A stretch of 64,000 bases of DNA from the NCBI GenBank assembly GCA_020831845.1, contig JAFIFV010000103.1:1-64000 (forward strand), written 5' to 3'. Of this stretch, positions 1 through 64,000 are shown one piece after another. The notes under the pieces were generated by a model that was not told the DNA's origin, did no database searches, and saw nothing but the letters and a program-made list of their open reading frames with translations. Both the position numbers and the translations under genes were made by a program. Numbering within the stretch: position 1 is the first letter of the stretch; every line of letters begins with the position of its first letter. The DNA comes from Ectothiorhodospiraceae bacterium. GTDB taxonomy: Bacteria; Pseudomonadota; Gammaproteobacteria; Nitrococcales; Aquisalimonadaceae.

Positions 1-15
1 TTGCTTGCCGACTAA
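1..15 (+). CDS. possible 3' end of an upstream gene (truncated at window edge)
   Basis: The first 15 bases read Leu-Leu-Ala-Asp-stop in the frame that starts at base 1, and a strong hairpin follows directly. This would fit the tail of a plus-strand gene entering from the left. With only four codons visible the call rests on position alone and could be coincidence. Confidence 0.2.
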   Translation: MLAD

Positions 16-16
16 C

Positions 17-44
17 CCCGCCGGCGGCACTCGCCGCCGGCGGG
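17..44. terminator. 12-bp perfect GC hairpin without U-tract
   Basis: Bases 17-28 and 33-44 are exact reverse complements around a 4-base loop (ACTC). No T-run follows on either strand, so this is not a textbook intrinsic terminator. It lies 3' of the minus-strand lipoprotein gene and possibly 3' of a plus-strand gene, which suggests a bidirectional end or a hairpin that protects 3' ends. Confidence 0.5.
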
Positions 45-71
45 TGGAATCCACAGGATTAGTGGTGGCGG

Positions 72-101
72 GCCCGGCGCGGACACCGGTTCGCGCCGGG
101 C
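72..101. terminator. 10-bp perfect GC hairpin without U-tract
   Basis: Bases 72-81 pair perfectly with 92-101 around a 10-base loop. It is the second strong hairpin in the 130 bases downstream of the lipoprotein gene. No T-run is present on either strand. A terminator or RNA-stabilising role is inferred from its place between gene ends. Confidence 0.4.
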
Positions 102-147
102 ACAGAGGGGAGGAAACGTGCCGGCGAAGCCGGGCACGCCCAGCCGG

Positions 148-1170
148 CTAATCCGTCCAGCTGAAGCTCACACTGGCGGGGTCGACATTACCGGAGGCAT
201 CGACGGTCACGTTGCGGGTCTGGCCATAGAACACCGGATCCCCGTCGACGCTTGGATCCACGAGATTGCCGTCCTCGCCCACCGCGCTGTCCCGGCCGGA
301 CTGGCAGGTGAAAGCCACCGTATACTCACCGGGCTCAACGAACCCGATGGTGAACGGAACCGAATCGCCGGTTACGCTGGTATCCACGACGGCGGTGGTG
401 ACCGGGCCGCCCTCCTCCGGCGCCAGATCGGCCGAGATCGGCCGTGGGGTGGCGTCGAAGTCGCGATAAAGATAAACGGCGCTGCCCCAGGGCTGGGAAC
501 CCGCCGCCGTGTTGTAGCAACCCTCGGCCTCGGTGAGTTCCCGCTCCACACTTCCCTGGATATGGCCCACGGTCAAGCCATCAATCAGCCTGAACGTCGG
601 TCGCATCATGAACTGGCCCGCTCCGGTCCTGTGAATGGCCTTGCGAAGATCCAGATCGATAACGAAGCTGGCCTCGCCGTTCGCCGGCACGGTAAACCCG
701 CTGACCAGCTTGAGCCCGGTCTGCTGGGCGCTGGGAATGAACAGGGGATACTCGCCGGGGTTGTACGGCCCCGGATTCTGGCCGATCACAATGGAGGCAT
801 TCTCCTCGTTGACGCCGTCCGCCTCCACATGAAGCCGGATCCACTCGTAGTTGCCGGCGGGAACTTCGAAACCCTCCACTAGCGAGAAGGCATCGGCGCC
901 CTGATAGTCCAGCAGGTTGATGCGCTCCGGTTCTTCGATCTCGTAGGTCACGGACGAGCGGCTGGCCGGTTTCAACTCCACCGACTCGACCAGCAGATAT
1001 ACCGCATCTGCGTAATCCGACGGCGCATCGGTGATGGACAGGCTGAGCGTACCCGTCTGCTCCCCACTTCCCCCGCCCGATCCGTCCCCGTCGCTCAGGC
1101 AACCGGCCAGCAGCATGGAGGCACCAAACAGTACCGCAACCTCGATTCCCGTTCTCCGCAGTTCGATCAT
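148..1170 (-). CDS. DUF4382-type outer-membrane lipoprotein
   Basis: The 340-residue product starts with a short charged segment and a hydrophobic stretch ending in the lipobox LLAGC (Cys24). The residue after Cys is Leu, not Asp, which favours outer-membrane delivery. After a Gly/Ser linker, residues 38 onward (GTLSLSITDAPSDYADAVYL) have the DUF4382 signature: a beta-rich domain that begins TDAP and continues with V-x-SVEL. The C-terminal half resembles a carboxypeptidase-regulatory-like beta sandwich. I chose the ATG at 1170 because AGAGAGGA lies just upstream; an earlier in-frame start would add 22 residues in front of the signal peptide. It stands alone, so its partner and substrate are unknown. 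Confidence 0.8.
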   Translation of the reverse strand: MIELRRTGIEVAVLFGASMLLAGCLSDGDGSGGGSGEQTGTLSLSITDAPSDYADAVYLLVESVELKPASRSSVTYEIEEPERINLLDYQGADAFSLVEGFEVPAGNYEWIRLHVEADGVNEENASIVIGQNPGPYNPGEYPLFIPSAQQTGLKLVSGFTVPANGEASFVIDLDLRKAIHRTGAGQFMMRPTFRLIDGLTVGHIQGSVERELTEAEGCYNTAAGSQPWGSAVYLYRDFDATPRPISADLAPEEGGPVTTAVVDTSVTGDSVPFTIGFVEPGEYTVAFTCQSGRDSAVGEDGNLVDPSVDGDPVFYGQTRNVTVDASGNVDPASVSFSWTD

Positions 1171-1382
1171 GAAATCCTCTCTCTTTTCGTTTCTGCATTC
1201 GCGATCGGCTTTCCAAATGGAATTGCCGCCTAACACTTGAACGGATTTTCCCTATAAAAACCAACTGTCTGCAACAGGAGACAAATGACCAGGCTCGGCA
1301 ATTCGAAGACGCGGACGCTGCGCGGGGAGGACCGTACCGCCTGGTGACTACACGGGAAGAGGGGGAATCGATCAGCCCCTGC

Positions 1383-2669
1383 CTAGCCCTGGCTCACCGC
1401 CAACGCCTGTTCGATATCCCAGAGGATATCGTCCAGGGTTTCCAGGCCGATGGACAGGCGGATCATGTCGGCGCCCACGCCGGCGGCCTCCAGTTGTTCC
1501 TCGTTCAGTTGCCGATGCGTCGTGGAGGCCGGGTGGATGACCAGCGTGCGGGCATCGCCCACATTGGCAAGGTGGCTGAGGAACTGGCAGTTCTCGATGA
1601 ACTTCACGCCGGCTTCCAGGCCGCCCTTGATACCGAACGTGAGAATGGCGCCGGCTCCCTTGGGCAGATAGCGCTTCGACAAGGCGTGATACGGGCTGCT
1701 TTCCAGTCCGGCGTACTTCACCCAGTTCACCGCCGGGTGCTGTTCCAGGAACCGGGCCACGCCCAGGGTATTCTCGCAATGCCGGTCCATGCGCACGTGC
1801 AGGGTCTCGATGCCCTGCAACAGCAGGAAGGCGTTCATCGGCGATAGCGTGGCACCCAGTGTGCGCAGCGTCTCCACCCGCGCCTTGGTGACGAAGGCGA
1901 AGTCGCCGAACGTCTCGTAGAAGCGCACGCCGTGATAGCCGCTGGAAGGCTCCAGCATCTGCGGGAACTTGCCGTTGTCCCAGGGGAACTTGCCGGATTC
2001 CACGATCACGCCGCCCATGGTGGTACCGTGGCCGCCGAGGAATTTTGTCGCCGAATGCACGACGATGTCGGCCCCGTGCTCGATGGGTCGGCACAGATAG
2101 GGGCTGGCGAGGGTGTTGTCGATGACCAGCGGCAGGCCGGCGTCGTGGGCCACATCCGCCACCGCGCTGATGTCCAGCACGTTGCCCAGCGGGTTGCCGA
2201 TGGTCTCCGCGTACAGGCATCGGGTACGTTCGGTGATGGCCTCGCGAAAGTTCTGCGGATCTTCCGGATCCACGAACACCACCTTGATACCCATCTTTCG
2301 GAAGGTGACATCCAGCTGGCTGACCGTACCGCCGTAGAGCGTGCGGGCGGCCACGATCTCGTCACCCTGTTCGCACAACGTCAATAGCGCAGTCATCTGC
2401 GCCGCCATCCCGGACGACACGGCCAGTGCCGCCCTGCCGCCCTCCAGCGCGGCAACCCGCTCCTCCAGCACCGCCGTGGTGGGGTTGGTCATCCGACTGT
2501 AGATGTTGCCGAACGTCTGCAGGTTGAACAGGCTTGCGGCGTGATCGGTGCTGTCGAACACGTACGAGGTGGTCTGGTAGATGGGCACCGCCCGACTGCC
2601 TGTGGCGGCGTCCGGGATCTGCCCAGCATGCAGGCACAGGGTTTCGAATCCGAATTCGCGATCTGGCAT
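1383..2669 (-). CDS. metY: O-acetylhomoserine aminocarboxypropyltransferase (sulfhydrylase)
   Basis: This 428-residue PLP enzyme of the Cys/Met metabolism family makes homocysteine from O-acetylhomoserine and sulfide, in the cytoplasm. Family landmarks are all visible: the start FETLCLHAGQ, PIYQTTSY near residue 30, YSRMTNPT near 57, SSGMAA near 85 and the PLP-lysine motif SATKFLGGHG with Lys209. Its length and the GHGTTMGG stretch fit MetY better than cystathionine gamma-synthase. It ends a minus-strand run after the crotonase and CoA-binding genes, only 19 bases below the latter, so it is probably co-transcribed. The ribosome binding site is weak (AGG about 10 bases upstream). Confidence 0.9.
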   Translation of the reverse strand: MPDREFGFETLCLHAGQIPDAATGSRAVPIYQTTSYVFDSTDHAASLFNLQTFGNIYSRMTNPTTAVLEERVAALEGGRAALAVSSGMAAQMTALLTLCEQGDEIVAARTLYGGTVSQLDVTFRKMGIKVVFVDPEDPQNFREAITERTRCLYAETIGNPLGNVLDISAVADVAHDAGLPLVIDNTLASPYLCRPIEHGADIVVHSATKFLGGHGTTMGGVIVESGKFPWDNGKFPQMLEPSSGYHGVRFYETFGDFAFVTKARVETLRTLGATLSPMNAFLLLQGIETLHVRMDRHCENTLGVARFLEQHPAVNWVKYAGLESSPYHALSKRYLPKGAGAILTFGIKGGLEAGVKFIENCQFLSHLANVGDARTLVIHPASTTHRQLNEEQLEAAGVGADMIRLSIGLETLDDILWDIEQALAVSQG

Positions 2670-2688
2670 GTCAGCTAACCTATTCCCG

Positions 2689-3156
2689 CTATCTGCGAAC
2701 CGTGGGACGCTTGGCGGATATCACCTTGGTATTCACGCCCATCCAGTTCAGCCCGCCGAACAGACGCCCGTGCTCGATTTTCACGCAGCGATCCACGACC
2801 ACCTCCAGGCCGGCTTCCCGCGCCCGGGCGGCGGCCTCCTCGTTGATCACGCCGAGTTGCATCCAGACCACCTTGGCGCCAATGGCGATGGCGTCGTCGA
2901 CGATCGGCGGCACCTGCTCCGCCCGGCGGAAGATATCCACCATATCCACCGGCTCGGGAATGCTTTTCAGGTCCGGGTAGCAGCGCTCGCCCAGCACTTC
3001 CTCATAGGCCGGATTGACCGGAATGATGCGGTAGCCGTGATCCTGCATGTACTTGGCCGCGAAATAGCTCGGCCGGTGCCAGTTGGCGGACAGGCCGACC
3101 ACCGCGATGGTGCGGCAGTCGGCAAGGATGCGGCGTAGCGTGTGGATGTCGTCCAT
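2689..3156 (-). CDS. CoA-binding (YccU-like) Rossmann protein
   Basis: The 155-residue protein matches the single-domain CoA_binding/YccU family. It has an N-terminal Rossmann core (TIAVVGLSANWHRPS, residues 16-30), the I-P-V-N-P motif near residue 40, and the late VVWMQLGVINEEA and VVDRCVKIEH segments. Members bind CoA or a nucleotide and have no agreed enzymatic role. It sits 23 bases after the crotonase and 19 bases before metY on the same strand, so it is probably the middle gene of a three-gene transcript. The context suggests acyl-CoA or sulfur metabolism, but no substrate can be named. Confidence 0.85.
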   Translation of the reverse strand: MDDIHTLRRILADCRTIAVVGLSANWHRPSYFAAKYMQDHGYRIIPVNPAYEEVLGERCYPDLKSIPEPVDMVDIFRRAEQVPPIVDDAIAIGAKVVWMQLGVINEEAAARAREAGLEVVVDRCVKIEHGRLFGGLNWMGVNTKVISAKRPTVRR

Positions 3157-3179
3157 CGTCTTGATCCCGGTGAGTGAGC

Positions 3180-3962
3180 TCAGCCCGTCGTGCTGAAGTC
3201 CGGCTTGCGCTTCTCGAAGAAGGCGGCCACCGCCTCCTGGTGTTCAGCCGACATCAGCCCCTTGCCGAAAGCAATGCGCTCGGCGGCCACGGCCTGGCCA
3301 AGGCGTTCCTGATGCGCTTCGCCGTTGATCAGCCGCTTGGTGGCCCGTAGCGCCTGCGGCGGCAGTTCGGCCAGTTGCCGGGCACGCTGTGCGGCGGCGG
3401 AGTCCAGTTCGGCATCGCTGACCGCCTCGGAAACAATACCCAGTTGCACCGCCCGCTGGGTGTCGAAAGTTTCGCCGGTGAGCAGCACGTGGCTGGCCAT
3501 CACGCGCCCGGCCATCATCGGCAGGATATAGGACGAGCCGAATTCCGGTACCAGGCCGAGGCGGGTGAACGGCAAGGCGAAACGTGCCGTCTCGCTGGCC
3601 AGCACCAGGTCGCAATGCAGCAGCACCGTTGTGCCGATGCCCACGGCCGAGCCACGCACCGCCGCCACCAGCGGCTTGTCGAAGCCCAGCATGGTCTGAA
3701 TGAAGTGCATGGCCGGGCTCTTGCCTTCCGCCGCAGCCTTGGCGCCCTTGGCACCGAAATCCTGCAGATCGTTACCGGCGCAGAAATGCTCGCCATCGGC
3801 GCACAACAGCGCCACGCGCACGTCATCGTCCGCCAGCGCCTCCTTCATTGCCTTTTCCAGCGTGCCGTACATATCGGCGGTGATGGCGTTACGCTTTTCG
3901 GCGCGGTTCAACGTGACGGTCAGCACGCCATTCTCTCGATGGACGAGTACCGGGTCGGTCAT
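3180..3962 (-). CDS. enoyl-CoA hydratase/isomerase (crotonase) family protein
   Basis: The product has 260 residues. The crotonase fold is shown by the two oxyanion-hole segments (HFCAGNDL, residues 59-66, and RGSAVGIGTT, 103-112) and by the second acidic position, Glu140, in LVPEFGSS. The first catalytic Glu of true hydratases (GGGCEL) is missing: the equivalent stretch reads GIGTTVLLHCDL. A single Glu is typical of delta3,delta2-enoyl-CoA isomerases, so isomerase is at least as likely as hydratase. The ATG at 3962 is preceded by GGAGAAG; an earlier ATG at 3980 is less well placed. A terminator hairpin lies within 22-48 bases upstream of this start. Confidence 0.85.
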   Translation of the reverse strand: MTDPVLVHRENGVLTVTLNRAEKRNAITADMYGTLEKAMKEALADDDVRVALLCADGEHFCAGNDLQDFGAKGAKAAAEGKSPAMHFIQTMLGFDKPLVAAVRGSAVGIGTTVLLHCDLVLASETARFALPFTRLGLVPEFGSSYILPMMAGRVMASHVLLTGETFDTQRAVQLGIVSEAVSDAELDSAAAQRARQLAELPPQALRATKRLINGEAHQERLGQAVAAERIAFGKGLMSAEHQEAVAAFFEKRKPDFSTTG

Positions 3963-3983
3963 TGAGTCTTCTCCATTCATTCC

Positions 3984-4009
3984 AATAAAACGCCCCTCTT
4001 CCGAGGGGC
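3984..4009 (-). terminator. intrinsic terminator of the class I aminotransferase gene
   Basis: Bases 3992-3998 and 4003-4009 form a perfect 7-bp GC stem with a 4-base loop. On the minus strand it is followed by GTTTTATT. It lies 56 bases beyond the stop of the aminotransferase gene and only about 22 bases before the start codon of the next gene, the crotonase. Confidence 0.8.
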
Positions 4010-4064
4010 TGATCGGCAGAAGCGCCACGGGCGGCGACGCTCATGGTCATTCATGGCCGAAGCT

Positions 4065-5285
4065 TCAGAATTTCTGCTTCTCCATCCAGGGGATGATGCG
4101 CTCGAATGCCTCGTTGATCTTGTCCAGCGAGGTAGAGTAGCTGATTCTCAGCGAATTGGGACAGCTCTCGCCGAAGGCGTCCCCTGGAACCGTACACACG
4201 CCGGTCTCCTTCAGCATGCGCAGGCACACGGTGTTGGCACTGACATTGGGAGGCAGCGACGGAAATATGTAGAACGCACCCTGGGGCCAGTAGCCGGTCA
4301 GATGCGGCGTATCCGCCACCAGTTGCACCACCCTGTCCCGCCGCTCCGCATACTCCTTGACCATGTCGTCAACGCACTCGCGGGGCCCTTTCAGGGCGGC
4401 GATGCCGGCCCACTGCGCCGGCGTGTTGGCCACGGTGGTCGTGAACATGTGATACCGCCGCAGCTTCTTGATGGCCGCCTGGCTGGCGATCACCCAGCCG
4501 ATGCGCAGCCCGGCCATGCTGTAGGTCTTGGAGAAACTGCTGGCCACCATGATGTTGTCCAGGTCCAGCGCGTGGCGCAACACACTGGGGTATTCCATGT
4601 CGTCCAGTACCAGGTGGTCGTAGACCTCGTCGCTGAACACATAGATGCCCCGGTAGGCGCACTCCTCCAGAATGGCCTCGATGGTTTCCTTGGGATACAC
4701 CGTACCGGTGGGGTTGCTGGGCGAATTGAGCACAATCCCGTAGGTACGCATGTTGATCGCATCGATCACTTCCTGTGGATCGAGCTGGTGCCCGTGTTCC
4801 GCCCTGGTGGGGATCAGCTTGACCTCGCCCCCGTTCATGCGGATGAGCGGTGCATACAGCAGGAAGGTGGGGTCGGTAACCAGGAACTGCCTGCCGGGCG
4901 CGGCCGTGGCGGTCAGCGCCAGGTACATGGCCTCGGTGGCACCGGCCGTAACCAGGATATTGTCCTCGATGATCTCCCGTCCGTAACGCTCGGAGTAGTA
5001 CTCCGCCAGCGCGGTCAGCAGCTCGGGCAGACCAGCATCCATGGTGTAGCCGGTCTGCCCGGCTTCCAGCGCATCAATGTAGGCGTCGATGATGTGCCGC
5101 GGCGTCGGAAAGTTCGGTTGGCCGATCGACAGGTGGATGACATCATCCATCCTGGCGGCCAGGTTGACCATCTTGCGTATCCCGGCGACCGGTATCGCCC
5201 GCAACGACGGACTCCAGGTGGCATCCCGCAGGTCCTCGACCTCCGACAGATCCATATCATCGATATCCAACGGGTTCACAGCCAT
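4065..5285 (-). CDS. class I/II PLP-dependent aminotransferase
   Basis: A 406-residue fold-type I aminotransferase of the aspartate/aromatic group. Visible motifs are IGQPNFPTP (54-62), the cofactor-site NPTG (191-194), SDEVYDHL with Asp219, and the Schiff-base lysine Lys253 in SSFSKTYSMAGLRIG. The substrate cannot be read from the sequence. The ATG at 5285 has GGAGGAC 9 bases upstream; a longer frame upstream is rich in Cys and Trp and unlikely to be translated. The gene diverges from the hydroxyacid dehydrogenase, amidase and aldehyde dehydrogenase operon, which suggests a shared catabolic setting. An intrinsic terminator follows it. Confidence 0.88.
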   Translation of the reverse strand: MAVNPLDIDDMDLSEVEDLRDATWSPSLRAIPVAGIRKMVNLAARMDDVIHLSIGQPNFPTPRHIIDAYIDALEAGQTGYTMDAGLPELLTALAEYYSERYGREIIEDNILVTAGATEAMYLALTATAAPGRQFLVTDPTFLLYAPLIRMNGGEVKLIPTRAEHGHQLDPQEVIDAINMRTYGIVLNSPSNPTGTVYPKETIEAILEECAYRGIYVFSDEVYDHLVLDDMEYPSVLRHALDLDNIMVASSFSKTYSMAGLRIGWVIASQAAIKKLRRYHMFTTTVANTPAQWAGIAALKGPRECVDDMVKEYAERRDRVVQLVADTPHLTGYWPQGAFYIFPSLPPNVSANTVCLRMLKETGVCTVPGDAFGESCPNSLRISYSTSLDKINEAFERIIPWMEKQKF

Positions 5286-5545
5286 GGCCAACGTCCTCCA
5301 GCACTGACAGCACAACACCCAGACTTCTGTGGGAGCATCGAAACCCCGGCACCCGCCGGTCATTGTTCGATGGCGCTTCCTCAAGCCGACTATGTGCCCG
5401 CGAAAAGCCCCCGGTCAAGCTCCGTTGAATCAGTGTTTGTTGACGGCCTTGACGACGCTGTTTAACGTCCGGGAAAGCGGGTGTGCCACGGCGCCAAGGT
5501 CTGCGACGTCCCCGCAAGCCATTTCTGCGCGGAGAAGGAGGGTGT

Positions 5546-6523
5546 ATGGGAGAGACCCCCGTGATCGCCGTGGTCACCGCGGCCGAGGAAAGCTGGCCGC
5601 CGGGGCTGCAGCCCCTGGAGTCCGAGGCCCGGCTGCTGCTCTGCAATGACAGGGACTCGCTGCAGCGACATCTGCCCGAGGCGGACATCCTGATGGTCGC
5701 GGATTTCCGCACCGACCTGCTGGAGGATGTCTGGCCAGGCGAACACCGTCTCCGCTGGATCCATGCCACCAGCGCCGGGGTGGATGCCCTGATGATTCCC
5801 CCCATCCGCGACAGCAACATCCCCGTCACCAATGCGCGCGGCGTCTTCGATCGTCCGATTGCCGAATTCGTGCTCGGGCAGATCCTCAACTTCGCCAAGG
5901 ATTTCCAGAATTCGTTCCGCTACCAGCAGCAGCATGAATGGCGCCACCGGGATACCGAGCGCATCGAGGGAAAACAGGTGCTGGTCGTGGGCGCCGGATC
6001 CATCGGCCGGCAGATCGCCCGCCTGCTGCGGGCTGCGGGGCTGAAGGTGGACGGCATTGCTCGCAGCGCGCGGGACAGCGATCCGGATTTCGGCCGCGTG
6101 CACGCCTCCGGCTCGCTGCTTCGGCAACTCCCCGAGGCGGACTACGTGGTCATCGCTGCCCCGCTCACCGACGATACCCGGGGCCTGTTCGGGCCGGAAG
6201 CTTTCGATGCCATGCGTGAGGACGCCCGGCTGATCAACATCGGCCGAGGCCCGATCGTTCAGACCGATGCCCTGGTGGCCGCCCTCAAGGCCGGCCGCAT
6301 CGCAGGCGCCGCACTGGACGTCTTCGAGCAGGAACCGCTACCAGCCAATCATCCCCTGTGGGATCAGCCGAACGTCATCATTTCCGCCCACATGGCGGGG
6401 GACGTGGTGGGTTGGCGCAAGACGCTCACCGAACAGTTCATCGAGAATTTTCGTCGCTGGAAAAGCGGCGGCAAACTCCACAACGTGGTGGACAAGGCCA
6501 GGGGCTACGTTCCACCTGCATGA
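5546..6523 (+). CDS. D-2-hydroxyacid dehydrogenase, NAD(P)-dependent
   Basis: The 325-residue protein has the split substrate and nucleotide domains of D-isomer-specific 2-hydroxyacid dehydrogenases. The dinucleotide motif GAGSIG is at 149-154. The catalytic triad is complete: Arg234 in NIGRGPIV, Glu263 in FEQEPL, and His282 in ISAHMAG. These enzymes interconvert 2-oxoacids and D-2-hydroxyacids. The ATG at 5546 follows GGAGAAGGAGG. It is the first gene of a tight plus-strand run with an amidase 51 bases later and an aldehyde dehydrogenase. It may reduce or oxidise a side product of that pathway; the exact substrate is unknown. Confidence 0.88.
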   Translation: MGETPVIAVVTAAEESWPPGLQPLESEARLLLCNDRDSLQRHLPEADILMVADFRTDLLEDVWPGEHRLRWIHATSAGVDALMIPPIRDSNIPVTNARGVFDRPIAEFVLGQILNFAKDFQNSFRYQQQHEWRHRDTERIEGKQVLVVGAGSIGRQIARLLRAAGLKVDGIARSARDSDPDFGRVHASGSLLRQLPEADYVVIAAPLTDDTRGLFGPEAFDAMREDARLINIGRGPIVQTDALVAALKAGRIAGAALDVFEQEPLPANHPLWDQPNVIISAHMAGDVVGWRKTLTEQFIENFRRWKSGGKLHNVVDKARGYVPPA

Positions 6524-6574
6524 AGGCAACGCCTGGAATACCGGTTCCGGCCGAAACACTGGGGGAAAGAACAG

Positions 6575-7987
6575 ATGGCGCAACGCACCGAGGTCGCCGA
6601 TCTCACGGCCATGGAAATGCTGCGGCTGTTCCGCCGCAAGGAACTCTCGCCGGTGGAGGCGGCTGAAGCCTGTCTGCAGCGCATCGAGCGCTACAACGAC
6701 CAGGTCAATGCCTTCTGTCTGGTGGACAGGGACACCACGCTGGCCATGGCGCGGGAGTCGGAACAGCGCTGGCAACGCGGCCAGCCCCTGGGGCTGGTGG
6801 ACGGCGTTCCCACCGCCGTGAAGGACGTATTCATGGTGAAGGGCTGGTTCAACCGCAAGGCCTCCCACACCATTCCCGACACGCCGGTCACAGAGGACGC
6901 CCCGGCCATCGCGGCACTGCGCCGCAACGGTTTCGTGCCGGTCGGCAAGGTCACCACCCCGGAATTCGGCTGGAAGGGCATTACTGACAGCCCGCTGTGT
7001 GGTGTCACCCGCAACCCGTGGAACACCGAGACCACGCCGGGCGGCTCCAGCGGTGGCAGCTCCGCCGCGATAGCACTGGGCATGGCGCCGCTGTCGCTGG
7101 GAACAGATGCCGGCGGCTCCATCCGAATCCCCGCCGGCTTCACCGGCATCTTCGGCCACAAGCCCACCCAGGGACGCTGCCCCATCTGGCCGCAAAGCCC
7201 GTTTGGCGCCCTGGCGCACCCGGGCCCGATGACCTGGACCGTGGAAGACTCCGCACTGTTGCTGAACGTCATGGCGGAGGGCGACCCCCACGACACCACC
7301 CTGCCGGCGACCAATGAGGATTACATGGTCGGCCTGTACCGCGGCGTACGCGGATTGAAGATCGCCTACAGTCCGAATCTGGGCTATGTCAGCGTGGACC
7401 CTGAAATCGCTGCCAGCGTGGAGCAGGCGGTGAAGGTGTTCGAGGAACTGGGAGCCACCGTGGAACAGGTGGACCCCGGTTTCACCGATCCCCATGACGC
7501 ATTCGACATCCTGTTCTATGGCGGAGCCGCCAACGCCATGCGGGACCTCGGCCCGGAGCAGCGTGCCCGGATGGACCCGGGCCTGGTGGAAGTTGCCGAA
7601 TGGGCGGAGCAACTCGGCCTGCTGGATTATCTGGGCGCCCAGAACGAACGGGCGGCGCTGATCGAGCGCATGAACCTGTTCCACGACAGCTACGATCTGC
7701 TACTCACGCCCAGCCTCCCCATTCCGGCTTTCAAGGCCGGGCTGGAGGTACCCGAGGGCTGGCGCAGCAAGCGCTGGCCCAGCTGGACCCCCTTCACCTA
7801 CCCGTTCAACATGACCGGCCAGCCGGCGGCCTCGGTACCGTGCGGTTTCACCGATACCGGGCTTCCCATCGGGCTGCACCTGGTGGGCGGACGCCACCAG
7901 GATGCCCTGGTACTGCGGGCCGCCCACGCCTACCAGCAGGCGCGGCCGCTGACCGACAGACGCCCACCCATGCTGCAATCGTACTAA
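6575..7987 (+). CDS. amidase signature family enzyme
   Basis: The 470-residue protein belongs to the amidase signature family (GatA/AtzF-like). The Ser-cisSer-Lys triad is visible: Lys83 in TAVKDVF, the cis-serine within PGGSSGGSSAA (156-164), and the nucleophile Ser182 in DAGGSIRIPA. It hydrolyses a carboxylic amide in the cytoplasm. With no gatB or gatC nearby it is more likely a catabolic amidase than the tRNA amidotransferase subunit. Its place between a 2-hydroxyacid dehydrogenase and a succinate-semialdehyde-type dehydrogenase suggests that it releases an acid or amine for further oxidation. The start is the ATG after GGGGGAAAGAACAG. Confidence 0.9.
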   Translation: MAQRTEVADLTAMEMLRLFRRKELSPVEAAEACLQRIERYNDQVNAFCLVDRDTTLAMARESEQRWQRGQPLGLVDGVPTAVKDVFMVKGWFNRKASHTIPDTPVTEDAPAIAALRRNGFVPVGKVTTPEFGWKGITDSPLCGVTRNPWNTETTPGGSSGGSSAAIALGMAPLSLGTDAGGSIRIPAGFTGIFGHKPTQGRCPIWPQSPFGALAHPGPMTWTVEDSALLLNVMAEGDPHDTTLPATNEDYMVGLYRGVRGLKIAYSPNLGYVSVDPEIAASVEQAVKVFEELGATVEQVDPGFTDPHDAFDILFYGGAANAMRDLGPEQRARMDPGLVEVAEWAEQLGLLDYLGAQNERAALIERMNLFHDSYDLLLTPSLPIPAFKAGLEVPEGWRSKRWPSWTPFTYPFNMTGQPAASVPCGFTDTGLPIGLHLVGGRHQDALVLRAAHAYQQARPLTDRRPPMLQSY

Positions 7988-8039
7988 GCTGCTGATGACA
8001 CGATTCGAAAACAGGCTTAGTCATCACCGAGGAGATGTC

Positions 8040-9491
8040 ATGATCGAATCACCGCTGCTGAAACACTACAGTGGCTACATCAACGGCCAGTGGGTCAACG
8101 CCGACACCGGCGAAACGCTACCCGTCCACAACCCGGCAAACGGTCAGTTGCTTGCCAACGTTCCGAAGATGGGCGCGGCGGAGACGACCCGTGCCATCGA
8201 GGCAGCCGCAGCGACCCTCAGGAAACCTGCCTCACTGGATCAGCGGCGTGAATGGCTGGAAGCCATCGCCCAGGCCCTCACCGACCACCGTGAGGAAATC
8301 GGCCGCATCCTGACCAGCGAACACGGAAAGCCATTGAAGGAAGGCCAGGGAGAGGCTGACTACGCCGCTGGCTTCTTCAGCTACTGCGCCAAGCATGTGC
8401 ATGAGCTGGCACCGCGGCAACTGGAAGAGCGACCGCGGGATTGCAGTTGGACGGTCCACTACCGTCCGGCCGGCGTGGTTGGCCTGGTCACGCCGTGGAA
8501 CTTCCCCATCGGCATGATCGCCAAGAAGCTCTCGGCCGCACTGGCGGCGGACTGCCCCAGCGTCATCAAGCCCTCGTCGAAAACCCCGCTGACGATGATC
8601 GCGCTGTTCACGCTGCTGGACGAAGTGGTCAAGCTGCCGGCGGGCAAGGTGAATCTGGTCATGGGTTCGTCCGGACCCATCGGCGACACGCTGCTGGAGC
8701 ATCCGGACGTTCAGGTGCTGAGCTTCACCGGCTCCACCGAAGTGGGCCGGGAGCTGATCCGCAAGGCAGCCCCCCAGGTAAAGAAACTGACGCTGGAGCT
8801 GGGCGGCAACGCACCGTTCATGGTCTTCGACGATGCCGACCTGGACGCGGCGGCCGATAACCTGATCGCCAACAAGTTCCGCGGCGGCGGCCAGACCTGC
8901 GTCTGCGCCAACCGCATCCTGGTACACGAATCAGTGGCCGACGCTTTCGGGGCCAAGGTCACGGAGCGCGTGAACCGGCTGAAGGTGGGCGACGGCATGG
9001 CATCCGATACCGATATCGGCCCGCTGATCGACCGCAACGGCTACCACAAGGTCCGTCGTCATGTGGCGGATGCCGTGGACAAGGGTGCGCGCATCATCGC
9101 CGGCAAGCTGCCGGACCCCATCGAAACCGACTGGGGCGGGTTCTTCCCGCCTACCGTTCTGCAGGGAGCAACGCCGGACATGGCCTGCTGGACCGAGGAA
9201 ACCTTCGGACCACTGGTCCCGCTGGTGACCTTCCGCAGCGACGAGGAAGCCCTGGAAATGGCCAACCAGACCGAGTTCGGCCTGGCCTCCTATCTCTTCA
9301 CTGCCGACGAAAAACGGGCGGAAAAGGTGATTGCCGGGCTGCAGTTCGCACACGTGGGCTGGAACACCGGCACTGGGCCGGCGCCGGAAGCGCCGTTCGG
9401 CGGCATGAAGCAATCCGGCTACGGCCGGGAGGGCGGAATCGAGGGGCTGTTCGAGTTCATCGAACCGCAGACGGTGCCACGGGGAGCCTAG
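8040..9491 (+). CDS. gabD: NAD(P)-dependent aldehyde dehydrogenase, succinate-semialdehyde type (copy 1)
   Basis: The 483-residue aldehyde dehydrogenase carries the family motifs TPWNFPIGM (151-159), FTGSTEVG near 229-236, LELGGNAP with the general base Glu253, and GGGQTCVCANR with nucleophile Cys287. The C-V-C arrangement and LELGGNAP are typical of GabD-like succinate/glutarate-semialdehyde dehydrogenases, which oxidise the aldehyde left by an omega-aminotransferase. The ATG at 8040 has GAGGAGAT in front; a longer frame begins at 7995. Third gene of the operon, 52 bases after the amidase. A paralogue lies at 27656-29128. The gene symbol is by similarity of motifs and should be treated as provisional. 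Confidence 0.85.
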   Translation: MIESPLLKHYSGYINGQWVNADTGETLPVHNPANGQLLANVPKMGAAETTRAIEAAAATLRKPASLDQRREWLEAIAQALTDHREEIGRILTSEHGKPLKEGQGEADYAAGFFSYCAKHVHELAPRQLEERPRDCSWTVHYRPAGVVGLVTPWNFPIGMIAKKLSAALAADCPSVIKPSSKTPLTMIALFTLLDEVVKLPAGKVNLVMGSSGPIGDTLLEHPDVQVLSFTGSTEVGRELIRKAAPQVKKLTLELGGNAPFMVFDDADLDAAADNLIANKFRGGGQTCVCANRILVHESVADAFGAKVTERVNRLKVGDGMASDTDIGPLIDRNGYHKVRRHVADAVDKGARIIAGKLPDPIETDWGGFFPPTVLQGATPDMACWTEETFGPLVPLVTFRSDEEALEMANQTEFGLASYLFTADEKRAEKVIAGLQFAHVGWNTGTGPAPEAPFGGMKQSGYGREGGIEGLFEFIEPQTVPRGA

Positions 9492-9517
9492 GTGTGAATA
9501 CCTCAGCACCTCTCCAG

Positions 9518-9554
9518 GGATTGTCGGGGTGCGCTTCGCGCCCTCCGACAATCC
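9518..9554. terminator. long GC hairpin between convergent genes
   Basis: Bases 9518-9527 pair perfectly with 9545-9554, and an inner GCGC/GCGC stem closes a TTC loop. It lies between the stops of the aldehyde dehydrogenase (plus) and the MFS transporter (minus). There is no T-run on either side. It probably ends both transcripts. Confidence 0.55.
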
Positions 9555-9563
9555 GCCCATTCA

Positions 9564-10781
9564 CTACGCCCGGATGCCGATCAGTTTCCGCCGAAGACCG
9601 AGAGTCACCAGCCCCACTGCGGCCGCCAGCGTCAGGGCGCCGAGCACCACCATGGTGAGCTTGAGCCCCACCAGATCGCCCGCGAAACCCACGCTCAACA
9701 CCACCGACGCCATGGTGAGGTAGGCCAGCACGTAGAAGGCGGAAATCACCCCGCCACGCCGTGCCGCCGGAGCCACCAGGCTGATGGTGCCCAACGCCCC
9801 CACCCCCGTACCGCCACAGCCCAGGGCCGTGGTCACCGTACCCAGGGCAAAGATCACCGGAGAGGTCATCAGAATACCCGCAACGCAGATCACCATGCCC
9901 AGCGCCAGCACCAGCGGGGCAACCAGCAACAATCTCCGGGGAGGCTGGCGACGACAGGCGAACTGGCTCACACCGCCGATCAGCTGAAACGCGGCGGCGT
10001 ACAACCCGGCAAGCGTCCGATCACCGATACCCACCAGCTCCGTTGCAAACGAGGGCCCCAGGGCCGCGTACAAGCTACCCGCAGACCAGGACAGGCAAAC
10101 CGCCGCGCCGGCGAAGGCAAACGCACCCAGTATCTCCCGCGGCACCGCCATTTCCGCCAGCCGCCATTCACGCAGACGAAAGCCGGCGCGGCGCTGGCCG
10201 AGATGGGACGGCCAGTCGACCGTCATCAGAATCATCGCGGAAACGCCTGCCAGGCCGCTTACGACCAGGAACGGGACCACCAACGGTGCGATATCCACCC
10301 GCAGCCACAGCGCGCTGAACAGCGGTCCGGCAGTGGCGCCAGCGGTTAACGTCAGCGCTGAAATGGTTGCGGCGCGCGGCCAGTTGCCGTCCGGGTCAAG
10401 TTCCACCAGCGCCGCCGTCGCGGTGCCGGTGATAATGCCCGTGGCAATCCCGGTGAACAACCGACCGGCCCCCAGGCCGAACAGGTTCCCGGCCAGCGAG
10501 AACACGATACCGCCCAGTGCAATGAACAGCAGGCCGGGGATCAGCACCTGTCGCCGGCCGAGCTGGTCGGACAGCGCGCCCATGGTGGGTAGCGTCGCCA
10601 CCACGCCGATGACGTATACGGAAAACACCGCCGTCAGCGCGGTGGAGGAAAAGTCCCATTCCGCCTGCCAGACAGCATAGAGTGGCGTGGGCACATTGCT
10701 GGCAAAGATTGTGGTGAATATCGCCAATATGGTGGCGAGGCGCGCAGCGAGATGCCTGGGCGCCGGCACGGCGTCCTGCAT
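9564..10781 (-). CDS. MFS transporter
   Basis: The 405-residue protein is almost entirely hydrophobic helices, consistent with 12 membrane segments. It carries the major facilitator motif A (GALSDQLGRR, residues 68-77) in the loop between helices 2 and 3. It acts in the inner membrane as a secondary transporter, probably proton-coupled. The substrate cannot be inferred. The ATG at 10781 is preceded by GGGGACC. It converges on the aldehyde dehydrogenase and diverges from the HD-domain gene, so export of an aldehyde, acid or drug-like compound is possible but unsupported. Confidence 0.85.
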   Translation of the reverse strand: MQDAVPAPRHLAARLATILAIFTTIFASNVPTPLYAVWQAEWDFSSTALTAVFSVYVIGVVATLPTMGALSDQLGRRQVLIPGLLFIALGGIVFSLAGNLFGLGAGRLFTGIATGIITGTATAALVELDPDGNWPRAATISALTLTAGATAGPLFSALWLRVDIAPLVVPFLVVSGLAGVSAMILMTVDWPSHLGQRRAGFRLREWRLAEMAVPREILGAFAFAGAAVCLSWSAGSLYAALGPSFATELVGIGDRTLAGLYAAAFQLIGGVSQFACRRQPPRRLLLVAPLVLALGMVICVAGILMTSPVIFALGTVTTALGCGGTGVGALGTISLVAPAARRGGVISAFYVLAYLTMASVVLSVGFAGDLVGLKLTMVVLGALTLAAAVGLVTLGLRRKLIGIRA

Positions 10782-10907
10782 GAACGGTCCCCGGTTATCG
10801 GAGCAAAGCGGGGATTATGGCAGAAACCGGGCTGACGCATGGGCGAAAACATGAGTAAGCTATGTATCTGTCCGACGATAATGACACCGCATACGGGAGG
10901 AGACATC

Positions 10908-11504
10908 ATGGGCGAGCAACTGGCCACGTTCCGGCACATGAAGGACGGCACGGCGGAGGACTGGCAATGCATCGCCGGCCATTTCCGCGAATACGCCCGG
11001 GAGTTGCCGGACCGTATATTGACCCACCTGAAATTGCTGGACGGCGACTTCGGCGGCTTCTCCGTGGACCGCCTCACTCACAGCCTGCAATGCGCCACCC
11101 TCGCCCACCGCGACGGTCGCGACGAGGAATACGTGGTCTGCGCGCTGCTGCACGACATCGGCGACACGCTGGGCAGCTACAACCACCCGGATATCGCCGC
11201 TGCCATCCTGCAGCCCTTCGTCAGCGAGGAAAACCACTGGATGGTCAAGCACCACGGTATTTTCCAGGGCTACTACTTCTTCCATCACCTGGGCATGGAT
11301 CGCAACCTGCGTGACCAGTATCGGGACCACGCGCTGTTCCAACAGACGGCGGAGTTCTGCGCCAAATATGATGCAGCCGCCTTCGATCCCGAAGGGGAGA
11401 CGCTGCCGCTGGAGTTCTTCGAACCCATGGTGCGCCGGGTCTTCGCAAAGCCGAAAAACAGCCTGTACAAGAAGGTGAGCGCAGAAAGCACCGGAGCAGC
11501 GTAA
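10908..11504 (+). CDS. HD-domain protein resembling mixed-valent diiron oxygenases (PhnZ/MIOX-like)
   Basis: The 198-residue protein has an HD fold whose candidate metal ligands are His58, His82-Asp83 (LLHDIGD), His93 (YNHPD), His115 or His116 (KHHGIF) and Asp155. This pattern of an extra His 24 residues before the HD pair plus two later His and an Asp is that of HD oxygenases such as PhnZ and myo-inositol oxygenase, rather than simple HD phosphohydrolases. PhnZ-type enzymes cleave C-P bonds of hydroxyphosphonates. No phosphonate genes are nearby. The ATG at 10908 follows GGGAGGAGA. The fold is sure; the oxygenase function is inferred. Confidence 0.75.
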   Translation: MGEQLATFRHMKDGTAEDWQCIAGHFREYARELPDRILTHLKLLDGDFGGFSVDRLTHSLQCATLAHRDGRDEEYVVCALLHDIGDTLGSYNHPDIAAAILQPFVSEENHWMVKHHGIFQGYYFFHHLGMDRNLRDQYRDHALFQQTAEFCAKYDAAAFDPEGETLPLEFFEPMVRRVFAKPKNSLYKKVSAESTGAA

Positions 11505-11519
11505 GGCTCGCACCAGAAT

Positions 11520-12776
11520 GTGACATGCCGCCAGGAAGGGGCCGTGGCTGAAGGATACGGTGTTGATACTGCTTTCGGGGAGAGCGCTATCAGCAAGCCG
11601 GCATTATCCCGCTGGACCGGAGAGTTCAGGGACAAGGCAACGGAGAAGGAATACCGGAACAAGTACACACACCAGACCCTGAAGGAGGCCCAATTCGGCC
11701 TCTGGGTCTGGGCAGTGCTGTGGCTGGCATTCACGGCCAACGACTACGTGCTTCTGGGGGCATCGCCCGGTTACTTCATGCTGCTGGCCATGCGGGGCAT
11801 CGTCTCCGCCTGCCTGCTGGGCTTAATCTGGCTGATGTGGCGAAAACCCGTGCTGCTGACGGACGGTTACGGTCTGATGACGGTCTCGCTGATCGCCTGG
11901 GCCGGCTACTGTCTGCTGTACTTCCTGTACCCTGAGGACAACCTTCGCACCCTGCTGGCCGTCTCCATCGTGCTGCTGGTGGGCCTGTTCGTCTTCATCC
12001 CAAACCGGGTTTCCACGGCAACGGTGGTGGCTGTGTTCACGGTCAACGGTACGGTGGTCTCCGTACGATGGATTCATGACACTCCACCAGCCCTGATGCT
12101 TGCGATAGCCCTGATAATGCTGGTTCCGGCCGCCACCGGCCTTGTGGTTGCGCGCAGGTTCCAGGCAGCCCAGCGCATGATGTACGCCTTGCTGGTGGAG
12201 ACGCAGCAGGCCAACACCCTGCTGGAACAGGAAATCCGGTCGCGCCGCGAACTGGAAAACGAACTCAAGCGCCAGGCCACAACCGATCCACTGACCGGGC
12301 TGCACAATCGGCGCAGTTTCGAAAAGCACTTCCACCGGGAAATGCGACGCACACGGCGCACGGGCAATCCGCTATCTCTGGTCGTGCTGGACCTGGACCG
12401 TTTCAAGAAAGTGAACGATTCCTACGGCCACAACGTGGGCGACGAGGCACTACGATCCCTGGCCAGGCTCCTGGCCGATGAAATCCGCGAACCGGACGTC
12501 TGCGGGCGGCTGGGCGGCGAGGAGTTCGTCGTGCTGCTGACCGAGGCGGGAAAGGACCAGGCCCTGCTGGTGGCGGAACGGCTGCGCACACGCATTGCCG
12601 ACACACCTATCAACGCAAACGGACATCAGCTTCATCTCACCGTCACCGCCGGCGTGGCCGAGCTGCTGCCCTGGGAAGACGAACTGGCCATGCTGGTCCA
12701 GCGCGCCGACGAGGCGCTGTACGCCGGCAAGAGCGCCGGCCGCAACTGCGTCAGGCTGGCCGCCGAAGCTGGGTGA
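11520..12776 (+). CDS. membrane-bound diguanylate cyclase
   Basis: The 418-residue protein has about six membrane helices between residues 58 and 212, a short coiled segment (225-252) and a C-terminal GGDEF domain. The active site is GGEEF (332-336). A product-inhibition I-site RxxD (Arg323-Asp326) sits exactly five residues before it, so the enzyme is predicted active and feedback controlled: it joins two GTP into cyclic di-GMP. DPLTGLHNRR (256-265) is also intact. The start is uncertain: GTG at 11520 or GTG at 11544, the latter with AGGAAGGGG just upstream. The 3' end overlaps the convergent VOC gene by 26 bases. Confidence 0.9.
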   Translation: MTCRQEGAVAEGYGVDTAFGESAISKPALSRWTGEFRDKATEKEYRNKYTHQTLKEAQFGLWVWAVLWLAFTANDYVLLGASPGYFMLLAMRGIVSACLLGLIWLMWRKPVLLTDGYGLMTVSLIAWAGYCLLYFLYPEDNLRTLLAVSIVLLVGLFVFIPNRVSTATVVAVFTVNGTVVSVRWIHDTPPALMLAIALIMLVPAATGLVVARRFQAAQRMMYALLVETQQANTLLEQEIRSRRELENELKRQATTDPLTGLHNRRSFEKHFHREMRRTRRTGNPLSLVVLDLDRFKKVNDSYGHNVGDEALRSLARLLADEIREPDVCGRLGGEEFVVLLTEAGKDQALLVAERLRTRIADTPINANGHQLHLTVTAGVAELLPWEDELAMLVQRADEALYAGKSAGRNCVRLAAEAG

Positions 12777-13146
12777 CCAGTTCCACCAGATGGCCGTCCG
12801 GGTCATGGACATAGGCGGTCCGCTGCCCCCAGGGGCGGGTTTCCGGTGGTGTGACCGGCTCCGCCCCGGCAGCCGTCAGTTCCGTGTAGGCCGCATCGAC
12901 ATCAGCCACCTTGAAACCGATCTCGAAGCCGGGGCTGCGATGCCCCGGCGGTTCGAGTTCCTGGTGCAGGGTTTCCGCCATGGCCTCCCGGGTGAACAGT
13001 CCGAGCCGCGTGGCGCCGGTGTCCAACTGAGCGAACCGTTCCGCCCGGTGTTTCAGGGGTATGCCCATGGTGCCGTGATAGAAGGCCAGAGACCGGTCCA
13101 GGTCGGCCACGATCAGCACCACGTAGTCCAGCCCCTGGAACTGCAT
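12751..13146 (-). CDS. VOC (glyoxalase/bleomycin-resistance/dioxygenase) superfamily protein
   Basis: The 131-residue protein has the paired beta-alpha-beta-beta-beta units of the vicinal oxygen chelate fold. It starts LDYVVLIVADLDRSLAFYHG and ends with YVHDPDGHLVEL, where DPDG-H-x-x-E is the typical second metal-ligand strand. Members include glyoxalase I, ring-cleavage dioxygenases and antibiotic-binding proteins; which applies is unclear. It shares a TGATG stop/start with the upstream aminotransferase, so it is translationally coupled to it. It may act on the aldehyde or oxoacid product. Its last 26 bases overlap the end of the diguanylate cyclase gene on the other strand. Confidence 0.85.
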   Translation of the reverse strand: MQFQGLDYVVLIVADLDRSLAFYHGTMGIPLKHRAERFAQLDTGATRLGLFTREAMAETLHQELEPPGHRSPGFEIGFKVADVDAAYTELTAAGAEPVTPPETRPWGQRTAYVHDPDGHLVELVTQLRRPA

Positions 13147-14510
13147 CAGGGCTTCACCTCCGCAAGCGCATCGTCGACGATGGCGACGGCCTCGTCCACC
13201 TGCTCCCGTGTAATGATCAACGGCGGCGAGAACGCCAGCTTGCCACCCAGCCAGCGGGCGATGGCGCCACGCGCCGCCATGGCCTTGATGAGCCGCGGAC
13301 CGAAGCTGTCCTGCGGACCGAACGGCTCCCTCGTGTCACGATCCTTGACCATTTCCAGCGCCATCATCAGGCCGCGCCCGCGAACGTCGCCGATCACTGC
13401 ATGCTTCTCCTGCAGACCGCGCAATTTACCCAGGAAGTACTCGCCCATGCGCGCGGCATTGCCGGGCAGGTCTTCTTCCTCGACAATCTTCTGGCAAGCC
13501 AGCGCCGCAGCACAGGCCAGTGGGTGGCCGGAATAGGTGTAGCCGTGCATGATGGCCGCCAGCGGGTGATCGCGGTCCCAGGCGCGGGCAATGCGCTCGT
13601 TCACCACGGTGGCGCCCAGTGGCACATAGCCGGAATTGATGCCCTTCGCCAGCGTCATGATGTCCGGCTTCACGCCCCAGCCACGGGCGCCGAACCAGTG
13701 GCCGGTGCGGCCGAAGCCGGTGATGACCTCATCGGCAATCAGCAACACGTCATGCTTGTCGCAGACCTCGCGCACCAGCGGCCAGTAGTTGTCCGGCGGC
13801 ACGATCAACCCGCCGGCACCCTGCACAGGCTCCGCGATGAAGGCGGCCACGGTATCCGGGCCCTGGTACTGGATCTCGCGGTCCAGCTGCTCGGCGCAAA
13901 TGCGGCCCAGTTCCTCCGGGTCGGAGGTCCAGGGGTTGCGGTACAGATACGGGCTGTCCACCTGGAAGAAACCGGGGATAAGTGGTTCATAGGCGCGCCG
14001 GAACGAAGGGGTGCCGTTGGCGGAGGCACCGCCGTAATGCAGTCCATGATAGCCGTATTTCAGCGACAGGATCTTGGTACGCTCGGCCTGCCCTTCCAGT
14101 TTCCAGAACTGGCGCGCCAGCTTGAAGGCAGTATCCACCGCGTCCGAGCCGCCCGACGAGTACAGCACCCGCACCATGCCTTCCGGCTCCAGCCGGCGGA
14201 TGAGGTAGTCCGACAGGGCGATGGACGGCGGGTTGGAATAACCGTTGAAACTCGAGTAATAGGCCAGGCGACTCAACTGCTCGGTAATCGCCGCATTGAC
14301 CTCCGGCCGGTTATGACCGACGTTCACGTTCCACAGCGAGGCCATGCAGTCCAGGTAGCGCCGGCCGTCGATATCGTAAACGTAAACACCTTCGCCGCGC
14401 TCCAGTACCGTCGGCGGGTTGCCGCTGAATATCTTCGGGTCCGCCATCGGGTGCCAGATATGCCTGGCGTTGGTTGCCCGCAGGAAATCGATATCGGCTG
14501 GGCCGCTCAT
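13146..14510 (-). CDS. class III omega-aminotransferase (pyruvate-type)
   Basis: The 454-residue PLP enzyme matches the omega-amino acid/polyamine:pyruvate aminotransferases. It begins with HIWHPMADP, then has DGRRYLDCMASLWNVNVGHNRP, the cofactor segment SSGGSDAVDTA, YHGLHYGG, the aspartate-bearing LIADEVITGFGRTG, and the Schiff-base lysine in TLAKGINSGYVPLGA. Such enzymes move the terminal amine of putrescine, beta-alanine, GABA or related compounds to pyruvate and leave an aldehyde for a GabD-type dehydrogenase. AGAGGAGAC precedes the ATG. The VOC gene is coupled to its 3' end. It diverges from an MFS transporter that may import the substrate. Confidence 0.9.
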   Translation of the reverse strand: MSGPADIDFLRATNARHIWHPMADPKIFSGNPPTVLERGEGVYVYDIDGRRYLDCMASLWNVNVGHNRPEVNAAITEQLSRLAYYSSFNGYSNPPSIALSDYLIRRLEPEGMVRVLYSSGGSDAVDTAFKLARQFWKLEGQAERTKILSLKYGYHGLHYGGASANGTPSFRRAYEPLIPGFFQVDSPYLYRNPWTSDPEELGRICAEQLDREIQYQGPDTVAAFIAEPVQGAGGLIVPPDNYWPLVREVCDKHDVLLIADEVITGFGRTGHWFGARGWGVKPDIMTLAKGINSGYVPLGATVVNERIARAWDRDHPLAAIMHGYTYSGHPLACAAALACQKIVEEEDLPGNAARMGEYFLGKLRGLQEKHAVIGDVRGRGLMMALEMVKDRDTREPFGPQDSFGPRLIKAMAARGAIARWLGGKLAFSPPLIITREQVDEAVAIVDDALAEVKP

Positions 14511-14637
14511 GGTCGCTGTCTCCTCTCATCGTGTTGTTGTACATGCATTCCTCCAGCGTACCTGAAACATTCGCTGACGTGTGATGCTATGCTGAATCGC
14601 CCCCACGACGAGGGTTGATAACAAGAAAGGACAAGGC

Positions 14638-15825
14638 ATGAATCTGACCGTAGCCGGCCTGGCAATCGCACAGGCTCTACTGGTGACCGGCAACATCCTG
14701 CTTGTGGCGGTGACCGCCCTGATAGGCGAGCAACTGGCGCCCTCGCCTGCGATGGTGACGCTGCCGGTCGCCCTACAGTTCATCGGGCTGATCTGCGCCA
14801 CCCTGCCGTCCGCGCACCTGATGGGGTGGCTGGGCAGGAAATTCGGTTTCGTGGTCGCCAACGCGGTCGGCGTGTCCGGCGCGGTGCTCGCCTTCTACGG
14901 CCTGTACGCCATGCACTTTCCGGTCTTCTGCATGGGTACCTTCCTGCTGGGCATGGCGATCGGCGTCGGCCAGCAATACCGCTTTGCGGCCGCCGAAGCC
15001 GCACCGGAAGGACAACAATCCCGCGCCATCGGCTACGTCATGGGTGGAGGCGTGATCGCCGCCATCCTGGGCCCCAACCTTGCGCGCTGGTCCCAGGGCA
15101 TGTTCGAGCAGAACCAGTTCCTGGGCGCCTTCTTCTGGCTGCTCGTGCTGAACATGATCGCACTGGTGCTGATCGCCTCTCTGCAACTGCCAAAACCCAG
15201 CCGCGAATCCCTCACCGGCGCCGTGCGACCCTATTCCGAGTTGCTGCGGCAGCCGCAGCTGATTGCCGCAATCACCTCCGGCTTCATCGGCTACGGGGTG
15301 ATGGTGCTGGTGATGACGGCCACGCCCCTCTCCATGCACGCCAGCGGTCACGGATTCGGCGCCACCGCAAGCATTATCCAGTGGCATGTGCTGGGGATGT
15401 TCATTCCATCGTTCTTCACCGGGCGGCTGATCCAGCGCTTCACCGCACGCAAGGTGATCCACTGGGGGTGCCTGCTGCTGATCGCGAGCCTGCTGCTGAA
15501 CCAGTTGGGCACCGGCTACTGGCAGTACTGGACGGCGCTGGTGGCCCTGGGAGTGGGCTGGAACTTCGCCTTCATCGGCGCCACCGCGCTGCTCACGACC
15601 ACCTATCAGCCGGCGGAGAAAGCCAAGGTGCAGGGGCTGAACGAACTACTGGTATTCAGTGGCGCGGCGCTCGGCGGCCTGATGGCCGGGCATTGGCAAA
15701 GTACCCTGGGCTGGGAGTTGATGAACCTGGTGCTGGTGCCCGTGGTGGTGCTGGCCATGGCGGTGCTGTGGCTCAGCCAGCGGGCCCAGGCACGCGCCGA
15801 GCAGCTTCAGAGAGCGAGCCAGTAG
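14638..15825 (+). CDS. MFS transporter
   Basis: The 395-residue, strongly hydrophobic protein fits about 12 membrane helices. It has a motif A-like loop (HLMGWLGRKFG, near residues 59-69) after helix 2. It is an inner-membrane secondary transporter of unknown substrate. AAGGACAAGG precedes the ATG. It is divergent from the omega-aminotransferase with 127 bases between them, so substrate uptake for that enzyme is a reasonable guess. Its last 19 bases overlap the convergent GNAT gene. Confidence 0.85.
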   Translation: MNLTVAGLAIAQALLVTGNILLVAVTALIGEQLAPSPAMVTLPVALQFIGLICATLPSAHLMGWLGRKFGFVVANAVGVSGAVLAFYGLYAMHFPVFCMGTFLLGMAIGVGQQYRFAAAEAAPEGQQSRAIGYVMGGGVIAAILGPNLARWSQGMFEQNQFLGAFFWLLVLNMIALVLIASLQLPKPSRESLTGAVRPYSELLRQPQLIAAITSGFIGYGVMVLVMTATPLSMHASGHGFGATASIIQWHVLGMFIPSFFTGRLIQRFTARKVIHWGCLLLIASLLLNQLGTGYWQYWTALVALGVGWNFAFIGATALLTTTYQPAEKAKVQGLNELLVFSGAALGGLMAGHWQSTLGWELMNLVLVPVVVLAMAVLWLSQRAQARAEQLQRASQ

Positions 15826-16280
15826 CGCAGTGCGTAGTCGCGATCAGGCTCACGCACAGGAACCTGCTCCAGTCCCTGGGACCTGAAGAAGTCCACCGCG
15901 TCCTGCTGCACGCGCACCAGCACACCATCCAGGCCCTGCTCCAGCGCCGTATCGGCGCAGGACCGCAGCAGTGCACGACCGTATCCACGGCCATGGCATG
16001 CAGGCCGGACATACAAGCCGTGCAGCAGCAGGCCGCGGCACCCCGGCGGGAGCTGTGCCGGCTCCGCCGGCTCCCAGGCGGCCACCGCGGCCACTATCCC
16101 CTGTTCACGAATCAGGCGCACCGTCAAGTAAGCGAGATCCACTTCCGAGTACTGGTAGAGCGGCAGGGACAGCCGCTTTACCCGCTCCGCCAGATTCCAG
16201 GACATCACGGCCTGCTCAACCACCTGGTTCGCCTGCTCCAGATCTTCCGGAGCGGCTTGGCGTATATCGAATCCATTCAT
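15807..16280 (-). CDS. GNAT family N-acetyltransferase
   Basis: The 157-residue protein has a GNAT fold. The acetyl-CoA-binding motif A is visible as LLHGLYVRPACHGRGYGRALL, with the Q/R-G-x-G-x-A pattern in R-G-Y-G-R-A, and motif B ends in VDFFRSQGLEQV. The acceptor is unknown. The ATG at 16280 is preceded by AGGAGAGG; a longer frame upstream would add an unlikely Cys-rich leader. Its 3' end overlaps the MFS transporter gene on the other strand by 19 bases. Confidence 0.85.
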   Translation of the reverse strand: MNGFDIRQAAPEDLEQANQVVEQAVMSWNLAERVKRLSLPLYQYSEVDLAYLTVRLIREQGIVAAVAAWEPAEPAQLPPGCRGLLLHGLYVRPACHGRGYGRALLRSCADTALEQGLDGVLVRVQQDAVDFFRSQGLEQVPVREPDRDYALRYWLAL

Positions 16281-16366
16281 CACGAACAACCTCTCCTGTA
16301 GGGAATTTTCGAGACAGCCTGCACGTAAAACGGCAGGGGAGCAGGAGACTGCGTCACAGAAAACCA

Positions 16367-16394
16367 CTCAGCTTTCCGGCATCCTTGCCGATAA
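16367..16394 (+). promoter_or_regulatory. sigma-28 (FliA) type promoter for the chemoreceptor
   Basis: The -10 element GCCGATAA at 16387-16394 is a full match to the FliA consensus. A -35-like CTCAGC starts at 16367, and 15 bases separate TCAG from the -10 element, which resembles the TCAAG-type -35 of pseudomonad FliA promoters. It faces the chemoreceptor gene, leaving a leader of about 120 bases. Flagellar-class control of the receptor is the natural reading. Confidence 0.65.
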
Positions 16395-16522
16395 CAAGCG
16401 AGAACACACATGGTCGGGAGCTCCCCGTGACACCGACCATCCCGCAACGGACTGCACAACCAACGCGGCGAAACCAAAGACAACAGTGTGCCGCATTCGT
16501 TTCCGGTGGGAGTTTCTAGAAC

Positions 16523-18460
16523 ATGAACGCGATGAACCGCTTCTCGGAGCGTCTGGGCTTTGGTGGGCGCCTGACGCTGATGATCGTCACCCTGGTACTG
16601 GTCGCCATAGTGACCATCGCAACGCTTGTCTACATGCAGTACCGCGACTCCTATCAAAGGGCGGCATTGAATAGTCTGCAGGGGACCGGGGAGATGAATT
16701 CCCAGGCGTTCATGGACTGGCTGGGCGCGCGACAGGATGAAATGCGCTATCTGGCCAGTCTGGATGCCGCTCGGGAAATGGATGTGGAGCGTCTGAATCA
16801 TCTGCTGGAGCGCATCGCGAGCAGCCAGGGACACTATGACACCATCTTCGTGGTGAGCCCGCAGGGCCGCGGCGTGGCCGGCGTCTCCTACGACGGCCGC
16901 TCACGCGTGCTAAGCGCCTCCGAAGCCGCGGAATTCAATGTGCCCGACCGGGAGTGGTTCCAGCGTGCCATAGCGGGCAATGATACCTTCTCCCAGCCCG
17001 TGGTCTCACGCGCCACCGGCAACCGCGTCAGCACCGTGGCCATTCCCATCCGCCGGGGCAACGAGATCGTCGGTGTGATGCGCGGGGCGGTCCAGCTCAA
17101 CACCGTATTCGATCGCCTGAGCGCGCTGTCGCTGGAAGGCAGCTCGGAGATCTACCTGCTGGACCGCCAGGGGCGGCCGGTGACGCCGGTGGCCTCGGCA
17201 CCGGATACCGACCAGGCGATCTCGACGCATGCCTCCCAGGCGATCCAGCGCGGAGAAAGCGGCGTCGGGCAATACCGCAATGCAATCGGCACGGCAGTGA
17301 TCGGCAGCTATACAGACATCCCTCTGCTGGGCTGGGGCCTGGTACTTGAGACCGACGCCGCCGAGGCGCTGGCGGAAGTCCGCCAGGTGTTCTGGGCCGT
17401 GGTCATCATGGCCGCCGCCATTCTTGGTGTCGCCATACTGGTGAGCCTGGGCGTGGTCCGCTCCGTGGTCCGGACCATTGGCGGGGAGCCAGCGTATGCG
17501 GCGAGCATCGTCCAGCGGGTGGCGGAAGGGGACATGACCATTCCGGTCAACCTGCGGGACGGGGACACCACCAGCCTGCTGGCCGCCATCGGCGACATGC
17601 AGCAGCAGTTGCGTTCGGTGATCGGTCAGGTACGCCAGAATGCCGAGGACGTGGCATCCGCAGCCACTGAGCTCTCCCAAATCAACGAGGAGACGGACCA
17701 GGGCGTGCAGAAGCAGAGCGCCCAGGTCAACGACGCCGCCACGGCCATGAACGAGATGACGGCCACGGTGGAGGAAGTGGCGAGAAACACCTCAGCCACC
17801 GCCGATGTGGTTCGGGAAACCAGCGAACAGGCCGAAGACGGCCGCAATGTAGTCGGCTCCACGGTGGCAACCATCGGGCGCCTGGCCGACGAAGTGCAAA
17901 ACGCCACCCAGGTGATTCAGGCACTGAAGGAAGACAGCGACAACATCGGTGAGATCCTGCAGGTGATCCACGCGGTGGCCGACCAGACCAATCTGCTGGC
18001 GCTGAATGCCGCGATCGCGGCGGCCGGGGCCGGCGAGAACGGCCGTGGCTTTGCCGTCGTGGCCGAGGAAGTCCGCAACCTGGCGAACCGCACCCAGCAG
18101 TCCACATCCGAAATCCAGCAGATGATCGAACGCCTCCAGCAGCGCGCCGACGAGGCGTCGGGGGTCATGGACAGCAGCCAGACACAGGCCCGGAACGGCG
18201 TGGACGAAGTGGCCAGGGCCGGTGCCTCCCTGGAACGCATCACCCAGGGGGTTGGCCGCATCGAGGAGATGACGCAGCAGATCGCCAGTGCCACCGAGGA
18301 ACAGTCGGCGGCCGCCAAGGAAATCAACCAGAACATTCACGTGATCAGCGACGTGTCCGAGCAGAACGCCCGCAACGTGGTACAGACCTCCCAGGCCAGC
18401 GAATCGCTGGCGACACTGGCGGAGCAACTGCGAGGCATGGTGCAGAAGTTCCGGGTTTGA
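16523..18460 (+). CDS. methyl-accepting chemotaxis protein with double-Cache sensor
   Basis: The 645-residue receptor has TM1 near 16-37, a periplasmic dCache-type sensor to about 288 (DREWFQRAIAG and SRATGNRVSTVAIP are typical), TM2 near 291-311, a HAMP segment and a long cytoplasmic coiled coil. The signalling tip lies around residues 485-515 and ends GENGRGFAVVAEEVRN. Two normally invariant tip residues differ: the Glu of NAAIEAARAGE is Ala499 and the Arg is Gly502. It should pass ligand signals to CheA/CheW at the cell pole. GGGAG lies 12 bases before the ATG. No other chemotaxis gene is nearby. It ends at the last residue of the coiled coil with no CheR-binding pentapeptide. Confidence 0.93.
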   Translation: MNAMNRFSERLGFGGRLTLMIVTLVLVAIVTIATLVYMQYRDSYQRAALNSLQGTGEMNSQAFMDWLGARQDEMRYLASLDAAREMDVERLNHLLERIASSQGHYDTIFVVSPQGRGVAGVSYDGRSRVLSASEAAEFNVPDREWFQRAIAGNDTFSQPVVSRATGNRVSTVAIPIRRGNEIVGVMRGAVQLNTVFDRLSALSLEGSSEIYLLDRQGRPVTPVASAPDTDQAISTHASQAIQRGESGVGQYRNAIGTAVIGSYTDIPLLGWGLVLETDAAEALAEVRQVFWAVVIMAAAILGVAILVSLGVVRSVVRTIGGEPAYAASIVQRVAEGDMTIPVNLRDGDTTSLLAAIGDMQQQLRSVIGQVRQNAEDVASAATELSQINEETDQGVQKQSAQVNDAATAMNEMTATVEEVARNTSATADVVRETSEQAEDGRNVVGSTVATIGRLADEVQNATQVIQALKEDSDNIGEILQVIHAVADQTNLLALNAAIAAAGAGENGRGFAVVAEEVRNLANRTQQSTSEIQQMIERLQQRADEASGVMDSSQTQARNGVDEVARAGASLERITQGVGRIEEMTQQIASATEEQSAAAKEINQNIHVISDVSEQNARNVVQTSQASESLATLAEQLRGMVQKFRV

Positions 18461-18667
18461 TGTTCTGTAACCCGGGCTCGTTGACTTCGTGACCGATGGC
18501 GCCGACACGAGGCAAGGCTCACCGCCCTGGTCGGATCGCGCACAGGCCTGCGCAAGGACAGCGCAATCGGTTCAGGGAGCACCAGACGGCACTCGGAAAG
18601 CAATGGATTGCATGCTAACGAAATAGTACGCTGCTGCTGTTTCTGGTAACGAGAAGGCAGCGGACGA

Positions 18668-19609
18668 ATGGGTGTCCTTGGATGGATCGTCGCGGTCCTG
18701 ATGGTGATTCTCGGCCTCAGGGAATGGCTGTTGCGCCGTGTGGGACCACCGCCGTCAACCGAAAGCCTGGCCATGCGCGTCTACCCGGTAGGGGACGCGC
18801 ATGTGCTTGAGCGCGACGGCGGCGAGCGCCCACGGGCCACCGTGGTCTGCATGCATGGGTTCCTGGAGAACCCGCTCTATTTCACCGAGCACTACGCCGA
18901 CCCGGACGTGCAGTTTCTGGGCATCTGCAGTGCGGACTACCATCTCCCGCTGGATCAGCCGGACATGCAGCCCGCTCCCTGGGCTTCCGCACCAACAGCC
19001 CCGCTGGGCAGCATCGAATACGATGCCGCTGTGCTCGTTCAGGCCCTGGAGCACTTGGCGAAAAGCCCGGTGATTCGCGTGCACGGACACTCCCGTGGGG
19101 GCGCCGTGACGCTTGAGGCCGCTGCCATGCGGCCGGACCTGTTCCAGAGCGTGGAAGTCCTGCTGGAAGCGGCGGTGCTGCCGGGCGGGCGCCCCAGGCA
19201 GGTGATGCCGGCCTTCGTGGTCTGGCTGCTGCCGTTCCTCATCCCGCTGTGGCGAAAACAACCGATCAATGCCCGGAACAAGGCGGTCTGGGGGCCGTTG
19301 GATGACCCGCGCAAGGTCCGACTGATCGAGAGCTACCCATTCAATCCCCGGCGCGTCAGTACGATAATCGCCAACCTCAGGCACATGCACCGGTGGATGC
19401 AGCGCCGGGGCACGGCCATCTACGCCCAGGTGGACCGCGGCACGGCACTGGTGCCGGAAAAGGATCGGGTACTGGACCCTGAGACCATGCGTGCCAGCGC
19501 GAGGCAGGCAGGTGGCCGCCTGCGGGTGGTAGACCTGCCGGGATGCAGCCATTTCGTAGTAGCGGACCAGCCGCAGAGCCTCCCGCCGCTGCGGTCCGAG
19601 CAATCCTGA
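18668..19609 (+). CDS. membrane-anchored alpha/beta hydrolase (lipase/esterase-like)
   Basis: The 313-residue protein begins with one hydrophobic helix (2-22) and then an alpha/beta hydrolase core. The oxyanion segment is VVCMHGF near 59-65. The nucleophile elbow is HGHSRGG with Ser142, and the likely catalytic His is His295 in GCSHFVVAD. It is probably anchored in the membrane by its N-terminus. The substrate is not identifiable, but the following gene is an acyl-CoA thioesterase-like protein 60 bases later, so lipid or acyl-ester turnover is plausible. Confidence 0.8.
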   Translation: MGVLGWIVAVLMVILGLREWLLRRVGPPPSTESLAMRVYPVGDAHVLERDGGERPRATVVCMHGFLENPLYFTEHYADPDVQFLGICSADYHLPLDQPDMQPAPWASAPTAPLGSIEYDAAVLVQALEHLAKSPVIRVHGHSRGGAVTLEAAAMRPDLFQSVEVLLEAAVLPGGRPRQVMPAFVVWLLPFLIPLWRKQPINARNKAVWGPLDDPRKVRLIESYPFNPRRVSTIIANLRHMHRWMQRRGTAIYAQVDRGTALVPEKDRVLDPETMRASARQAGGRLRVVDLPGCSHFVVADQPQSLPPLRSEQS

Positions 19610-19669
19610 ACGGCGCCGCGGCCGTATCGGCGGTGGCGATCCATGACGATAACTGAAGAGCGACGATTC

Positions 19670-20572
19670 ATGAACGAGATGAGCGAGTTGTACCGCAACA
19701 GCGTACGGCTCTGGGAATGCGACCAGATGGGCCACCTGAACGTGCAGTTCTACGTGGAAAAAGCCACTGCAGCACTGGCCGTGCTGGAACAGCGCCTGGG
19801 GCTGGGCGACGACGGGCAGCGCCTGGTGGCACGTGAACATCACATCCGCTTTCTCCGTGAGCAGCGGCCCGGCGTACCGGTCAGGCTGATGGGCGGGGTA
19901 CTGGACGTGGACGCCACGCACCTGCGCGTGTACCTGGAAATGCGCCATGCCGCCACCGATGTCGTGGCAGCGACATTCGTGGCCCGAGTGGAACTGACCG
20001 ACGCCCAGCGCGAACAGACGCTGCCGCTGCCGGATTCAGCCCGGAATCAAGCCGACCGCCTGCTGGTGGAGCTGCCCCCCCACGCCGCCCCACGCGGCCT
20101 GGAGCTGACGCCTCCGGCCACCCTCCCGCGCCTGGAACAGGCTGATGCCATGGGCATGGTGCCCACCTATCTGACCCCACTGGAACCGCATCTGGTGGAT
20201 GCCGACGGTTTCATGACCACACGCGGCTACATGGGCGTGATTTCCGACGCCGTGCCCAATCTGCTGGTGCATCTGAGCAGCGACGACCCGAGCACCCGTG
20301 GCATCGGCGGCGCCGCGCTGGAGTATCGCCTGGTCTACCATCGCACTCCGCGCCGGGGCACGGTGATCGCCCTGCGCAGCGGCATCATCGACGTGGGTAC
20401 CAAGGCCTACCGTTTCGGCCACTGGATGTTCGATGCCGGCTCCGGCGAACCGGTGGCCGCCGCCATGGCGGTGGCGGTCCTGTTCGACCTGGAAGCCCGC
20501 AAGGCGATCGCCATTCCCGATGATCGCCGTGTCCTGCTGGAGAAGATGATCGTCCCCGGGCTGGTGGTCTGA
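19670..20572 (+). CDS. acyl-CoA thioesterase-like double hot-dog protein
   Basis: The 300-residue protein has two hot-dog repeats. The first opens with the 4-hydroxybenzoyl-CoA thioesterase-like stretch VRLWECDQMGHLNVQFYVEKA, with the D-x-x-G-H-(L/M)-N signature. The second (about 180-300) includes FMTTRGYMGVISDAVPNL and ends with AAAMAVAVLFDLEARKA. Such proteins hydrolyse acyl-CoA thioesters. I placed the start at the ATG at 19670, after GAAGAGCG; an ATG at 19643 is also possible. It follows the hydrolase gene and converges on the LysR gene with 11 bases between stops. Confidence 0.78.
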   Translation: MNEMSELYRNSVRLWECDQMGHLNVQFYVEKATAALAVLEQRLGLGDDGQRLVAREHHIRFLREQRPGVPVRLMGGVLDVDATHLRVYLEMRHAATDVVAATFVARVELTDAQREQTLPLPDSARNQADRLLVELPPHAAPRGLELTPPATLPRLEQADAMGMVPTYLTPLEPHLVDADGFMTTRGYMGVISDAVPNLLVHLSSDDPSTRGIGGAALEYRLVYHRTPRRGTVIALRSGIIDVGTKAYRFGHWMFDAGSGEPVAAAMAVAVLFDLEARKAIAIPDDRRVLLEKMIVPGLVV

Positions 20573-20583
20573 GACAACGCCGG

Positions 20584-21522
20584 TCAGGGCCACTCCGGAT
20601 CAGGATCCGGGTCCGGCAGCGCATCCTTGAACGATGCCAGCACCTGTTCCCGCAGCCAGCGGTTCGCGGGATCGCTGTCGACATTGGAATGCCAGCACAG
20701 GAACAGATCCTGGGCCGGCATCTCCAGCGGGAACGGGGCGATCTGGTAGCCGCCGCCACGCTGGATGAGATGGGCAATACGCGCGGGCATGGTCAGCAGC
20801 AGATCCGTCTCCCCGACCACACGTGACGCCGCGAAGTAATGCTGGCAACGCAGACTGACGCGTCGATAGAGTCCGTGGCGGGAGAGCTCGAAGTCTTCCA
20901 GCCCCGGACCGGTACGGCGAGAGGTCACCAGAATGTGGCCCTGCTGGAGATAGGTATCGAGATCCAACCCGCGCTGCATCGCCGGATGGCCGTGACGCGC
21001 CAGCACAGCCAGATGATCGCTGTTGATGCGACTATGGCGGATGTTCTCCGACCGGGGAAGCACGGAGTCGGTCACGACATCCAACTGGCCGTTGAACAGG
21101 TCGGCTTCCATGTTCCGGCGCTGGAAGTGAACGGTGGCGATTTCCAGCGCCGGGGCCTCACGCCGCAGATTGCGCATCAACCGGGGCAGTACGCGCAATT
21201 CCAGCGCATCACGGCAGCCGATGGTAAAGCGTTTCTCCGCCGTGGCGGGATCGAACCGCCGGGCCTCGCTCAACGTGATTTCCATGCCACGCAAGGCCCG
21301 ACGCAAAGGCTGGATCAGGCTTCGGGTCAGCGGCGTGGGAACCATGGCATGCCCCTCGCGCACGAACAGCGGGTCGCCGAGGAGTTCGCGTAGTCGTCCC
21401 AGCGAATGACTCACGGCCGGCTGGGTCACGTTCAACCTCTCCCCTGCCCTGGTCAGCCCTCCCTCCGTATAGATTGCCTCCAGCACCACGAGCAGATTCA
21501 GATCGATTCTCGCCAAATCCAT
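20584..21522 (-). CDS. LysR-family transcriptional regulator
   Basis: The 312-residue protein starts DLARIDLNLLVVLEAIYTEGGLTRAGERLNVTQPAVSHSLGRLRELLGDPLFVRE, the standard LysR winged helix-turn-helix, followed by a periplasmic-binding-protein-like effector domain. It diverges from the acyl-CoA dehydrogenase gene over 107 bases that contain a palindrome at 21528-21543, so it most likely controls that operon and itself. The C-terminal effector pocket does not reveal the inducer. The start at 21522 gives the normal LysR N-terminus; there is no strong ribosome binding site in front of it. Confidence 0.92.
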   Translation of the reverse strand: MDLARIDLNLLVVLEAIYTEGGLTRAGERLNVTQPAVSHSLGRLRELLGDPLFVREGHAMVPTPLTRSLIQPLRRALRGMEITLSEARRFDPATAEKRFTIGCRDALELRVLPRLMRNLRREAPALEIATVHFQRRNMEADLFNGQLDVVTDSVLPRSENIRHSRINSDHLAVLARHGHPAMQRGLDLDTYLQQGHILVTSRRTGPGLEDFELSRHGLYRRVSLRCQHYFAASRVVGETDLLLTMPARIAHLIQRGGGYQIAPFPLEMPAQDLFLCWHSNVDSDPANRWLREQVLASFKDALPDPDPDPEWP

Positions 21523-21527
21523 ATTAT

Positions 21528-21543
21528 TTATGATTAACCATAA
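21528..21543. promoter_or_regulatory. LysR-type operator (imperfect palindrome)
   Basis: TTATGATTAACCATAA is a 16-bp palindrome with 7 of 8 pairs matching, in an AT-rich island between the divergent LysR and acyl-CoA dehydrogenase genes. It ends 6 bases before the LysR start codon and lies about 90 bases before the dehydrogenase start. This is the normal place for a LysR recognition site that activates the divergent gene and represses its own. Confidence 0.55.
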
Positions 21544-21629
21544 TAAACATTCATTTGATTCATTATACGACACCCTTCAAGCTCTGCCCACACCCTGGTT
21601 TCCAGGAATATCTGAGCGGAGGACGCATC

Positions 21630-22853
<1,224 letters not shown>

Positions 22854-22924
22854 GCCACCATTGACGGCGGGGATCGGGCAACCGACCCCCGTCAACCGGG
22901 CCTGGAACACATCAAGGAGAGAGA

Positions 22925-23776
22925 ATGAAGGATCTGAAAGGAAAGGTCGCCGTGATCACCGGCGGCGGCAGCGGCCTGGGCCGCGAACTGGCGCTGTGCT
23001 GCGCGGCGCGCGGCATGAGGCTGGTTCTGGCGGACGTGGATGAATCCGGGATGGTCGAGACGGTGCGCCAGGCGGGGGAACGCTACCCGGGCACGGAAAG
23101 CGCGACAATGCGCGTGGACGTATCCCGGTCGGAGGATGTGGAGGCACTGGCCCGGCTGGCCCGGGAACGCTTCGGTGCGGCCCACCTGTTGTTCAACAAT
23201 GCCGGCGTGGCCGTGAACGGGCCGATGTGGGATTACACGCCGGACGATTGGCACTGGGTGATGGGCGTGAACGTGTACGGGGTGAGCTGGGGCATCCGCG
23301 CCTTTGTCCCGATGATGATCAAGCAGGGCGAGGGGCACGTGGTGAACACGGCCTCCGCAGCCGGCTGGGTCTACGCGCCTGGCAGCGGCGTCTACAACGC
23401 TTCCAAGAGTGCTGTGGTGGCCATGTCGGAAACGCTTGCGATGGACCTGCGGGACGTCGATGCCAACGTGGGGGTCAGCGTGCTATGCCCTGCCTTCTTC
23501 CCCACCGCCATCACCAGTTCGGCTCGCCATCGCCCCAGTGAACTGGGGGAGACCAGCCCCGAAACCGAGGCGAAACGGCAACGCGAGGAGCAGCTCAAGC
23601 AGGCGGTAGAGAAAGGCCGGATTTCCGCCGCCGAGATCGCGGAACTGACGCTGAAAGCCGTGGAACAGAACCAGTTCTACATCTTCCCGCACAAGAAGAT
23701 CAAGGCGCTGGCGCTGGCTCGGGCCCAGGCAGCCGACCGCGAGACGGATGCCTTCGATACGCTGGCGGGACGCTGA
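22925..23776 (+). CDS. short-chain dehydrogenase/reductase
   Basis: The 283-residue protein is a classical SDR. It has the nucleotide motif TGGGSGLG (residues 12-19), NNAG near 97-100, an active-site Ser in NTASAAG, and the catalytic YNASK. The charged C-terminal extension (EAKRQREEQLKQAVEKGRIS) and QFYIFPHKK resemble SDRs that accompany acyl-CoA dehydrogenases. It should oxidise or reduce a hydroxy/oxo group with NAD(P). AGGAGAGAGA precedes the ATG. It is the second gene of the LysR-linked unit, so a hydroxyacyl-CoA or alcohol intermediate is likely. Confidence 0.9.
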   Translation: MKDLKGKVAVITGGGSGLGRELALCCAARGMRLVLADVDESGMVETVRQAGERYPGTESATMRVDVSRSEDVEALARLARERFGAAHLLFNNAGVAVNGPMWDYTPDDWHWVMGVNVYGVSWGIRAFVPMMIKQGEGHVVNTASAAGWVYAPGSGVYNASKSAVVAMSETLAMDLRDVDANVGVSVLCPAFFPTAITSSARHRPSELGETSPETEAKRQREEQLKQAVEKGRISAAEIAELTLKAVEQNQFYIFPHKKIKALALARAQAADRETDAFDTLAGR

Positions 23777-23795
23777 GGCGGTACCGGGCGTGCCA

Positions 23796-23828
23796 CGGTC
23801 CCGAGCCGGATCGTCGGCATCGGGACCG
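23796..23828. terminator. bidirectional GC hairpin between convergent genes
   Basis: Bases 23796-23804 pair perfectly with 23820-23828, and an inner GCCG/CGGC stem extends it past a one-base bulge. It lies between the SDR (plus) and the winged-helix regulator (minus). There is no T-run on either strand. Confidence 0.5.
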
Positions 23829-23848
23829 GTCGCGCCCTGAACGATGTG

Positions 23849-24238
23849 CTAGTGAACGCGCCCTCCGGCGCTGCGGGAGGCCGCGGACCGCTTCCGTGAC
23901 GCCGAGGGCTTCTGCTGTGTTTGCCAGCGGTTGGCCCAGAAAACCAGCGGCTTCAGCGACTCGAACAGCGCCTGCCCCTCGTCCGTCAGCCGATAGCCGC
24001 CGCGGTGTTCAACCAGTCCCTGCCCCCGCAGTTCGCGCAGCCGGCTATTGAGTACGGTGGGAGACACGCCACCGCATAACTCCTGCAGCTCACGAAACGT
24101 GGTCTCGCGCCCCGCCCGCAACTCCCAGACGATACGCAGAACCCAACGCCTGCCAAGCAGGTGGAACAGATCCTCGATCGGCTGATCGGAGTCTGCCCCG
24201 TTCATCGCCGGGGTCCCCTTGCGAGCACTTTGCGACAT
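23849..24238 (-). CDS. HxlR-like winged-helix transcriptional regulator
   Basis: The 129-residue protein has a HxlR/MarR-type winged helix: LFHLLGRRWVLRIVWELRAGRETTFRELQELCGGVSPTVLNSRLRELRGQGLVEHRGGYRLTDEGQAL. The usual N-terminal Cys-Pro of HxlR redox sensors is absent, so it may sense a ligand or act without an effector. A Lys/Arg/Ser-rich tail follows. AAGGGAAG precedes the ATG. It lies 70 bases downstream of the large lipoprotein gene on the same strand and may be co-transcribed with it and the outer-membrane barrel. Its targets are unknown. Confidence 0.82.
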   Translation of the reverse strand: MSQSARKGTPAMNGADSDQPIEDLFHLLGRRWVLRIVWELRAGRETTFRELQELCGGVSPTVLNSRLRELRGQGLVEHRGGYRLTDEGQALFESLKPLVFWANRWQTQQKPSASRKRSAASRSAGGRVH

Positions 24239-24308
24239 GGTACTTCCCTTTGTTTTTCGTTCGTTCCCGGGTATTACCTGCCCGGCCTTCGCTCACCGTC
24301 CCGGCCGA

Positions 24309-25898
24309 TCAGAAGCGCTGCGCGCAGGCGGCACTGGACGCCGGTATGTCATGACTATCAATGGATTCAAAATCGTGCTGCGACCGATCCACCGCCATCT
24401 CTTCGGACTTGCCGTCGTACCCGAAGGTGAAACGCCAAGTGTCACCATCCGTGCCGCTGCGCAGACGCAGCGAAGCCGTTTCCTCGAAGGAATCGCCCAG
24501 GGCACGCAGTGTCAGCAACAGGACGTTGTCGCGGGGCTGCGACCATTCGCCGGTCAGCCGCAGGCCTTCCGAGGTGCTGTCGGCCAGGTCACTGAAATCC
24601 ACGGATTCGAATTCGCCAAGAATGCAGACGGTGAGAGGACCGTCCGCATCGGGCGCCCCTTCCCCGAAATAGAGGGTGATGACTCCGTCGGCGGAGTCAC
24701 TGTCCACATTCACCACCAGTCGCTGGCCGGCGACCCGAGGCAGGCCTTCATTGATCACCGCCGGCCGCAGATCAACCGGATCGCCGCTGCCATGGGTCTG
24801 GATGATGTTTCCCAGCGCGACCAGATCGAGCCCCTGCCTCAGTTTGGGTTCGCGCCCCAACAACTCCTCGAATGCGGCACGCAGTTCCCTCAACCGCCGG
24901 AGCTGTTCCTTTCCGACGCTGCGGCGCCCCTCCGTAATCGCCGCCGCGCTCACAAACAGCATGCGCGCCTCCGCAACAGCACGCGTCCCCAGCCCCCCGT
25001 TACCAGAGATTCCGCTACCAGAGGAGGAGACCTCTGCTTCGTCCACCATCATGTCCCGCAGGAACAGCAGCTCCGCGGCCAGAGTCTCCGCCAGCACCCC
25101 AGCAGAACCGTATGAGGGCGCGATGGTCTCGATGAGCGCCAGGAACTCCGGCTCCAGAGCACCCTGCTCCAGCGAACGCCAGCCGGCGAGAGCATCCTCC
25201 GAGCTCCGCAAGACCTCCCGCAGCCCCAAGTACACGGCGGCATGCAGATCGGCGGCCAGTTCGGGAGGCAGGGCATCCGGGGTGAGATCCAACTCGTCGA
25301 ACAGCGCCCGCACCAGGTAACTGACAATGGCGTGTATTTCCACCGACAGCTCGGCCAGCGGAGCCTGGAAGCCGCCCGCCACCCCGTGATCGTCCCAGAC
25401 GTCCAGCGTCTCGGGAGAGATGCGGCCAGAGACCGTTGTCAGCGGCGTCACCGCCAGAATGTGGTTGCTGTCGCTGTTGCCGATGCTGATCCTGCGGCTC
25501 AGGCTGCCTTCGAACGGCACGCCCAGGAACAGGTCATACCCCCCCTGAACCCGGAGCGTCGCCGTGGTCAGCGAGGACGGCAGCCGCAGGCAGTGGTGCT
25601 GCGGGCCTTGTCGGCAGTAGTCCCGCGCCTCGGCGATCAGCGTGCCATCGGCGGCGTAGACCTCGGGGCGATAGGAGAAGAAACCGAATGCGTCCGTCAA
25701 CGCGCGCGGCTCGTACTGGTCGCGGCGGTTGTTGTCGTTGAGGTCCGCGTACACGCGGGCTCCGGCAATGTACCCGTCCACGGCCACCCCGCTCACCTGC
25801 ACGTTGCGGGAGTCGCCGCCGTCCGGGTTGCCGGAGTCGCTGAAGCAGCCGGTCAGGGCCAGGCTGGAGACGATCAGTGCGGCAGACAGTCTGTTCAT
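24309..25898 (-). CDS. large lipoprotein of unknown function
   Basis: The 529-residue protein has a lipoprotein signal ending LALTGC (Cys18). The residues after Cys are Phe-Ser, which predicts outer-membrane placement. Residues 33-75 (VSGVAVDGYIAGARVYADLN and the DNNRRDQYEP stretch after it) form a beta-sandwich segment of the type found in surface adhesins and carboxypeptidase-regulatory-like domains, with an Asp/Asn-rich loop that may bind calcium. The middle is helical (about 190-370). The last 150 residues look beta-rich. No enzyme motif is visible. It follows the TraF_2-type barrel gene by 46 bases, so the two are probably one operon and may form a complex at the outer membrane. The specific function is unknown. 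Confidence 0.75.
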   Translation of the reverse strand: MNRLSAALIVSSLALTGCFSDSGNPDGGDSRNVQVSGVAVDGYIAGARVYADLNDNNRRDQYEPRALTDAFGFFSYRPEVYAADGTLIAEARDYCRQGPQHHCLRLPSSLTTATLRVQGGYDLFLGVPFEGSLSRRISIGNSDSNHILAVTPLTTVSGRISPETLDVWDDHGVAGGFQAPLAELSVEIHAIVSYLVRALFDELDLTPDALPPELAADLHAAVYLGLREVLRSSEDALAGWRSLEQGALEPEFLALIETIAPSYGSAGVLAETLAAELLFLRDMMVDEAEVSSSGSGISGNGGLGTRAVAEARMLFVSAAAITEGRRSVGKEQLRRLRELRAAFEELLGREPKLRQGLDLVALGNIIQTHGSGDPVDLRPAVINEGLPRVAGQRLVVNVDSDSADGVITLYFGEGAPDADGPLTVCILGEFESVDFSDLADSTSEGLRLTGEWSQPRDNVLLLTLRALGDSFEETASLRLRSGTDGDTWRFTFGYDGKSEEMAVDRSQHDFESIDSHDIPASSAACAQRF

Positions 25899-25944
25899 TT
25901 GGCGTACGCTCCGTCGGGCCCGGAACCCGGATCTGTTCGGCGGC

Positions 25945-27306
25945 TCAGAAGTACAGCTCCAGGCTCACGCTACCCATCGCGCTGCGGGGCACCGTATCGC
26001 CATCCACATCCACCGTCTCCGTGGAAACGGCGGCGTCCATATTCAGAATGCGGAAAAAGGTCAGCCCGCCGGTGTAGTAGCTCAGTTCCGTACCCGCGAG
26101 ATTGGTGCGATACCCCAGGCGGAAACCGGGTATCAACCAACCGGATCCGGCGTACCCGCCGCTGATGGATGCCCATTGGTGCTCATCCCCCACCGCATCA
26201 CGGGTGGAATTCACGTCATAGGCGACGCCCAGCGACCAGTTCCTGTTGGCGGTGAAAATACCGCCTTCCAACTGGAGCTGGCGCTCCATGGTGTAGGTCT
26301 CGTTCAGGGAAATGCGGTCACCGAACGAGGCGGCGGTGAAGCAGTTTCTGCGCGCCACCTCCGACAGACCCGGGTCGTTGCAGTTCTTGCCCACGGACGG
26401 GTAATCGAACTCCGGTTCGTTCAGGTTCCGGATGGTGCCCCCCAGCTGGTAATGTCGGGCAACCCAGAGCGCACCCAGATCCAGGCCCACGGCCGAGCTG
26501 GTCTTGCGGTTGCGGTCGAAATCATCTTCCAGGCCGTCGGAGAAGTCCTCGCCATCGTCGGTGTCTTCCAAGGCGATCACACCCTTGGCCAACTCCAGCT
26601 TGTAGTAGTTGAGCCGGCCACCGACGAACAGGGCGCCCTCGGGGCGTTGCAGCACGCCGGCGCTGTATCCCAGCGCGAGCTGATAACCGACGGCACCCTT
26701 GACATAGGCCGAGGTGCGGGACTGCAGCTCGAAATCCCCGCCGCCCACCGGCTGTATCTCGATGGGTGCATCCAGGATGCGGCCGCGCGCACCGCCCACC
26801 CCCCTGGCTTCGAAACTGATCGCGCCTCCGAGCATCGACACGTTGGCACCCATCGGCGTGAACGGAAGCTGCACCGAGCCTCCCGCCTTCACGTAGCCGT
26901 CCCGCCCCACTTCGAGCAGGAACTGATCGAATTCGTCCTTGAGAGCCTCCGCTTCTTCCAGGGTCAGATCATCGCGATCCAGCTCTTCCTCGAACCGCTC
27001 CGCGCGTTCAATCAGGTTATCGACGCTGCCCATCTCGTAGCCCAGGCTGACAGCCCCGAGGCCGAACCAGACGCCTCGCCGCTCGGAGGCCGCCGCCGAG
27101 GCGGGGTTATTACCCGTTGCCTGCAGGGTCCGCGGGTGGCTAACGCCTCCATGCGTGATGTCCTGGCCTATGGGAATGGATACCACCCCATGTGCTGCTG
27201 CAGTTCCGACCGGACCCAGTGCCAGCAACGATAATGCGAGCGCCCACATGGCACCGCGCCGAAACGGGCAAGCCCCCCCCGACACCCTAGACGGGCAAAC
27301 CTTCAT
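25945..27306 (-). CDS. TraF_2-type outer-membrane beta-barrel protein
   Basis: The 453-residue protein has a signal peptide (basic start, then WALALSLLALGPVGTAAAHG). It resembles the 'conjugal transfer protein TraF' domain family (PF13729-like), which is mostly chromosomal and unrelated to F-plasmid TraF function. Support comes from the early NPASAAASERRGVWFGLGAVSLGYEMGSVDN, a coiled segment (about 75-105), and many alternating beta strands ending in SLELYF, a typical barrel C-terminus with terminal Phe. The start at 27306 has GGGGTG in front; an internal ATG at 27249 is an alternative. It heads the operon with the lipoprotein. No conjugation gene is nearby. Confidence 0.72.
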   Translation of the reverse strand: MKVCPSRVSGGACPFRRGAMWALALSLLALGPVGTAAAHGVVSIPIGQDITHGGVSHPRTLQATGNNPASAAASERRGVWFGLGAVSLGYEMGSVDNLIERAERFEEELDRDDLTLEEAEALKDEFDQFLLEVGRDGYVKAGGSVQLPFTPMGANVSMLGGAISFEARGVGGARGRILDAPIEIQPVGGGDFELQSRTSAYVKGAVGYQLALGYSAGVLQRPEGALFVGGRLNYYKLELAKGVIALEDTDDGEDFSDGLEDDFDRNRKTSSAVGLDLGALWVARHYQLGGTIRNLNEPEFDYPSVGKNCNDPGLSEVARRNCFTAASFGDRISLNETYTMERQLQLEGGIFTANRNWSLGVAYDVNSTRDAVGDEHQWASISGGYAGSGWLIPGFRLGYRTNLAGTELSYYTGGLTFFRILNMDAAVSTETVDVDGDTVPRSAMGSVSLELYF

Positions 27307-27655
27307 TCAATCGCACCCCACGTATGCCGGTCATGCCGGCGGCCGGTGGCAATCCCATGCACCGGCCCCACCCTTGCGTGTGTGCGGAAACGGTTCCGGC
27401 ATCCACTCCGGATGATCCGACCGCACGTTTGATGAGGGCCGGGACTGCCTCTGCGGGCCTGCCCGGCGAATTCTGGCCTCACTTGCAATGTGCACAGATG
27501 CTGCCATAGGCCCTCGAGGCTTAACGGAACCAGTTCGCATAAACAGGAAGGCCTGTTGGAAACCGGCGGTGAAGGGCCGCATCACGGGCAATCGGCCCCG
27601 GGGAAAGCTATAGTGGGCACCCGACAATCTGAACCAGCCGGAGGAGCGCAACACC
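27307..27655. other. 349-bp intergenic region between divergent genes
   Basis: This gap separates the barrel gene (minus) from aldehyde dehydrogenase copy 2 (plus). It holds an 8-bp perfect stem (27341-27348 with 27360-27367) that would sit in or near the barrel gene's 5' leader, and GGAGGAG at about 27642 as the dehydrogenase's ribosome binding site. I see no convincing -35/-10 pair, small gene or RNA gene in it. Confidence 0.5.
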
Positions 27656-29128
27656 ATGAGTATCGGTCTCGCCGACACCACATTGCTTCGCAACGCAGCC
27701 TACATCGACGGACACTGGGTCCAGGCTGCCAAAGAGAAGACCTTTCAGGTGCACAACCCCGCCACATCGGACGTCCTGGCCAATGTGCCCGACATGGACG
27801 CGGAGGATGCACGCCGCGCCATCCAGGCCGCGGAGCGGGCACTGCCGGAATGGCGGGCACTGTCTGCCAAGCAGCGCTCCCAGAAGTTGCGGGCCTGGTA
27901 CGACCTGATCACGGAGCACGCTGACGACCTGGCGCTGCTGCTGACCAGCGAACAGGGCAAACCGCTGCCCGAGGCCAAGGGCGAAATCCTGTCCGGTGCC
28001 TCGTTCGTGGAATGGTTCGCGGAGGAAGCCAAACGCATCGATGGCGATCTGCTCCCCTCCCAGGCACCGGACCGGCGCGAGCTGGTACTGAAGCAGGCGG
28101 TAGGTGTGGTCGGCGCCATCACGCCCTGGAATTTCCCCTCGTCGATGATCACGCGGAAGGTCTCGCCGGCGCTGGCCGCCGGTTGCACAGTGGTCATCAA
28201 GCCGGCCGAAGACACCCCGCTGTCAGCCCTGGCGCTGGCGGACCTGGCGGAGCGGGCCGGCATCCCGGCGGGCGTACTGAACGTGGTCACCGCCAGCCAC
28301 GGCGCCGAGGTCGGCACCGAACTGGCCACCAACCCCGCGGTGCGGAAGCTATCGTTCACGGGCTCCACGGCGGTGGGCAAACTGCTGATGGAGCAGGCCG
28401 CCGGAACGGTGAAGAAAATCAGCCTGGAGCTTGGCGGCAACGCACCGTTCCTGGTGTTCGAGGATGCGGATCTCGACCAGGCGGTGGCGGCTGCAATGCA
28501 GATGAAGTTCATCAACGCCGGCCAGACCTGCATCTGCGTGAACCGCCTGATGGTCCAGGACACCATCCATGACGAGTTCGTGGAGCGCTTCGCCGCGGCC
28601 GTGGACCAACTCACGGTGGGCAACGGTACCGAGATGGGAGTGAAACAGGGGCCGCTGATCAACCGCAAGGGACTGGACAAGGTGGAAACACTGGTCACCG
28701 ACGCCGTGGGCAAGGGCGCGCAGGTGGTCCGCGGCGGCGAGCGACATGCCCTGGGCGGCACGTTCTACCAGCCCACGGTACTGACCGGTGTCACCCCCAC
28801 GATGGCCTGTTTCAGCAACGAGATCTTCGGTCCTGTCGCCGGCATTATCCGCTTCTCCTCCGAGCAGGAGGCAGTCCGACTGGCCAACGATACGCCTTAC
28901 GGGCTGGCTGCGTACTTCTTCACCCGGGACATGGGCCGGATCTGGCGCGTGGGCGAAGGCCTGGAGTACGGCATGGTCGGCGCCAACACCGGCCGTTTCG
29001 TCTCCGAAACCATACCCTTCGGCGGCGTGAAGGAATCCGGTATCGGGCGCGAGGGTTCGAAGTACGGGATCGACGAGTTCCTGGAAACCAAGCTGCTTTG
29101 CATCGGCGGGATCGAACCGCTTGGCTGA
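27656..29128 (+). CDS. gabD: succinate-semialdehyde dehydrogenase-type aldehyde dehydrogenase (copy 2)
   Basis: The 490-residue enzyme is a GabD-like aldehyde dehydrogenase. It has TPWNFPSSMITRK (156-168), FTGSTAVGK (234-242), LELGGNAP with Glu258, AGQTCICVNR with Cys292, and the end FGGVKESGIGREGSKYGIDEFLETK, which is characteristic of succinate-semialdehyde dehydrogenases. It oxidises succinate semialdehyde from GABA to succinate with NAD(P). By the C-terminal motif it is a better GabD candidate than the copy at 8040-9491. GGAGGAGCG precedes the ATG. It stands alone; the GABA-type aminotransferase partner is at 44861-46132. Confidence 0.9.
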   Translation: MSIGLADTTLLRNAAYIDGHWVQAAKEKTFQVHNPATSDVLANVPDMDAEDARRAIQAAERALPEWRALSAKQRSQKLRAWYDLITEHADDLALLLTSEQGKPLPEAKGEILSGASFVEWFAEEAKRIDGDLLPSQAPDRRELVLKQAVGVVGAITPWNFPSSMITRKVSPALAAGCTVVIKPAEDTPLSALALADLAERAGIPAGVLNVVTASHGAEVGTELATNPAVRKLSFTGSTAVGKLLMEQAAGTVKKISLELGGNAPFLVFEDADLDQAVAAAMQMKFINAGQTCICVNRLMVQDTIHDEFVERFAAAVDQLTVGNGTEMGVKQGPLINRKGLDKVETLVTDAVGKGAQVVRGGERHALGGTFYQPTVLTGVTPTMACFSNEIFGPVAGIIRFSSEQEAVRLANDTPYGLAAYFFTRDMGRIWRVGEGLEYGMVGANTGRFVSETIPFGGVKESGIGREGSKYGIDEFLETKLLCIGGIEPLG

Positions 29129-29141
29129 CAACCACCCGAAA

Positions 29142-29169
29142 CGGCCGGCGGAGCCATTTCCGCCGGCCG
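29142..29169. terminator. 11-bp GC hairpin between convergent genes
   Basis: Bases 29142-29152 pair with 29159-29169 as a perfect 11-bp stem around a 6-base loop. It lies between the aldehyde dehydrogenase stop (plus) and the hydrolase stop (minus). No T-run flanks it on either side. Probably a bidirectional transcript end. Confidence 0.5.
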
Positions 29170-29179
29170 CTTGCCGCCA

Positions 29180-30592
29180 CTAGCGTTTACCCACGTCCGA
29201 CCGTGCCGCCTCCCTGATGTTGTTCTGGTAATCCGCGGTCACGATATATCCCGCCTGCCGGGCTTCGCGGTTCGCGCGCTGGAACGCGGACACGTACTGA
29301 CCGTGATTCCGGTACAACTGCCGCAGCGTGGAATCATCGAACGGCTGATGGGAGCCAAACAGAAAACAGAAACCGGGGCCGCTGTTGGCACCGGTGTTTG
29401 TCGCGGCGGGAACCGCGTGCTGGGGCAGTTGAACCCCGCCCAGAGCATTGCCGAACCCGTCGCGCTCGACGATGACTGGCGAAGTGGACAGGAGCCGGAG
29501 CGGTTCGGCAGTCGGCGGCTCCGTTTCCTGCTCGATCCAGCGGACCAGGTGATCCCAGCTGGCGTTCACCACATGGCTCAGCGGGATACGGCTCAGCGCA
29601 GGGAGATCGCATGACGTCGTATCCGCCACCGGCAAGCCGTCGCGGACCAACAACTCGCCGCGCAGATTGGCCGGATCGAAACTCACATGCGAAGTTCCGG
29701 CCACCTCGTAGCTGCGCAGGCGGTCCGAGTCGGGCTGTCGCGCGATGGCTTGCCCCAGAAACAGAACATCATTCTCCGAATCCACCTTGATGACCTTCGG
29801 CTCGAGATCCGTCCGGAGAATGCCGCCGATACCGATGTACAGCAGGTAGCCATCGTAGACGTTGGCCAGTGGGTGCACCGAGTTGTGGTATCGAACCAGG
29901 AAGCCCTGGGACTGGGAGGCGCCCGTGGCAATCAGGCGCTCCGCCACAAGCGGCCCCAGCGGATTCACACCCTGCGGGCTCCTGATCGACTGAGCGGCCT
30001 GCGAGTAGATGTCATAGGACAGCGAGTCGTCGAGGATGCTGCCCCCGTCGGTCACGTCAAGATCACCGTAACGGATCGGGCTCCAGCTTCGCAAACCCGT
30101 GCCTTCCGCATGCACGCCCACGCGCTGTACCGAAACCCCCACGTAGGCATAGCCTTCCCGAAGAATGTGGTCCCTCGATGTCAGCCACATGGCGTCCAGG
30201 TTGTAGCCGCTGGTCACGTTCAGCCAATCGACAATCACAGTTCCGTTGAACCGCTGTGGCGACACCGGCCGGCGTACCACCATTCGGGTCCGATAGCCGT
30301 GGCCATCCGAGATCACTCCCCCCGTGGCGAGGTCCGGCGTGCTGTAACGACGCGCTTCCCCCTGGAAAAAGTACTCCTCTTCCACATAGCCCTTGCTTTC
30401 CAGGTCCAATTGCGTGGCCAGTTGGGGATAGTCCCGGGACGGATCGCCCAACGGGACGGTCACCGGAACCGGCCCTGTCACCGATGGGTTCGGCACTGCG
30501 GTCGCCAGGCCAGGCAACATCAGGGAAACGGCAAACGTGATCGCGATCACCGATCTGACGACAGGCCAGTCATACAATCGAGACATAGACAT
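29180..30592 (-). CDS. secreted alpha/beta hydrolase-domain protein
   Basis: The 470-residue protein has a signal peptide (MSMSRLYDWPVVRSVIAITF, then VSLMLPGLATA) and resembles the large 'alpha/beta hydrolase domain-containing' family (PF20091-like). A nucleophile-like motif TGASQSQGF (Ser226) is visible, preceded by the typical NGTVIVDWLNVTSG. Later landmarks are EVAGTSHVSFD, a candidate catalytic His, and WIEQETEPPTAEPLRL. It is probably a periplasmic or secreted esterase/lactonase of unknown substrate. GGGAGGAG lies 10 bases before the ATG at 30592; a longer frame up to 30715 is AT-rich and Cys-rich and unlikely. A palindromic operator candidate lies upstream. Confidence 0.78.
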   Translation of the reverse strand: MSMSRLYDWPVVRSVIAITFAVSLMLPGLATAVPNPSVTGPVPVTVPLGDPSRDYPQLATQLDLESKGYVEEEYFFQGEARRYSTPDLATGGVISDGHGYRTRMVVRRPVSPQRFNGTVIVDWLNVTSGYNLDAMWLTSRDHILREGYAYVGVSVQRVGVHAEGTGLRSWSPIRYGDLDVTDGGSILDDSLSYDIYSQAAQSIRSPQGVNPLGPLVAERLIATGASQSQGFLVRYHNSVHPLANVYDGYLLYIGIGGILRTDLEPKVIKVDSENDVLFLGQAIARQPDSDRLRSYEVAGTSHVSFDPANLRGELLVRDGLPVADTTSCDLPALSRIPLSHVVNASWDHLVRWIEQETEPPTAEPLRLLSTSPVIVERDGFGNALGGVQLPQHAVPAATNTGANSGPGFCFLFGSHQPFDDSTLRQLYRNHGQYVSAFQRANREARQAGYIVTADYQNNIREAARSDVGKR

Positions 30593-30666
30593 AAGTTGGG
30601 TACTCCTCCCAGATGCAGCGCGCTTTTGGATAGACGTTCGGTTTTTTGATAAGAAACAAAATTTAA

Positions 30667-30679
30667 ATATGCAGCATAT
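30667..30679. promoter_or_regulatory. perfect odd palindrome, candidate operator of the hydrolase gene
   Basis: ATATGC-A-GCATAT is a perfect 13-base inverted repeat 75-87 bases upstream of the hydrolase start codon. On the minus strand it falls between a weak -35-like TTCGAC and an AT-rich -10-like TAAATT. A repressor bound there would cover the promoter. The protein that binds is unknown; no regulator gene is adjacent. Confidence 0.4.
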
Positions 30680-30905
30680 CGAGTCGAAAGCTACAAATGA
30701 ATCATAGCGCCGCACCGCGCTAGCGCAACGCGCGCCGCTGCAAGATGTGCGAAACGTGAACTAACGCGTTGACCTGTTGGAAAGAAAAGAGAAAGCTGAC
30801 GATGAGCATACGGGTGGGTATGGTCAATCAATAGGCTGAAGTGAACGGCGGCGAGTCACTGGAACCGATACAGCGCGGACATGATCGCCACAGAGAGGCT
30901 TCCAG

Positions 30906-30920
30906 CGAATCACTGATTCG
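30906..30920. promoter_or_regulatory. inverted repeat upstream of the solute-binding-protein gene
   Basis: CGAATC-ACT-GATTCG is a perfect 6+6 inverted repeat. It lies about 37 bases upstream of a TATATA element (30957-30962) that could be the -10 of the solute-binding-protein gene. This is where an activator such as a response regulator or LysR protein could bind. The assignment is inference from position and symmetry. Confidence 0.35.
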
Positions 30921-30982
30921 GGTCAGACGTTTTTCGTGTTGCTGGGCGAGCTGACGTATATAAGAAAGCAATGGGGACATCC

Positions 30983-32197
30983 ATGATGAAAAGACTGGGA
31001 CTGCTCTTCGGCATACTAGCCATGCTGGCTCCGGGCGCGCAGGCGAACGCCGGCATTTCGGACGGCGAAGTCCGTATCGGCATTATCACCGATATGTCGA
31101 ACATCTACCGCGAGGTGGGATACGTTGCCGATATCGCGGCCCAGATGGCCATCGAGGACTTCGGGGGCACCGTGCTGGGGAGGCCCGTCCGCGTCCTGGT
31201 CCGTGACCACGAACTGAATCCGGAAGTCGGCCTGGCTCACGCCCGCGACCTGCATGAAAACCACAACGTGGACGCCTTCCTGGAAATGATCGGCACGAAC
31301 GTCGCGGTGGGCATTCAGCAGTACGCGGCACAGAACAACATTCTGGCCATACACACCGGCTCCGGCGGGGCCGTGCTGACCGGCCGGGCCTGCTCGCCGG
31401 TGGGCGTGCACTGGGTGTTCGACACCTACGCGATGGCGGCGGGCACAGCGACCGCCATCACCCAGCAGGGCGGCAGGAACTGGTTCTTCATCACCGCCGA
31501 TTATTCCTTCGGCGAACTGCTGGAACGCGATGCCCGAGTCGCCATCGAGCGTCACGGCGGCCAAGTGGTTGGCCGCACCACCCATGCACCCGGCGCACGC
31601 GATTTCACGTCCCAACTGCTGGAGGCTCAGGTATCCGGCGCCGACGTGATCGCCTTCGCCAATGCCGGTGACGACCTCACCATGGCCGTGCGCCAGGCCT
31701 ACGAACTGGGCATGATGGATGGGGACCAGCAGGTGGCCGGCCTGATGGCGACCGAGTCCCTGCCGCAGCAGGTCGGGCTCTACGTGGCCGCCGGGCTGCA
31801 GATGACCACGGCCTTCTACTGGAACATGGACGACGACACCCGGGCCTGGTCCACACGTTTCCGCGAGAGAACGGGCCAGTCCGGCACCATGTTCAGCGCC
31901 GGGCTGTATTCGGCGGTCACCCATTACCTGCGTGCCATCGAAGCCGCCGGCACCGACGACGCCCGCAAGGTCATCGCCAAGATGCGCGAACTGCCGGTGA
32001 ACGACGTGTTCGCCCGCAACGGCCGCCTGCGCGAGGACGGCCGCATGGTTCACGATATGTATCTGGCCGAAGTGGTTGGCCCGGCCGAATCCGCCGGTAT
32101 CGGCGACTACGTGCGCATCATCGATACGATTCCCGGTGATCAGGCCTTCCGGGCCATGGGAGAGGGCGGCTGCCCTCACCTGTCCAACGGCAACTGA
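30983..32197 (+). CDS. orphan ABC-type branched-chain/amide solute-binding protein
   Basis: The 404-residue protein has a signal peptide (MMKRLGLLFGILAMLAPGAQANA) and a type I periplasmic binding fold of the LivJ/amide class. Evidence is the start VRIGIITDMSNIYREVGY, QMAIEDFGGTVLGRPV, NVAVGIQQYAAQNNI, RNWFFITADYSFGELLERDA, and GARDFTSQLLEAQVSGADVI. It should bind a small amino acid or amide in the periplasm. No permease or ATPase gene is nearby, so it either docks on a transporter encoded elsewhere or serves as a sensor subunit. GGGGAC precedes the ATG at 30983; ATG 30971 is an alternative. An intrinsic terminator follows. Confidence 0.88.
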   Translation: MMKRLGLLFGILAMLAPGAQANAGISDGEVRIGIITDMSNIYREVGYVADIAAQMAIEDFGGTVLGRPVRVLVRDHELNPEVGLAHARDLHENHNVDAFLEMIGTNVAVGIQQYAAQNNILAIHTGSGGAVLTGRACSPVGVHWVFDTYAMAAGTATAITQQGGRNWFFITADYSFGELLERDARVAIERHGGQVVGRTTHAPGARDFTSQLLEAQVSGADVIAFANAGDDLTMAVRQAYELGMMDGDQQVAGLMATESLPQQVGLYVAAGLQMTTAFYWNMDDDTRAWSTRFRERTGQSGTMFSAGLYSAVTHYLRAIEAAGTDDARKVIAKMRELPVNDVFARNGRLREDGRMVHDMYLAEVVGPAESAGIGDYVRIIDTIPGDQAFRAMGEGGCPHLSNGN

Positions 32198-32217
32198 TGC
32201 TCACCGGCCAGGAATCG

Positions 32218-32248
32218 CACCCCGGTCTTTCGGCCGGGGTGTCTTTTT
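32218..32248 (+). terminator. intrinsic terminator of the solute-binding-protein gene
   Basis: Bases 32218-32225 and 32234-32241 form a perfect 8-bp GC stem, followed at once by TCTTTTT (32242-32248). It begins 20 bases after the stop codon. This is one of only a few classical U-tract terminators in the window. Confidence 0.88.
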
Positions 32249-32294
32249 GCATACGATGACGGCTGACCCAACCAACAACAAGCCGGAGCCCGCC

Positions 32295-32891
32295 ATGTCC
32301 CGCTGGATCGAACCTATCACGCTGCTCGGCCGCCACGTGGTCCTGGAACCGTTGAGCATGGCCCATTGCGAAGCTCTGCGGGACGCGGCCGCCGACGGGG
32401 AACTCTGGCGGCTCTGGTATACGTTCGTACCCAGCCCGGAGACCACCGAGGACTATGTGCAACAGGCGTTGCAGGCACGGGAGAACACCGGGGCGATGCC
32501 GTTCGTGGTCAAGCAGGCGGAAACCGGCGACGTCATCGGAAGCACCCGCTACTTCGCAGTAGACGAGACGCACCACCGCCTCGAGATCGGTTACACCTGG
32601 TACGCCCTCCGAGCCCAGCGCAGCGCGATCAATACGGAGGCCAAGCTACTGCTTCTCACCCACGCCTTCGAGCAACTGCAAGCCATCGCCGTGGAATTCA
32701 GAACGCACTGGTTCAACCAGGCTTCGCGGGCCGCCATCACCCGGCTTGGCGCCAAGCAGGACGGCGTGCTGCGCAATCATCAGCGCTCACCGGACGGCAG
32801 CTACCGGGACACCGTGGTTTTCTCCATCATCGAGTCGGAATGGCCGGCAGTTCGTCAGCACCTGCGGTTTCAACTGGAGCGGGAAAGGTAG
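32295..32891 (+). CDS. GNAT acetyltransferase, RimJ/RimL-like
   Basis: The 198-residue protein belongs to the Acetyltransf_3 (RimJ/RimL) branch. It opens with ITLLGRHVVLEPLSMAHCEALRDAA and has the motif pattern GSTRYFAVDETHHRLEIGYTWYALRAQRSAINTEAKLLLLTHAFEQL, then VEFRTHWFNQASRAAITRLGA. This branch acetylates protein N-termini or small amines; the target is unknown. GGAG lies 6 bases before the ATG at 32295; an ATG at 32256 lies inside the spacer after the upstream terminator. It converges on the second amidase gene. Confidence 0.85.
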   Translation: MSRWIEPITLLGRHVVLEPLSMAHCEALRDAAADGELWRLWYTFVPSPETTEDYVQQALQARENTGAMPFVVKQAETGDVIGSTRYFAVDETHHRLEIGYTWYALRAQRSAINTEAKLLLLTHAFEQLQAIAVEFRTHWFNQASRAAITRLGAKQDGVLRNHQRSPDGSYRDTVVFSIIESEWPAVRQHLRFQLERER

Positions 32892-32921
32892 TCGGCGCCA
32901 CGTCGCAGGAATCCCGACACC

Positions 32922-34394
32922 TCATGCAGGACTCCGGGGCACACGCTGGAACCACGGCCTTGCCTGTTCCAGCTGTCCGGCGAGCCGTAACAGCAATCCC
33001 TCCCCGCACGTCGGCGCCACGAACTGGCTGCCGAGGGGCAGGCCGTCCGGCGTCCAGTACAGGGGAACGGACATGGCCGGCGCGCCAGTCAGGTTGGCAA
33101 GCTGAGTAAACGGGGTCCGTTCCAGACTTCGGAATGCGAGCTTTTCCACCACGCCGGTTTTCATCAGCAGTCCGCCGGCATTCAAGCCAAGCAGCGGGCG
33201 CAAGCCGATGCGTTCCACCGCGGGTGTATCCAGTTCCCCGATGGCGGCCGGCAATGCGGCCACCGTTGGCGTCAGGTACAGATGGAAGCGCTGGAAGAAC
33301 CGCCCCAAGGCCCGGCCGAAGGCGTTCCATTGGGCATGCGCCCGCACGTACTCGCCGCTATCCAGGGCGCGGCCAAGCATCGCCAGGGCCCGGGTATCCA
33401 GCTCGAAATCCTGCTCCCTGCCCTCGGCAACCGCCGCCGCCACCTGGCCGAAGTACAGCCGCATATAGCATTGGGCCAGCGCCATGCCGTCGATCTCCGG
33501 TTCGGCAGGCTCGACGTGGTGGCCAAGATCCTCCAGCAACTGCGCGGTCTCTTCCACCGCACGACGGCATTCATGGTGAACGCTGCCTCCGACGGGAGAG
33601 CGCGTCGACAGCGCGATGCGCAGACGCCCTGGCGGCTGGTCCGTCTCTTCAAGGAACGGGCGCTCGGGCGGGGCAATGCGGTACGGGTCGCCGGGGGCCG
33701 GACCGGCCAGGACATCCAGCATCGCGGCGCTGTCCCGCACGCTTCGCGTCAGCACATGCTCGCTGGATGCCCCTTCCCAGACCTCCGCCAGCCCCGGCCC
33801 CACCGGCACCCGTCCCCGTGACGGACGCAGACCGAACAGCCCGCAGTACGCCGCCGGGATGCGAATGGATCCACCACCATCGTTGGCACCGGCAATGGGC
33901 ACCATGCCGTATGCCACCGCCGCCGCCGAGCCGCCACTTGAACCACCAGGGGTGCATCCGGTTCGCCATGGGTTGCGGGTCACACCGAAGGTCCGGTTCT
34001 CGGTGATGCCCTTCAGCGCCAGCTCCGGGAGGTTTGTCTTGCCGAAGATTACCAGCCCGGCCGCGCGAGCCCGCGCAACGTAGATAGAATCTTCCGAGGC
34101 GACCTGATCGCGAAACGCGGCCGACCCTCTGCTGGTGGGCTGGCCCGCAATGTCCTGGACGATGTCCTTGACCAGAAACGGGACGCCCGCAAACGGCCCC
34201 GACAGCGGCCCGGAGGCCTGAGTTCTTGCCAGCTCGGGCAGCCAGCAGATCACCGCGTTCAGATGGGTATTCGCTTGTTCCGCCACCGCAACCGCCGTCT
34301 CCAGCAGTTCCGGCGCGGACACGCCTCCCTGCTCGACCAGGCGCGCCAGTCCCACGGCGTCATGGGCTCGATACTCCTCGGCGGAAAGGGTCAT
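32922..34394 (-). CDS. amidase signature family enzyme (copy 2)
   Basis: The 490-residue amidase has the triad Lys76 (FLVKDIV), the cis-serine in PGGSSGGSAAA (149-159), and nucleophile Ser176 in NDGGGSIRIPA. The sequence FGKTNLPELALKGITENRTFGVTRNPW is typical of the 6-aminohexanoate-cyclic-dimer hydrolase-like branch. It hydrolyses a carboxylic amide or lactam. It is not part of a gatCAB operon. It lies opposite a GNAT gene and downstream of nothing obvious, so it is probably transcribed alone. It differs clearly from the amidase at 6575, so the two likely have different substrates. Confidence 0.88.
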   Translation of the reverse strand: MTLSAEEYRAHDAVGLARLVEQGGVSAPELLETAVAVAEQANTHLNAVICWLPELARTQASGPLSGPFAGVPFLVKDIVQDIAGQPTSRGSAAFRDQVASEDSIYVARARAAGLVIFGKTNLPELALKGITENRTFGVTRNPWRTGCTPGGSSGGSAAAVAYGMVPIAGANDGGGSIRIPAAYCGLFGLRPSRGRVPVGPGLAEVWEGASSEHVLTRSVRDSAAMLDVLAGPAPGDPYRIAPPERPFLEETDQPPGRLRIALSTRSPVGGSVHHECRRAVEETAQLLEDLGHHVEPAEPEIDGMALAQCYMRLYFGQVAAAVAEGREQDFELDTRALAMLGRALDSGEYVRAHAQWNAFGRALGRFFQRFHLYLTPTVAALPAAIGELDTPAVERIGLRPLLGLNAGGLLMKTGVVEKLAFRSLERTPFTQLANLTGAPAMSVPLYWTPDGLPLGSQFVAPTCGEGLLLRLAGQLEQARPWFQRVPRSPA

Positions 34395-34489
34395 CAGCTA
34401 TCTCCTGAAGAATCGATATCAGCAAAACCGATCAGTGAGCCCCAGTGTGCCATGCGATTCCGGCTGGCGATGAACCCGGCCACCGTTAA

Positions 34490-34511
34490 GGAAACACTGA
34501 GGTATTCACGC
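34490..34511 (+). repeat. possible copy of a dispersed short repeat
   Basis: The core GGAAACACTGA followed by a 4-base gap and TTC resembles elements at 49174-49197 and 61059-61082, though it is one base shorter in the middle. It lies between the second amidase and the glycosyltransferase gene. Weaker than the other two copies. Confidence 0.35.
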
Positions 34512-34613
34512 CGCCGCGCTCGAGTCCGGTTTCTCGCGATGCGTTGTTGCAACGCTTGACCACTGCGCCGGCCTGCTGTTGTATGCTGCCCGTTCATGAC
34601 CAAGGACCACCCC

Positions 34614-35747
34614 ATGTCGAGCAATCCCCGCCCTCGAATCGCCGTACTCATCTCGCTGTCCGGCGACGGTGGAGTGGAGCGCATGGTGCTCAACCTGGCG
34701 GCGCAGTTCGCGAGCCTGGGCATCGCCACTGATCTGGTCACCCTGAAACAACGCGGCGGGCACGCCGACAACCTTCCGGCCGCGGTTCGGCACGTACCGC
34801 TGGGAGTTCGCCACGCCAGCCTTGCACCCCCGGCTATTGCGCGTTACCTGCGCCGGGAACAACCCGACGCCATGCTGGTGGCCAAGGATCGCGCCGGACG
34901 TGCCGCACTACTCGGCCGCATGCTTGCCCGCACACGGACCCCCATCGTCCTTCGCCTGGGGAATACGCTTTCGGAATCGCTGGCTGGGAGGTGTCTGCTG
35001 CGGCGCTGGTCCCGCTACGGCCCGATCCGCCTGCTCTATCCGAGAGCGGACGCCATCGTGGCGGTGTCCCAGGGAGTAGCCGACGATGTAGTGGCCACCA
35101 GCGGTGTGCAGCCGTCACTGGTACATGTGATTCGCAACCCGGTCATCACGCCACAACTGCAACAGCGGGCAAAGGAAACCGTGGACCACCCCTGGCTGCG
35201 GGCTCCGCGCTCCTGTCCGGTGGTCATGGCCATGGGCAGGCTCACGCGGCAGAAGGATTTTCCAACCCTGATCCGGGCCCACGCCGAACTCCAGCGGCGA
35301 CGCGTCACGCGGCTGCTGATCCTGGGCGAAGGCGAAGACCGGGCGAAGCTGGAGCAGTTGGCCGGGGAACTGGGTATCACGCAATCGGTCGCATTCGTGG
35401 GTTTCCAGCCCAACCCGTACGCCTGGCTGGCCAGGGCGGACCTGTTCGTACTGAGTTCCGCCTGGGAAGGGTCCCCGAATGCGCTGACCGAGGCGCTGGC
35501 ACTGGGCATTCCATCGGTCGCCACGGATTGTCGCAGCGGGCCCCGGGAAACGCTGCAGCAGGGCCGGTACGGACCGCTGGTGGAGGTTGGCGACCACCGG
35601 GCGATGGCTCAGGCCATGCTGGAAACCCTGGATCAGCCGCTTTCCGCCGAAACTCTGAAAGCGGCCGTTGCCGATTACCGGGACGAAGCAAGTGCCCGGC
35701 ATTATCTGACCGTGCTGGGCCTGGCGCCGCCGCAAGCATCCGGATGA
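34614..35747 (+). CDS. glycosyltransferase, GT4/group 1 family
   Basis: The 377-residue protein has the GT-B fold of group 1 glycosyltransferases. The N-terminal domain starts RIAVLISLSGDGGVERMVLNLAAQFA, with a G-G-x-E-R acceptor loop. The C-terminal nucleotide-sugar domain has VVMAMGRLTRQKDFPTLIRAHA and the E-x7-E motif EGSPNALTEALALGIPSVATD. It adds a sugar to a cell-surface glycan or lipid in the cytoplasm. AAGGAC precedes the ATG at 34614; ATG 34596 is an alternative. It stands outside any polysaccharide cluster, so its acceptor is unknown. Confidence 0.88.
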   Translation: MSSNPRPRIAVLISLSGDGGVERMVLNLAAQFASLGIATDLVTLKQRGGHADNLPAAVRHVPLGVRHASLAPPAIARYLRREQPDAMLVAKDRAGRAALLGRMLARTRTPIVLRLGNTLSESLAGRCLLRRWSRYGPIRLLYPRADAIVAVSQGVADDVVATSGVQPSLVHVIRNPVITPQLQQRAKETVDHPWLRAPRSCPVVMAMGRLTRQKDFPTLIRAHAELQRRRVTRLLILGEGEDRAKLEQLAGELGITQSVAFVGFQPNPYAWLARADLFVLSSAWEGSPNALTEALALGIPSVATDCRSGPRETLQQGRYGPLVEVGDHRAMAQAMLETLDQPLSAETLKAAVADYRDEASARHYLTVLGLAPPQASG

Positions 35748-35822
35748 ACGGCGATTGCTTGGAACGCTCGGAACTGTAGACTGACGGAAATCAACAACTC
35801 CCAAACAACAGGACTGCCACGC

Positions 35823-37784
35823 ATGCGCAGCCGCCCACTGCCGCACAGACGCATACTGACCGGGCTGGCGATCCTGCTGCTCGCGATTGCTCCCCCCGGC
35901 TTCGCCGCACTCGCAGCCCATTCCGGCGAAATCATCGTCCGCTACCAGGAACATGCCCAACCGGACACTCTGCTCCTGCAAAGCCAGCGTAGAAACGGTT
36001 TTGGCCAAATGGTTCGCCGGCTGCGGGCGCCGGCCACCATTGTCGTTCGCCCCGAGGCGCACGAGGACTTCGACCAGGTGCTGGAACGCTACCGGGCCGA
36101 TCCCACGGTGGCGTACGCGGAACCGAACTGGACCGTGGAACTGATGGCGTCCGCCCCGTTGCCCGATGACCCCGCCTTCGGTGACACCGGTGAGGAAGGC
36201 ATCTGGTGGGTTTGCCAGGACATCATCAACCGGCTCTGCCAGCAGCGTGGCCAGGGCGATACCCGGGTCAGCTACGCCTGGGAGGCCTGGCGCCAGCACA
36301 CCGGCGAGAACGCTCCCGGCAGCAGTGAGGTCATGGTGGCCATCATCGACACCGGCGTCGACGCCAACCACCCGGATCTCCGCGATAACGTCTCGGCAGC
36401 CAGCCGGCGACACATCAGTGGCGACACCGGCGCCTTCTCCGATGTCACCGACATGGATGGCCACGGCACGCATATCGCCGGCATCATCGGCGCGGTCGGG
36501 GACAATACCGAAGGGCTGGCCGGGATCAACTGGCGAGTGGATCTGCTGGCACTGAAGGTGTTCCCGGATATGGATCCGTCCAGCAGCGGCAGCACGGCCC
36601 TCCGGCCCACCGCCACCGTGGCCGATGTCGTTGAAGCCATCCATACCGCCATCGAGGAAGGTGCGCGCGTCATCAACGCCAGCTATGGCTATGAACGGCC
36701 CAGCAGCGCCGATCAGGACGCCCTGAGCGCTGCGCGGGATGCCGGCATACTTGTGGTTGCCGCCGCCGGGAACACCGGTCGCGACAACGACCAGAGCCCC
36801 ATCTACCCAGCCTCCTACCCGTTGGACAACATCATCAGCGTGGCGGCCAGCAGCATACAGGGCAATTTCACCAGCTATTCCAACCACGGCCGCAACACCG
36901 TCCACGTTGCCGCCCCCGGCGGCGGCAACGGTCCGGCGATCTACAGCACGTTCCCCACTACGCTGGACGACGAGCCCGAGATACGCAGCCAGGCAACCCA
37001 GAGCGACTACGGGAACCTGGCCGGCACGTCGATGGCCACGCCGATGGTATCCGGCGCCGCAGCGCTGACACTGGCATTGGACCCCGACCTGTCCTACCGG
37101 GAGTTGCGCGAACGCATCGTCCAGAGCGCCCGCCCCGACCCAACACTCGCCCAGCGCCTGATCGGACCGGGACTGCTGGACATCGAAGCGCTGGTTCTTG
37201 GCACCATCGACCCGCTCGGCCAGCCGCTGGAACCGATGCGCCCCACTCGCCTGAGCGCCCAGCCTCTGGCGAACGGGGATGTGCGCCTGCGCTGGCTGGA
37301 CAACTCCGTGCTCAACGAGGCCTACGCCATCGACAGGCTGGGACCTGAGGATGAGAACTGGCGGGTGGTGGGCGAAGTGGCCGCCAATGCCGACTCCTTC
37401 GTTGATTCCCCCTTCAACGGCGAACCCGCCCCATTGCAGTACCGGGTAAGAGCGCTGAAATCAGGGGCGGGCGCAGAGTGCTGCGTCTCGGACGTGGTGG
37501 ACGTCGACTCCGGCGTGCTGCATTACCAGCAGGGCTCCCGTTCCATGTCCTCATCCAGCGACTGTTTCATCGCCACCGCTGCCTACGGCACTCCCCTGGC
37601 CGCGGACGTGCAGGTGCTGAGGGACTTCCGCGACGACCGCCTGCGGAATACCGCAATGGGCCGTTGGTTCATCCGGCAGTACGAGCGGCTGAGTCCGCCC
37701 GTTGCCGATCAGATTGCCGAACGCCCGCGACTACGGGCGCTGGTGCGCGGCCTGCTGCGCCCGATCATCGCGCTGCTGCGATAG
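35823..37784 (+). CDS. secreted subtilisin-like serine protease with CFI-box C-terminus
   Basis: The 653-residue S8 peptidase has a signal peptide (residues 1-29), an inhibitor-like propeptide, and a catalytic domain with Asp176 (IIDTGVD), His214 (DGHGTHIAG) and Ser403 (GTSMATPMVSG). Asn317 in AAAGN provides the oxyanion hole. A fibronectin-type segment follows at about 450-550. From residue 581 it carries CFIATAAYGTPLAADVQVLR, the start of the CFI-box C-terminal region found on many exported proteins. It is probably surface-bound or secreted and degrades external protein. AGGACTGCC precedes the ATG. The gene follows the glycosyltransferase by 75 bases on the same strand. Confidence 0.9.
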   Translation: MRSRPLPHRRILTGLAILLLAIAPPGFAALAAHSGEIIVRYQEHAQPDTLLLQSQRRNGFGQMVRRLRAPATIVVRPEAHEDFDQVLERYRADPTVAYAEPNWTVELMASAPLPDDPAFGDTGEEGIWWVCQDIINRLCQQRGQGDTRVSYAWEAWRQHTGENAPGSSEVMVAIIDTGVDANHPDLRDNVSAASRRHISGDTGAFSDVTDMDGHGTHIAGIIGAVGDNTEGLAGINWRVDLLALKVFPDMDPSSSGSTALRPTATVADVVEAIHTAIEEGARVINASYGYERPSSADQDALSAARDAGILVVAAAGNTGRDNDQSPIYPASYPLDNIISVAASSIQGNFTSYSNHGRNTVHVAAPGGGNGPAIYSTFPTTLDDEPEIRSQATQSDYGNLAGTSMATPMVSGAAALTLALDPDLSYRELRERIVQSARPDPTLAQRLIGPGLLDIEALVLGTIDPLGQPLEPMRPTRLSAQPLANGDVRLRWLDNSVLNEAYAIDRLGPEDENWRVVGEVAANADSFVDSPFNGEPAPLQYRVRALKSGAGAECCVSDVVDVDSGVLHYQQGSRSMSSSSDCFIATAAYGTPLAADVQVLRDFRDDRLRNTAMGRWFIRQYERLSPPVADQIAERPRLRALVRGLLRPIIALLR

Positions 37785-37819
37785 ATAGTGCGGCGTCACG
37801 GTAACTGGCGCAGTACTGG

Positions 37820-39166
37820 TTATTTTTTCGACAGAGGCAGCGAGATGGTGACGCGCAAGCCGTGCGGCTCCGCATTCTCCGCCCTTACGCTGCCGCCGTG
37901 GGCCTCCACGGCCCGCCGCACGATGGCCAGCCCCAGCCCGTATCCCCCGCTTTCCCTGTCGCGGGCACTGGAGACCCGCACGAATGGCTCGAAGATGCGC
38001 GCGAGCTGGTCCTCCGGTACGCCCGTGCCCCGGTCACTGACGGTGATGCGGGCGAAACCGCCCGCAGCGACCGCCTCCACCACCACCTCGCCATCCGCTG
38101 GCGAAGAGCGAATGGCATTGCGCAGCACGTTGTCCAGCGCGGAACGCAGCAAACTGGGGTCGCCGCTGATCAAAAGGCGGGGAAACGCTCCCCAGCGTAC
38201 CCGGCGGCCGGTGTGCTCGGCCTCGAAGGCAGCATCCTCACAGCTCGGTAGCAGCACTTCGGCAAGGTCCAGCGGGCTTGCCTGCAAGGCTGCACCGCCA
38301 CGCTCGAGCCGCGCCAGCCGCAGCACTTCGCCGATCAGCTCATCCAGCCGGCGTATGTCCCGCTCCATACGGTCCAGGGAGTCCCCGATTTCATCGCCCG
38401 TCTTGCGACGTGCCAGCTCCAGCGCCACCTGCATGCGCGCCAGCGGGGAACGCAGCTCGTGCGAGACGTCGCTCAGCAGCTGGTTACGGGAATCCAGAAG
38501 CTGCTGCAGACGATCGGCCATGGTGTTGAAATCCCGGCCCAGGGCGCTGATCTCGTCACCGCCCGGCCCGGGGTCAGGAACGCGCACGTCCAGCTCGCCG
38601 GCAGCCAGGCGCTGGCTGGCCTGGCGCATTTCCCGCAATCGCCGGCTGAGATGGGAGGCCAGCAGGCCAGAAAGTCCCGCGGTCACCGCAAGCGCAATCA
38701 ACAGCCGAAGCCAACCGGGCAGCTCGCCGAAACCACGCGGTGGGCCAAGTGCCGCCAACAGATGGGGGCCACCACCGCGACCGGCCAGATCCACCGGTAC
38801 CACCACGTATCGCCAGCCCTCGCTGCGTCCTTCCCCGTGTCCGGCTCCAGCAACCCGAGACAGCAGATCCTCCCGCAGCTCGTCGGGAAACCGTCGGCCG
38901 TAAGGCCCTCTGCCGTCCGGGCGCAGCAGGACGTAACGCAGCTCACTCTGCCGGCTCAGCGACCGCAGGTACCCTGCAACGGCGCCATGGCCCTCCTCTT
39001 CATACAGGCGCTGGATCTCCGCGGCATACTCTTCCATTTCGTCCACGGAAGGCAGGCGCTCCAACGACATCCAGTAGCGCTGCGTGACCAGGAAGGCGGC
39101 GCCGATCACCAGCATCACCAGCCAGAACCACAGAAACAGTTTGGCGAACAGGCTGCCCCGAATCAT
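37820..39166 (-). CDS. cpxA: CpxA-like sensor histidine kinase
   Basis: The 448-residue kinase has TM1 (6-27), a periplasmic sensor of about 120 residues, TM2 (151-172), HAMP, and a HisKA domain with the phospho-acceptor His236 in SDVSHELRSPLARMQ. The ATPase has N box DNVLRNAIRSS, G1 DRGTGVP and G2 GGYGLGLAI. The opening SLFAKLFLWFWLVML and the H-box are close to E. coli CpxA. It should sense envelope damage and phosphorylate the adjacent regulator. The start overlaps the regulator's stop by 4 bases, showing coupling. The symbol is by similarity and gene context. Confidence 0.85.
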   Translation of the reverse strand: MIRGSLFAKLFLWFWLVMLVIGAAFLVTQRYWMSLERLPSVDEMEEYAAEIQRLYEEEGHGAVAGYLRSLSRQSELRYVLLRPDGRGPYGRRFPDELREDLLSRVAGAGHGEGRSEGWRYVVVPVDLAGRGGGPHLLAALGPPRGFGELPGWLRLLIALAVTAGLSGLLASHLSRRLREMRQASQRLAAGELDVRVPDPGPGGDEISALGRDFNTMADRLQQLLDSRNQLLSDVSHELRSPLARMQVALELARRKTGDEIGDSLDRMERDIRRLDELIGEVLRLARLERGGAALQASPLDLAEVLLPSCEDAAFEAEHTGRRVRWGAFPRLLISGDPSLLRSALDNVLRNAIRSSPADGEVVVEAVAAGGFARITVSDRGTGVPEDQLARIFEPFVRVSSARDRESGGYGLGLAIVRRAVEAHGGSVRAENAEPHGLRVTISLPLSKK

Positions 39167-39846
39167 GCGCTGGCCACATACTGGTAGCCCGCCCCGCGTA
39201 CGGTCTTGATGCGGGGCCCGCCATCCGGCAGCGGTCCCAGCTTGCGGCGGAGATTGCTGATGTGCATGTCGATGCTGCGATCATAGGGCGACAGCGGCCT
39301 GCCCAGTGCCTCCTGGCTGAGCTTGTCCTTGTCCACAAGATGACCGGCCTGCCGGACCAGCGCCAGCAGGACATCGAACTCGGTGCCGGTCAGCTCCACG
39401 GTCGTCCCGGCCAGGTGGACCTCCCGTCTGCCGGGATCCAGGGACAGGTCCCCCGCGGTCTGAACGCCGGAGGGTTCCGCTGCCCGACCGCCCCGCCGCA
39501 ACAGCGCCCGCAACCGAGCCACCAGCACCCGCGGGTTGCAGGGCTTCGGCAAGTAGTCGTCGGCGCCCAGTTCCAGGCCGACAATCGTGTCCACATCGTC
39601 ACCGCGCGCGGTCAGCATCAGCACTGGCGTCTGTCGTGTGCGCCGCAGTTCCCGCAGCACATCCAGTCCGTCGCGACCGGGCAGCATCACGTCCAGAACC
39701 AACGCGTCGAATTCCTGCTGCCGCGCCATGACCAGCCCCTGGTCACCGTCATGACTGAGCGTTACCCGGAAGCCGTCCCCTTCCAGGTATTCCTTCAGCA
39801 TGCCGGCCAGTTCCTGGTCGTCGTCCACCAGCAGCACGTGGCTCAT
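39163..39846 (-). CDS. cpxR: CpxR-like OmpR-family response regulator
   Basis: The 227-residue regulator has a receiver domain with the acidic pocket Asp8-Asp9-Asp10 and the phospho-acceptor Asp52 in LVLDVMLPGRDG, then an OmpR/PhoB winged helix ending in IDMHISNLRRKLGPLPDGGPRIKTVRGAGYQYV. Segments such as RDGLDVLRELRRTRQTPVLMLTARGDDVD and GLELGADDYLPKPCNPR are as in CpxR. The ATG at 39846 has GGGAGAG upstream. It diverges from the Spy/CpxP-like gene over 199 bases, the same layout as cpxRA-cpxP in E. coli. Confidence 0.87.
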   Translation of the reverse strand: MSHVLLVDDDQELAGMLKEYLEGDGFRVTLSHDGDQGLVMARQQEFDALVLDVMLPGRDGLDVLRELRRTRQTPVLMLTARGDDVDTIVGLELGADDYLPKPCNPRVLVARLRALLRRGGRAAEPSGVQTAGDLSLDPGRREVHLAGTTVELTGTEFDVLLALVRQAGHLVDKDKLSQEALGRPLSPYDRSIDMHISNLRRKLGPLPDGGPRIKTVRGAGYQYVASA

Positions 39847-40045
39847 CAATGACTCTCCCGCAGGCTCCACTGAAACGAATTCTGCCATAGCCGCACCGGG
39901 GCTCGCTGCGAGGCCGCCGGCTTTTGCATTTCTTTACAAACCCTTGCGCTTTGATCACCCACAGTGACATGGCGCGGGCCTAAGCTACACCCATGCCGAA
40001 ACCCCACCGGGCACGGCACGAACAACGCAGATCAGGAGATACCAC

Positions 40046-40525
40046 ATGAAGACGAAACTGCTCATTTCCAGCCTCATTCTCGGGCTCGCTGTCTCCGGCT
40101 CCGCTCTCGCCGGTCAGCACCATGGCGAGAACCGCCAGGGTGGTCATATGGAGCACCGTATAGAGCGCATGGCCAAACACCTGGAACTGGACGCCAGCCA
40201 GCAGGAGCAGATCAAGGCGGCCTTCCAGGCCCACGGCCCTGAACTGCGCGAGCTTCGCACGCAGATCCGGGAGCAGGCCCGCGAATTGCGCGGCCAACGT
40301 GACAGCTTCAATGAGGAAACCGCCCGCGCCCAGGCCGATCGGCTGGGCGAGTTGACCGCCCAGGCCGCCTTCATCGGCGCGCGTATGCAGTCGGACATTC
40401 ATGCGGTATTGAGCGAGGAGCAGCGCCAGAAAATCGCCGAACGCATGGAAAACCACAAGCAACGCTGGGGCCATCGCGGTGAGCGTCGCGGCCACCGTGG
40501 CGGCGAGCGAGGCGACCGCAGCTAA
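40046..40525 (+). CDS. Spy/CpxP-family periplasmic chaperone
   Basis: The 159-residue protein has a signal peptide (MKTKLLISSLILGLAVSGSALAG) and an alpha-helical LTXXQ-like body: LELDASQQEQIKAAFQAHGPELRELRTQ, then a second repeat around RGQRDSFNEETARAQADRL. It ends in a His/Arg/Gly-rich tail. Spy and CpxP are periplasmic dimers that hold misfolded proteins and, for CpxP, dampen CpxA. Divergence from the cpxR-like gene makes feedback on that system likely. AGGAGATACC precedes the ATG. An intrinsic terminator follows. Confidence 0.88.
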   Translation: MKTKLLISSLILGLAVSGSALAGQHHGENRQGGHMEHRIERMAKHLELDASQQEQIKAAFQAHGPELRELRTQIREQARELRGQRDSFNEETARAQADRLGELTAQAAFIGARMQSDIHAVLSEEQRQKIAERMENHKQRWGHRGERRGHRGGERGDRS

Positions 40526-40561
40526 CCGGCCACCTGTCCGATTCCGTTGGACTCGGGCTTT

Positions 40562-40590
40562 GGGAGGGGGCACACGCCCCTCCCTTTTCT
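40562..40590 (+). terminator. intrinsic terminator of the Spy/CpxP-like gene
   Basis: Bases 40562-40569 and 40577-40584 form a perfect 8-bp stem of G and A against C and T, and TTTTCT follows directly. It ends the plus-strand Spy-like transcript before the convergent barrel gene. Confidence 0.85.
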
Positions 40591-40603
40591 GTTGCGGCAA
40601 CAC

Positions 40604-41245
40604 TCAGAACCGATAGCGCAAACCCAGCGTGACAAAGTTGGAGCCGCCCTCGGTTCCGTAAGTTCCGAATGCCCCGGAGCGGTGGTGCAAACGGCTTACC
40701 ACCGACAGTTGCCCGGCACCGGGCGGGCGCATTTCGACTTCCACGTGCATGTAATGCAGCAGACGGCGCGTATCGTCCTCGATCGGCGGTCGTTCCGAAG
40801 CCAGCGACAATCCCTGGCCGAAACCGATACTGGTATCCACCAGCCCGTCCCAGGGGAAACGCGTCCAGCGCAGATTCACCGCGACATTGCCCTCCCACAA
40901 CGCCTGATCACCCCGGTGGCGGAAAAGCTGGACTTCGCCCTCCCACGCCAGGCCGCCGCGCCTCCAGCCCGGCAACTCCCGGGCGAGCACCAGACCCGCC
41001 ATGTAGGAGGACTGCCACTGCCCCCCCTCCAGCGCCAGTATCTCCAGGAAGCGGCTGTCGTCGTGCCTGCCCACCAGGCCGGTCACAGCCCAGGGTCCGG
41101 GAGCACCGACCTCGACCACGGCGTTCGATGCCCCGGCGGTACCGACGCTTCCCGCACACAGGGTCAGGGCGAGCAGGAGAGGCAAGCTGCCCGGGAGGCG
41201 GCCCCAGGGGCTCGGAACTGAGTTGAAACGCTTGGCGATCACCAC
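40604..41245 (-). CDS. PagL-like lipid A deacylase/outer-membrane beta-barrel
   Basis: The 213-residue product has a signal peptide (RLPGSLPLLLALTLCAGSVGTAGA) and a small beta-barrel with many aromatic-edged strands. It ends in VTLGLRYRF with terminal Phe. The stretch RLHHRSGAFGTYGTEGGSNF resembles the His-x-Ser plus Glu region of PagL, which removes the 3-O-acyl chain of lipid A. The match is limited, so another barrel family is possible. The start is uncertain: GTG at 41245 is chosen, 6 bases after the stop of the M48 protease gene; a TTG at 41275 would overlap it. It is co-transcribed with that protease. Confidence 0.6.
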   Translation of the reverse strand: MVIAKRFNSVPSPWGRLPGSLPLLLALTLCAGSVGTAGASNAVVEVGAPGPWAVTGLVGRHDDSRFLEILALEGGQWQSSYMAGLVLARELPGWRRGGLAWEGEVQLFRHRGDQALWEGNVAVNLRWTRFPWDGLVDTSIGFGQGLSLASERPPIEDDTRRLLHYMHVEVEMRPPGAGQLSVVSRLHHRSGAFGTYGTEGGSNFVTLGLRYRF

Positions 41246-41253
41246 GAAACGCG

Positions 41254-42213
41254 TCAGAAGTTCCTGTACGGCCAACGTCGCTGCCGCAGGGGTAGCGAGT
41301 GGCGAAGCGAAAACGGGCCGTCTGTCCGCGGCCAGTCACCCAGCGCATCCATCCGCCGAGGCATCAGCTCCTTCAGGCGCGCGATCCGTTGCGCCGTGGA
41401 CGGATGCGTGCGCAGCCAGGGAATGACCGAGCGGCGGCGGTAGCCGAACAGGGTCTCCAGCCAACTGCCCTGGTACCGTTCCAGGGTAGCCAGGGCAGCA
41501 GCCAGCCCCACCGGGTCCCCGGTCAGTGCAGCGGCCTCCATATCGGCGGCGAACTCGCGGTTCCGGGACAACGACAGTTGCAGCAAGGTACTCAGCGTGG
41601 GGGCGAAAATCAACGCGACGAAACCCAGCAACGGCACCTCGATACGGCCTGTGAGCACCCAGGGCAGCAGAGCCAGCAATAACACCTGCCCCAGCGTAGC
41701 GGTCACCACCGTGATTTCCGTTACCATCGCCGCCATCGACATCACCCAGGTGTCGTTGTGCCGCAAGTGACAGGCTTCATGGGCCAGCACGCCGGCCACC
41801 TCACGCAGGCTCAGCCGCCGCAGCAGTCCGTCCGTCACGGCGATACCTCCATCCGCGGCATTTCCCACGGCAAAGGCATTCAAGTCCGAGGTGGGCAGGC
41901 AATAAAGCGCCGGAGCGCAGCGAATACCCGCACGGTGGTAAAGCTCGTCCAGTATGGTGTAGAGCTGCGGTGCCTGGCCCCGCCGTAGGAGGGTCGCTCC
42001 CTGGTAGGAGAGCAGGGTGCGTGCAGGCAATCTGCGGGAGAACACCAGCGTCGCAGCGGCCAGCAGCAGCGACCACGCCACGCCTGCCCAGCCGCCCAAT
42101 ACCCAGCCGATCAGGCCGAGCACCAGCATCAGCCCGATCATGATCAGCGTCGCACGCACCCAGTTTTCCAGACGCATGCGCCACAGGCTGGCAAGAGTTC
42201 TGTCGGAATGCAT
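41254..42213 (-). CDS. M48 zinc metalloprotease, HtpX-like
   Basis: The 319-residue inner-membrane protease has two N-terminal helices (20-57), the zinc motif HEACH (His145, Glu146, His149) in GVLAHEACHLRHND, and further helices around 157-200. A later Glu in SRNREFAADMEAA fits the third metal ligand. HtpX-like enzymes cut damaged membrane proteins from the cytosolic side. The ATG at 42213 is 14 bases after AGGAGGT; a GTG at 42228 overlaps that motif. Its neighbours (Cpx-like pair, Spy-like chaperone, barrel) are all envelope-quality genes, and E. coli htpX is Cpx-controlled. Confidence 0.83.
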   Translation of the reverse strand: MHSDRTLASLWRMRLENWVRATLIMIGLMLVLGLIGWVLGGWAGVAWSLLLAAATLVFSRRLPARTLLSYQGATLLRRGQAPQLYTILDELYHRAGIRCAPALYCLPTSDLNAFAVGNAADGGIAVTDGLLRRLSLREVAGVLAHEACHLRHNDTWVMSMAAMVTEITVVTATLGQVLLLALLPWVLTGRIEVPLLGFVALIFAPTLSTLLQLSLSRNREFAADMEAAALTGDPVGLAAALATLERYQGSWLETLFGYRRRSVIPWLRTHPSTAQRIARLKELMPRRMDALGDWPRTDGPFSLRHSLPLRQRRWPYRNF

Positions 42214-42315
42214 GATGCGGCGGCGCACCTCCTGTACAGAGATGTTGGGGTTCGCCTCGCCCGCTCCAAGCCTCGCTGCGGGCGTGAGCGGGAATGAGCG
42301 TCGCCGGGGCGCGCT

Positions 42316-43134
42316 CTATTGGAGAAACCACCTCTGGTTGTCCACTTCCATGGACGTGCTCGTGCGGAACGGATTGATGTCCAGGCCACCGCGCCGCAGG
42401 TAACGGGCATGGATCGTCAACCGCTCCGGGTGGCAGCGCTGCTGGATGTCCAGGAACATGCGCTCCACGCATTGCTCGTGGAAATCCTGGTGCTGGCGGA
42501 ACGAGACGATGTAGGCCAGCAAGCCGGCCGGATCAATCTCGGGCCCGCGGTAGCGGATATCCACCCCGCCCCAGTCGGGCTGGCCGGTGACCGGACAGCG
42601 GGAACGCAGCAGGCGGCTGAAAACGCGGCGTTCGGCCACACCGTCGGAGCGCAGCGCGAGCAGGGCCGGCTCCGGATGATAATGACGGATGGCGACATCA
42701 AGTCCGTCCAGGCACTCACCCTGCGGTTGCGCCAGGGCTTGAGGCCAATCGTCTGGAGCCCGCAGAGCCACCGTTACCGGGCCGCCCGCGGCGCGGGAGA
42801 GATCCTCTGCGATCAGGTTCTGCACCGCCTGTTGGCTGTCGAAGCTGGCCTGGTTCAGGCCGTTGAGGTACAGCTTCAGGGATTTCGATTCGATGATGCT
42901 GGGTGAATCCGCCGGCACGCGGAACTCCCCCCAGGCAACTTCAGGCTTGCCCCGGGCGTCAAGCCAGGACAGCTCCCAGGCATTCCAGGTATCGCCGCCG
43001 CTGAACGGCAAATCGCCGACCAGGCCGATGCGCGCGCGCCCCTCCGCCCGGGGAATGGAAAACAGCAGGCCGGGATCGTACCCCCGGTCGTAATCCGCAG
43101 CTTTGCCCAATGGCGCCTTGTTTTCCCAGCTCAC
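42316..43134 (-). CDS. queF: NADPH-dependent 7-cyano-7-deazaguanine reductase
   Basis: The 272-residue protein is the long, two-domain form of QueF, which reduces preQ0 to preQ1 in queuosine synthesis. The catalytic Cys180 lies in SRCPVTGQPDWG. The QueF motif ESKSLKLYLNGLNQ (82-95) and FHEQCVERMF are present. The start is a GTG at 43134, preceded by GGGGGA; it lies 4 bases after the stop of the AEC transporter, so the two are probably co-transcribed. An upstream frame is Cys/Pro/Arg-rich and not plausible. No other queuosine gene is in the window. Confidence 0.92.
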   Translation of the reverse strand: MSWENKAPLGKAADYDRGYDPGLLFSIPRAEGRARIGLVGDLPFSGGDTWNAWELSWLDARGKPEVAWGEFRVPADSPSIIESKSLKLYLNGLNQASFDSQQAVQNLIAEDLSRAAGGPVTVALRAPDDWPQALAQPQGECLDGLDVAIRHYHPEPALLALRSDGVAERRVFSRLLRSRCPVTGQPDWGGVDIRYRGPEIDPAGLLAYIVSFRQHQDFHEQCVERMFLDIQQRCHPERLTIHARYLRRGGLDINPFRTSTSMEVDNQRWFLQ

Positions 43135-43138
43135 GGAC

Positions 43139-44074
43139 TCAGTCCCCCACGAACAGCAACACCACGGCCGAGACGGTGAACACCGACACGGCCGTGGACC
43201 AGAATATGACACTGGACGCCGGCACCACGTAGGTCTGATAGCGCTGGGCCAGCACGTAGACGTTGGCAGCGATCGGCAACGAGGCCTGGATCACCAGCAC
43301 GGCCGTCCACAGCGGCGGCAGGCCGAACAGCGTTGCCACGCCCCAGACCACCAGCGGATGCACGAACAGTTTGACACCCAGTATGAAGCTTGTTTCCCTC
43401 ATGCCCTCGCCCAGCGGGCGACTGGCCAGCGTGGCTCCCAGCGCAAACAACGCGGCAGGTGCCGCGGCCCCCCCCAGCAGTTCCAGGTACGAGAACACCG
43501 GGCCGGGAATACGCCACTCCATCGCCCCCAGGACCAGACCTATCACCGACGCCACGATCACCGGGTTGCGCACCACGCCGGAGGTGACGGTACGCAGGAT
43601 CTGCCCCAGGTTGCCGCTGCGGCCCTGATCCAGCTCGATGATGGCGGTGGCGATAGCGATCATCAGCACGATATCCACAAGGATGACCACGACCGCGGGC
43701 AGTACCGCCTCACTGCCCAGAGCCACCACGACCAGCGGCAGGCCGACGAAGCCCACATTGGAAAATGTGGCGGCCAGTGCCTGCACGGCACGTTCGCTAC
43801 GGCTGGTTCCGAACAGGGGCCGGCAGATCACGAACAGCAGGGTGAACAGCGCCAGGCTGGGCAACAGCCAGGCCAGCAGCAGCCGGACATCCGCCAGCTC
43901 CGCCACTGGCGACTGGGCAATGCTGGTCAACAGCAGCGCGGGCAGGGCAAAGTAGAACACGAACACGCTCAGGCCGGACACCGCGGATTGCGGCAACAGG
44001 CCGGCCTTGCCTGCACCGAAACCGGTGAAGATCAGCGCGAAGAAGGGCAAGGCAATGGTGATGACCGCCTGCAT
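43139..44074 (-). CDS. AEC (auxin efflux carrier) family transporter
   Basis: The 311-residue protein is nearly all hydrophobic, with about ten helices in two inverted halves. It starts ITIALPFFALIFTGFGAGKAGLLP, has the NVGFVGLPLVVVALG stretch (helix 4-like, with the conserved N-x-G-F-x-G-x-P), and a second half with PIAANVYVLAQRY. AEC members move carboxylates or other anions across the inner membrane. The substrate here is unknown. GGGAGAG precedes the ATG. queF follows with a 4-base gap. Confidence 0.88.
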   Translation of the reverse strand: MQAVITIALPFFALIFTGFGAGKAGLLPQSAVSGLSVFVFYFALPALLLTSIAQSPVAELADVRLLLAWLLPSLALFTLLFVICRPLFGTSRSERAVQALAATFSNVGFVGLPLVVVALGSEAVLPAVVVILVDIVLMIAIATAIIELDQGRSGNLGQILRTVTSGVVRNPVIVASVIGLVLGAMEWRIPGPVFSYLELLGGAAAPAALFALGATLASRPLGEGMRETSFILGVKLFVHPLVVWGVATLFGLPPLWTAVLVIQASLPIAANVYVLAQRYQTYVVPASSVIFWSTAVSVFTVSAVVLLFVGD

Positions 44075-44130
44075 GGAACTCTCCCGTCAGGCGGCAGATT
44101 CTACACAGAATGGCAAAGCCGGACCCGGCC

Positions 44131-44796
44131 CTATTTTCCAGTCGCCAGCTTCGGTTCGGCCTCTGCCTCGGGGCCGGTGTCGCCGTTGCGGTAATGGACC
44201 AGCTTCCAGTAGCCGAAGATATTGGCGTTGCGCACCCCAACGCGCTGGAAGTCGTCCATTTCGGGCAGCGAATCCAGATCCATGTCGGGCCGGAAGCCCA
44301 GCATGCGCGACAGGGGCCGCAGCCCCCGCTCCAGACCACGCAGCACCGGATTGCGGGACGTGAAATGATTGATGATCAGGATGTCGCCGCCCGGCACGCA
44401 GACGCGGCGCATCTCGTCCACCAGCCTGTCCGGGTGTGGCACCACGGAGGCCACGTACATGGCGACCACCGCATCGAAGGAACCGTCCTCGAACTCGAGC
44501 TGCTCGGCGTCCATGACCAGCAGGTTCTCCACCTGTTTCAGGTCCTGATCACGCACCCGTTCCTGGGCCTTGTCCAGCATTTCCGGCGAAATGTCGATAC
44601 CAACCACGCGGGTGTCTTCCGGGTAGTAAGGCAAGGAGAGCCCTGTCCCCACCCCCACCTCCAGCACGCGGTAGCCGGGTGCAAGGTCCAGCGTCTGGAT
44701 GGCCAGCTTTCTTCCCGGGTTGAAGACGGGCCCGAAAATGCGGTCGTAATGATTGGCGTAGCGTCGGTAAGCACTTCTTATTGAATCCAGGTCCAT
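44131..44796 (-). CDS. pmtA: PmtA-like phospholipid N-methyltransferase
   Basis: The 221-residue SAM-dependent methyltransferase has motif I VLEVGVGTGLSLPYYP near residue 46 and the acidic end of strand 2 in VVGIDISPEML. The N-terminal YRRYANHYDRIFGPVFNPGRKLAIQTLDL is typical of the Rhodobacter-type PmtA that methylates phosphatidylethanolamine to phosphatidylcholine. GGGAG lies 10 bases before the ATG at 44796. If right, the cell makes phosphatidylcholine, which is uncommon in gammaproteobacteria. A more general methyltransferase (UbiE-like) is the alternative. It is 56 bases from the AEC transporter on the same strand. Confidence 0.75.
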   Translation of the reverse strand: MDLDSIRSAYRRYANHYDRIFGPVFNPGRKLAIQTLDLAPGYRVLEVGVGTGLSLPYYPEDTRVVGIDISPEMLDKAQERVRDQDLKQVENLLVMDAEQLEFEDGSFDAVVAMYVASVVPHPDRLVDEMRRVCVPGGDILIINHFTSRNPVLRGLERGLRPLSRMLGFRPDMDLDSLPEMDDFQRVGVRNANIFGYWKLVHYRNGDTGPEAEAEPKLATGK

Positions 44797-44860
44797 CAAT
44801 CTATTGCTCCCGGGAGTCGCTCGCGGGTAAATAAGGGGCAGCGCGCGAGCCGGCCAAACC

Positions 44861-46132
44861 TCATTGCTCGGCCGAGGCCTTCAGCGCTTCCACGAAAATA
44901 TCCATGGCTTCATCAATCTGCTGCCGCGTCACGATCAGCGGTGGCAGCCAGCGTACAATCTGGCCGCCGTAAGCGCCACAACGGATCAGCACCAGGCCCC
45001 GCTGCTCGGCTTCCTTGAGTATACGCATGGCGCGCGGCCCGTCCGGCCGGCCTTCGGCATTCACCATTTCGGTGCCGATCATCAGCCCCTCGCCGCGCAC
45101 GTTGCCTATACTCGGTTCCGCCGCATGAATCTCGTCCAACCGCTTGCGCAGGTACGCGCCCTGCTCGGCGGCATTTTCCACCAGCCCTTCCTCCCGGATC
45201 ACATCCAGCGTGGCCAGGGCTGCGGCGCAGGCGACTGCATTGCCGCCGTAGGTTCCCCCCTGGGAGCCCATCCACCCCTTCTCCATGATGCTGCCCGGGG
45301 CGGCCATGGCGGACAAGGGGAAACCGCTGGCGAGCCCTTTCGCCGTGACCACCACGTCGGGCCTGGCGCCGTAATGCTCATGGCCCCAGTATTTGCCGGT
45401 ACGTCCGTTGCCCGCCTGCACCTCGTCCACGATCATCAGCATCTTGTGCTCGTCGCAGCGCGCCCGCAGCCCCTGCATGAAGGCCTTGTTGGCAGGAACG
45501 TAGCCGGACTCCCCCTGCACCGGCTCCACCAGTACCGCGGCCGTCTCGCAGGGTGAACTGTAAGTGGCGAAGATATTGTCCAGTTCCCGCAGACAGAAGT
45601 TCGTGGCGGTCTGTACATCCCAGCCATAACGGTAGGCGTTCGGGAAAGGCGCGACGACCACGCCACCCATCATCGGCTGGGTGCCGGCACGCAGCCCGAC
45701 GCTGGAGGTGGTCATGGACAGCGAGCCCATGGTGCGGCCATGAAAGCCGCCCTGGAACACGATGATGTTCGGCCGGCCGGTGGCCTGCCTGGCCAGTCGC
45801 AGCGCGGCTTCGATGGCTTCGGTACCGGCATTGGAATAGAACACGGAATCGATGCCATCGGGCAGCAGTTCGCCCAGGCGCTCGGTCAACGCCTCCATGG
45901 GTGGATGACGCACGATGGCGTACTGGCCGTGAATCAGTCGCGCCACCTGTTTCTGTGCCGCCGCCACTACCTTGGGATGGCAGTGGCCTGTGGACGTCAC
46001 ACCGATACCCGAGGTGAAATCCAGGTAACGATTGCCCTCCTGATCGAACAGGTAGGCCCCTTCGCCGCGGGCGGCGAGGATTCCGCTGGACTGCTTCATC
46101 AGCGGCGAGAGCTGTCCCACGCTATGCGCCAT
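44861..46132 (-). CDS. gabT: class III aminotransferase, 4-aminobutyrate type
   Basis: The 423-residue PLP enzyme has the GabT-like layout: LDFTSGIGVTSTGHCHPKVV, SNAGTEAIEAALRLAR, GGFHGRTMGSLSMT, the aspartate-bearing IVDEVQAGNGRTGKYWG, and the PLP lysine in TAKGLASGFPLSAM. It transfers the amine of GABA (or a similar omega-amino acid) to 2-oxoglutarate, giving succinate semialdehyde. The ATG at 46132 has GGAGGTCG directly in front. The matching dehydrogenases are at 27656 and 8040. An ornithine/acetylornithine-type aminotransferase is the main alternative. Confidence 0.85.
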   Translation of the reverse strand: MAHSVGQLSPLMKQSSGILAARGEGAYLFDQEGNRYLDFTSGIGVTSTGHCHPKVVAAAQKQVARLIHGQYAIVRHPPMEALTERLGELLPDGIDSVFYSNAGTEAIEAALRLARQATGRPNIIVFQGGFHGRTMGSLSMTTSSVGLRAGTQPMMGGVVVAPFPNAYRYGWDVQTATNFCLRELDNIFATYSSPCETAAVLVEPVQGESGYVPANKAFMQGLRARCDEHKMLMIVDEVQAGNGRTGKYWGHEHYGARPDVVVTAKGLASGFPLSAMAAPGSIMEKGWMGSQGGTYGGNAVACAAALATLDVIREEGLVENAAEQGAYLRKRLDEIHAAEPSIGNVRGEGLMIGTEMVNAEGRPDGPRAMRILKEAEQRGLVLIRCGAYGGQIVRWLPPLIVTRQQIDEAMDIFVEALKASAEQ

Positions 46133-46202
46133 CACGACCTCCGGAATTGAGTGGCTGCGAACGAATGGTTGGATCGAGTCTATACCCCGCCTGCTTCCTG
46201 CT

Positions 46203-47387
46203 TCAAACGGTGGAAGGCAGCGCTGCGATAACGGCATCCCCGACCTCCGAGGTGGACCGGCCTTCCACACCGTGCGCCTGCAGGTCCGTTTCCACCGCGC
46301 GGCGCAGCCTGGAGGCGGCCCCTGCCGCCCTTGGGTCCTCCTCGCCCATCCAGTCCAGCATCATGGCCGCGGTCAACATCATGGCTGCCGGGCCGGCCTT
46401 GCCCTGGCCGGCGATATCCGGGGCACTGCCGTGGGTGGGCTCGAACATCGGCGGACTGTGGCGATCCGCCGGATTGAGGTTGCAGGAGGGCGCCACCCCC
46501 ATGCCGCCGCAGAGCACCGCGGCCAGATCGGTGAGGATGTCACCCTGGAGGTTGCTGGCCACGACCACATCGAACTGCCAGGGGCTGGTGACGAATTTCA
46601 TGCAGGCGGCGTCCACCAGTTCATGATGGGTCGCTATGCCGGGATAATCCTTCGCCACCTCGGCGAACACCTCTGTGTACATCTCGCCCCAGTACTGCAG
46701 CGCGTTGCGCTTGGTAACAAGGCAAACCTGGGCCTTGGCCGAACCCTTTCCGGGCAACGGGAATTCCCGCTTGCGCAGCTTCCCGGCATCCCTGGCCGCG
46801 GAACGGGCCACCGCACGTTCGAAGGCATGGCGGAAAATGCGCTCGGCGCCCGCCCGCGTAAACACTTCCATCTGGGTAGCCACCTCGTGCGCGGTACCGG
46901 CCTTCAGCCGCCCCCCTTGTCCGACGTATTCACCTTCGCTGTTCTCGCGGATCACCAGCATGTCCACGTCGCGCGCGCGGTCGTCCCTGAGATACTGGGG
47001 GGCACCCTTGAGCAGCCTGGCAGGCCGCTCGCAGGCCCACTGATCGAAACCCTTGCGGATCGCCAGCAGCGGCTGCAGCGAGACGCCGTCGGGTAGCAGG
47101 TATCGGTCCGGATCCTGTAGCGGCCCCGGGTCGCCGAGCGCTCCCAGCAGGATGGCGTCGTGGGCTGCCAACTGTGTCCGCCAGTCTTCCGGCATCATCC
47201 GGCCATGCTCCTTGTGCCAGGCATGCGACGGCCAGGGGAACTCGACCAGCTCCATCTCCGGCCCGCCGTCGTCCGCCAGGGCTCTCAGCGCCTGCAGTGT
47301 CACCGCCATCACTTCAGGGCCAATACCGTCCCCCGCCAGCACGGCGATTTTCCACTCTCTGCGTTTCCTGTCCCTACTCCAGATCAC
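46203..47387 (-). CDS. isocitrate/isopropylmalate dehydrogenase family, tartrate dehydrogenase-like
   Basis: The 394-residue beta-decarboxylating dehydrogenase begins WKIAVLAGDGIGPEV and has ENSEGEYVGQGGRLKAGT, TKRNALQYWGEMYTEVFAEVA, HELVDAACMKFVTSPWQFDVVVASNLQGDILTDLAA, and FEPTHGSAPDIAGQG. These place it with tartrate/D-malate dehydrogenases (TtuC/DmlA) rather than LeuB or Icd. It oxidises a 2-hydroxy diacid with NAD and often decarboxylates it. The GTG at 47387 has AGGAG 10 bases upstream; longer frames start at 47417 or 47522. It diverges from the saccharopine-dehydrogenase-like gene over 77 bases. Confidence 0.85.
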   Translation of the reverse strand: MIWSRDRKRREWKIAVLAGDGIGPEVMAVTLQALRALADDGGPEMELVEFPWPSHAWHKEHGRMMPEDWRTQLAAHDAILLGALGDPGPLQDPDRYLLPDGVSLQPLLAIRKGFDQWACERPARLLKGAPQYLRDDRARDVDMLVIRENSEGEYVGQGGRLKAGTAHEVATQMEVFTRAGAERIFRHAFERAVARSAARDAGKLRKREFPLPGKGSAKAQVCLVTKRNALQYWGEMYTEVFAEVAKDYPGIATHHELVDAACMKFVTSPWQFDVVVASNLQGDILTDLAAVLCGGMGVAPSCNLNPADRHSPPMFEPTHGSAPDIAGQGKAGPAAMMLTAAMMLDWMGEEDPRAAGAASRLRRAVETDLQAHGVEGRSTSEVGDAVIAALPSTV

Positions 47388-47464
47388 GGCTTGCGCACTC
47401 CTACTATCTCCGATCATGTTACGGTCGTTCACCACCACCCGTTTTGCAAGCCATGAGGTGGAGC

Positions 47465-48553
47465 ATGACCGGTCAGTGGATGATCTACGGTGCGAACGGA
47501 TACACAGGTGAGCTGATAGCACGCCAGGCGGTGAGCAACGGGCTGAGCCCGGTGCTCGCCGGGCGCAACCGGCAGGCGGTGGAAACCCTTGCCGCGGAGT
47601 TGAAACTGGACGCCCGCGTGTTCCTGCTTGACGCGCCGGAAACCGTGAGCCAGGGGCTGGACGGCATCGACCTGGTGCTGCTGGCGGCCGGCCCGTTTTC
47701 CGCCACCAGCCGCCCGATGATGGATGCCTGCCTGGAGCGCGGCTGCCACTACCTGGACATTACAGGCGAGATAGCGGTGTTCGAGGCGGCACAAGCCCTG
47801 GATGAACGGGCGCGAAAGGCCGGCTGCGTGCTCTGCCCGGGCGTCGGCTTCGATGTCATCCCCACGGACTGTCTGGCGCTGGCATTGAAACAGGCGCTGC
47901 CGGATGCCACCCACTTGCGACTGGGCTTCGATTCCCGTTCCGGCCCCAGTCCCGGGACTGCGAAAACCGCCATTGAAGGGTTGGCGGATGGCGGCCGGAT
48001 AAGGCGTGACGGGCAGATTGAAACCGTTCCGCTGGCCTACCGCACCGACACCATCGATTTCGGCGACGGCCCCAGGTTTGCCGTGACCATTCCCTGGGGC
48101 GACGTTGCTACCGCCTATCACACGACCGGCATACCGAATATCGAAACACTGATTCCGATGTCACCACGTACAGTCCGTCGAATGAGGCGGGCGAACCTGA
48201 TTCGACCGCTGCTGAGGTTCGGGACGGTACAGCGCCTGCTCAAGGCACAGGTGGACAAACGGGTGCGCGGCCCGGATGATCAGCGCCGGCAGGCGACCCC
48301 GACGCATGTCTGGGGGGAAGCCCGCAACGCAGCCGGCGATTGCGTGACAGCGCGGGTGATTACCGCGAATGGGTACGAGGTCACCCGCCATGGGGCGCTG
48401 GCCGTGGTCCAGCACGTGTTGCACCACGCAGTGTCGCCGGGGGCCACCAGTCCGGCCCGGCTCATGGGCGCGAATCTGGTCAACAGGCTGCCTGGTTCCG
48501 GCGAGACACGCCTGGAAAATACGCAAGGCAATCGTGGTCAAGCCACGGCGTAG
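47465..48553 (+). CDS. saccharopine dehydrogenase-like (trans-acting enoyl reductase-like) oxidoreductase
   Basis: The 362-residue protein opens with the NAD(P)-binding stretch WMIYGANGYTGELIARQAVSNG and LAGRN, as in saccharopine dehydrogenase NADP-binding proteins. Further landmarks are LLAAGPFSATSRPMMDACLERGCHYLDITGE and the GVGFDVIPTDCLA stretch. Members include lysine-pathway enzymes and mycobacterial trans-acting enoyl reductases; this single-domain form is generally uncharacterised. The ATG at 47465 follows GAGGTGGAGC. It diverges from the tartrate-dehydrogenase-like gene. Its substrate cannot be inferred. Confidence 0.83.
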   Translation: MTGQWMIYGANGYTGELIARQAVSNGLSPVLAGRNRQAVETLAAELKLDARVFLLDAPETVSQGLDGIDLVLLAAGPFSATSRPMMDACLERGCHYLDITGEIAVFEAAQALDERARKAGCVLCPGVGFDVIPTDCLALALKQALPDATHLRLGFDSRSGPSPGTAKTAIEGLADGGRIRRDGQIETVPLAYRTDTIDFGDGPRFAVTIPWGDVATAYHTTGIPNIETLIPMSPRTVRRMRRANLIRPLLRFGTVQRLLKAQVDKRVRGPDDQRRQATPTHVWGEARNAAGDCVTARVITANGYEVTRHGALAVVQHVLHHAVSPGATSPARLMGANLVNRLPGSGETRLENTQGNRGQATA

Positions 48554-48621
48554 TTTGATAGAATCCGTACCAAATTGGTCCAGTTATCCGTCAGCCTGTC
48601 TGACCAATGGGAGAGCAGTAC

Positions 48622-49173
48622 ATGTATCAACCCAAAGGTGAACCCGTGATCTTCAGTCGCGACTGCAATGCGGTCGTGATACCCGCTGGGGACTCGGGCA
48701 CCATACCGCAAGGCGCCGAAGGCGTGCTCACCCAGGCGCTGGGCGGAAGCTACACCGTGTATATCCAGGGCAACCTGTTCCGCGTTGCCGGCGTGGACGG
48801 CGACGCGATCGGCATGGAGGCCACCAAGCCGCCGGAACTGCCGGAAGGGGCCACGGACCAGGACGTGGAGCAGCTGGTCTGGGATCAGATGCATACCTGC
48901 TACGACCCCGAAATCCCCATCGACATCGTCGAACTGGGGCTGGTCTACAGTTGTCGTATCATCCCTGCGGAAGACGGCCAGCGTGACGTGGAAGTGGAAA
49001 TGACACTCACCGCACCCGGGTGTGGCATGGGCGAGATTCTGGCCGGGGACGTCAAGCACAAGGTGGAGCTGATCCCCACCATCCGCGAGGCGCGCGTGGA
49101 ACTGGTGTTCGACCCGCCCTGGAATGCGGAAATGATGTCCGAAGCCGCCAAACTGCAGACGGGGATGCTTTAG
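48622..49173 (+). CDS. sufT: Fe-S cluster assembly protein SufT
   Basis: The 183-residue protein joins a short N-terminal beta domain (IFSRDCNAVVIPAGDSGTIPQGAEG) to a MIP18/DUF59 domain with MHTCYDPEIPIDIVELGLVYS and TLTAPGCGMGEILAGDVK. This arrangement is SufT, an accessory factor in maturing Fe-S proteins in the cytoplasm. The ATG at 48622 is preceded by GGGAG; ATG 48607 would add five residues. No other suf or isc gene is nearby, so it acts with a machinery encoded elsewhere. It follows the saccharopine-dehydrogenase-like gene by 68 bases. Confidence 0.9.
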   Translation: MYQPKGEPVIFSRDCNAVVIPAGDSGTIPQGAEGVLTQALGGSYTVYIQGNLFRVAGVDGDAIGMEATKPPELPEGATDQDVEQLVWDQMHTCYDPEIPIDIVELGLVYSCRIIPAEDGQRDVEVEMTLTAPGCGMGEILAGDVKHKVELIPTIREARVELVFDPPWNAEMMSEAAKLQTGML

Positions 49174-49197
49174 GGAAGCGCTGATCGAGTTCCCGCG
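49174..49197 (+). repeat. dispersed 24-base repeat downstream of sufT
   Basis: This element starts at the base after the sufT stop codon and matches 61059-61082 at 18 of 24 positions. Core: G-R-A-A-G-C-R-C-T-G-A, then four variable bases, then R-TTCCCGCG. A GC-rich foldback follows (TTCCCGCG with CGCGGGGAA some 27 bases on). Both copies begin right after a stop codon, so they may mark 3' ends. Confidence 0.5.
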
Positions 49198-49237
49198 CAC
49201 GCCTCGCCTCATGGCGCGGCCGCGGGGAAAGTGGACG

Positions 49238-49822
49238 TCAGTCCTGGGGCCAGTGAAGAAGGCGAGCGCTGGCCTCCTGCCAGTACGCCGTTCCTTCGGC
49301 CAGCAATTCATCGAAGACACTGGAGTATGTAGGCCAGAACAGCTCCAGCCGACCTTCCAGTTCACCGTATTCAAGGCTGAGGTCCATGCCGAACTTCCGA
49401 GCAACCCGACGCATGCGTTCATTGTGCGGCTCGGTAACCAGATAGGCTTTCTTCACCGAGCGGTTTCTGGCGTAGATGACCAGCCGGCGGAACAATTCGG
49501 AACCGATGCCCTGCCCTTGGTGATCAGCCTCCACACTGAACGCCAGCTCAGCGTCCCGCGGCCAGTCGTCGCCCGTCAGGAAGCACTCGCCCACCGCCCG
49601 CAGCGTTCCATCGACGAACGCCCCGATCAGCGTCATGGAAAAGGGCTCCGATTTCTCGCAGTACCGGCGGATGGCCTCATCGGAGGTGACGCCGGCAAAG
49701 CGAAGCCTGCGATCCTCGGCACTGAGCCGAAGAAGGTGTGCCTGCCACTGTTCCCGCTCGAACCACCAGAGACGGCGAATCACCACAGTGGGGTTGTTCG
49801 CGATGGGGTTGTAAGCATTCAT
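49238..49822 (-). CDS. GNAT family N-acetyltransferase
   Basis: The 194-residue protein has a GNAT core: ELAFSVEADHQGQGIGSELFRRLVIYARNRSVKKAYLVTEPHNERMRRVARKFGM, including the acetyl-CoA loop Q-G-Q-G-I-G. It resembles the acetyltransferase domain fused to acyl-CoA synthetases in Pat-type protein lysine acetyltransferases, but here it stands alone. The acceptor is unknown. Start choice is the ATG at 49822, with CAGG upstream; ATG 49849 would add nine residues. It converges on sufT across the short repeat. Confidence 0.85.
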   Translation of the reverse strand: MNAYNPIANNPTVVIRRLWWFEREQWQAHLLRLSAEDRRLRFAGVTSDEAIRRYCEKSEPFSMTLIGAFVDGTLRAVGECFLTGDDWPRDAELAFSVEADHQGQGIGSELFRRLVIYARNRSVKKAYLVTEPHNERMRRVARKFGMDLSLEYGELEGRLELFWPTYSSVFDELLAEGTAYWQEASARLLHWPQD

Positions 49823-49970
49823 ATGTAGACCTGTCTGTATATGCTGCATTGCAATATGCGCTATTCGCTTTGCTCGGTCAATGCCTTCCGGGGACGAGGA
49901 CTATTGACGCTCCGGCACGAATTCCCCGAGACTGCTCTGCAGTCTCGCCTCTCTTCCACAGGAGCCTTCC

Positions 49971-50951
49971 ATGAAAGCCTGGTGCATTACTGAAAGTGGC
50001 GGTCCCGACGTTCTGAAATGTGTCGACCAGCCGGACCCGACCCCCGGGCCGCAGGATATTCTGGTCAACGTCCGGGCGGTGGGCCTGAACCGTGCGGATC
50101 TGCTTCAGCGCATGGGCCTGTATCCCGCGCCCCCGGGCGCGATCTCCGACGTGCCGGGCCTGGAATACGCCGGGGAAATCGCCGCCGTGGGCCCAGCGGT
50201 GCAGGGTTACAAGGCTGGTGACCGTGTCATGGGCCTGATAGGCGGTGGTGCCTATGCGGAAAAACTGGTGGTCCATGAACGGGAAACCATCCCCGTGCCC
50301 GAGGGGATGGACTGGGCCCAGGCCGGCGCCACCCCCGAGGCGTTCCTCACCGCCTATCGGGCCATCTTCCTGGAAGGAGGTCTGCAACCCGGCCAATGGT
50401 GTCTGGTCCGTGCAGCCACCTCGGGTATCGGACTTGCGGCTGTACAACTGGTGCGCGCCTTCGCCGGGTTCAGCCTGGGCACCAGCCGCAACCGCGAGCG
50501 GCTGGAGAAGGTCAAGCCACACGGGCTGGATGTAGCGCTGGTCGATGGGGAGGGTGAATTGCCGAAGGAGGTCATGAGGCATACCGGCCTGGGCGCCCAC
50601 GTCATCCTCGACCTGGTCGGGGGCAACGGCCACCTGAACGAGAACCTGCAATGCCTGCGCCCGGAGGGCCGGCAGATCGTGGTAGGTCTCATGGCCGGCC
50701 GCGACGACCAGGTGAACATGGGCCTGATGCTGGGCAAGCGCGCCACGGTGCGGGCCATGACCATGCGCAGTCTTCCCCAGGAACGCCGGATGGAGATGGC
50801 GCAGTTGTTCCTGGACCGCCTGCTTCCGCATTTCCAGCGCGGCAACCTGAAACCGGTGGTGGATACGGTACTGCCGTTCGACCAGGCACCGGAAGCACAC
50901 CGTTTGATGGAACAGGGCAGCCACACCGGAAAGATCGTGCTGACAACCTGA
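49971..50951 (+). CDS. NAD(P)H:quinone oxidoreductase, medium-chain dehydrogenase family (PIG3-like)
   Basis: The 326-residue protein is a zinc-free medium-chain reductase: MKAWCITESGGPDVLKCVDQPDP, then VNVRAVGLNRADLLQRMGLYPAPPG, GLEYAGEIAAVGP, and a nucleotide-binding region LVRAATSGIGLAAVQLVRAFAG. The substrate loop NRADLLQRxGxYPxPPG is that of the PIG3/quinone oxidoreductase branch. It reduces quinones with NADPH. The usual AQ-GAAGGVG stretch is altered to RAATSGIG, and part of the second domain's Rossmann repeat looks shortened. CAGGAGCC precedes the ATG. It stands alone. Confidence 0.85.
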   Translation: MKAWCITESGGPDVLKCVDQPDPTPGPQDILVNVRAVGLNRADLLQRMGLYPAPPGAISDVPGLEYAGEIAAVGPAVQGYKAGDRVMGLIGGGAYAEKLVVHERETIPVPEGMDWAQAGATPEAFLTAYRAIFLEGGLQPGQWCLVRAATSGIGLAAVQLVRAFAGFSLGTSRNRERLEKVKPHGLDVALVDGEGELPKEVMRHTGLGAHVILDLVGGNGHLNENLQCLRPEGRQIVVGLMAGRDDQVNMGLMLGKRATVRAMTMRSLPQERRMEMAQLFLDRLLPHFQRGNLKPVVDTVLPFDQAPEAHRLMEQGSHTGKIVLTT

Positions 50952-51040
50952 AACCCGGGCCGGGCATCGTGTTTCGTGTTCAGCCTCCGTTCAGCAAGCG
51001 GGCCTTAATCTGCCCCCATCATCCTGAACGGAGGTGTGCC

Positions 51041-51568
51041 ATGAACAAGAAGCAGAAAGCCCTTGCACTGGGGCTGGCAGGTGGGCTGACGGTGGCATTC
51101 ATGCCCGTGAGCTCGGCGCTGGCCCACAGCACCTATACGACCGCCCGCGTGGAGCAGGTGATTCCTATCAAGGAGTCTGTCCGCATCTCCTCACCGCGTC
51201 AGGAGTGCTGGGATGAACAGGTGGTGCACCGTGACCGCGGCCATGGGCGCGGCGGCATGGTGGTCGGCGGCATTGCCGGAGGCGTGGTGGGTAACCGTTT
51301 TGGCGGCGGCAGCGGCAAGACCGCCGCCACGGTCGCCGGCACCATCCTCGGCGCGGCGATTGGTGATCAGCTCACGCGGCAACCGGAACGCAGTTGGACG
51401 ACCACCGAACGCCACTGCCGCACCGTGGATAGCTGGTACGAGGAAGAACGAACCGTCGGCTATCGGGTAAAATACCGCTATCACGGTGACAGCTACTGGA
51501 CGGAAATGGATCACCACCCCGGTGACCGCATCCGGGTACAGGTCAATGTCACCCCGGTCCGCTACTGA
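51041..51568 (+). CDS. glycine-zipper 2TM-domain periplasmic or outer-membrane protein
   Basis: The 175-residue protein has a signal peptide (KKQKALALGLAGGLTVAFMPVSSALA) without a lipobox. It then carries the glycine-zipper segment GMVVGGIAGGVVGNRFGGG and TAATVAGTILGAAIGDQ, as in the 17-kDa surface antigen/SlyB-like family. A basic aromatic region (RYHGDSYWTEMDHHPGDRIRVQVNVTPVRY) ends it. Such proteins insert in or bind the outer membrane or peptidoglycan and affect envelope integrity. GGAGGTG precedes the ATG. It is followed by a GC hairpin and the PepSY gene. Confidence 0.85.
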   Translation: MNKKQKALALGLAGGLTVAFMPVSSALAHSTYTTARVEQVIPIKESVRISSPRQECWDEQVVHRDRGHGRGGMVVGGIAGGVVGNRFGGGSGKTAATVAGTILGAAIGDQLTRQPERSWTTTERHCRTVDSWYEEERTVGYRVKYRYHGDSYWTEMDHHPGDRIRVQVNVTPVRY

Positions 51569-51582
51569 TTGCGGGGCGAGCG

Positions 51583-51606
51583 GCGCGGCGGAGCATTCCG
51601 CGGCGC
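51583..51606. terminator. GC hairpin with one mismatch, no U-tract
   Basis: Bases 51583-51592 pair with 51597-51606 over ten positions with a single G-G mismatch and a 4-base loop. It lies just after the glycine-zipper gene and before the PepSY gene, both on the plus strand. It may attenuate or stabilise the transcript end rather than terminate strongly. Confidence 0.35.
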
Positions 51607-51627
51607 AAGACGCCCTGTGGAGACGCC

Positions 51628-51879
51628 ATGGGACGCCTGCGCCGCTGCCTGATAGCCCTGCTCCTGGCCATGAGCCTGACCGCACCGCCAGCGATGGCCC
51701 AGCAGGCCGTCAGCCTGAATCAGGCAGTGGAAATGGTGCGCGAGCAGAGCGGCGGCCGTGTACTTCGCGCCGAGACCGTGCAACAGGGCGACCGTCAGGT
51801 CCACCGGATCCGGGTGCTGGTGCAGGAGGGCCAGGTCCGCGTGTACCGGGTGGATGCCGCGACTGGCCGTATACGGTAA
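51628..51879 (+). CDS. small PepSY-domain periplasmic protein
   Basis: The 83-residue protein has a signal peptide (RRCLIALLLAMSLTAPPAMAQ) and one PepSY-type domain: AVSLNQAVEMVREQSGGRVLRAETVQQGDRQVHRIRVLVQEGQVRVYRVDAATGRI. PepSY proteins are small periplasmic modulators, often beside two-component systems. It ends 4 bases before the response-regulator gene, which makes it the first gene of a three-gene operon. It may act on the kinase's sensor domain, as seen in related loci, but that is inferred. Confidence 0.85.
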   Translation: MGRLRRCLIALLLAMSLTAPPAMAQQAVSLNQAVEMVREQSGGRVLRAETVQQGDRQVHRIRVLVQEGQVRVYRVDAATGRIR

Positions 51880-51883
51880 AGCC

Positions 51884-52573
51884 ATGCGCCTGCTGATCAT
51901 CGAAGACGAACCCCAGTTATCGCAACAGCTCGACCAACGCCTCTGCGCCGAGGGATACGTGGTGGATGTGGCTGCAGATGGGGTCACCGGACTACATCTG
52001 GCAACCGATTACCCGGTGGACCTGGCCGTGGTGGATCTTGGCCTGCCCAACCTGTCCGGGCTGGAACTCATTCGCCGCGTGCGCGCTTCGGGCAACCGCC
52101 TGCCTATCCTGGTGCTGACGGCGCGTCACCAGTGGCAGGACCGGGTGGAAGGGCTTGAAGCGGGCGCTGACGATTACCTGACCAAGCCATTCCGCATGGA
52201 GGAACTGCTCGCCCGCATCAATGCCCTGCTCCGCCGGGCGGCCGGTTTCGCCCACCCCACCCTGACCGCCGGCCCGCTGGCACTGGATACCCGCGCCAAA
52301 CGTGCGGCAATCAATGGCGAGGCGCTCAGCCTGACAGCATTCGAATACCGCGTGCTGGAGTACCTTATGCACCGCCCGGGACAGACCGTCTCCAAGACCG
52401 AGCTGACGGAGCATCTATATCCGGACGAAACGGACCGTGACAGCAACGTCATCGAAGTGTTCGTTCGACGGCTGCGCCAGAAGCTGGATCCGGACGGCAG
52501 CCTGCAGCCCATCGAAACCCTGCGCGGCCTGGGCTACGCGCTTCGCCTGGGCGGGTCCGGGGCCGATTCATGA
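51884..52573 (+). CDS. PhoP-like OmpR-family response regulator
   Basis: The 229-residue regulator has a receiver with Glu7-Asp8 and phospho-acceptor Asp51 (VVDLGLPNLSG), a signature Lys in DYLTKPFRMEELLARINALLRR, and an OmpR/PhoB winged helix ending RDSNVIEVFVRRLRQKLDPDGSLQPIETLRGLGYALR. The architecture and R-x-x-D-S-N-V-I-E-V-F-V-x-R-L-R-x-K stretch are as in PhoP. It should control envelope or cation genes. It overlaps the kinase gene by 4 bases. Confidence 0.9.
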   Translation: MRLLIIEDEPQLSQQLDQRLCAEGYVVDVAADGVTGLHLATDYPVDLAVVDLGLPNLSGLELIRRVRASGNRLPILVLTARHQWQDRVEGLEAGADDYLTKPFRMEELLARINALLRRAAGFAHPTLTAGPLALDTRAKRAAINGEALSLTAFEYRVLEYLMHRPGQTVSKTELTEHLYPDETDRDSNVIEVFVRRLRQKLDPDGSLQPIETLRGLGYALRLGGSGADS

Positions 52574-53922
52574 CGCCGTCGCTCACCCGGCGACTGCTGC
52601 TGGCCTCGGCCCTGGTTCTCGCGGGGTTTCTCGGTGCCACGGGGCTGGCCCTGGACCAGGCGTTCCGGAACAGCCTGGACACCTCCCGCGAACTGCGCAT
52701 GGAGGCTCTGCTCTACACGCTGCTGGCGGCGGCGAGCCTGGAGGACGACGGCCTGACCGTGGAGCCGCCGCTGGCTGACGCCCGCCTGCGGACACTGGAA
52801 TCCGGGCTCTACGCCCGCATCCTGGACACCGATGGCAACACCCTCTGGGAATCCGGCTCCCTCACCGGGATGCGCTGGAACGGGGATGGCGCGCTTCCGC
52901 CGGGCGCACAGCGCTGGAGCCGGGCGCGCGTGGCGGATGACCGTGCCCTGGTGCTGAGCTACGGCCTGGAATGGGATGACCCGGCCGTGGGAACCGGGCG
53001 CTTCACTGTGCAACTGGCCGAATCCCTGTCCACGCGTCAAGCCGAGCTGTCCGCATACCGCCGAGGCCTGTGGGGCTGGCTGGTAGCGGCCGCAGCGGCG
53101 CTGCTACTGACCCAGGGGCTGATCCAGCGCTGGGGTCTTTCTCCATTGCGGCGCGTGGCAAATGACCTGGATGCCATACGCCGCGGCCAGGCGGAACGCC
53201 TGAGCGGCAGCTACCCGCTCGAGTTGAGACCGCTGACTCAGAGCCTGAACCGGCTGCTGGACGCCGAACGGGAACGTGGAAAACGGTACCGGCAGGCACT
53301 GGCGGATCTGGCGCACAGCCTGAAGACCCCGCTGACCGTCCTACGCAGCCGATTGGAGGCAGACCCGGATCATCCGGCTCCGCCGGAAGCGCTGGACCAG
53401 ATCGAGCGCATGGACAGCAGTCTGCAATACCATCTGGGCCGCGCTTCCCGGGCGGGGCAATCCGGACTGGCCCAGGCCACGGCGGTGGCGCCGGTCATCC
53501 ACCGATTGCTGCGAGCCCTGCCGCAGGCCGCAGAACGCGATCTTCAGGCTCGGGTCGAGTGCGCCGACGCTGTCCGTTTCCCGGGTCCGGAAGCGGACCT
53601 GATGGAACTGCTGGGCAACCTGCTGGACAACGGCGCCAAGTGGGCACAATCCCGGCTGCTGATCAGTGCCGTCCATCCCGCGCCGGAGCTGCTGGAGCTC
53701 AGCGTGGAGGACGACGGCCCCGGTATTTCCCCGGCACTGAGCGAACAGGTGCTGGAACGTGGGGTGCGGGCGGATCAGACCCGCCCCGGCCAGGGCATCG
53801 GTCTGGCCGTGGTACGTGACCTGGTCAACGATTACGGCGGCGACATCACCATTGACCGCAGCGAACTGGGCGGCGCGCGGCTGCGTATCCGCCTGCCGTT
53901 GCATGGCAGCGCCCTGCGCTGA
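52570..53922 (+). CDS. PhoQ-like sensor histidine kinase
   Basis: The 450-residue kinase has TM1 (8-28), a periplasmic sensor of about 135 residues, TM2 (166-184), a HAMP-like linker, and the phospho-acceptor His249 in LADLAHSLKTPLTVLRS, where LAHSLKTPL is the PhoQ-type H-box. The ATPase has the N-box NLLDNGAKW, G1 DDGPGI, and G2 QGIGLAVV. Its sensor lacks the strongly acidic patch of E. coli PhoQ, so it may not respond to magnesium. It is the third gene after the PepSY and response-regulator genes. Confidence 0.87.
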   Translation: MTPSLTRRLLLASALVLAGFLGATGLALDQAFRNSLDTSRELRMEALLYTLLAAASLEDDGLTVEPPLADARLRTLESGLYARILDTDGNTLWESGSLTGMRWNGDGALPPGAQRWSRARVADDRALVLSYGLEWDDPAVGTGRFTVQLAESLSTRQAELSAYRRGLWGWLVAAAAALLLTQGLIQRWGLSPLRRVANDLDAIRRGQAERLSGSYPLELRPLTQSLNRLLDAERERGKRYRQALADLAHSLKTPLTVLRSRLEADPDHPAPPEALDQIERMDSSLQYHLGRASRAGQSGLAQATAVAPVIHRLLRALPQAAERDLQARVECADAVRFPGPEADLMELLGNLLDNGAKWAQSRLLISAVHPAPELLELSVEDDGPGISPALSEQVLERGVRADQTRPGQGIGLAVVRDLVNDYGGDITIDRSELGGARLRIRLPLHGSALR

Positions 53923-54044
53923 GGCGCCGTGAGGGGCTACGGTCGCCTGGGGATGCATCCCCTGGCTGTCACATCACCCATTTCAATTTGTGCGCTCACG
54001 GGGCACAATCCGCTGTTCCTACATTGACGACAATCAGGCGGCGC

Positions 54045-55619
54045 ATGTATCGCAGCACCGAGCAACGTTTGAGCGGACTGTTGGGCAATGGCAGCAAGGG
54101 ACTATTGCTGGGCAGCCTGAAAGGGTTGGAAAAGGAGAGCCTGCGCGTCTCGCGCGAAGGCCATATCTCACAGACCGAGCACCCCCGTTCGCTCGGTTCG
54201 GCGCTGACCCACCCATGGATCACGACAGACTACTCCGAAGCACTGCTGGAATTCATCACGCCTCCGTTTCAGGACACCGCCGAAACGCTGGATTTCCTCA
54301 AGCAGATCCACAGCTACGTCTACCACCAGTTGGACGACGAGCTGCTATGGGTGGCCAGCATGCCCTGCATCATCGGCGGCGGCGAGAGCATTCCGATAGC
54401 CCGCTACGGCAGTTCCAACGTGGGCCGGATGAAACACGTCTACCGGCGCGGGCTCGACTGGCGGTACGGACGGCCCATGCAAGCCATCGCAGGCATTCAT
54501 TTCAACTATTCCTATAGCCGCGACTTCCTGCAGGCCCTGCAGGCGGCGGAGGGCGATGACAGACCGGAACAGCTCTTCCGCTCGGACGCCTACTTCCGGC
54601 TGATACGGAATTTCCAGCGCTTCGGCTGGCTGATCCCGTTCCTGTTCGGTGCCTCGCCCGCCATCTGCCGGTCCTTCGCCCAAGGTCAGGAACTCGGCTT
54701 CCAGGAATTCGACAGGCATACGCTCTACGAGCCGTACGGCACGTCTCTGCGGATGAGCGACATCGGTTACAAGAACAAGGCCCAGGCCGGGCTGAACATC
54801 TCCTATAACGACCTGGACAGCTACGTGGCCAGCCTGTCCCGGGCCATCAGTACCCCCGATGCCGAATACCGGCGAATCGGCACCGTTGTGGACGGTGAGT
54901 GGCGGCAACTGAACACGAACATCCTGCAGATCGAGAACGAATACTACAGCTTCGTACGGCCCAAGGCGGTAGCCCGCTCCGGCGAGAAACCCACGCTGGC
55001 GCTACGGCGTGCGGGCGTGGAGTACGTGGAGATCCGCGCACTGGATCTGAACCCGTTTGCCCCGGCCGGCCTGAACGAGGAGCAACTGATTTTCCTGGAA
55101 ATCCTGCTGCTGTTCTGCCTGCTGGAGGACAGCCCCCGCATCTCGCCGCGCGAGCAGGCCGGGATCAATGCCAACCAGGGACTGGTAGCCCGGAATGGCC
55201 GCGATCCGGCGATGAGCCTCTATCGCGGCGAACGCGAGCGGGTCAGACTACGCGCCTGGGCCAGCGAGCTGTTCCAGACCCTGCAGGGGCCGGCCGAGCT
55301 GCTGGACCAGCTCAGGCCCGGAGAACCCTATCAGCAGGCGCTCAGGCGTTTCCGGGCCTGCGTGGACGACCCGGGCTGCACGCCCTCCGCCCGCATGCTG
55401 CAGGAAATGCGGGATAACGGCGAGAATTTCGTGGATTTCGCGCTACGCGTCTCGAGAGCACAGGAACACTATTTCAGGGCCGAAGCGCTGGATCCTGCCG
55501 TGGAACAGCGCTTCCGGGAAGCGGCAGAGCAGTCGCTGCGGGAACAGCAGGAAATCGAGGCGGCGGACAACGTGGACTTCCAGGCGTATCTAGACCGTTA
55601 TTTCGCGCAATCGGCCTAG
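54045..55619 (+). CDS. gshA: glutamate-cysteine ligase
   Basis: The 524-residue enzyme is the E. coli-type (GshA) ligase that makes gamma-glutamylcysteine, the first step of glutathione synthesis. Landmarks are LKGLEKESLRVSREGHIS (near 23-40), SALTHPWITTDYSEALLEFITPP, ARYGSSNVGRMKHVYRRGLDWRYG, MQAIAGIHFNYSY, and RYIEIR-like YVEIRALDLNPF. Length matches the family. The ATG at 54045 has only a weak AGGCGG in front. It is followed by the convergent Att-like operon with 14 bases between stops. Confidence 0.95.
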   Translation: MYRSTEQRLSGLLGNGSKGLLLGSLKGLEKESLRVSREGHISQTEHPRSLGSALTHPWITTDYSEALLEFITPPFQDTAETLDFLKQIHSYVYHQLDDELLWVASMPCIIGGGESIPIARYGSSNVGRMKHVYRRGLDWRYGRPMQAIAGIHFNYSYSRDFLQALQAAEGDDRPEQLFRSDAYFRLIRNFQRFGWLIPFLFGASPAICRSFAQGQELGFQEFDRHTLYEPYGTSLRMSDIGYKNKAQAGLNISYNDLDSYVASLSRAISTPDAEYRRIGTVVDGEWRQLNTNILQIENEYYSFVRPKAVARSGEKPTLALRRAGVEYVEIRALDLNPFAPAGLNEEQLIFLEILLLFCLLEDSPRISPREQAGINANQGLVARNGRDPAMSLYRGERERVRLRAWASELFQTLQGPAELLDQLRPGEPYQQALRRFRACVDDPGCTPSARMLQEMRDNGENFVDFALRVSRAQEHYFRAEALDPAVEQRFREAAEQSLREQQEIEAADNVDFQAYLDRYFAQSA

Positions 55620-55633
55620 GATCCGCACTTCCT

Positions 55634-56788
55634 TCAGTCGGCGTAACCAGTCAACTCGGCGTACCCATGGCCTCGCACCGGGGTACCCTCGCGTTCACCG
55701 CGGATACGCACAGCCCCTTCCCAGTAGCGGAACCCGGTACGCAGTTCCTGGTCGTCCAGCGTTGCTTCCACCTCCAGTGCCAGATCCCGCTCCGGTACGC
55801 GAAGATGCCAGGCCACCGGGTAACGGGCATCGCCCGCGGGACTGTCCCAATGCCGCACCGCCTCCAGTTCCACCGCCTCGCGGAGCAGCACGGTGTAGCT
55901 GCCGTCCTGCTCCACCCACAATCCCTTGGAACGTGGGTCCACATCGCCATCCCGCAACCGCAGCGTGTAAAACATGATGTCGACGCCGTCATCGAGTTGC
56001 AGGGAGAACCAGTCCCAGCCGCGCTGGGCTTCCGAGAGCACGCTGCTGCCCCACTCGCGATCCATCCAGCTCAGCCCTTGTACCTGGAAGGTCTCGCCCC
56101 CCACGCGCAGCTCCCCCGCGGTACGCAGACGCGTGTAGGAGAAATAGCGCGAGGCGTTGCCGGGCTCGGGTCCCTTCTGGCTGTATCCGCGGTCGCCCTG
56201 AAGAACCAGAGGCTTGGCGGCTTCCAGAGTGAGAGACACCGCCACGTCCCCTTCCGAGGCCGTGAGCTGAAGGGGCATGATGTCATCGCCCTCCTGGCCT
56301 TCCAGCCGCCAGTCCTCCAGCCAGACCCGGAACGGCTCCACCTCGGCACCAGCGAGCCCCACAGCGCCACGCGCGAAGCGCTCATGGTGGAAGTAGCGGC
56401 CGGTTTCGGAATCGGTCAGCGCCAGATGCGCCATCCAGACCTGATTCGTACTCCAGGCGGATTCGCCATCGGTGGCTTCGGGATCCACGTTGAAGCGAAA
56501 AAAGGTAATCTGGTAACCGAAATGGCGGTTGCCCTCGCCATGCAGGTTGCCGGTAACATACCACCACTCGTGGCGGTATTCCGGGTGCGCGCCGTGGTCC
56601 TCGGGGAAGTTCAGCGACTCCGGTCCGGTCACGCGCGCGTAGCCCTCGGCAGCCTGCTCCCCGGTCAGCATGTCGACCACCGAAAAGCCGTCAGCCTGAT
56701 CGGCATCCCGCGCCGGCTCCCGGGGCCAGAGCAGGAACAGCAGCAGACCGACCAGGACAACCAGCAACACCCACCAGCGGCGTCTCAT
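55634..56788 (-). CDS. AttH/CrtC-like lipocalin-domain protein
   Basis: The 384-residue protein has one N-terminal membrane helix (4-22) and then two lipocalin-like beta-barrel halves of the CrtC/AttH family. It shows HPEYRHEWWYVTGNLHGEGNRHFGYQITFFRF, VWMAHLALTD, YFSYTRLRTAGEL and WMDREWGSSVLSEAQRGWDWFSLQL. The EWWY and DREWGS motifs are family marks. It is probably periplasmic and tethered; the ligand may be a hydrophobic compound. Its start overlaps the permease stop as ATGA, so it is coupled to the ABC transporter. This trio matches known AttEFGH-type loci. Confidence 0.85.
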   Translation of the reverse strand: MRRRWWVLLVVLVGLLLFLLWPREPARDADQADGFSVVDMLTGEQAAEGYARVTGPESLNFPEDHGAHPEYRHEWWYVTGNLHGEGNRHFGYQITFFRFNVDPEATDGESAWSTNQVWMAHLALTDSETGRYFHHERFARGAVGLAGAEVEPFRVWLEDWRLEGQEGDDIMPLQLTASEGDVAVSLTLEAAKPLVLQGDRGYSQKGPEPGNASRYFSYTRLRTAGELRVGGETFQVQGLSWMDREWGSSVLSEAQRGWDWFSLQLDDGVDIMFYTLRLRDGDVDPRSKGLWVEQDGSYTVLLREAVELEAVRHWDSPAGDARYPVAWHLRVPERDLALEVEATLDDQELRTGFRYWEGAVRIRGEREGTPVRGHGYAELTGYAD

Positions 56789-59301
56789 GCAGCCTCCTCG
56801 CGCAATGCCAGTGCGGGCGGCGTTTTGGCCATGCGCCAGGCCGGGTAGAGCCCGGCGACCAGCGCGGCAGCCAGGGACAACAGGAAGGCCTGCCCAAGCA
56901 CCTCGGGCGGAAACGCCATCTGCATGCTCCAGCCGAACGAGCGCTGGTTGATGACCAGCACCAGCGCTGCCGCCAGTCCCATGCCCAACGGCAGCGCGAG
57001 CAGACCGGCAATGCCGCCCACCAGCGCATTCTGACCCAGCACCAGTGTCCAGATCTGCGCCGGCGTGAACCCGACCGCGCGCAACGCCGCGTACTCCCGG
57101 GCACGCTCCAGCGCCAGCGCCATCAGCGCGCTGAGCACGCCCACCACAGCCACCAGTATGGCCAGCAGACGCAACACCTGGGTAATGGTGAACGTCTGAT
57201 CGAAGATATCCAGCGACAGCCGCCGCAATTCCGCGTTGGACTGGTAGCGTAGCGGTTGCACGGCCCCGGCGTTCTCGCGCAAACGCCGGATCAGCGCCTC
57301 GGTTTCCGAGCCTTCCACGCCATACAGCGCAACCGAGTTCACCACCGGATCGTCCCACCAGCGATCATAAGTCTGGCGGCTCATCACCACAGCGCCCTCG
57401 CTGGTGCTGTAATCGTAGATCACGCCGATCACTCTGAAATCCCGTTCCCCGTCCGGCGTACGCAACGGCAGGCGGTCACCCACGGCCACCCGCTGATGCC
57501 AGGCGAAAGGCTCCGTCACCAGTACAACATCCTCCTCCCGGAACGCCGCCCAGACCTCCTCGCCGTTGCCGCTCTGCAGTCGGAACGCGCGCTTCCCCTC
57601 CGGCGGCAGATGGAATACGCGCAGCCGATGTCGTTGCTCGCCGGACCCAACCCGCCCATAACGTGCGGTACTCCAGGTTTCAACGCCCTCGGTGTCCTGC
57701 AGGGCTGTCACCGCGTCCGGCTGCACCTGCCCGCTGCCGGGCACGCTGACGTAGACGTCGGCACGCAGTGTGGCATCCAGCCACTGACTGAAGGTGTAGC
57801 GAAAGCTGTCCACCATGGTGCCCACGCCCACGACCGCCGACACGGCGATCATCAACGCCGCGGCAGCCACGCTGGTACGTGACAGGCCCGCCTCGACGCC
57901 GCGGCCGGCCATACGCCCCGACAGGCCCGCGAACCTGCCCAGCAGGGGCAGAAGCAGGTGCAACAGCAGGCGCATCATCACCGGCACCATCAGTGCCCAC
58001 CCGATCATCAGCAGGAAAAGACCGGCGAACGCCGCGACCAGGCCGGCGCCCGTCACCAGCAGTGCCAGGCCCAGCAGCGCCAGCACCAGGCCCACCATCG
58101 CCACGCGCGGCAGTTGCCGTCGCACGCCCAACTCCAGTGCGGCGCGGCTGAGTGCCGCCCGTGGCGGTGTCCCCGTGGCCTCCACAGCCGGGCTGAAGGC
58201 TGCTACCACGGTCATGCCCAGCCCGAGAAGCACCCCCAGCGCCAGCGACCAGGGCGACAGGGCCAGTTCCCGCACGCTCAGCATGAAATAGAGGTCGTTG
58301 ATAGTGCGTCCGACTAGCTCCAGCAGAACGTGGCTTAGCGCAACGCCGAGCAACAAGCCGGCCACGGTCCCCACCGCCCCGATAAGCAGGGCCTCCAGCA
58401 GGATCAGACGGAAAATCTGGGCACGGGTCACGCCGACCGCCCGCAGCAGCCCAAGCAGTTGCCGTCGCTGGACCACGGAAAAGGTCATGGTGTTGTAGAT
58501 CAGGAAAGCCCCAACCACCAGCGCAAGCAGGCTGAATGCCGTGAGGTTGAGCTGGAACGCACTCGCCATCTGCTCCAGCGCGGCGTTACGGGCTTCCGCC
58601 TCCAGCAATTGTGCATCAGCGGGCAGCAAGGTCTGGACACGTTCCACTGCCTCACGGTCCGGCAGTATCAGGTCCACCCGGTCCAGCCAGCCATGCCGGC
58701 CAAGCGCCCCCTGTGCCGCCCCGATATCCATGACCATGACATCACGCAGCCCCCGGGCGTCCAGCTCACGCTCGGGCTGCAGGGCCGCCGCCACTATCAA
58801 TTCCAGGGTGCGTCCCCCGATCTCAACGTCAACCCGGTCGCCGACACTCAGCCCCATCTCGTCCAGATCGCTGGACAGCATCGCGAAGCGGTCCGGCCGG
58901 GACATCAAGCCGCCCAGGGTGCCCTGCTCCGTCAACGCACCGAAGCCACTGCGGAAATCACCCTCAGCCAACGGGTCCACCCCCAGCAACCTCAGGCCGC
59001 GTTCCGGGGCGTCGACAATCCGCGCCTGGCCTTCCACGACAGGGGCTGCCTGCAGCACGCCCTGGCGCGTTCGCAGATCCACGTACCAGGCTTCGGGAAT
59101 GCCGCTCGGCCCGCCCAGGACCTGGTGGGTGGTCGCCCCCGTCAGGCTGGCCGTGGAGAGCTCGAAGGCGCGGCCCGCACTCTGGTTCGCAAGGTCGACG
59201 GCCACCACGACGGCCACCCCCAAGGCCACGCCGAGCAGGGACAGCGCCAACTGCCAGGGGTGACGCAGCATGTAGCGCAAGCTGGCGCGATAGACCTGCA
59301 T
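56785..59301 (-). CDS. ABC transporter permease, FtsX/YbbP-like
   Basis: The 838-residue protein has an N-terminal helix, a large periplasmic domain (about 45-245), a first FtsX block of three helices (about 250-370), a middle helical pair, a second periplasmic domain (about 500-690) and a second FtsX block (about 700-825, with [12 protein letters not shown] and [15 protein letters not shown]). This is the YbbP/MacB-like layout with two FtsX repeats in one chain. Such mechanotransmitters move lipids, lipoproteins or signals across the periplasm. It overlaps the ATPase stop (TGATG) and the AttH-like start (ATGA). Confidence 0.9.
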
Positions 59302-59969
59302 CAGGCTTCCACCGGCCGGCCGTCCACCAGCCGTACCACACGATCCATCCGGCGGGCGACGTCAAGGCTGTGGGTAACCATGACCACGGTCATGCCGTGC
59401 TCGGCGGTGAGCTCCGCCATCAGGGACAGCACCTGCTCGCCGGTTTCCTCATCCAGCGTGCCGGTCGGCTCGTCGGCGAGCAGCACCCGCGGACGGTGGA
59501 TCAACGCCCGCGCGATGGCCACGCGCTGCTGCTCGCCACCGGAAAGCTGTTCGGGAAAGCTGCCACCGCGATCCTCCAGCCCGACGCGCTGCAGCAGCGC
59601 GTTCGCGGCTTCGGCCGCCCCGCTTCCCTTGTGACCAAGCAGATCCAGCGGCAACAGCAGGTTTTCCCGGACCGTCAGCGTGGGTATCAGGTTGAAGAAC
59701 TGGAATACGAAACCGACAGTGCTACGTCGGAACAGCGTGCGCTCCCGCTCGCTCAACGCCTGGACAGCCGTCCCGCCGACCAGCACGGTGCCGGCATCGG
59801 GGTTGTCCATGCCACTGATCAGGTTCAACACCGTGGACTTGCCGGCGCCGCTGCGCCCCACCAGCGCCAGCCGCTGCCCCTCCGGGACCTGCAGGGAGAA
59901 TTCGCGCAGCACGACGCGATCTGCGCCGGCCTCGCGGTAGCGCTTGCTAACCGACTCGAGCGCGATCAT
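59301..59969 (-). CDS. ABC transporter ATP-binding protein, LolD/YbbA-like
   Basis: The 222-residue ATPase has Walker [10 protein letters not shown] (38-46), Q-loop [21 protein letters not shown], signature [15 protein letters not shown], Walker [14 protein letters not shown], and the H-loop VTHSLDVAR. These are typical of the MacB/LolD/YbbA group that drives FtsX-type permeases. The ATG at 59969 overlaps the stop of the small zinc-ribbon gene as ATGA. It powers the adjacent permease. Confidence 0.93.
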
Positions 59970-60151
59970 GTCAGGGCCGTGGTTTCGCTTCCGCAGCGTG
60001 AACAGCGGTAGACAGTCACCAGCTTGCCCTGCTTGACGTCGAAACGCGTGGTGCCCAGGGGCTGCCATTTGTGCAGGCCGTGGCGACACAAGGTCTTGCC
60101 TTCGGATTTCTTCTTGCGGTCGGGTTTCCGAAACGGTACGACATCGCCCAT
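59966..60151 (-). CDS. small zinc-ribbon-like protein
   Basis: The 61-residue basic protein starts MGDVVPFRKPDRKKKSEGK and has two metal-binding pairs: CRHGLH (about 22-27) and CSRCG (about 50-54), as a treble-clef or zinc-ribbon would. The ATG at 60151 follows GAGGGG, and the stop overlaps the ABC ATPase start, so it is a real coding frame and the first gene of the operon. The lysine-rich N-terminus could bind nucleic acid. Its function is unknown. Confidence 0.75.
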   Translation of the reverse strand: MGDVVPFRKPDRKKKSEGKTLCRHGLHKWQPLGTTRFDVKQGKLVTVYRCSRCGSETTALT

Positions 60152-60188
60152 AATGCCCCTCGTTTTTTCACTCGTCTGACATCATTAG

Positions 60189-61058
60189 ATGACCATCTCA
60201 GTCGCTACATTCTATCGCTTCGTTCCACTGGACGGGCTCCTGTTACTGCAATCCCGGCTGCGGGAGCGTTGCCAGGCGCTGGGCCTGAAAGGCACCGTCC
60301 TGCTGGCCGCCGAGGGCATCAACGCCACGCTGTGCGGGGACCGGCCGGCGCTTGAATCGCTGCTGGCGGACCTGGCTGCGGATGCACGTTTCGACCAGCT
60401 GCAACCCCGCTGGTCGGAAACCGGGCAGATGCCCTTCGGCAAGCTGCGGGTGCGGCTGAAGCGCGAGATCGTGACGCTGGGGCGGCCCGATCTCCATCCG
60501 GCCGACAAAACCGGCCATCACGTGCCGCCCGCCGACTGGGACGCGCTGCTCGCGGATCCGGAAACCCTGGTCATAGACACCCGGAACCGGTACGAGGTTT
60601 CGCTAGGTCGCTTTCGCGGCGCCATCAGCCCCGATACTGAACGCTTCCGGGATTTCCCCACCTGGGTGGCGCAACATCTGGACCCGCAGCGGCACCGCCG
60701 CGTCGCCATGTACTGCACCGGCGGCATACGCTGCGAGAAGGCCAGCGCCTGGATGCTGGCTCAGGGGTTCCCGGAAGTCTACCAGTTGCAGGGCGGCATT
60801 CTTCGCTACCTGGAGGAGGTCGCACCCCAACAGAGCCACTGGGAGGGTGAATGTTTCGTATTCGACGAGCGCGTGAGCCTGACGCACGGCAACCGCGACG
60901 GCGAGCACAGCCTATGCCTCGGATGCGGTGAACCGCTGCAGCCGGGCGACGAGCAGGATGCCCGTTTCGAGGCCGGGGTGAGTTGCCCGCGCTGCCATCA
61001 CCGGGTGACGCCGAAGCGCAGGAAGCGCCTACTGGACAAGCGGCGGAACACACCTTGA
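60189..61058 (+). CDS. trhO: tRNA uridine-34 hydroxylase, rhodanese family
   Basis: The 289-residue protein has the TrhO/YceA layout: an N-terminal acylphosphatase-like domain (FKGTVLLAAEGIN-like LKGTVLLAAEGINATL), a rhodanese domain with DTRNRYEVSLGRF and the active loop CTGGIRC (Cys176 to Cys182), and a C-terminal Cys-rich part with CLGCGEPL and CPRCHH. It hydroxylates U34 of certain tRNAs. The start is ATG 60189, 37 bases from the divergent zinc-ribbon gene. A short repeat begins right after its stop. Confidence 0.93.
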   Translation: MTISVATFYRFVPLDGLLLLQSRLRERCQALGLKGTVLLAAEGINATLCGDRPALESLLADLAADARFDQLQPRWSETGQMPFGKLRVRLKREIVTLGRPDLHPADKTGHHVPPADWDALLADPETLVIDTRNRYEVSLGRFRGAISPDTERFRDFPTWVAQHLDPQRHRRVAMYCTGGIRCEKASAWMLAQGFPEVYQLQGGILRYLEEVAPQQSHWEGECFVFDERVSLTHGNRDGEHSLCLGCGEPLQPGDEQDARFEAGVSCPRCHHRVTPKRRKRLLDKRRNTP

Positions 61059-61082
61059 GAAAGCACTGACGCAATTCCCGCG
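61059..61082 (+). repeat. dispersed 24-base repeat downstream of trhO
   Basis: This element starts at the base after the trhO stop codon, as its partner at 49174-49197 does after sufT, and the two match at 18 of 24 positions. A short CCGCG-TT-CGCGG foldback sits at its end. Confidence 0.5.
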
Positions 61083-61116
61083 TTCGCGGCAGCGCACGCC
61101 GCACCGGAGCGGCACG

Positions 61117-62082
61117 CTAGTGCTGTGCTTCGCGGGCTGCGCGCATCAGATCCCTGGGCAGCGAAAACACCACCTTTTCCTCCCGCCCTTTCAACTCAGC
61201 CGGCGCCTCGGCGCCCCATTCCCGCAGCCGTGCGATCACTTCGTTCACCAGAATTTCCGGCGCCGAAGCACCGGCGGTGACGCCGATGGTGTCGACGCCA
61301 TCCAGCCAATCGCGCTTCAGCATGCCGGCATCGTCTATCTGGTGGGCGGTAACACCCATACGCTCGGCGAGTTCGGTCAAGCGGCTGGAATTGGAGCTGT
61401 TGCGCGCCCCGACCACCAGCATCAGATCCACCTCTGCGGCCAACGACTTCACCGCGTCCTGCCGATTCTGCGTGGCATAGCAGATATCGTCCTTGCGCGG
61501 CCCCTGAATAGCCGGGAAGCGCTTGCGCAGAGTATCAATGATGAGGGCGGTATCGTCCATGGAGAGCGTGGTCTGACTGACATGGGCCAACGCTTCGGGA
61601 TTGCGCACTTCGAGAGAGGCCACATCCTCCGGCGTTTCCACCAGGTAGATGGCGCCCCGGTCGGCGCCGCGCCCAACGTACTGCCCGATGGTACCCTCCA
61701 CCTCCGGATGCCCGGCGTGCCCGATCAACACCACCTCGGTGCCGTCACGGGCGTACTTCTCGACCTCCAGGTGCACTTTCGTCACCAGCGGGCAGGTGGC
61801 ATCGAACACACGCAGCCCGCGGCGTTCCGCCTCCTCGCGAACGGCCCTGGAAACGCCGTGGGCACTGAATATCACGGTCGCGTCATCAGGGACTTCATGC
61901 AGTTCCTCGACGAAGATCGCGCCCTTGTTCCGCAGCGTGTCCACCACGTAGCGGTTGTGGACCACCTCGTGCCGGACGTAGATGGGTGCACCGAACAGTT
62001 CAAGCGCGCGCTCGACGATGGTGATAGCCCGATCGACACCGGCACAGAATCCACGGGGATTGGCGAGCAGAATGCGAGGCAT
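61117..62082 (-). CDS. ispH: 4-hydroxy-3-methylbut-2-enyl diphosphate reductase
   Basis: The 321-residue Fe-S enzyme catalyses the last step of the MEP isoprenoid pathway. The three cluster cysteines are Cys13 ([13 protein letters not shown]), Cys97 ([11 protein letters not shown]) and Cys201 ([11 protein letters not shown]). IFSAHGVS and [13 protein letters not shown] are also present. It is the third gene of the ileS-lspA-ispH run, 68 bases after lspA. The fkpB gene usually found between them is absent. Confidence 0.97.
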
Positions 62083-62150
62083 GCTTACAGACCTTGTTGG
62101 GGCTACGGGAATGGTGACCAGTGTACCGGACGCAAACCGCCCCTGACGAA

Positions 62151-62678
62151 TCAGGCCGGCTGCCGCTTCTCCAGGAAAAAGGCATGGAACAGGATCATGC
62201 CCACACCCACGGTAATGGCCATATCCGCCACGTTGAAAATGGGATAGTGCCAGCGATCGTAGTACACGTGAATGAAATCGATCACGTGGCCATGGATCAA
62301 GCGGTCTACCAGATTACCTATGGCGCCACCCAGCAACAGCGACAGGCTCCATGTGAGCCAGCGATCCCAGGGCGGCAGCCGGCGCAGCCAGGCAATCAGG
62401 AAAACACTGATAGCCAAGGCGAAACCGGTGAACAGCCAGCGCTGCCAACCCGATGCATCGCCGAGAAAACTGAATGCCGCACCCGGATTGTAACTGAGCG
62501 TCAAATTCAGCACCGGCAGCAGCGGTACCGGCACATGGTAATCCAGCATCCGCTCGGCCAGGACTTTCGTGAGCTGGTCCAGCAGGATCACCGTGCCCGC
62601 GATCAGCGGCCACGGCGGCACCAGCCAACGACGGCGACTTATGCCTTGCTGTGGCATCTCTGAGTCATGATCGGTCAT
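62151..62678 (-). CDS. lspA: lipoprotein signal peptidase II
   Basis: The 175-residue inner-membrane aspartyl protease has four helices and the catalytic pair in [19 protein letters not shown] and [21 protein letters not shown]-like [18 protein letters not shown] is also typical. It cuts signal peptides of prolipoproteins before the lipid-modified Cys, so it would process the lipoproteins at 148 and 24309. It follows ileS by 29 bases on the same strand. Confidence 0.96.
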
Positions 62679-62707
62679 GAGCGTCCCGTGCGTATCGGAT
62701 CCCGTCG

Positions 62708-64000
62708 TCAGGCGACCTGTCGGTGCTCACCGCCGGCCTCCACGTTCTCCACACAGCGCCCGCAAAGCTCCGGATGCCCGGCATGGCTGCCGACATCCTC
62801 CCGCCGGTGCCAGCAACGGTTGCACTTGGGATGCTCCGAGCGCGCGGCAACGATCCCCAGCGTGCCGCCGTCATCCAGTTCCGCCCGGGCCGCACCGGCC
62901 GGCATCTCGCTGTCCGGGTGCAAACGCGCGGCTGATGTGATCAACAGGAAACGAAGCTCGTCGCCCAGCCGTGCCAGGCTCTGCAGGACTGCCTCGGGGC
63001 AGTAGAGGTCCACTTCCGCCTCCAGCGAAGCACCGAGTTGGTCTGCGGCTCGCAGGGTTTCAAGCTGCTTGGACACGGCCTCACGCACCGCAATGACCTG
63101 ATCCCAGAAAGCGCGGTCGAACCTGGCATCCGCTTCCAGCGCGAACAGCCCCTGGTACCACTCGGCCATGAACACCGTGGCCTCGCGTTCACCGGGCATA
63201 TGTTCCCAGATCTCGTCGGCGGTGAAGCTGAGGATGGGCGCCAGCCAGCGCACCAGTGCCTCCACGATGTGGTACATGGCGGTCTGACAGGAACGCCGGG
63301 CCAGGCTGTCCGCCGGCGTGGTGTACTGTCTGTCCTTGATGACATCCAGGTACAGGCTGCCCATGTCCACAGTGCAGAAATTGTGGATGCGGTGGTAGAT
63401 GCGATGAAACTCGTAGCTGTCATAGGCGCGGCAGACATCCTGCTGCACCTGCCAGGCGCGGTCCACCGCCCAGCGGTCGAACGGCAGCATGTCCTCCGGC
63501 GCCACCAGATCGGTGGCAGGGTCGAAACCGTTCAGGTTGGCAAGCAGGAAACGGGCGGTGTTACGCATGCGCCGGTAGGCATCGGCGGTGCGACTGAGTA
63601 TGTCGTCGGATACCGCCATCTCGCCACTGTAGTCTGTGGAGGCCACCCACAGGCGCAACACATCGGCACCCAGCTTGTTCATCACGGTCTGCGGGGCCAC
63701 CACGTTGCCCACCGACTTGGACATCTTGCGGCCCTTGGCGTCCACCGTGAACCCATGGGTGAGAACGCCGCGGTACGGCGCGTGGCCGCGGATTGCGCTG
63801 GACGTCAGCAGCGAGGACTGGAACCAGCCCCGATGCTGGTCAGACCCCTCCAGATACAGATCGGCGGGCACGCTGAGACGCGCGTCGGCCTCCAGGACCG
63901 TGGCATGGGTGATGCCGGAGTCGAACCAGACGTCAAGGATGTCGGTGACTTTCTCGTACTGATCGGCCTCATCGCCCAGCAGGTCGCGCGGATCCAGGTC
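62708..64000 (-). CDS. ileS: isoleucyl-tRNA synthetase (3' part, truncated at window edge)
   Basis: About 430 C-terminal residues are visible; the 5' part lies beyond base 64000, where the frame is still open and in phase. The visible part begins in the catalytic core ([20 protein letters not shown]), contains the KMSKS loop in [15 protein letters not shown], the anticodon-binding helical domain, and a C-terminal zinc finger [24 protein letters not shown]. This is the bacterial IleS type with an intact zinc site. It heads the ileS-lspA-ispH transcript. Confidence 0.97.

Follow-up and report, generated by a model that had tools for sequence, protein, structure and literature searches.

An outer-membrane barrel of the Pfam family TraF_2 (PF13729) and a large lipoprotein encoded directly behind it constitute a real and conserved two-gene unit, previously unnamed; a search of the literature for PF13729 or for the pair found nothing. 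The arrangement was seen in a window of 64,000 nucleotides (by window we mean this whole stretch, from contig JAFIFV010000103.1 of an Ectothiorhodospiraceae bacterium) and recurs at 13 other loci, which is far beyond chance. Our preferred reading, to which we give a probability of roughly 0.55, is that the barrel and its dedicated lipoprotein make up one surface unit in which the lipoprotein acts on a barrel of the FadL superfamily. The parts of this reading differ in strength: a functional partnership between the two proteins is very probable, a physical complex is somewhat favored, and for a channel-type function of the barrel the balance is even.

Gene order in the window

Rechecking of the open reading frames placed the barrel gene, the lipoprotein gene and the gene for an HxlR-type winged-helix regulator exactly where the first-pass annotation had put them, with the same strands and gaps (Table 1), including the 70 bp between the lipoprotein and regulator genes. 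Translation of the barrel perhaps starts at M20 (27249), where conservation in the family begins. This genome has one TraF_2 gene, and its flanks are metabolic, with genes for a 4HBT thioesterase, a LysR protein, an acyl-CoA dehydrogenase and an SDR on one side and for an aldehyde dehydrogenase and an alpha/beta hydrolase on the other. No terminator-like site was predicted in the spacer between barrel and lipoprotein, and the base composition of the lipoprotein gene (GC 0.653, GC3 0.80, like its neighbors) gave no sign of a recent horizontal gain.

Table 1. Features of the barrel-lipoprotein locus, with positions counted from the first letter of the window.
Feature	Residues	Position	Strand	Remarks
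TraF_2 barrel gene		25945-27306	minus	453 aa
Barrel signal peptide	roughly 1/20-38
NPA motif	67-69	27100-27108	minus	equivalent by order to the NPA of the FadL hatch
Predicted extracellular loop 4	295-342	26281-26424	minus	contains Cys309 and Cys322
Barrel-lipoprotein spacer		25899-25944	minus	46 bp
Lipoprotein gene		24309-25898	minus	529 aa
Lipoprotein N-terminal beta domain	about 35-155
Lipoprotein helical middle	about 155-385
Lipoprotein C-terminal beta domain	about 385-529			with G-x-W
HxlR-type winged-helix regulator gene		23849-24238	minus	129 aa; PF01638

Conservation of the gene pair

Single-protein searches covered 144 relatives, and profile searches were run on two samples, 369 genomes drawn from the class and 398 drawn from the phylum, after which the neighborhoods were read. 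The searches gave 14 loci, in 13 gammaproteobacterial genomes, that encode a full-length homologue of the lipoprotein, and none was found outside the Gammaproteobacteria in the genomes sampled. All 14 genes follow a TraF_2 barrel gene directly, at its 3' end and on its strand, which supports the earlier proposal of a unit of barrel and lipoprotein; as far as the lipoprotein is concerned, the contrary outcome of rare co-occurrence or of genes lying apart was absent. From the end of the barrel gene to the start of the lipoprotein gene the distance ranges from an overlap of 86 bp to a gap of 46 bp (-86 to +40 bp in the 13 other pairs), and such spacers are consistent with one transcript for barrel and lipoprotein. 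The pairs occupy about eight unrelated gene contexts in which the pair alone is constant, and flanking genes within 5 kb are common only to members of the same family-level groups. Barrel and lipoprotein distances correlate (r 0.62, Mantel p 1e-4), a co-divergence that shared ancestry alone would give.

The barrel

The barrel matches PF13729 over residues 67-364 with 159.5 bits (E 1.2e-46; the curated cut-off is 25 bits). Its AlphaFold2 model, built from three sequences and of modest confidence (pLDDT 56, pTM 0.59), shows 14 main strands joined by short turns at one side of the barrel and by long loops at the opposite side. The best fold matches of the model in Foldseek and VIA-align were FadL, TodX, TbuX, CymD, PorV and BamG, with Z of 17-20, and the VIA matches to FadL-type barrels span 246-317 residues; OmpG and other barrels scored lower, at Z of about 15 and below. 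With FadL, TodX and CymD (Z about 17-20) the barrel thus shares the 14-stranded fold, the NPA motif of the hatch, a similar hatch length and a C-terminal Phe. Among 17 aligned barrels N67 and P68 of the motif are invariant and A69 nearly so, and an NPA or NPG string is present in 40 of 43 barrels. The NPA of the FadL hatch is described as essential for the substrate-induced change (PMC8407342). From the predicted cleavage site, which was judged by eye, to the motif there are about 30 residues, as in FadL. The differences from these proteins are at the sequence level, where Pfam with matches reported up to E 1 gave TraF_2 alone and neither FadL nor Toluene_X, profile searches of PDB sequences gave no match for barrel or lipoprotein, and identity in the structural alignment is about 10%; unlike FadL, TodX and CymD, the window barrel is also followed by a dedicated lipoprotein gene. 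We conclude from the modelled fold and the motif that it is probably a FadL-type outer-membrane channel of the FadL superfamily.

The Pfam name TraF_2 is misleading for this protein, since the fold is FadL-like and carries the NPA motif and neither conjugation genes nor a plasmid match were found. The name of PF13729 is the only likeness to TraF of the F plasmid, whereas the window protein has the predicted fold of an outer-membrane barrel. We therefore rejected an identity as a conjugation protein: the flanking genes that were scanned include none for conjugation, as was already noticed at the first pass, the neighbors are metabolic, and neither barrel nor lipoprotein had a match in 72,556 plasmids.

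Every paired barrel has the predicted extracellular loop 4 with its two cysteines, as do about 8 of the 27 unpaired barrels; the lipoprotein-free sister of the window barrel has lost the loop along with the lipoprotein. This distribution favors the extracellular side, with ancestry as a confounding factor. At conserved extracellular positions, unpaired barrels nested among paired ones were not clearly different from paired barrels treated by leave-one-out.

The lipoprotein

The signal peptide and lipobox ascribed to the lipoprotein were confirmed, with LTGC18 following a typical signal peptide. In E. coli, Asp at position +2 favors the inner membrane, a rule that may not hold in these bacteria; the window lipoprotein has Phe at this position (LTGC-F), which fits the E. 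coli rule for the outer membrane, and Asp is found at +2 in four paired lipoproteins (L037, L038, L039 and L040). A short tail after the lipobox has a conserved Asp 6-10 residues past the Cys. The three domains of Table 1 have borders read from the alignment and from a low-confidence single-sequence model (pLDDT 37, unusable for the fold), and the C-terminal domain carries G-x-W and F-x-F-x-G patterns. The richness in Asp and Asn that had been noted did not hold for the protein as a whole, as D+N make up 10.4% of it against 10.2% of the barrel and 10.3% of a nearby binding protein; D/N richness is confined to the N-terminal loop DLNDNNRRD and to the tail after the Cys.

Mean pairwise identity in the lipoprotein family is about 27%. 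The window lipoprotein had no match in Pfam, NCBIfam or PDB sequences, and ten lipoproteins scanned against Pfam and NCBIfam showed no convincing domain, so that by sequence the lipoprotein appears to be a new family, absent from both collections. Weaker homologues match the N-terminal beta domain only and have no adjoining barrel, as read directly at three loci (L143-L145) and judged from coordinates at the rest. This domain is evidently common to other lipoproteins, some of them large. On the contig of the window, outside the window itself, a 1073-aa frame (G000:C130:75204-75551) also contains it (E 7e-7).

Barrels without the lipoprotein

The tree of 44 barrels contains 14 that are paired, about 28 that have no lipoprotein and two (L036 and L043) that were left unjudged with contig ends close by. 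About two thirds of the barrels are without the lipoprotein, and the partnership is therefore optional. Presence of the lipoprotein switches at least 7 times across the tree, and paired barrels do not form one clean clade; repeated loss of the lipoprotein is the simplest reading, repeated gain being also possible. The closest relative of the window (G002, of the same genus) has the same flanks, without the lipoprotein and without the HxlR gene, and keeps the order aldehyde dehydrogenase, barrel, SDR, acyl-CoA dehydrogenase and LysR at 60-80% identity. Its barrel (L033:5218-6561) is only 51% identical to that of the window (25945-27306), an unusually fast divergence when most flanking genes of the two species are 70-80% identical, and has lost the two-Cys loop. 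A Vut_1 transporter gene directly follows the barrel in G007, whereas G004 of the same genus has the order barrel, lipoprotein, Vut_1, and one barrel of G029 (L047) is without the lipoprotein that is present at its counterpart in G019 (L040). At the sensitivity of a single-protein search the lipoprotein was not found elsewhere in G002 or G007, and a search for its remnants in two sister loci lacking the gene gave chance-level matches only. The dependence appears to be one-sided, in that the lipoprotein needs the barrel but not the other way round, because all 14 lipoproteins adjoin a barrel and sister loci differ by the presence or absence of the lipoprotein. Such close relatives with and without the lipoprotein are natural test pairs. 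Tandem pairs of TraF_2 barrels without a lipoprotein, as in Marinomonas vulgaris, were also observed (L032:5854-8731, G545 contig C25 and G560 contig C1).

Discussion

The comparison originally drawn for this locus was with BamA/D and LptD/E. The idea of a unit of barrel and lipoprotein stood, but the fold matches make FadL, PorV and BamG-BamH the apter comparison, and BamG-BamH is, by analogy, what we would regard as the nearest solved precedent for the pair. In this recently described part of the Bacteroidota BAM complex, a FadL-family barrel was solved with a surface lipoprotein bound via its extracellular loops, the conserved N-terminus of BamH docking on the BamG barrel, and BamG2-BamH2 are in a putative operon (PMC12578637). 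The window pair likewise joins a FadL-type barrel to a lipoprotein, which is a likeness of design and not of membership. Compared with FadL, BamG is extended at its N-terminus by about 10 residues, which thread through the lateral opening (PMC12578637); with the cleavage site placed by eye, the window barrel lacks this segment. BamG is also thought to be essential (PMC12578637), whereas the window-type barrel is absent from most genomes. Moreover, BamG-BamH belongs to Bacteroidota and the window pair to Gammaproteobacteria, and the lipoproteins are likened without a sequence relation.

In the mechanism that we propose, the barrel alone would be a FadL-type channel or would bind a hydrophobic molecule. 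With its lipid and short acidic tail as the anchor, the lipoprotein would sit beside the barrel and could dock on it, most likely at the extracellular loops, where it may help to capture the ligand or gate the barrel. A stricter form, in which a gammaproteobacterial FadL-type barrel holds a surface-exposed lipoprotein in parallel to BamG-BamH of Bacteroidota, is at this stage rather doubtful. If this stricter form held, the pair would be an unrecognized surface assembly, and complexes of a barrel with a lipoprotein are considered uncommon in this phylum. The result also corrects a misleading name, defines a lipoprotein family and gives the lipoprotein a partner, and with a counterpart in Gammaproteobacteria it would become possible to ask in a second phylum whether FadL barrels are repeatedly docking platforms for lipoproteins.

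Slam barrels export lipoproteins encoded beside them, and PorV shuttles type IX substrates. The barrel could similarly export, display or assemble the lipoprotein, which would then be cargo and perhaps an adhesin, a possibility that we consider unlikely. Presence of the lipoprotein depends on the barrel and not the reverse, as expected of cargo, and other large lipoproteins carry the same N-terminal domain as this one; in addition, the close fold matches include PorV, PorV and PorP/SprF have the same FadL-like fold, and paralogous TraF_2 barrels match the PorP_SprF profile weakly (E 1e-4 to 5e-4). However, the window barrel itself has no PorP_SprF match, type IX signals or machinery were not seen in the neighborhoods, and the lumen of a FadL barrel is plugged and narrow. 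As with Slam, a barrel gene adjoins a lipoprotein gene, but in Pfam the window barrel has no Slam (DUF560) domain, the stretch N-terminal to its strands is not long enough to hold TPRs, and it is of a different family.

Still less probable, in our judgment, is that both proteins are made together in one envelope response and do not bind, adjacency being kept by a shared promoter. Loci with the barrel only are common, as this explanation would have it, but pairing is kept in about eight contexts that share no other gene, with constant order and spacing, and co-regulation alone rarely yields adjacency at every one of 14 loci. Just behind it, and about as improbable, we place an arrangement with the lipoprotein on the periplasmic side, where it would tether or gate the barrel from within as an accessory comparable to PorK or to a partner linked to peptidoglycan. 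Outer-membrane lipoproteins of such a class mostly face inward by default, and a periplasmic protein with a LytR_C domain is found in the same cluster of Halorhodospira-like relatives; against this, the two-Cys loop of all paired barrels is predicted to be extracellular.

The regulator gene downstream matches PF01638 HxlR (E 1.1e-12, Pfam) and had been taken at the first pass as the unit's own regulator, a claim that our comparison does not support. None of the other 13 pairs was seen to adjoin an HxlR gene, which rules it out as a cognate regulator for the family, and its best homologue among 59 relatives (52%) belongs to G034, where it and the pair occupy separate contigs. A three-gene unit with a dedicated regulator is therefore highly improbable, even though in the window the three genes follow one another closely on a single strand and the regulator and lipoprotein genes are jointly missing in G002. 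The HxlR gene is probably an incidental neighbor and not part of the unit.

Other TraF_2 neighborhoods

Other genes were found beside TraF_2 barrels in the loci that were read. In Halorhodospira-like relatives, the gene immediately upstream of the barrel (L038:2559-3854, L039:8690-10171 and L044:8287-9513) encodes a protein with a LytR_C domain (E 5e-7 to 1e-9), and in L038 and L044 a second TraF_2 barrel precedes the LytR_C gene in a larger envelope cluster. Small lipoproteins with a weak YbjQ-like C-terminal motif (RcsF-like by eye) lie beside TraF_2 barrels at L040:4124-4780, L044:9586-10239 and L047:7759-8607, and these are possibly alternative partners of the barrel. A second, smaller TraF_2-like barrel is convergent to the main barrel in L139, L140 and L141 and lies near it in L055 and L058, and at these five loci it adjoins a kinase gene resembling fructosamine kinase.
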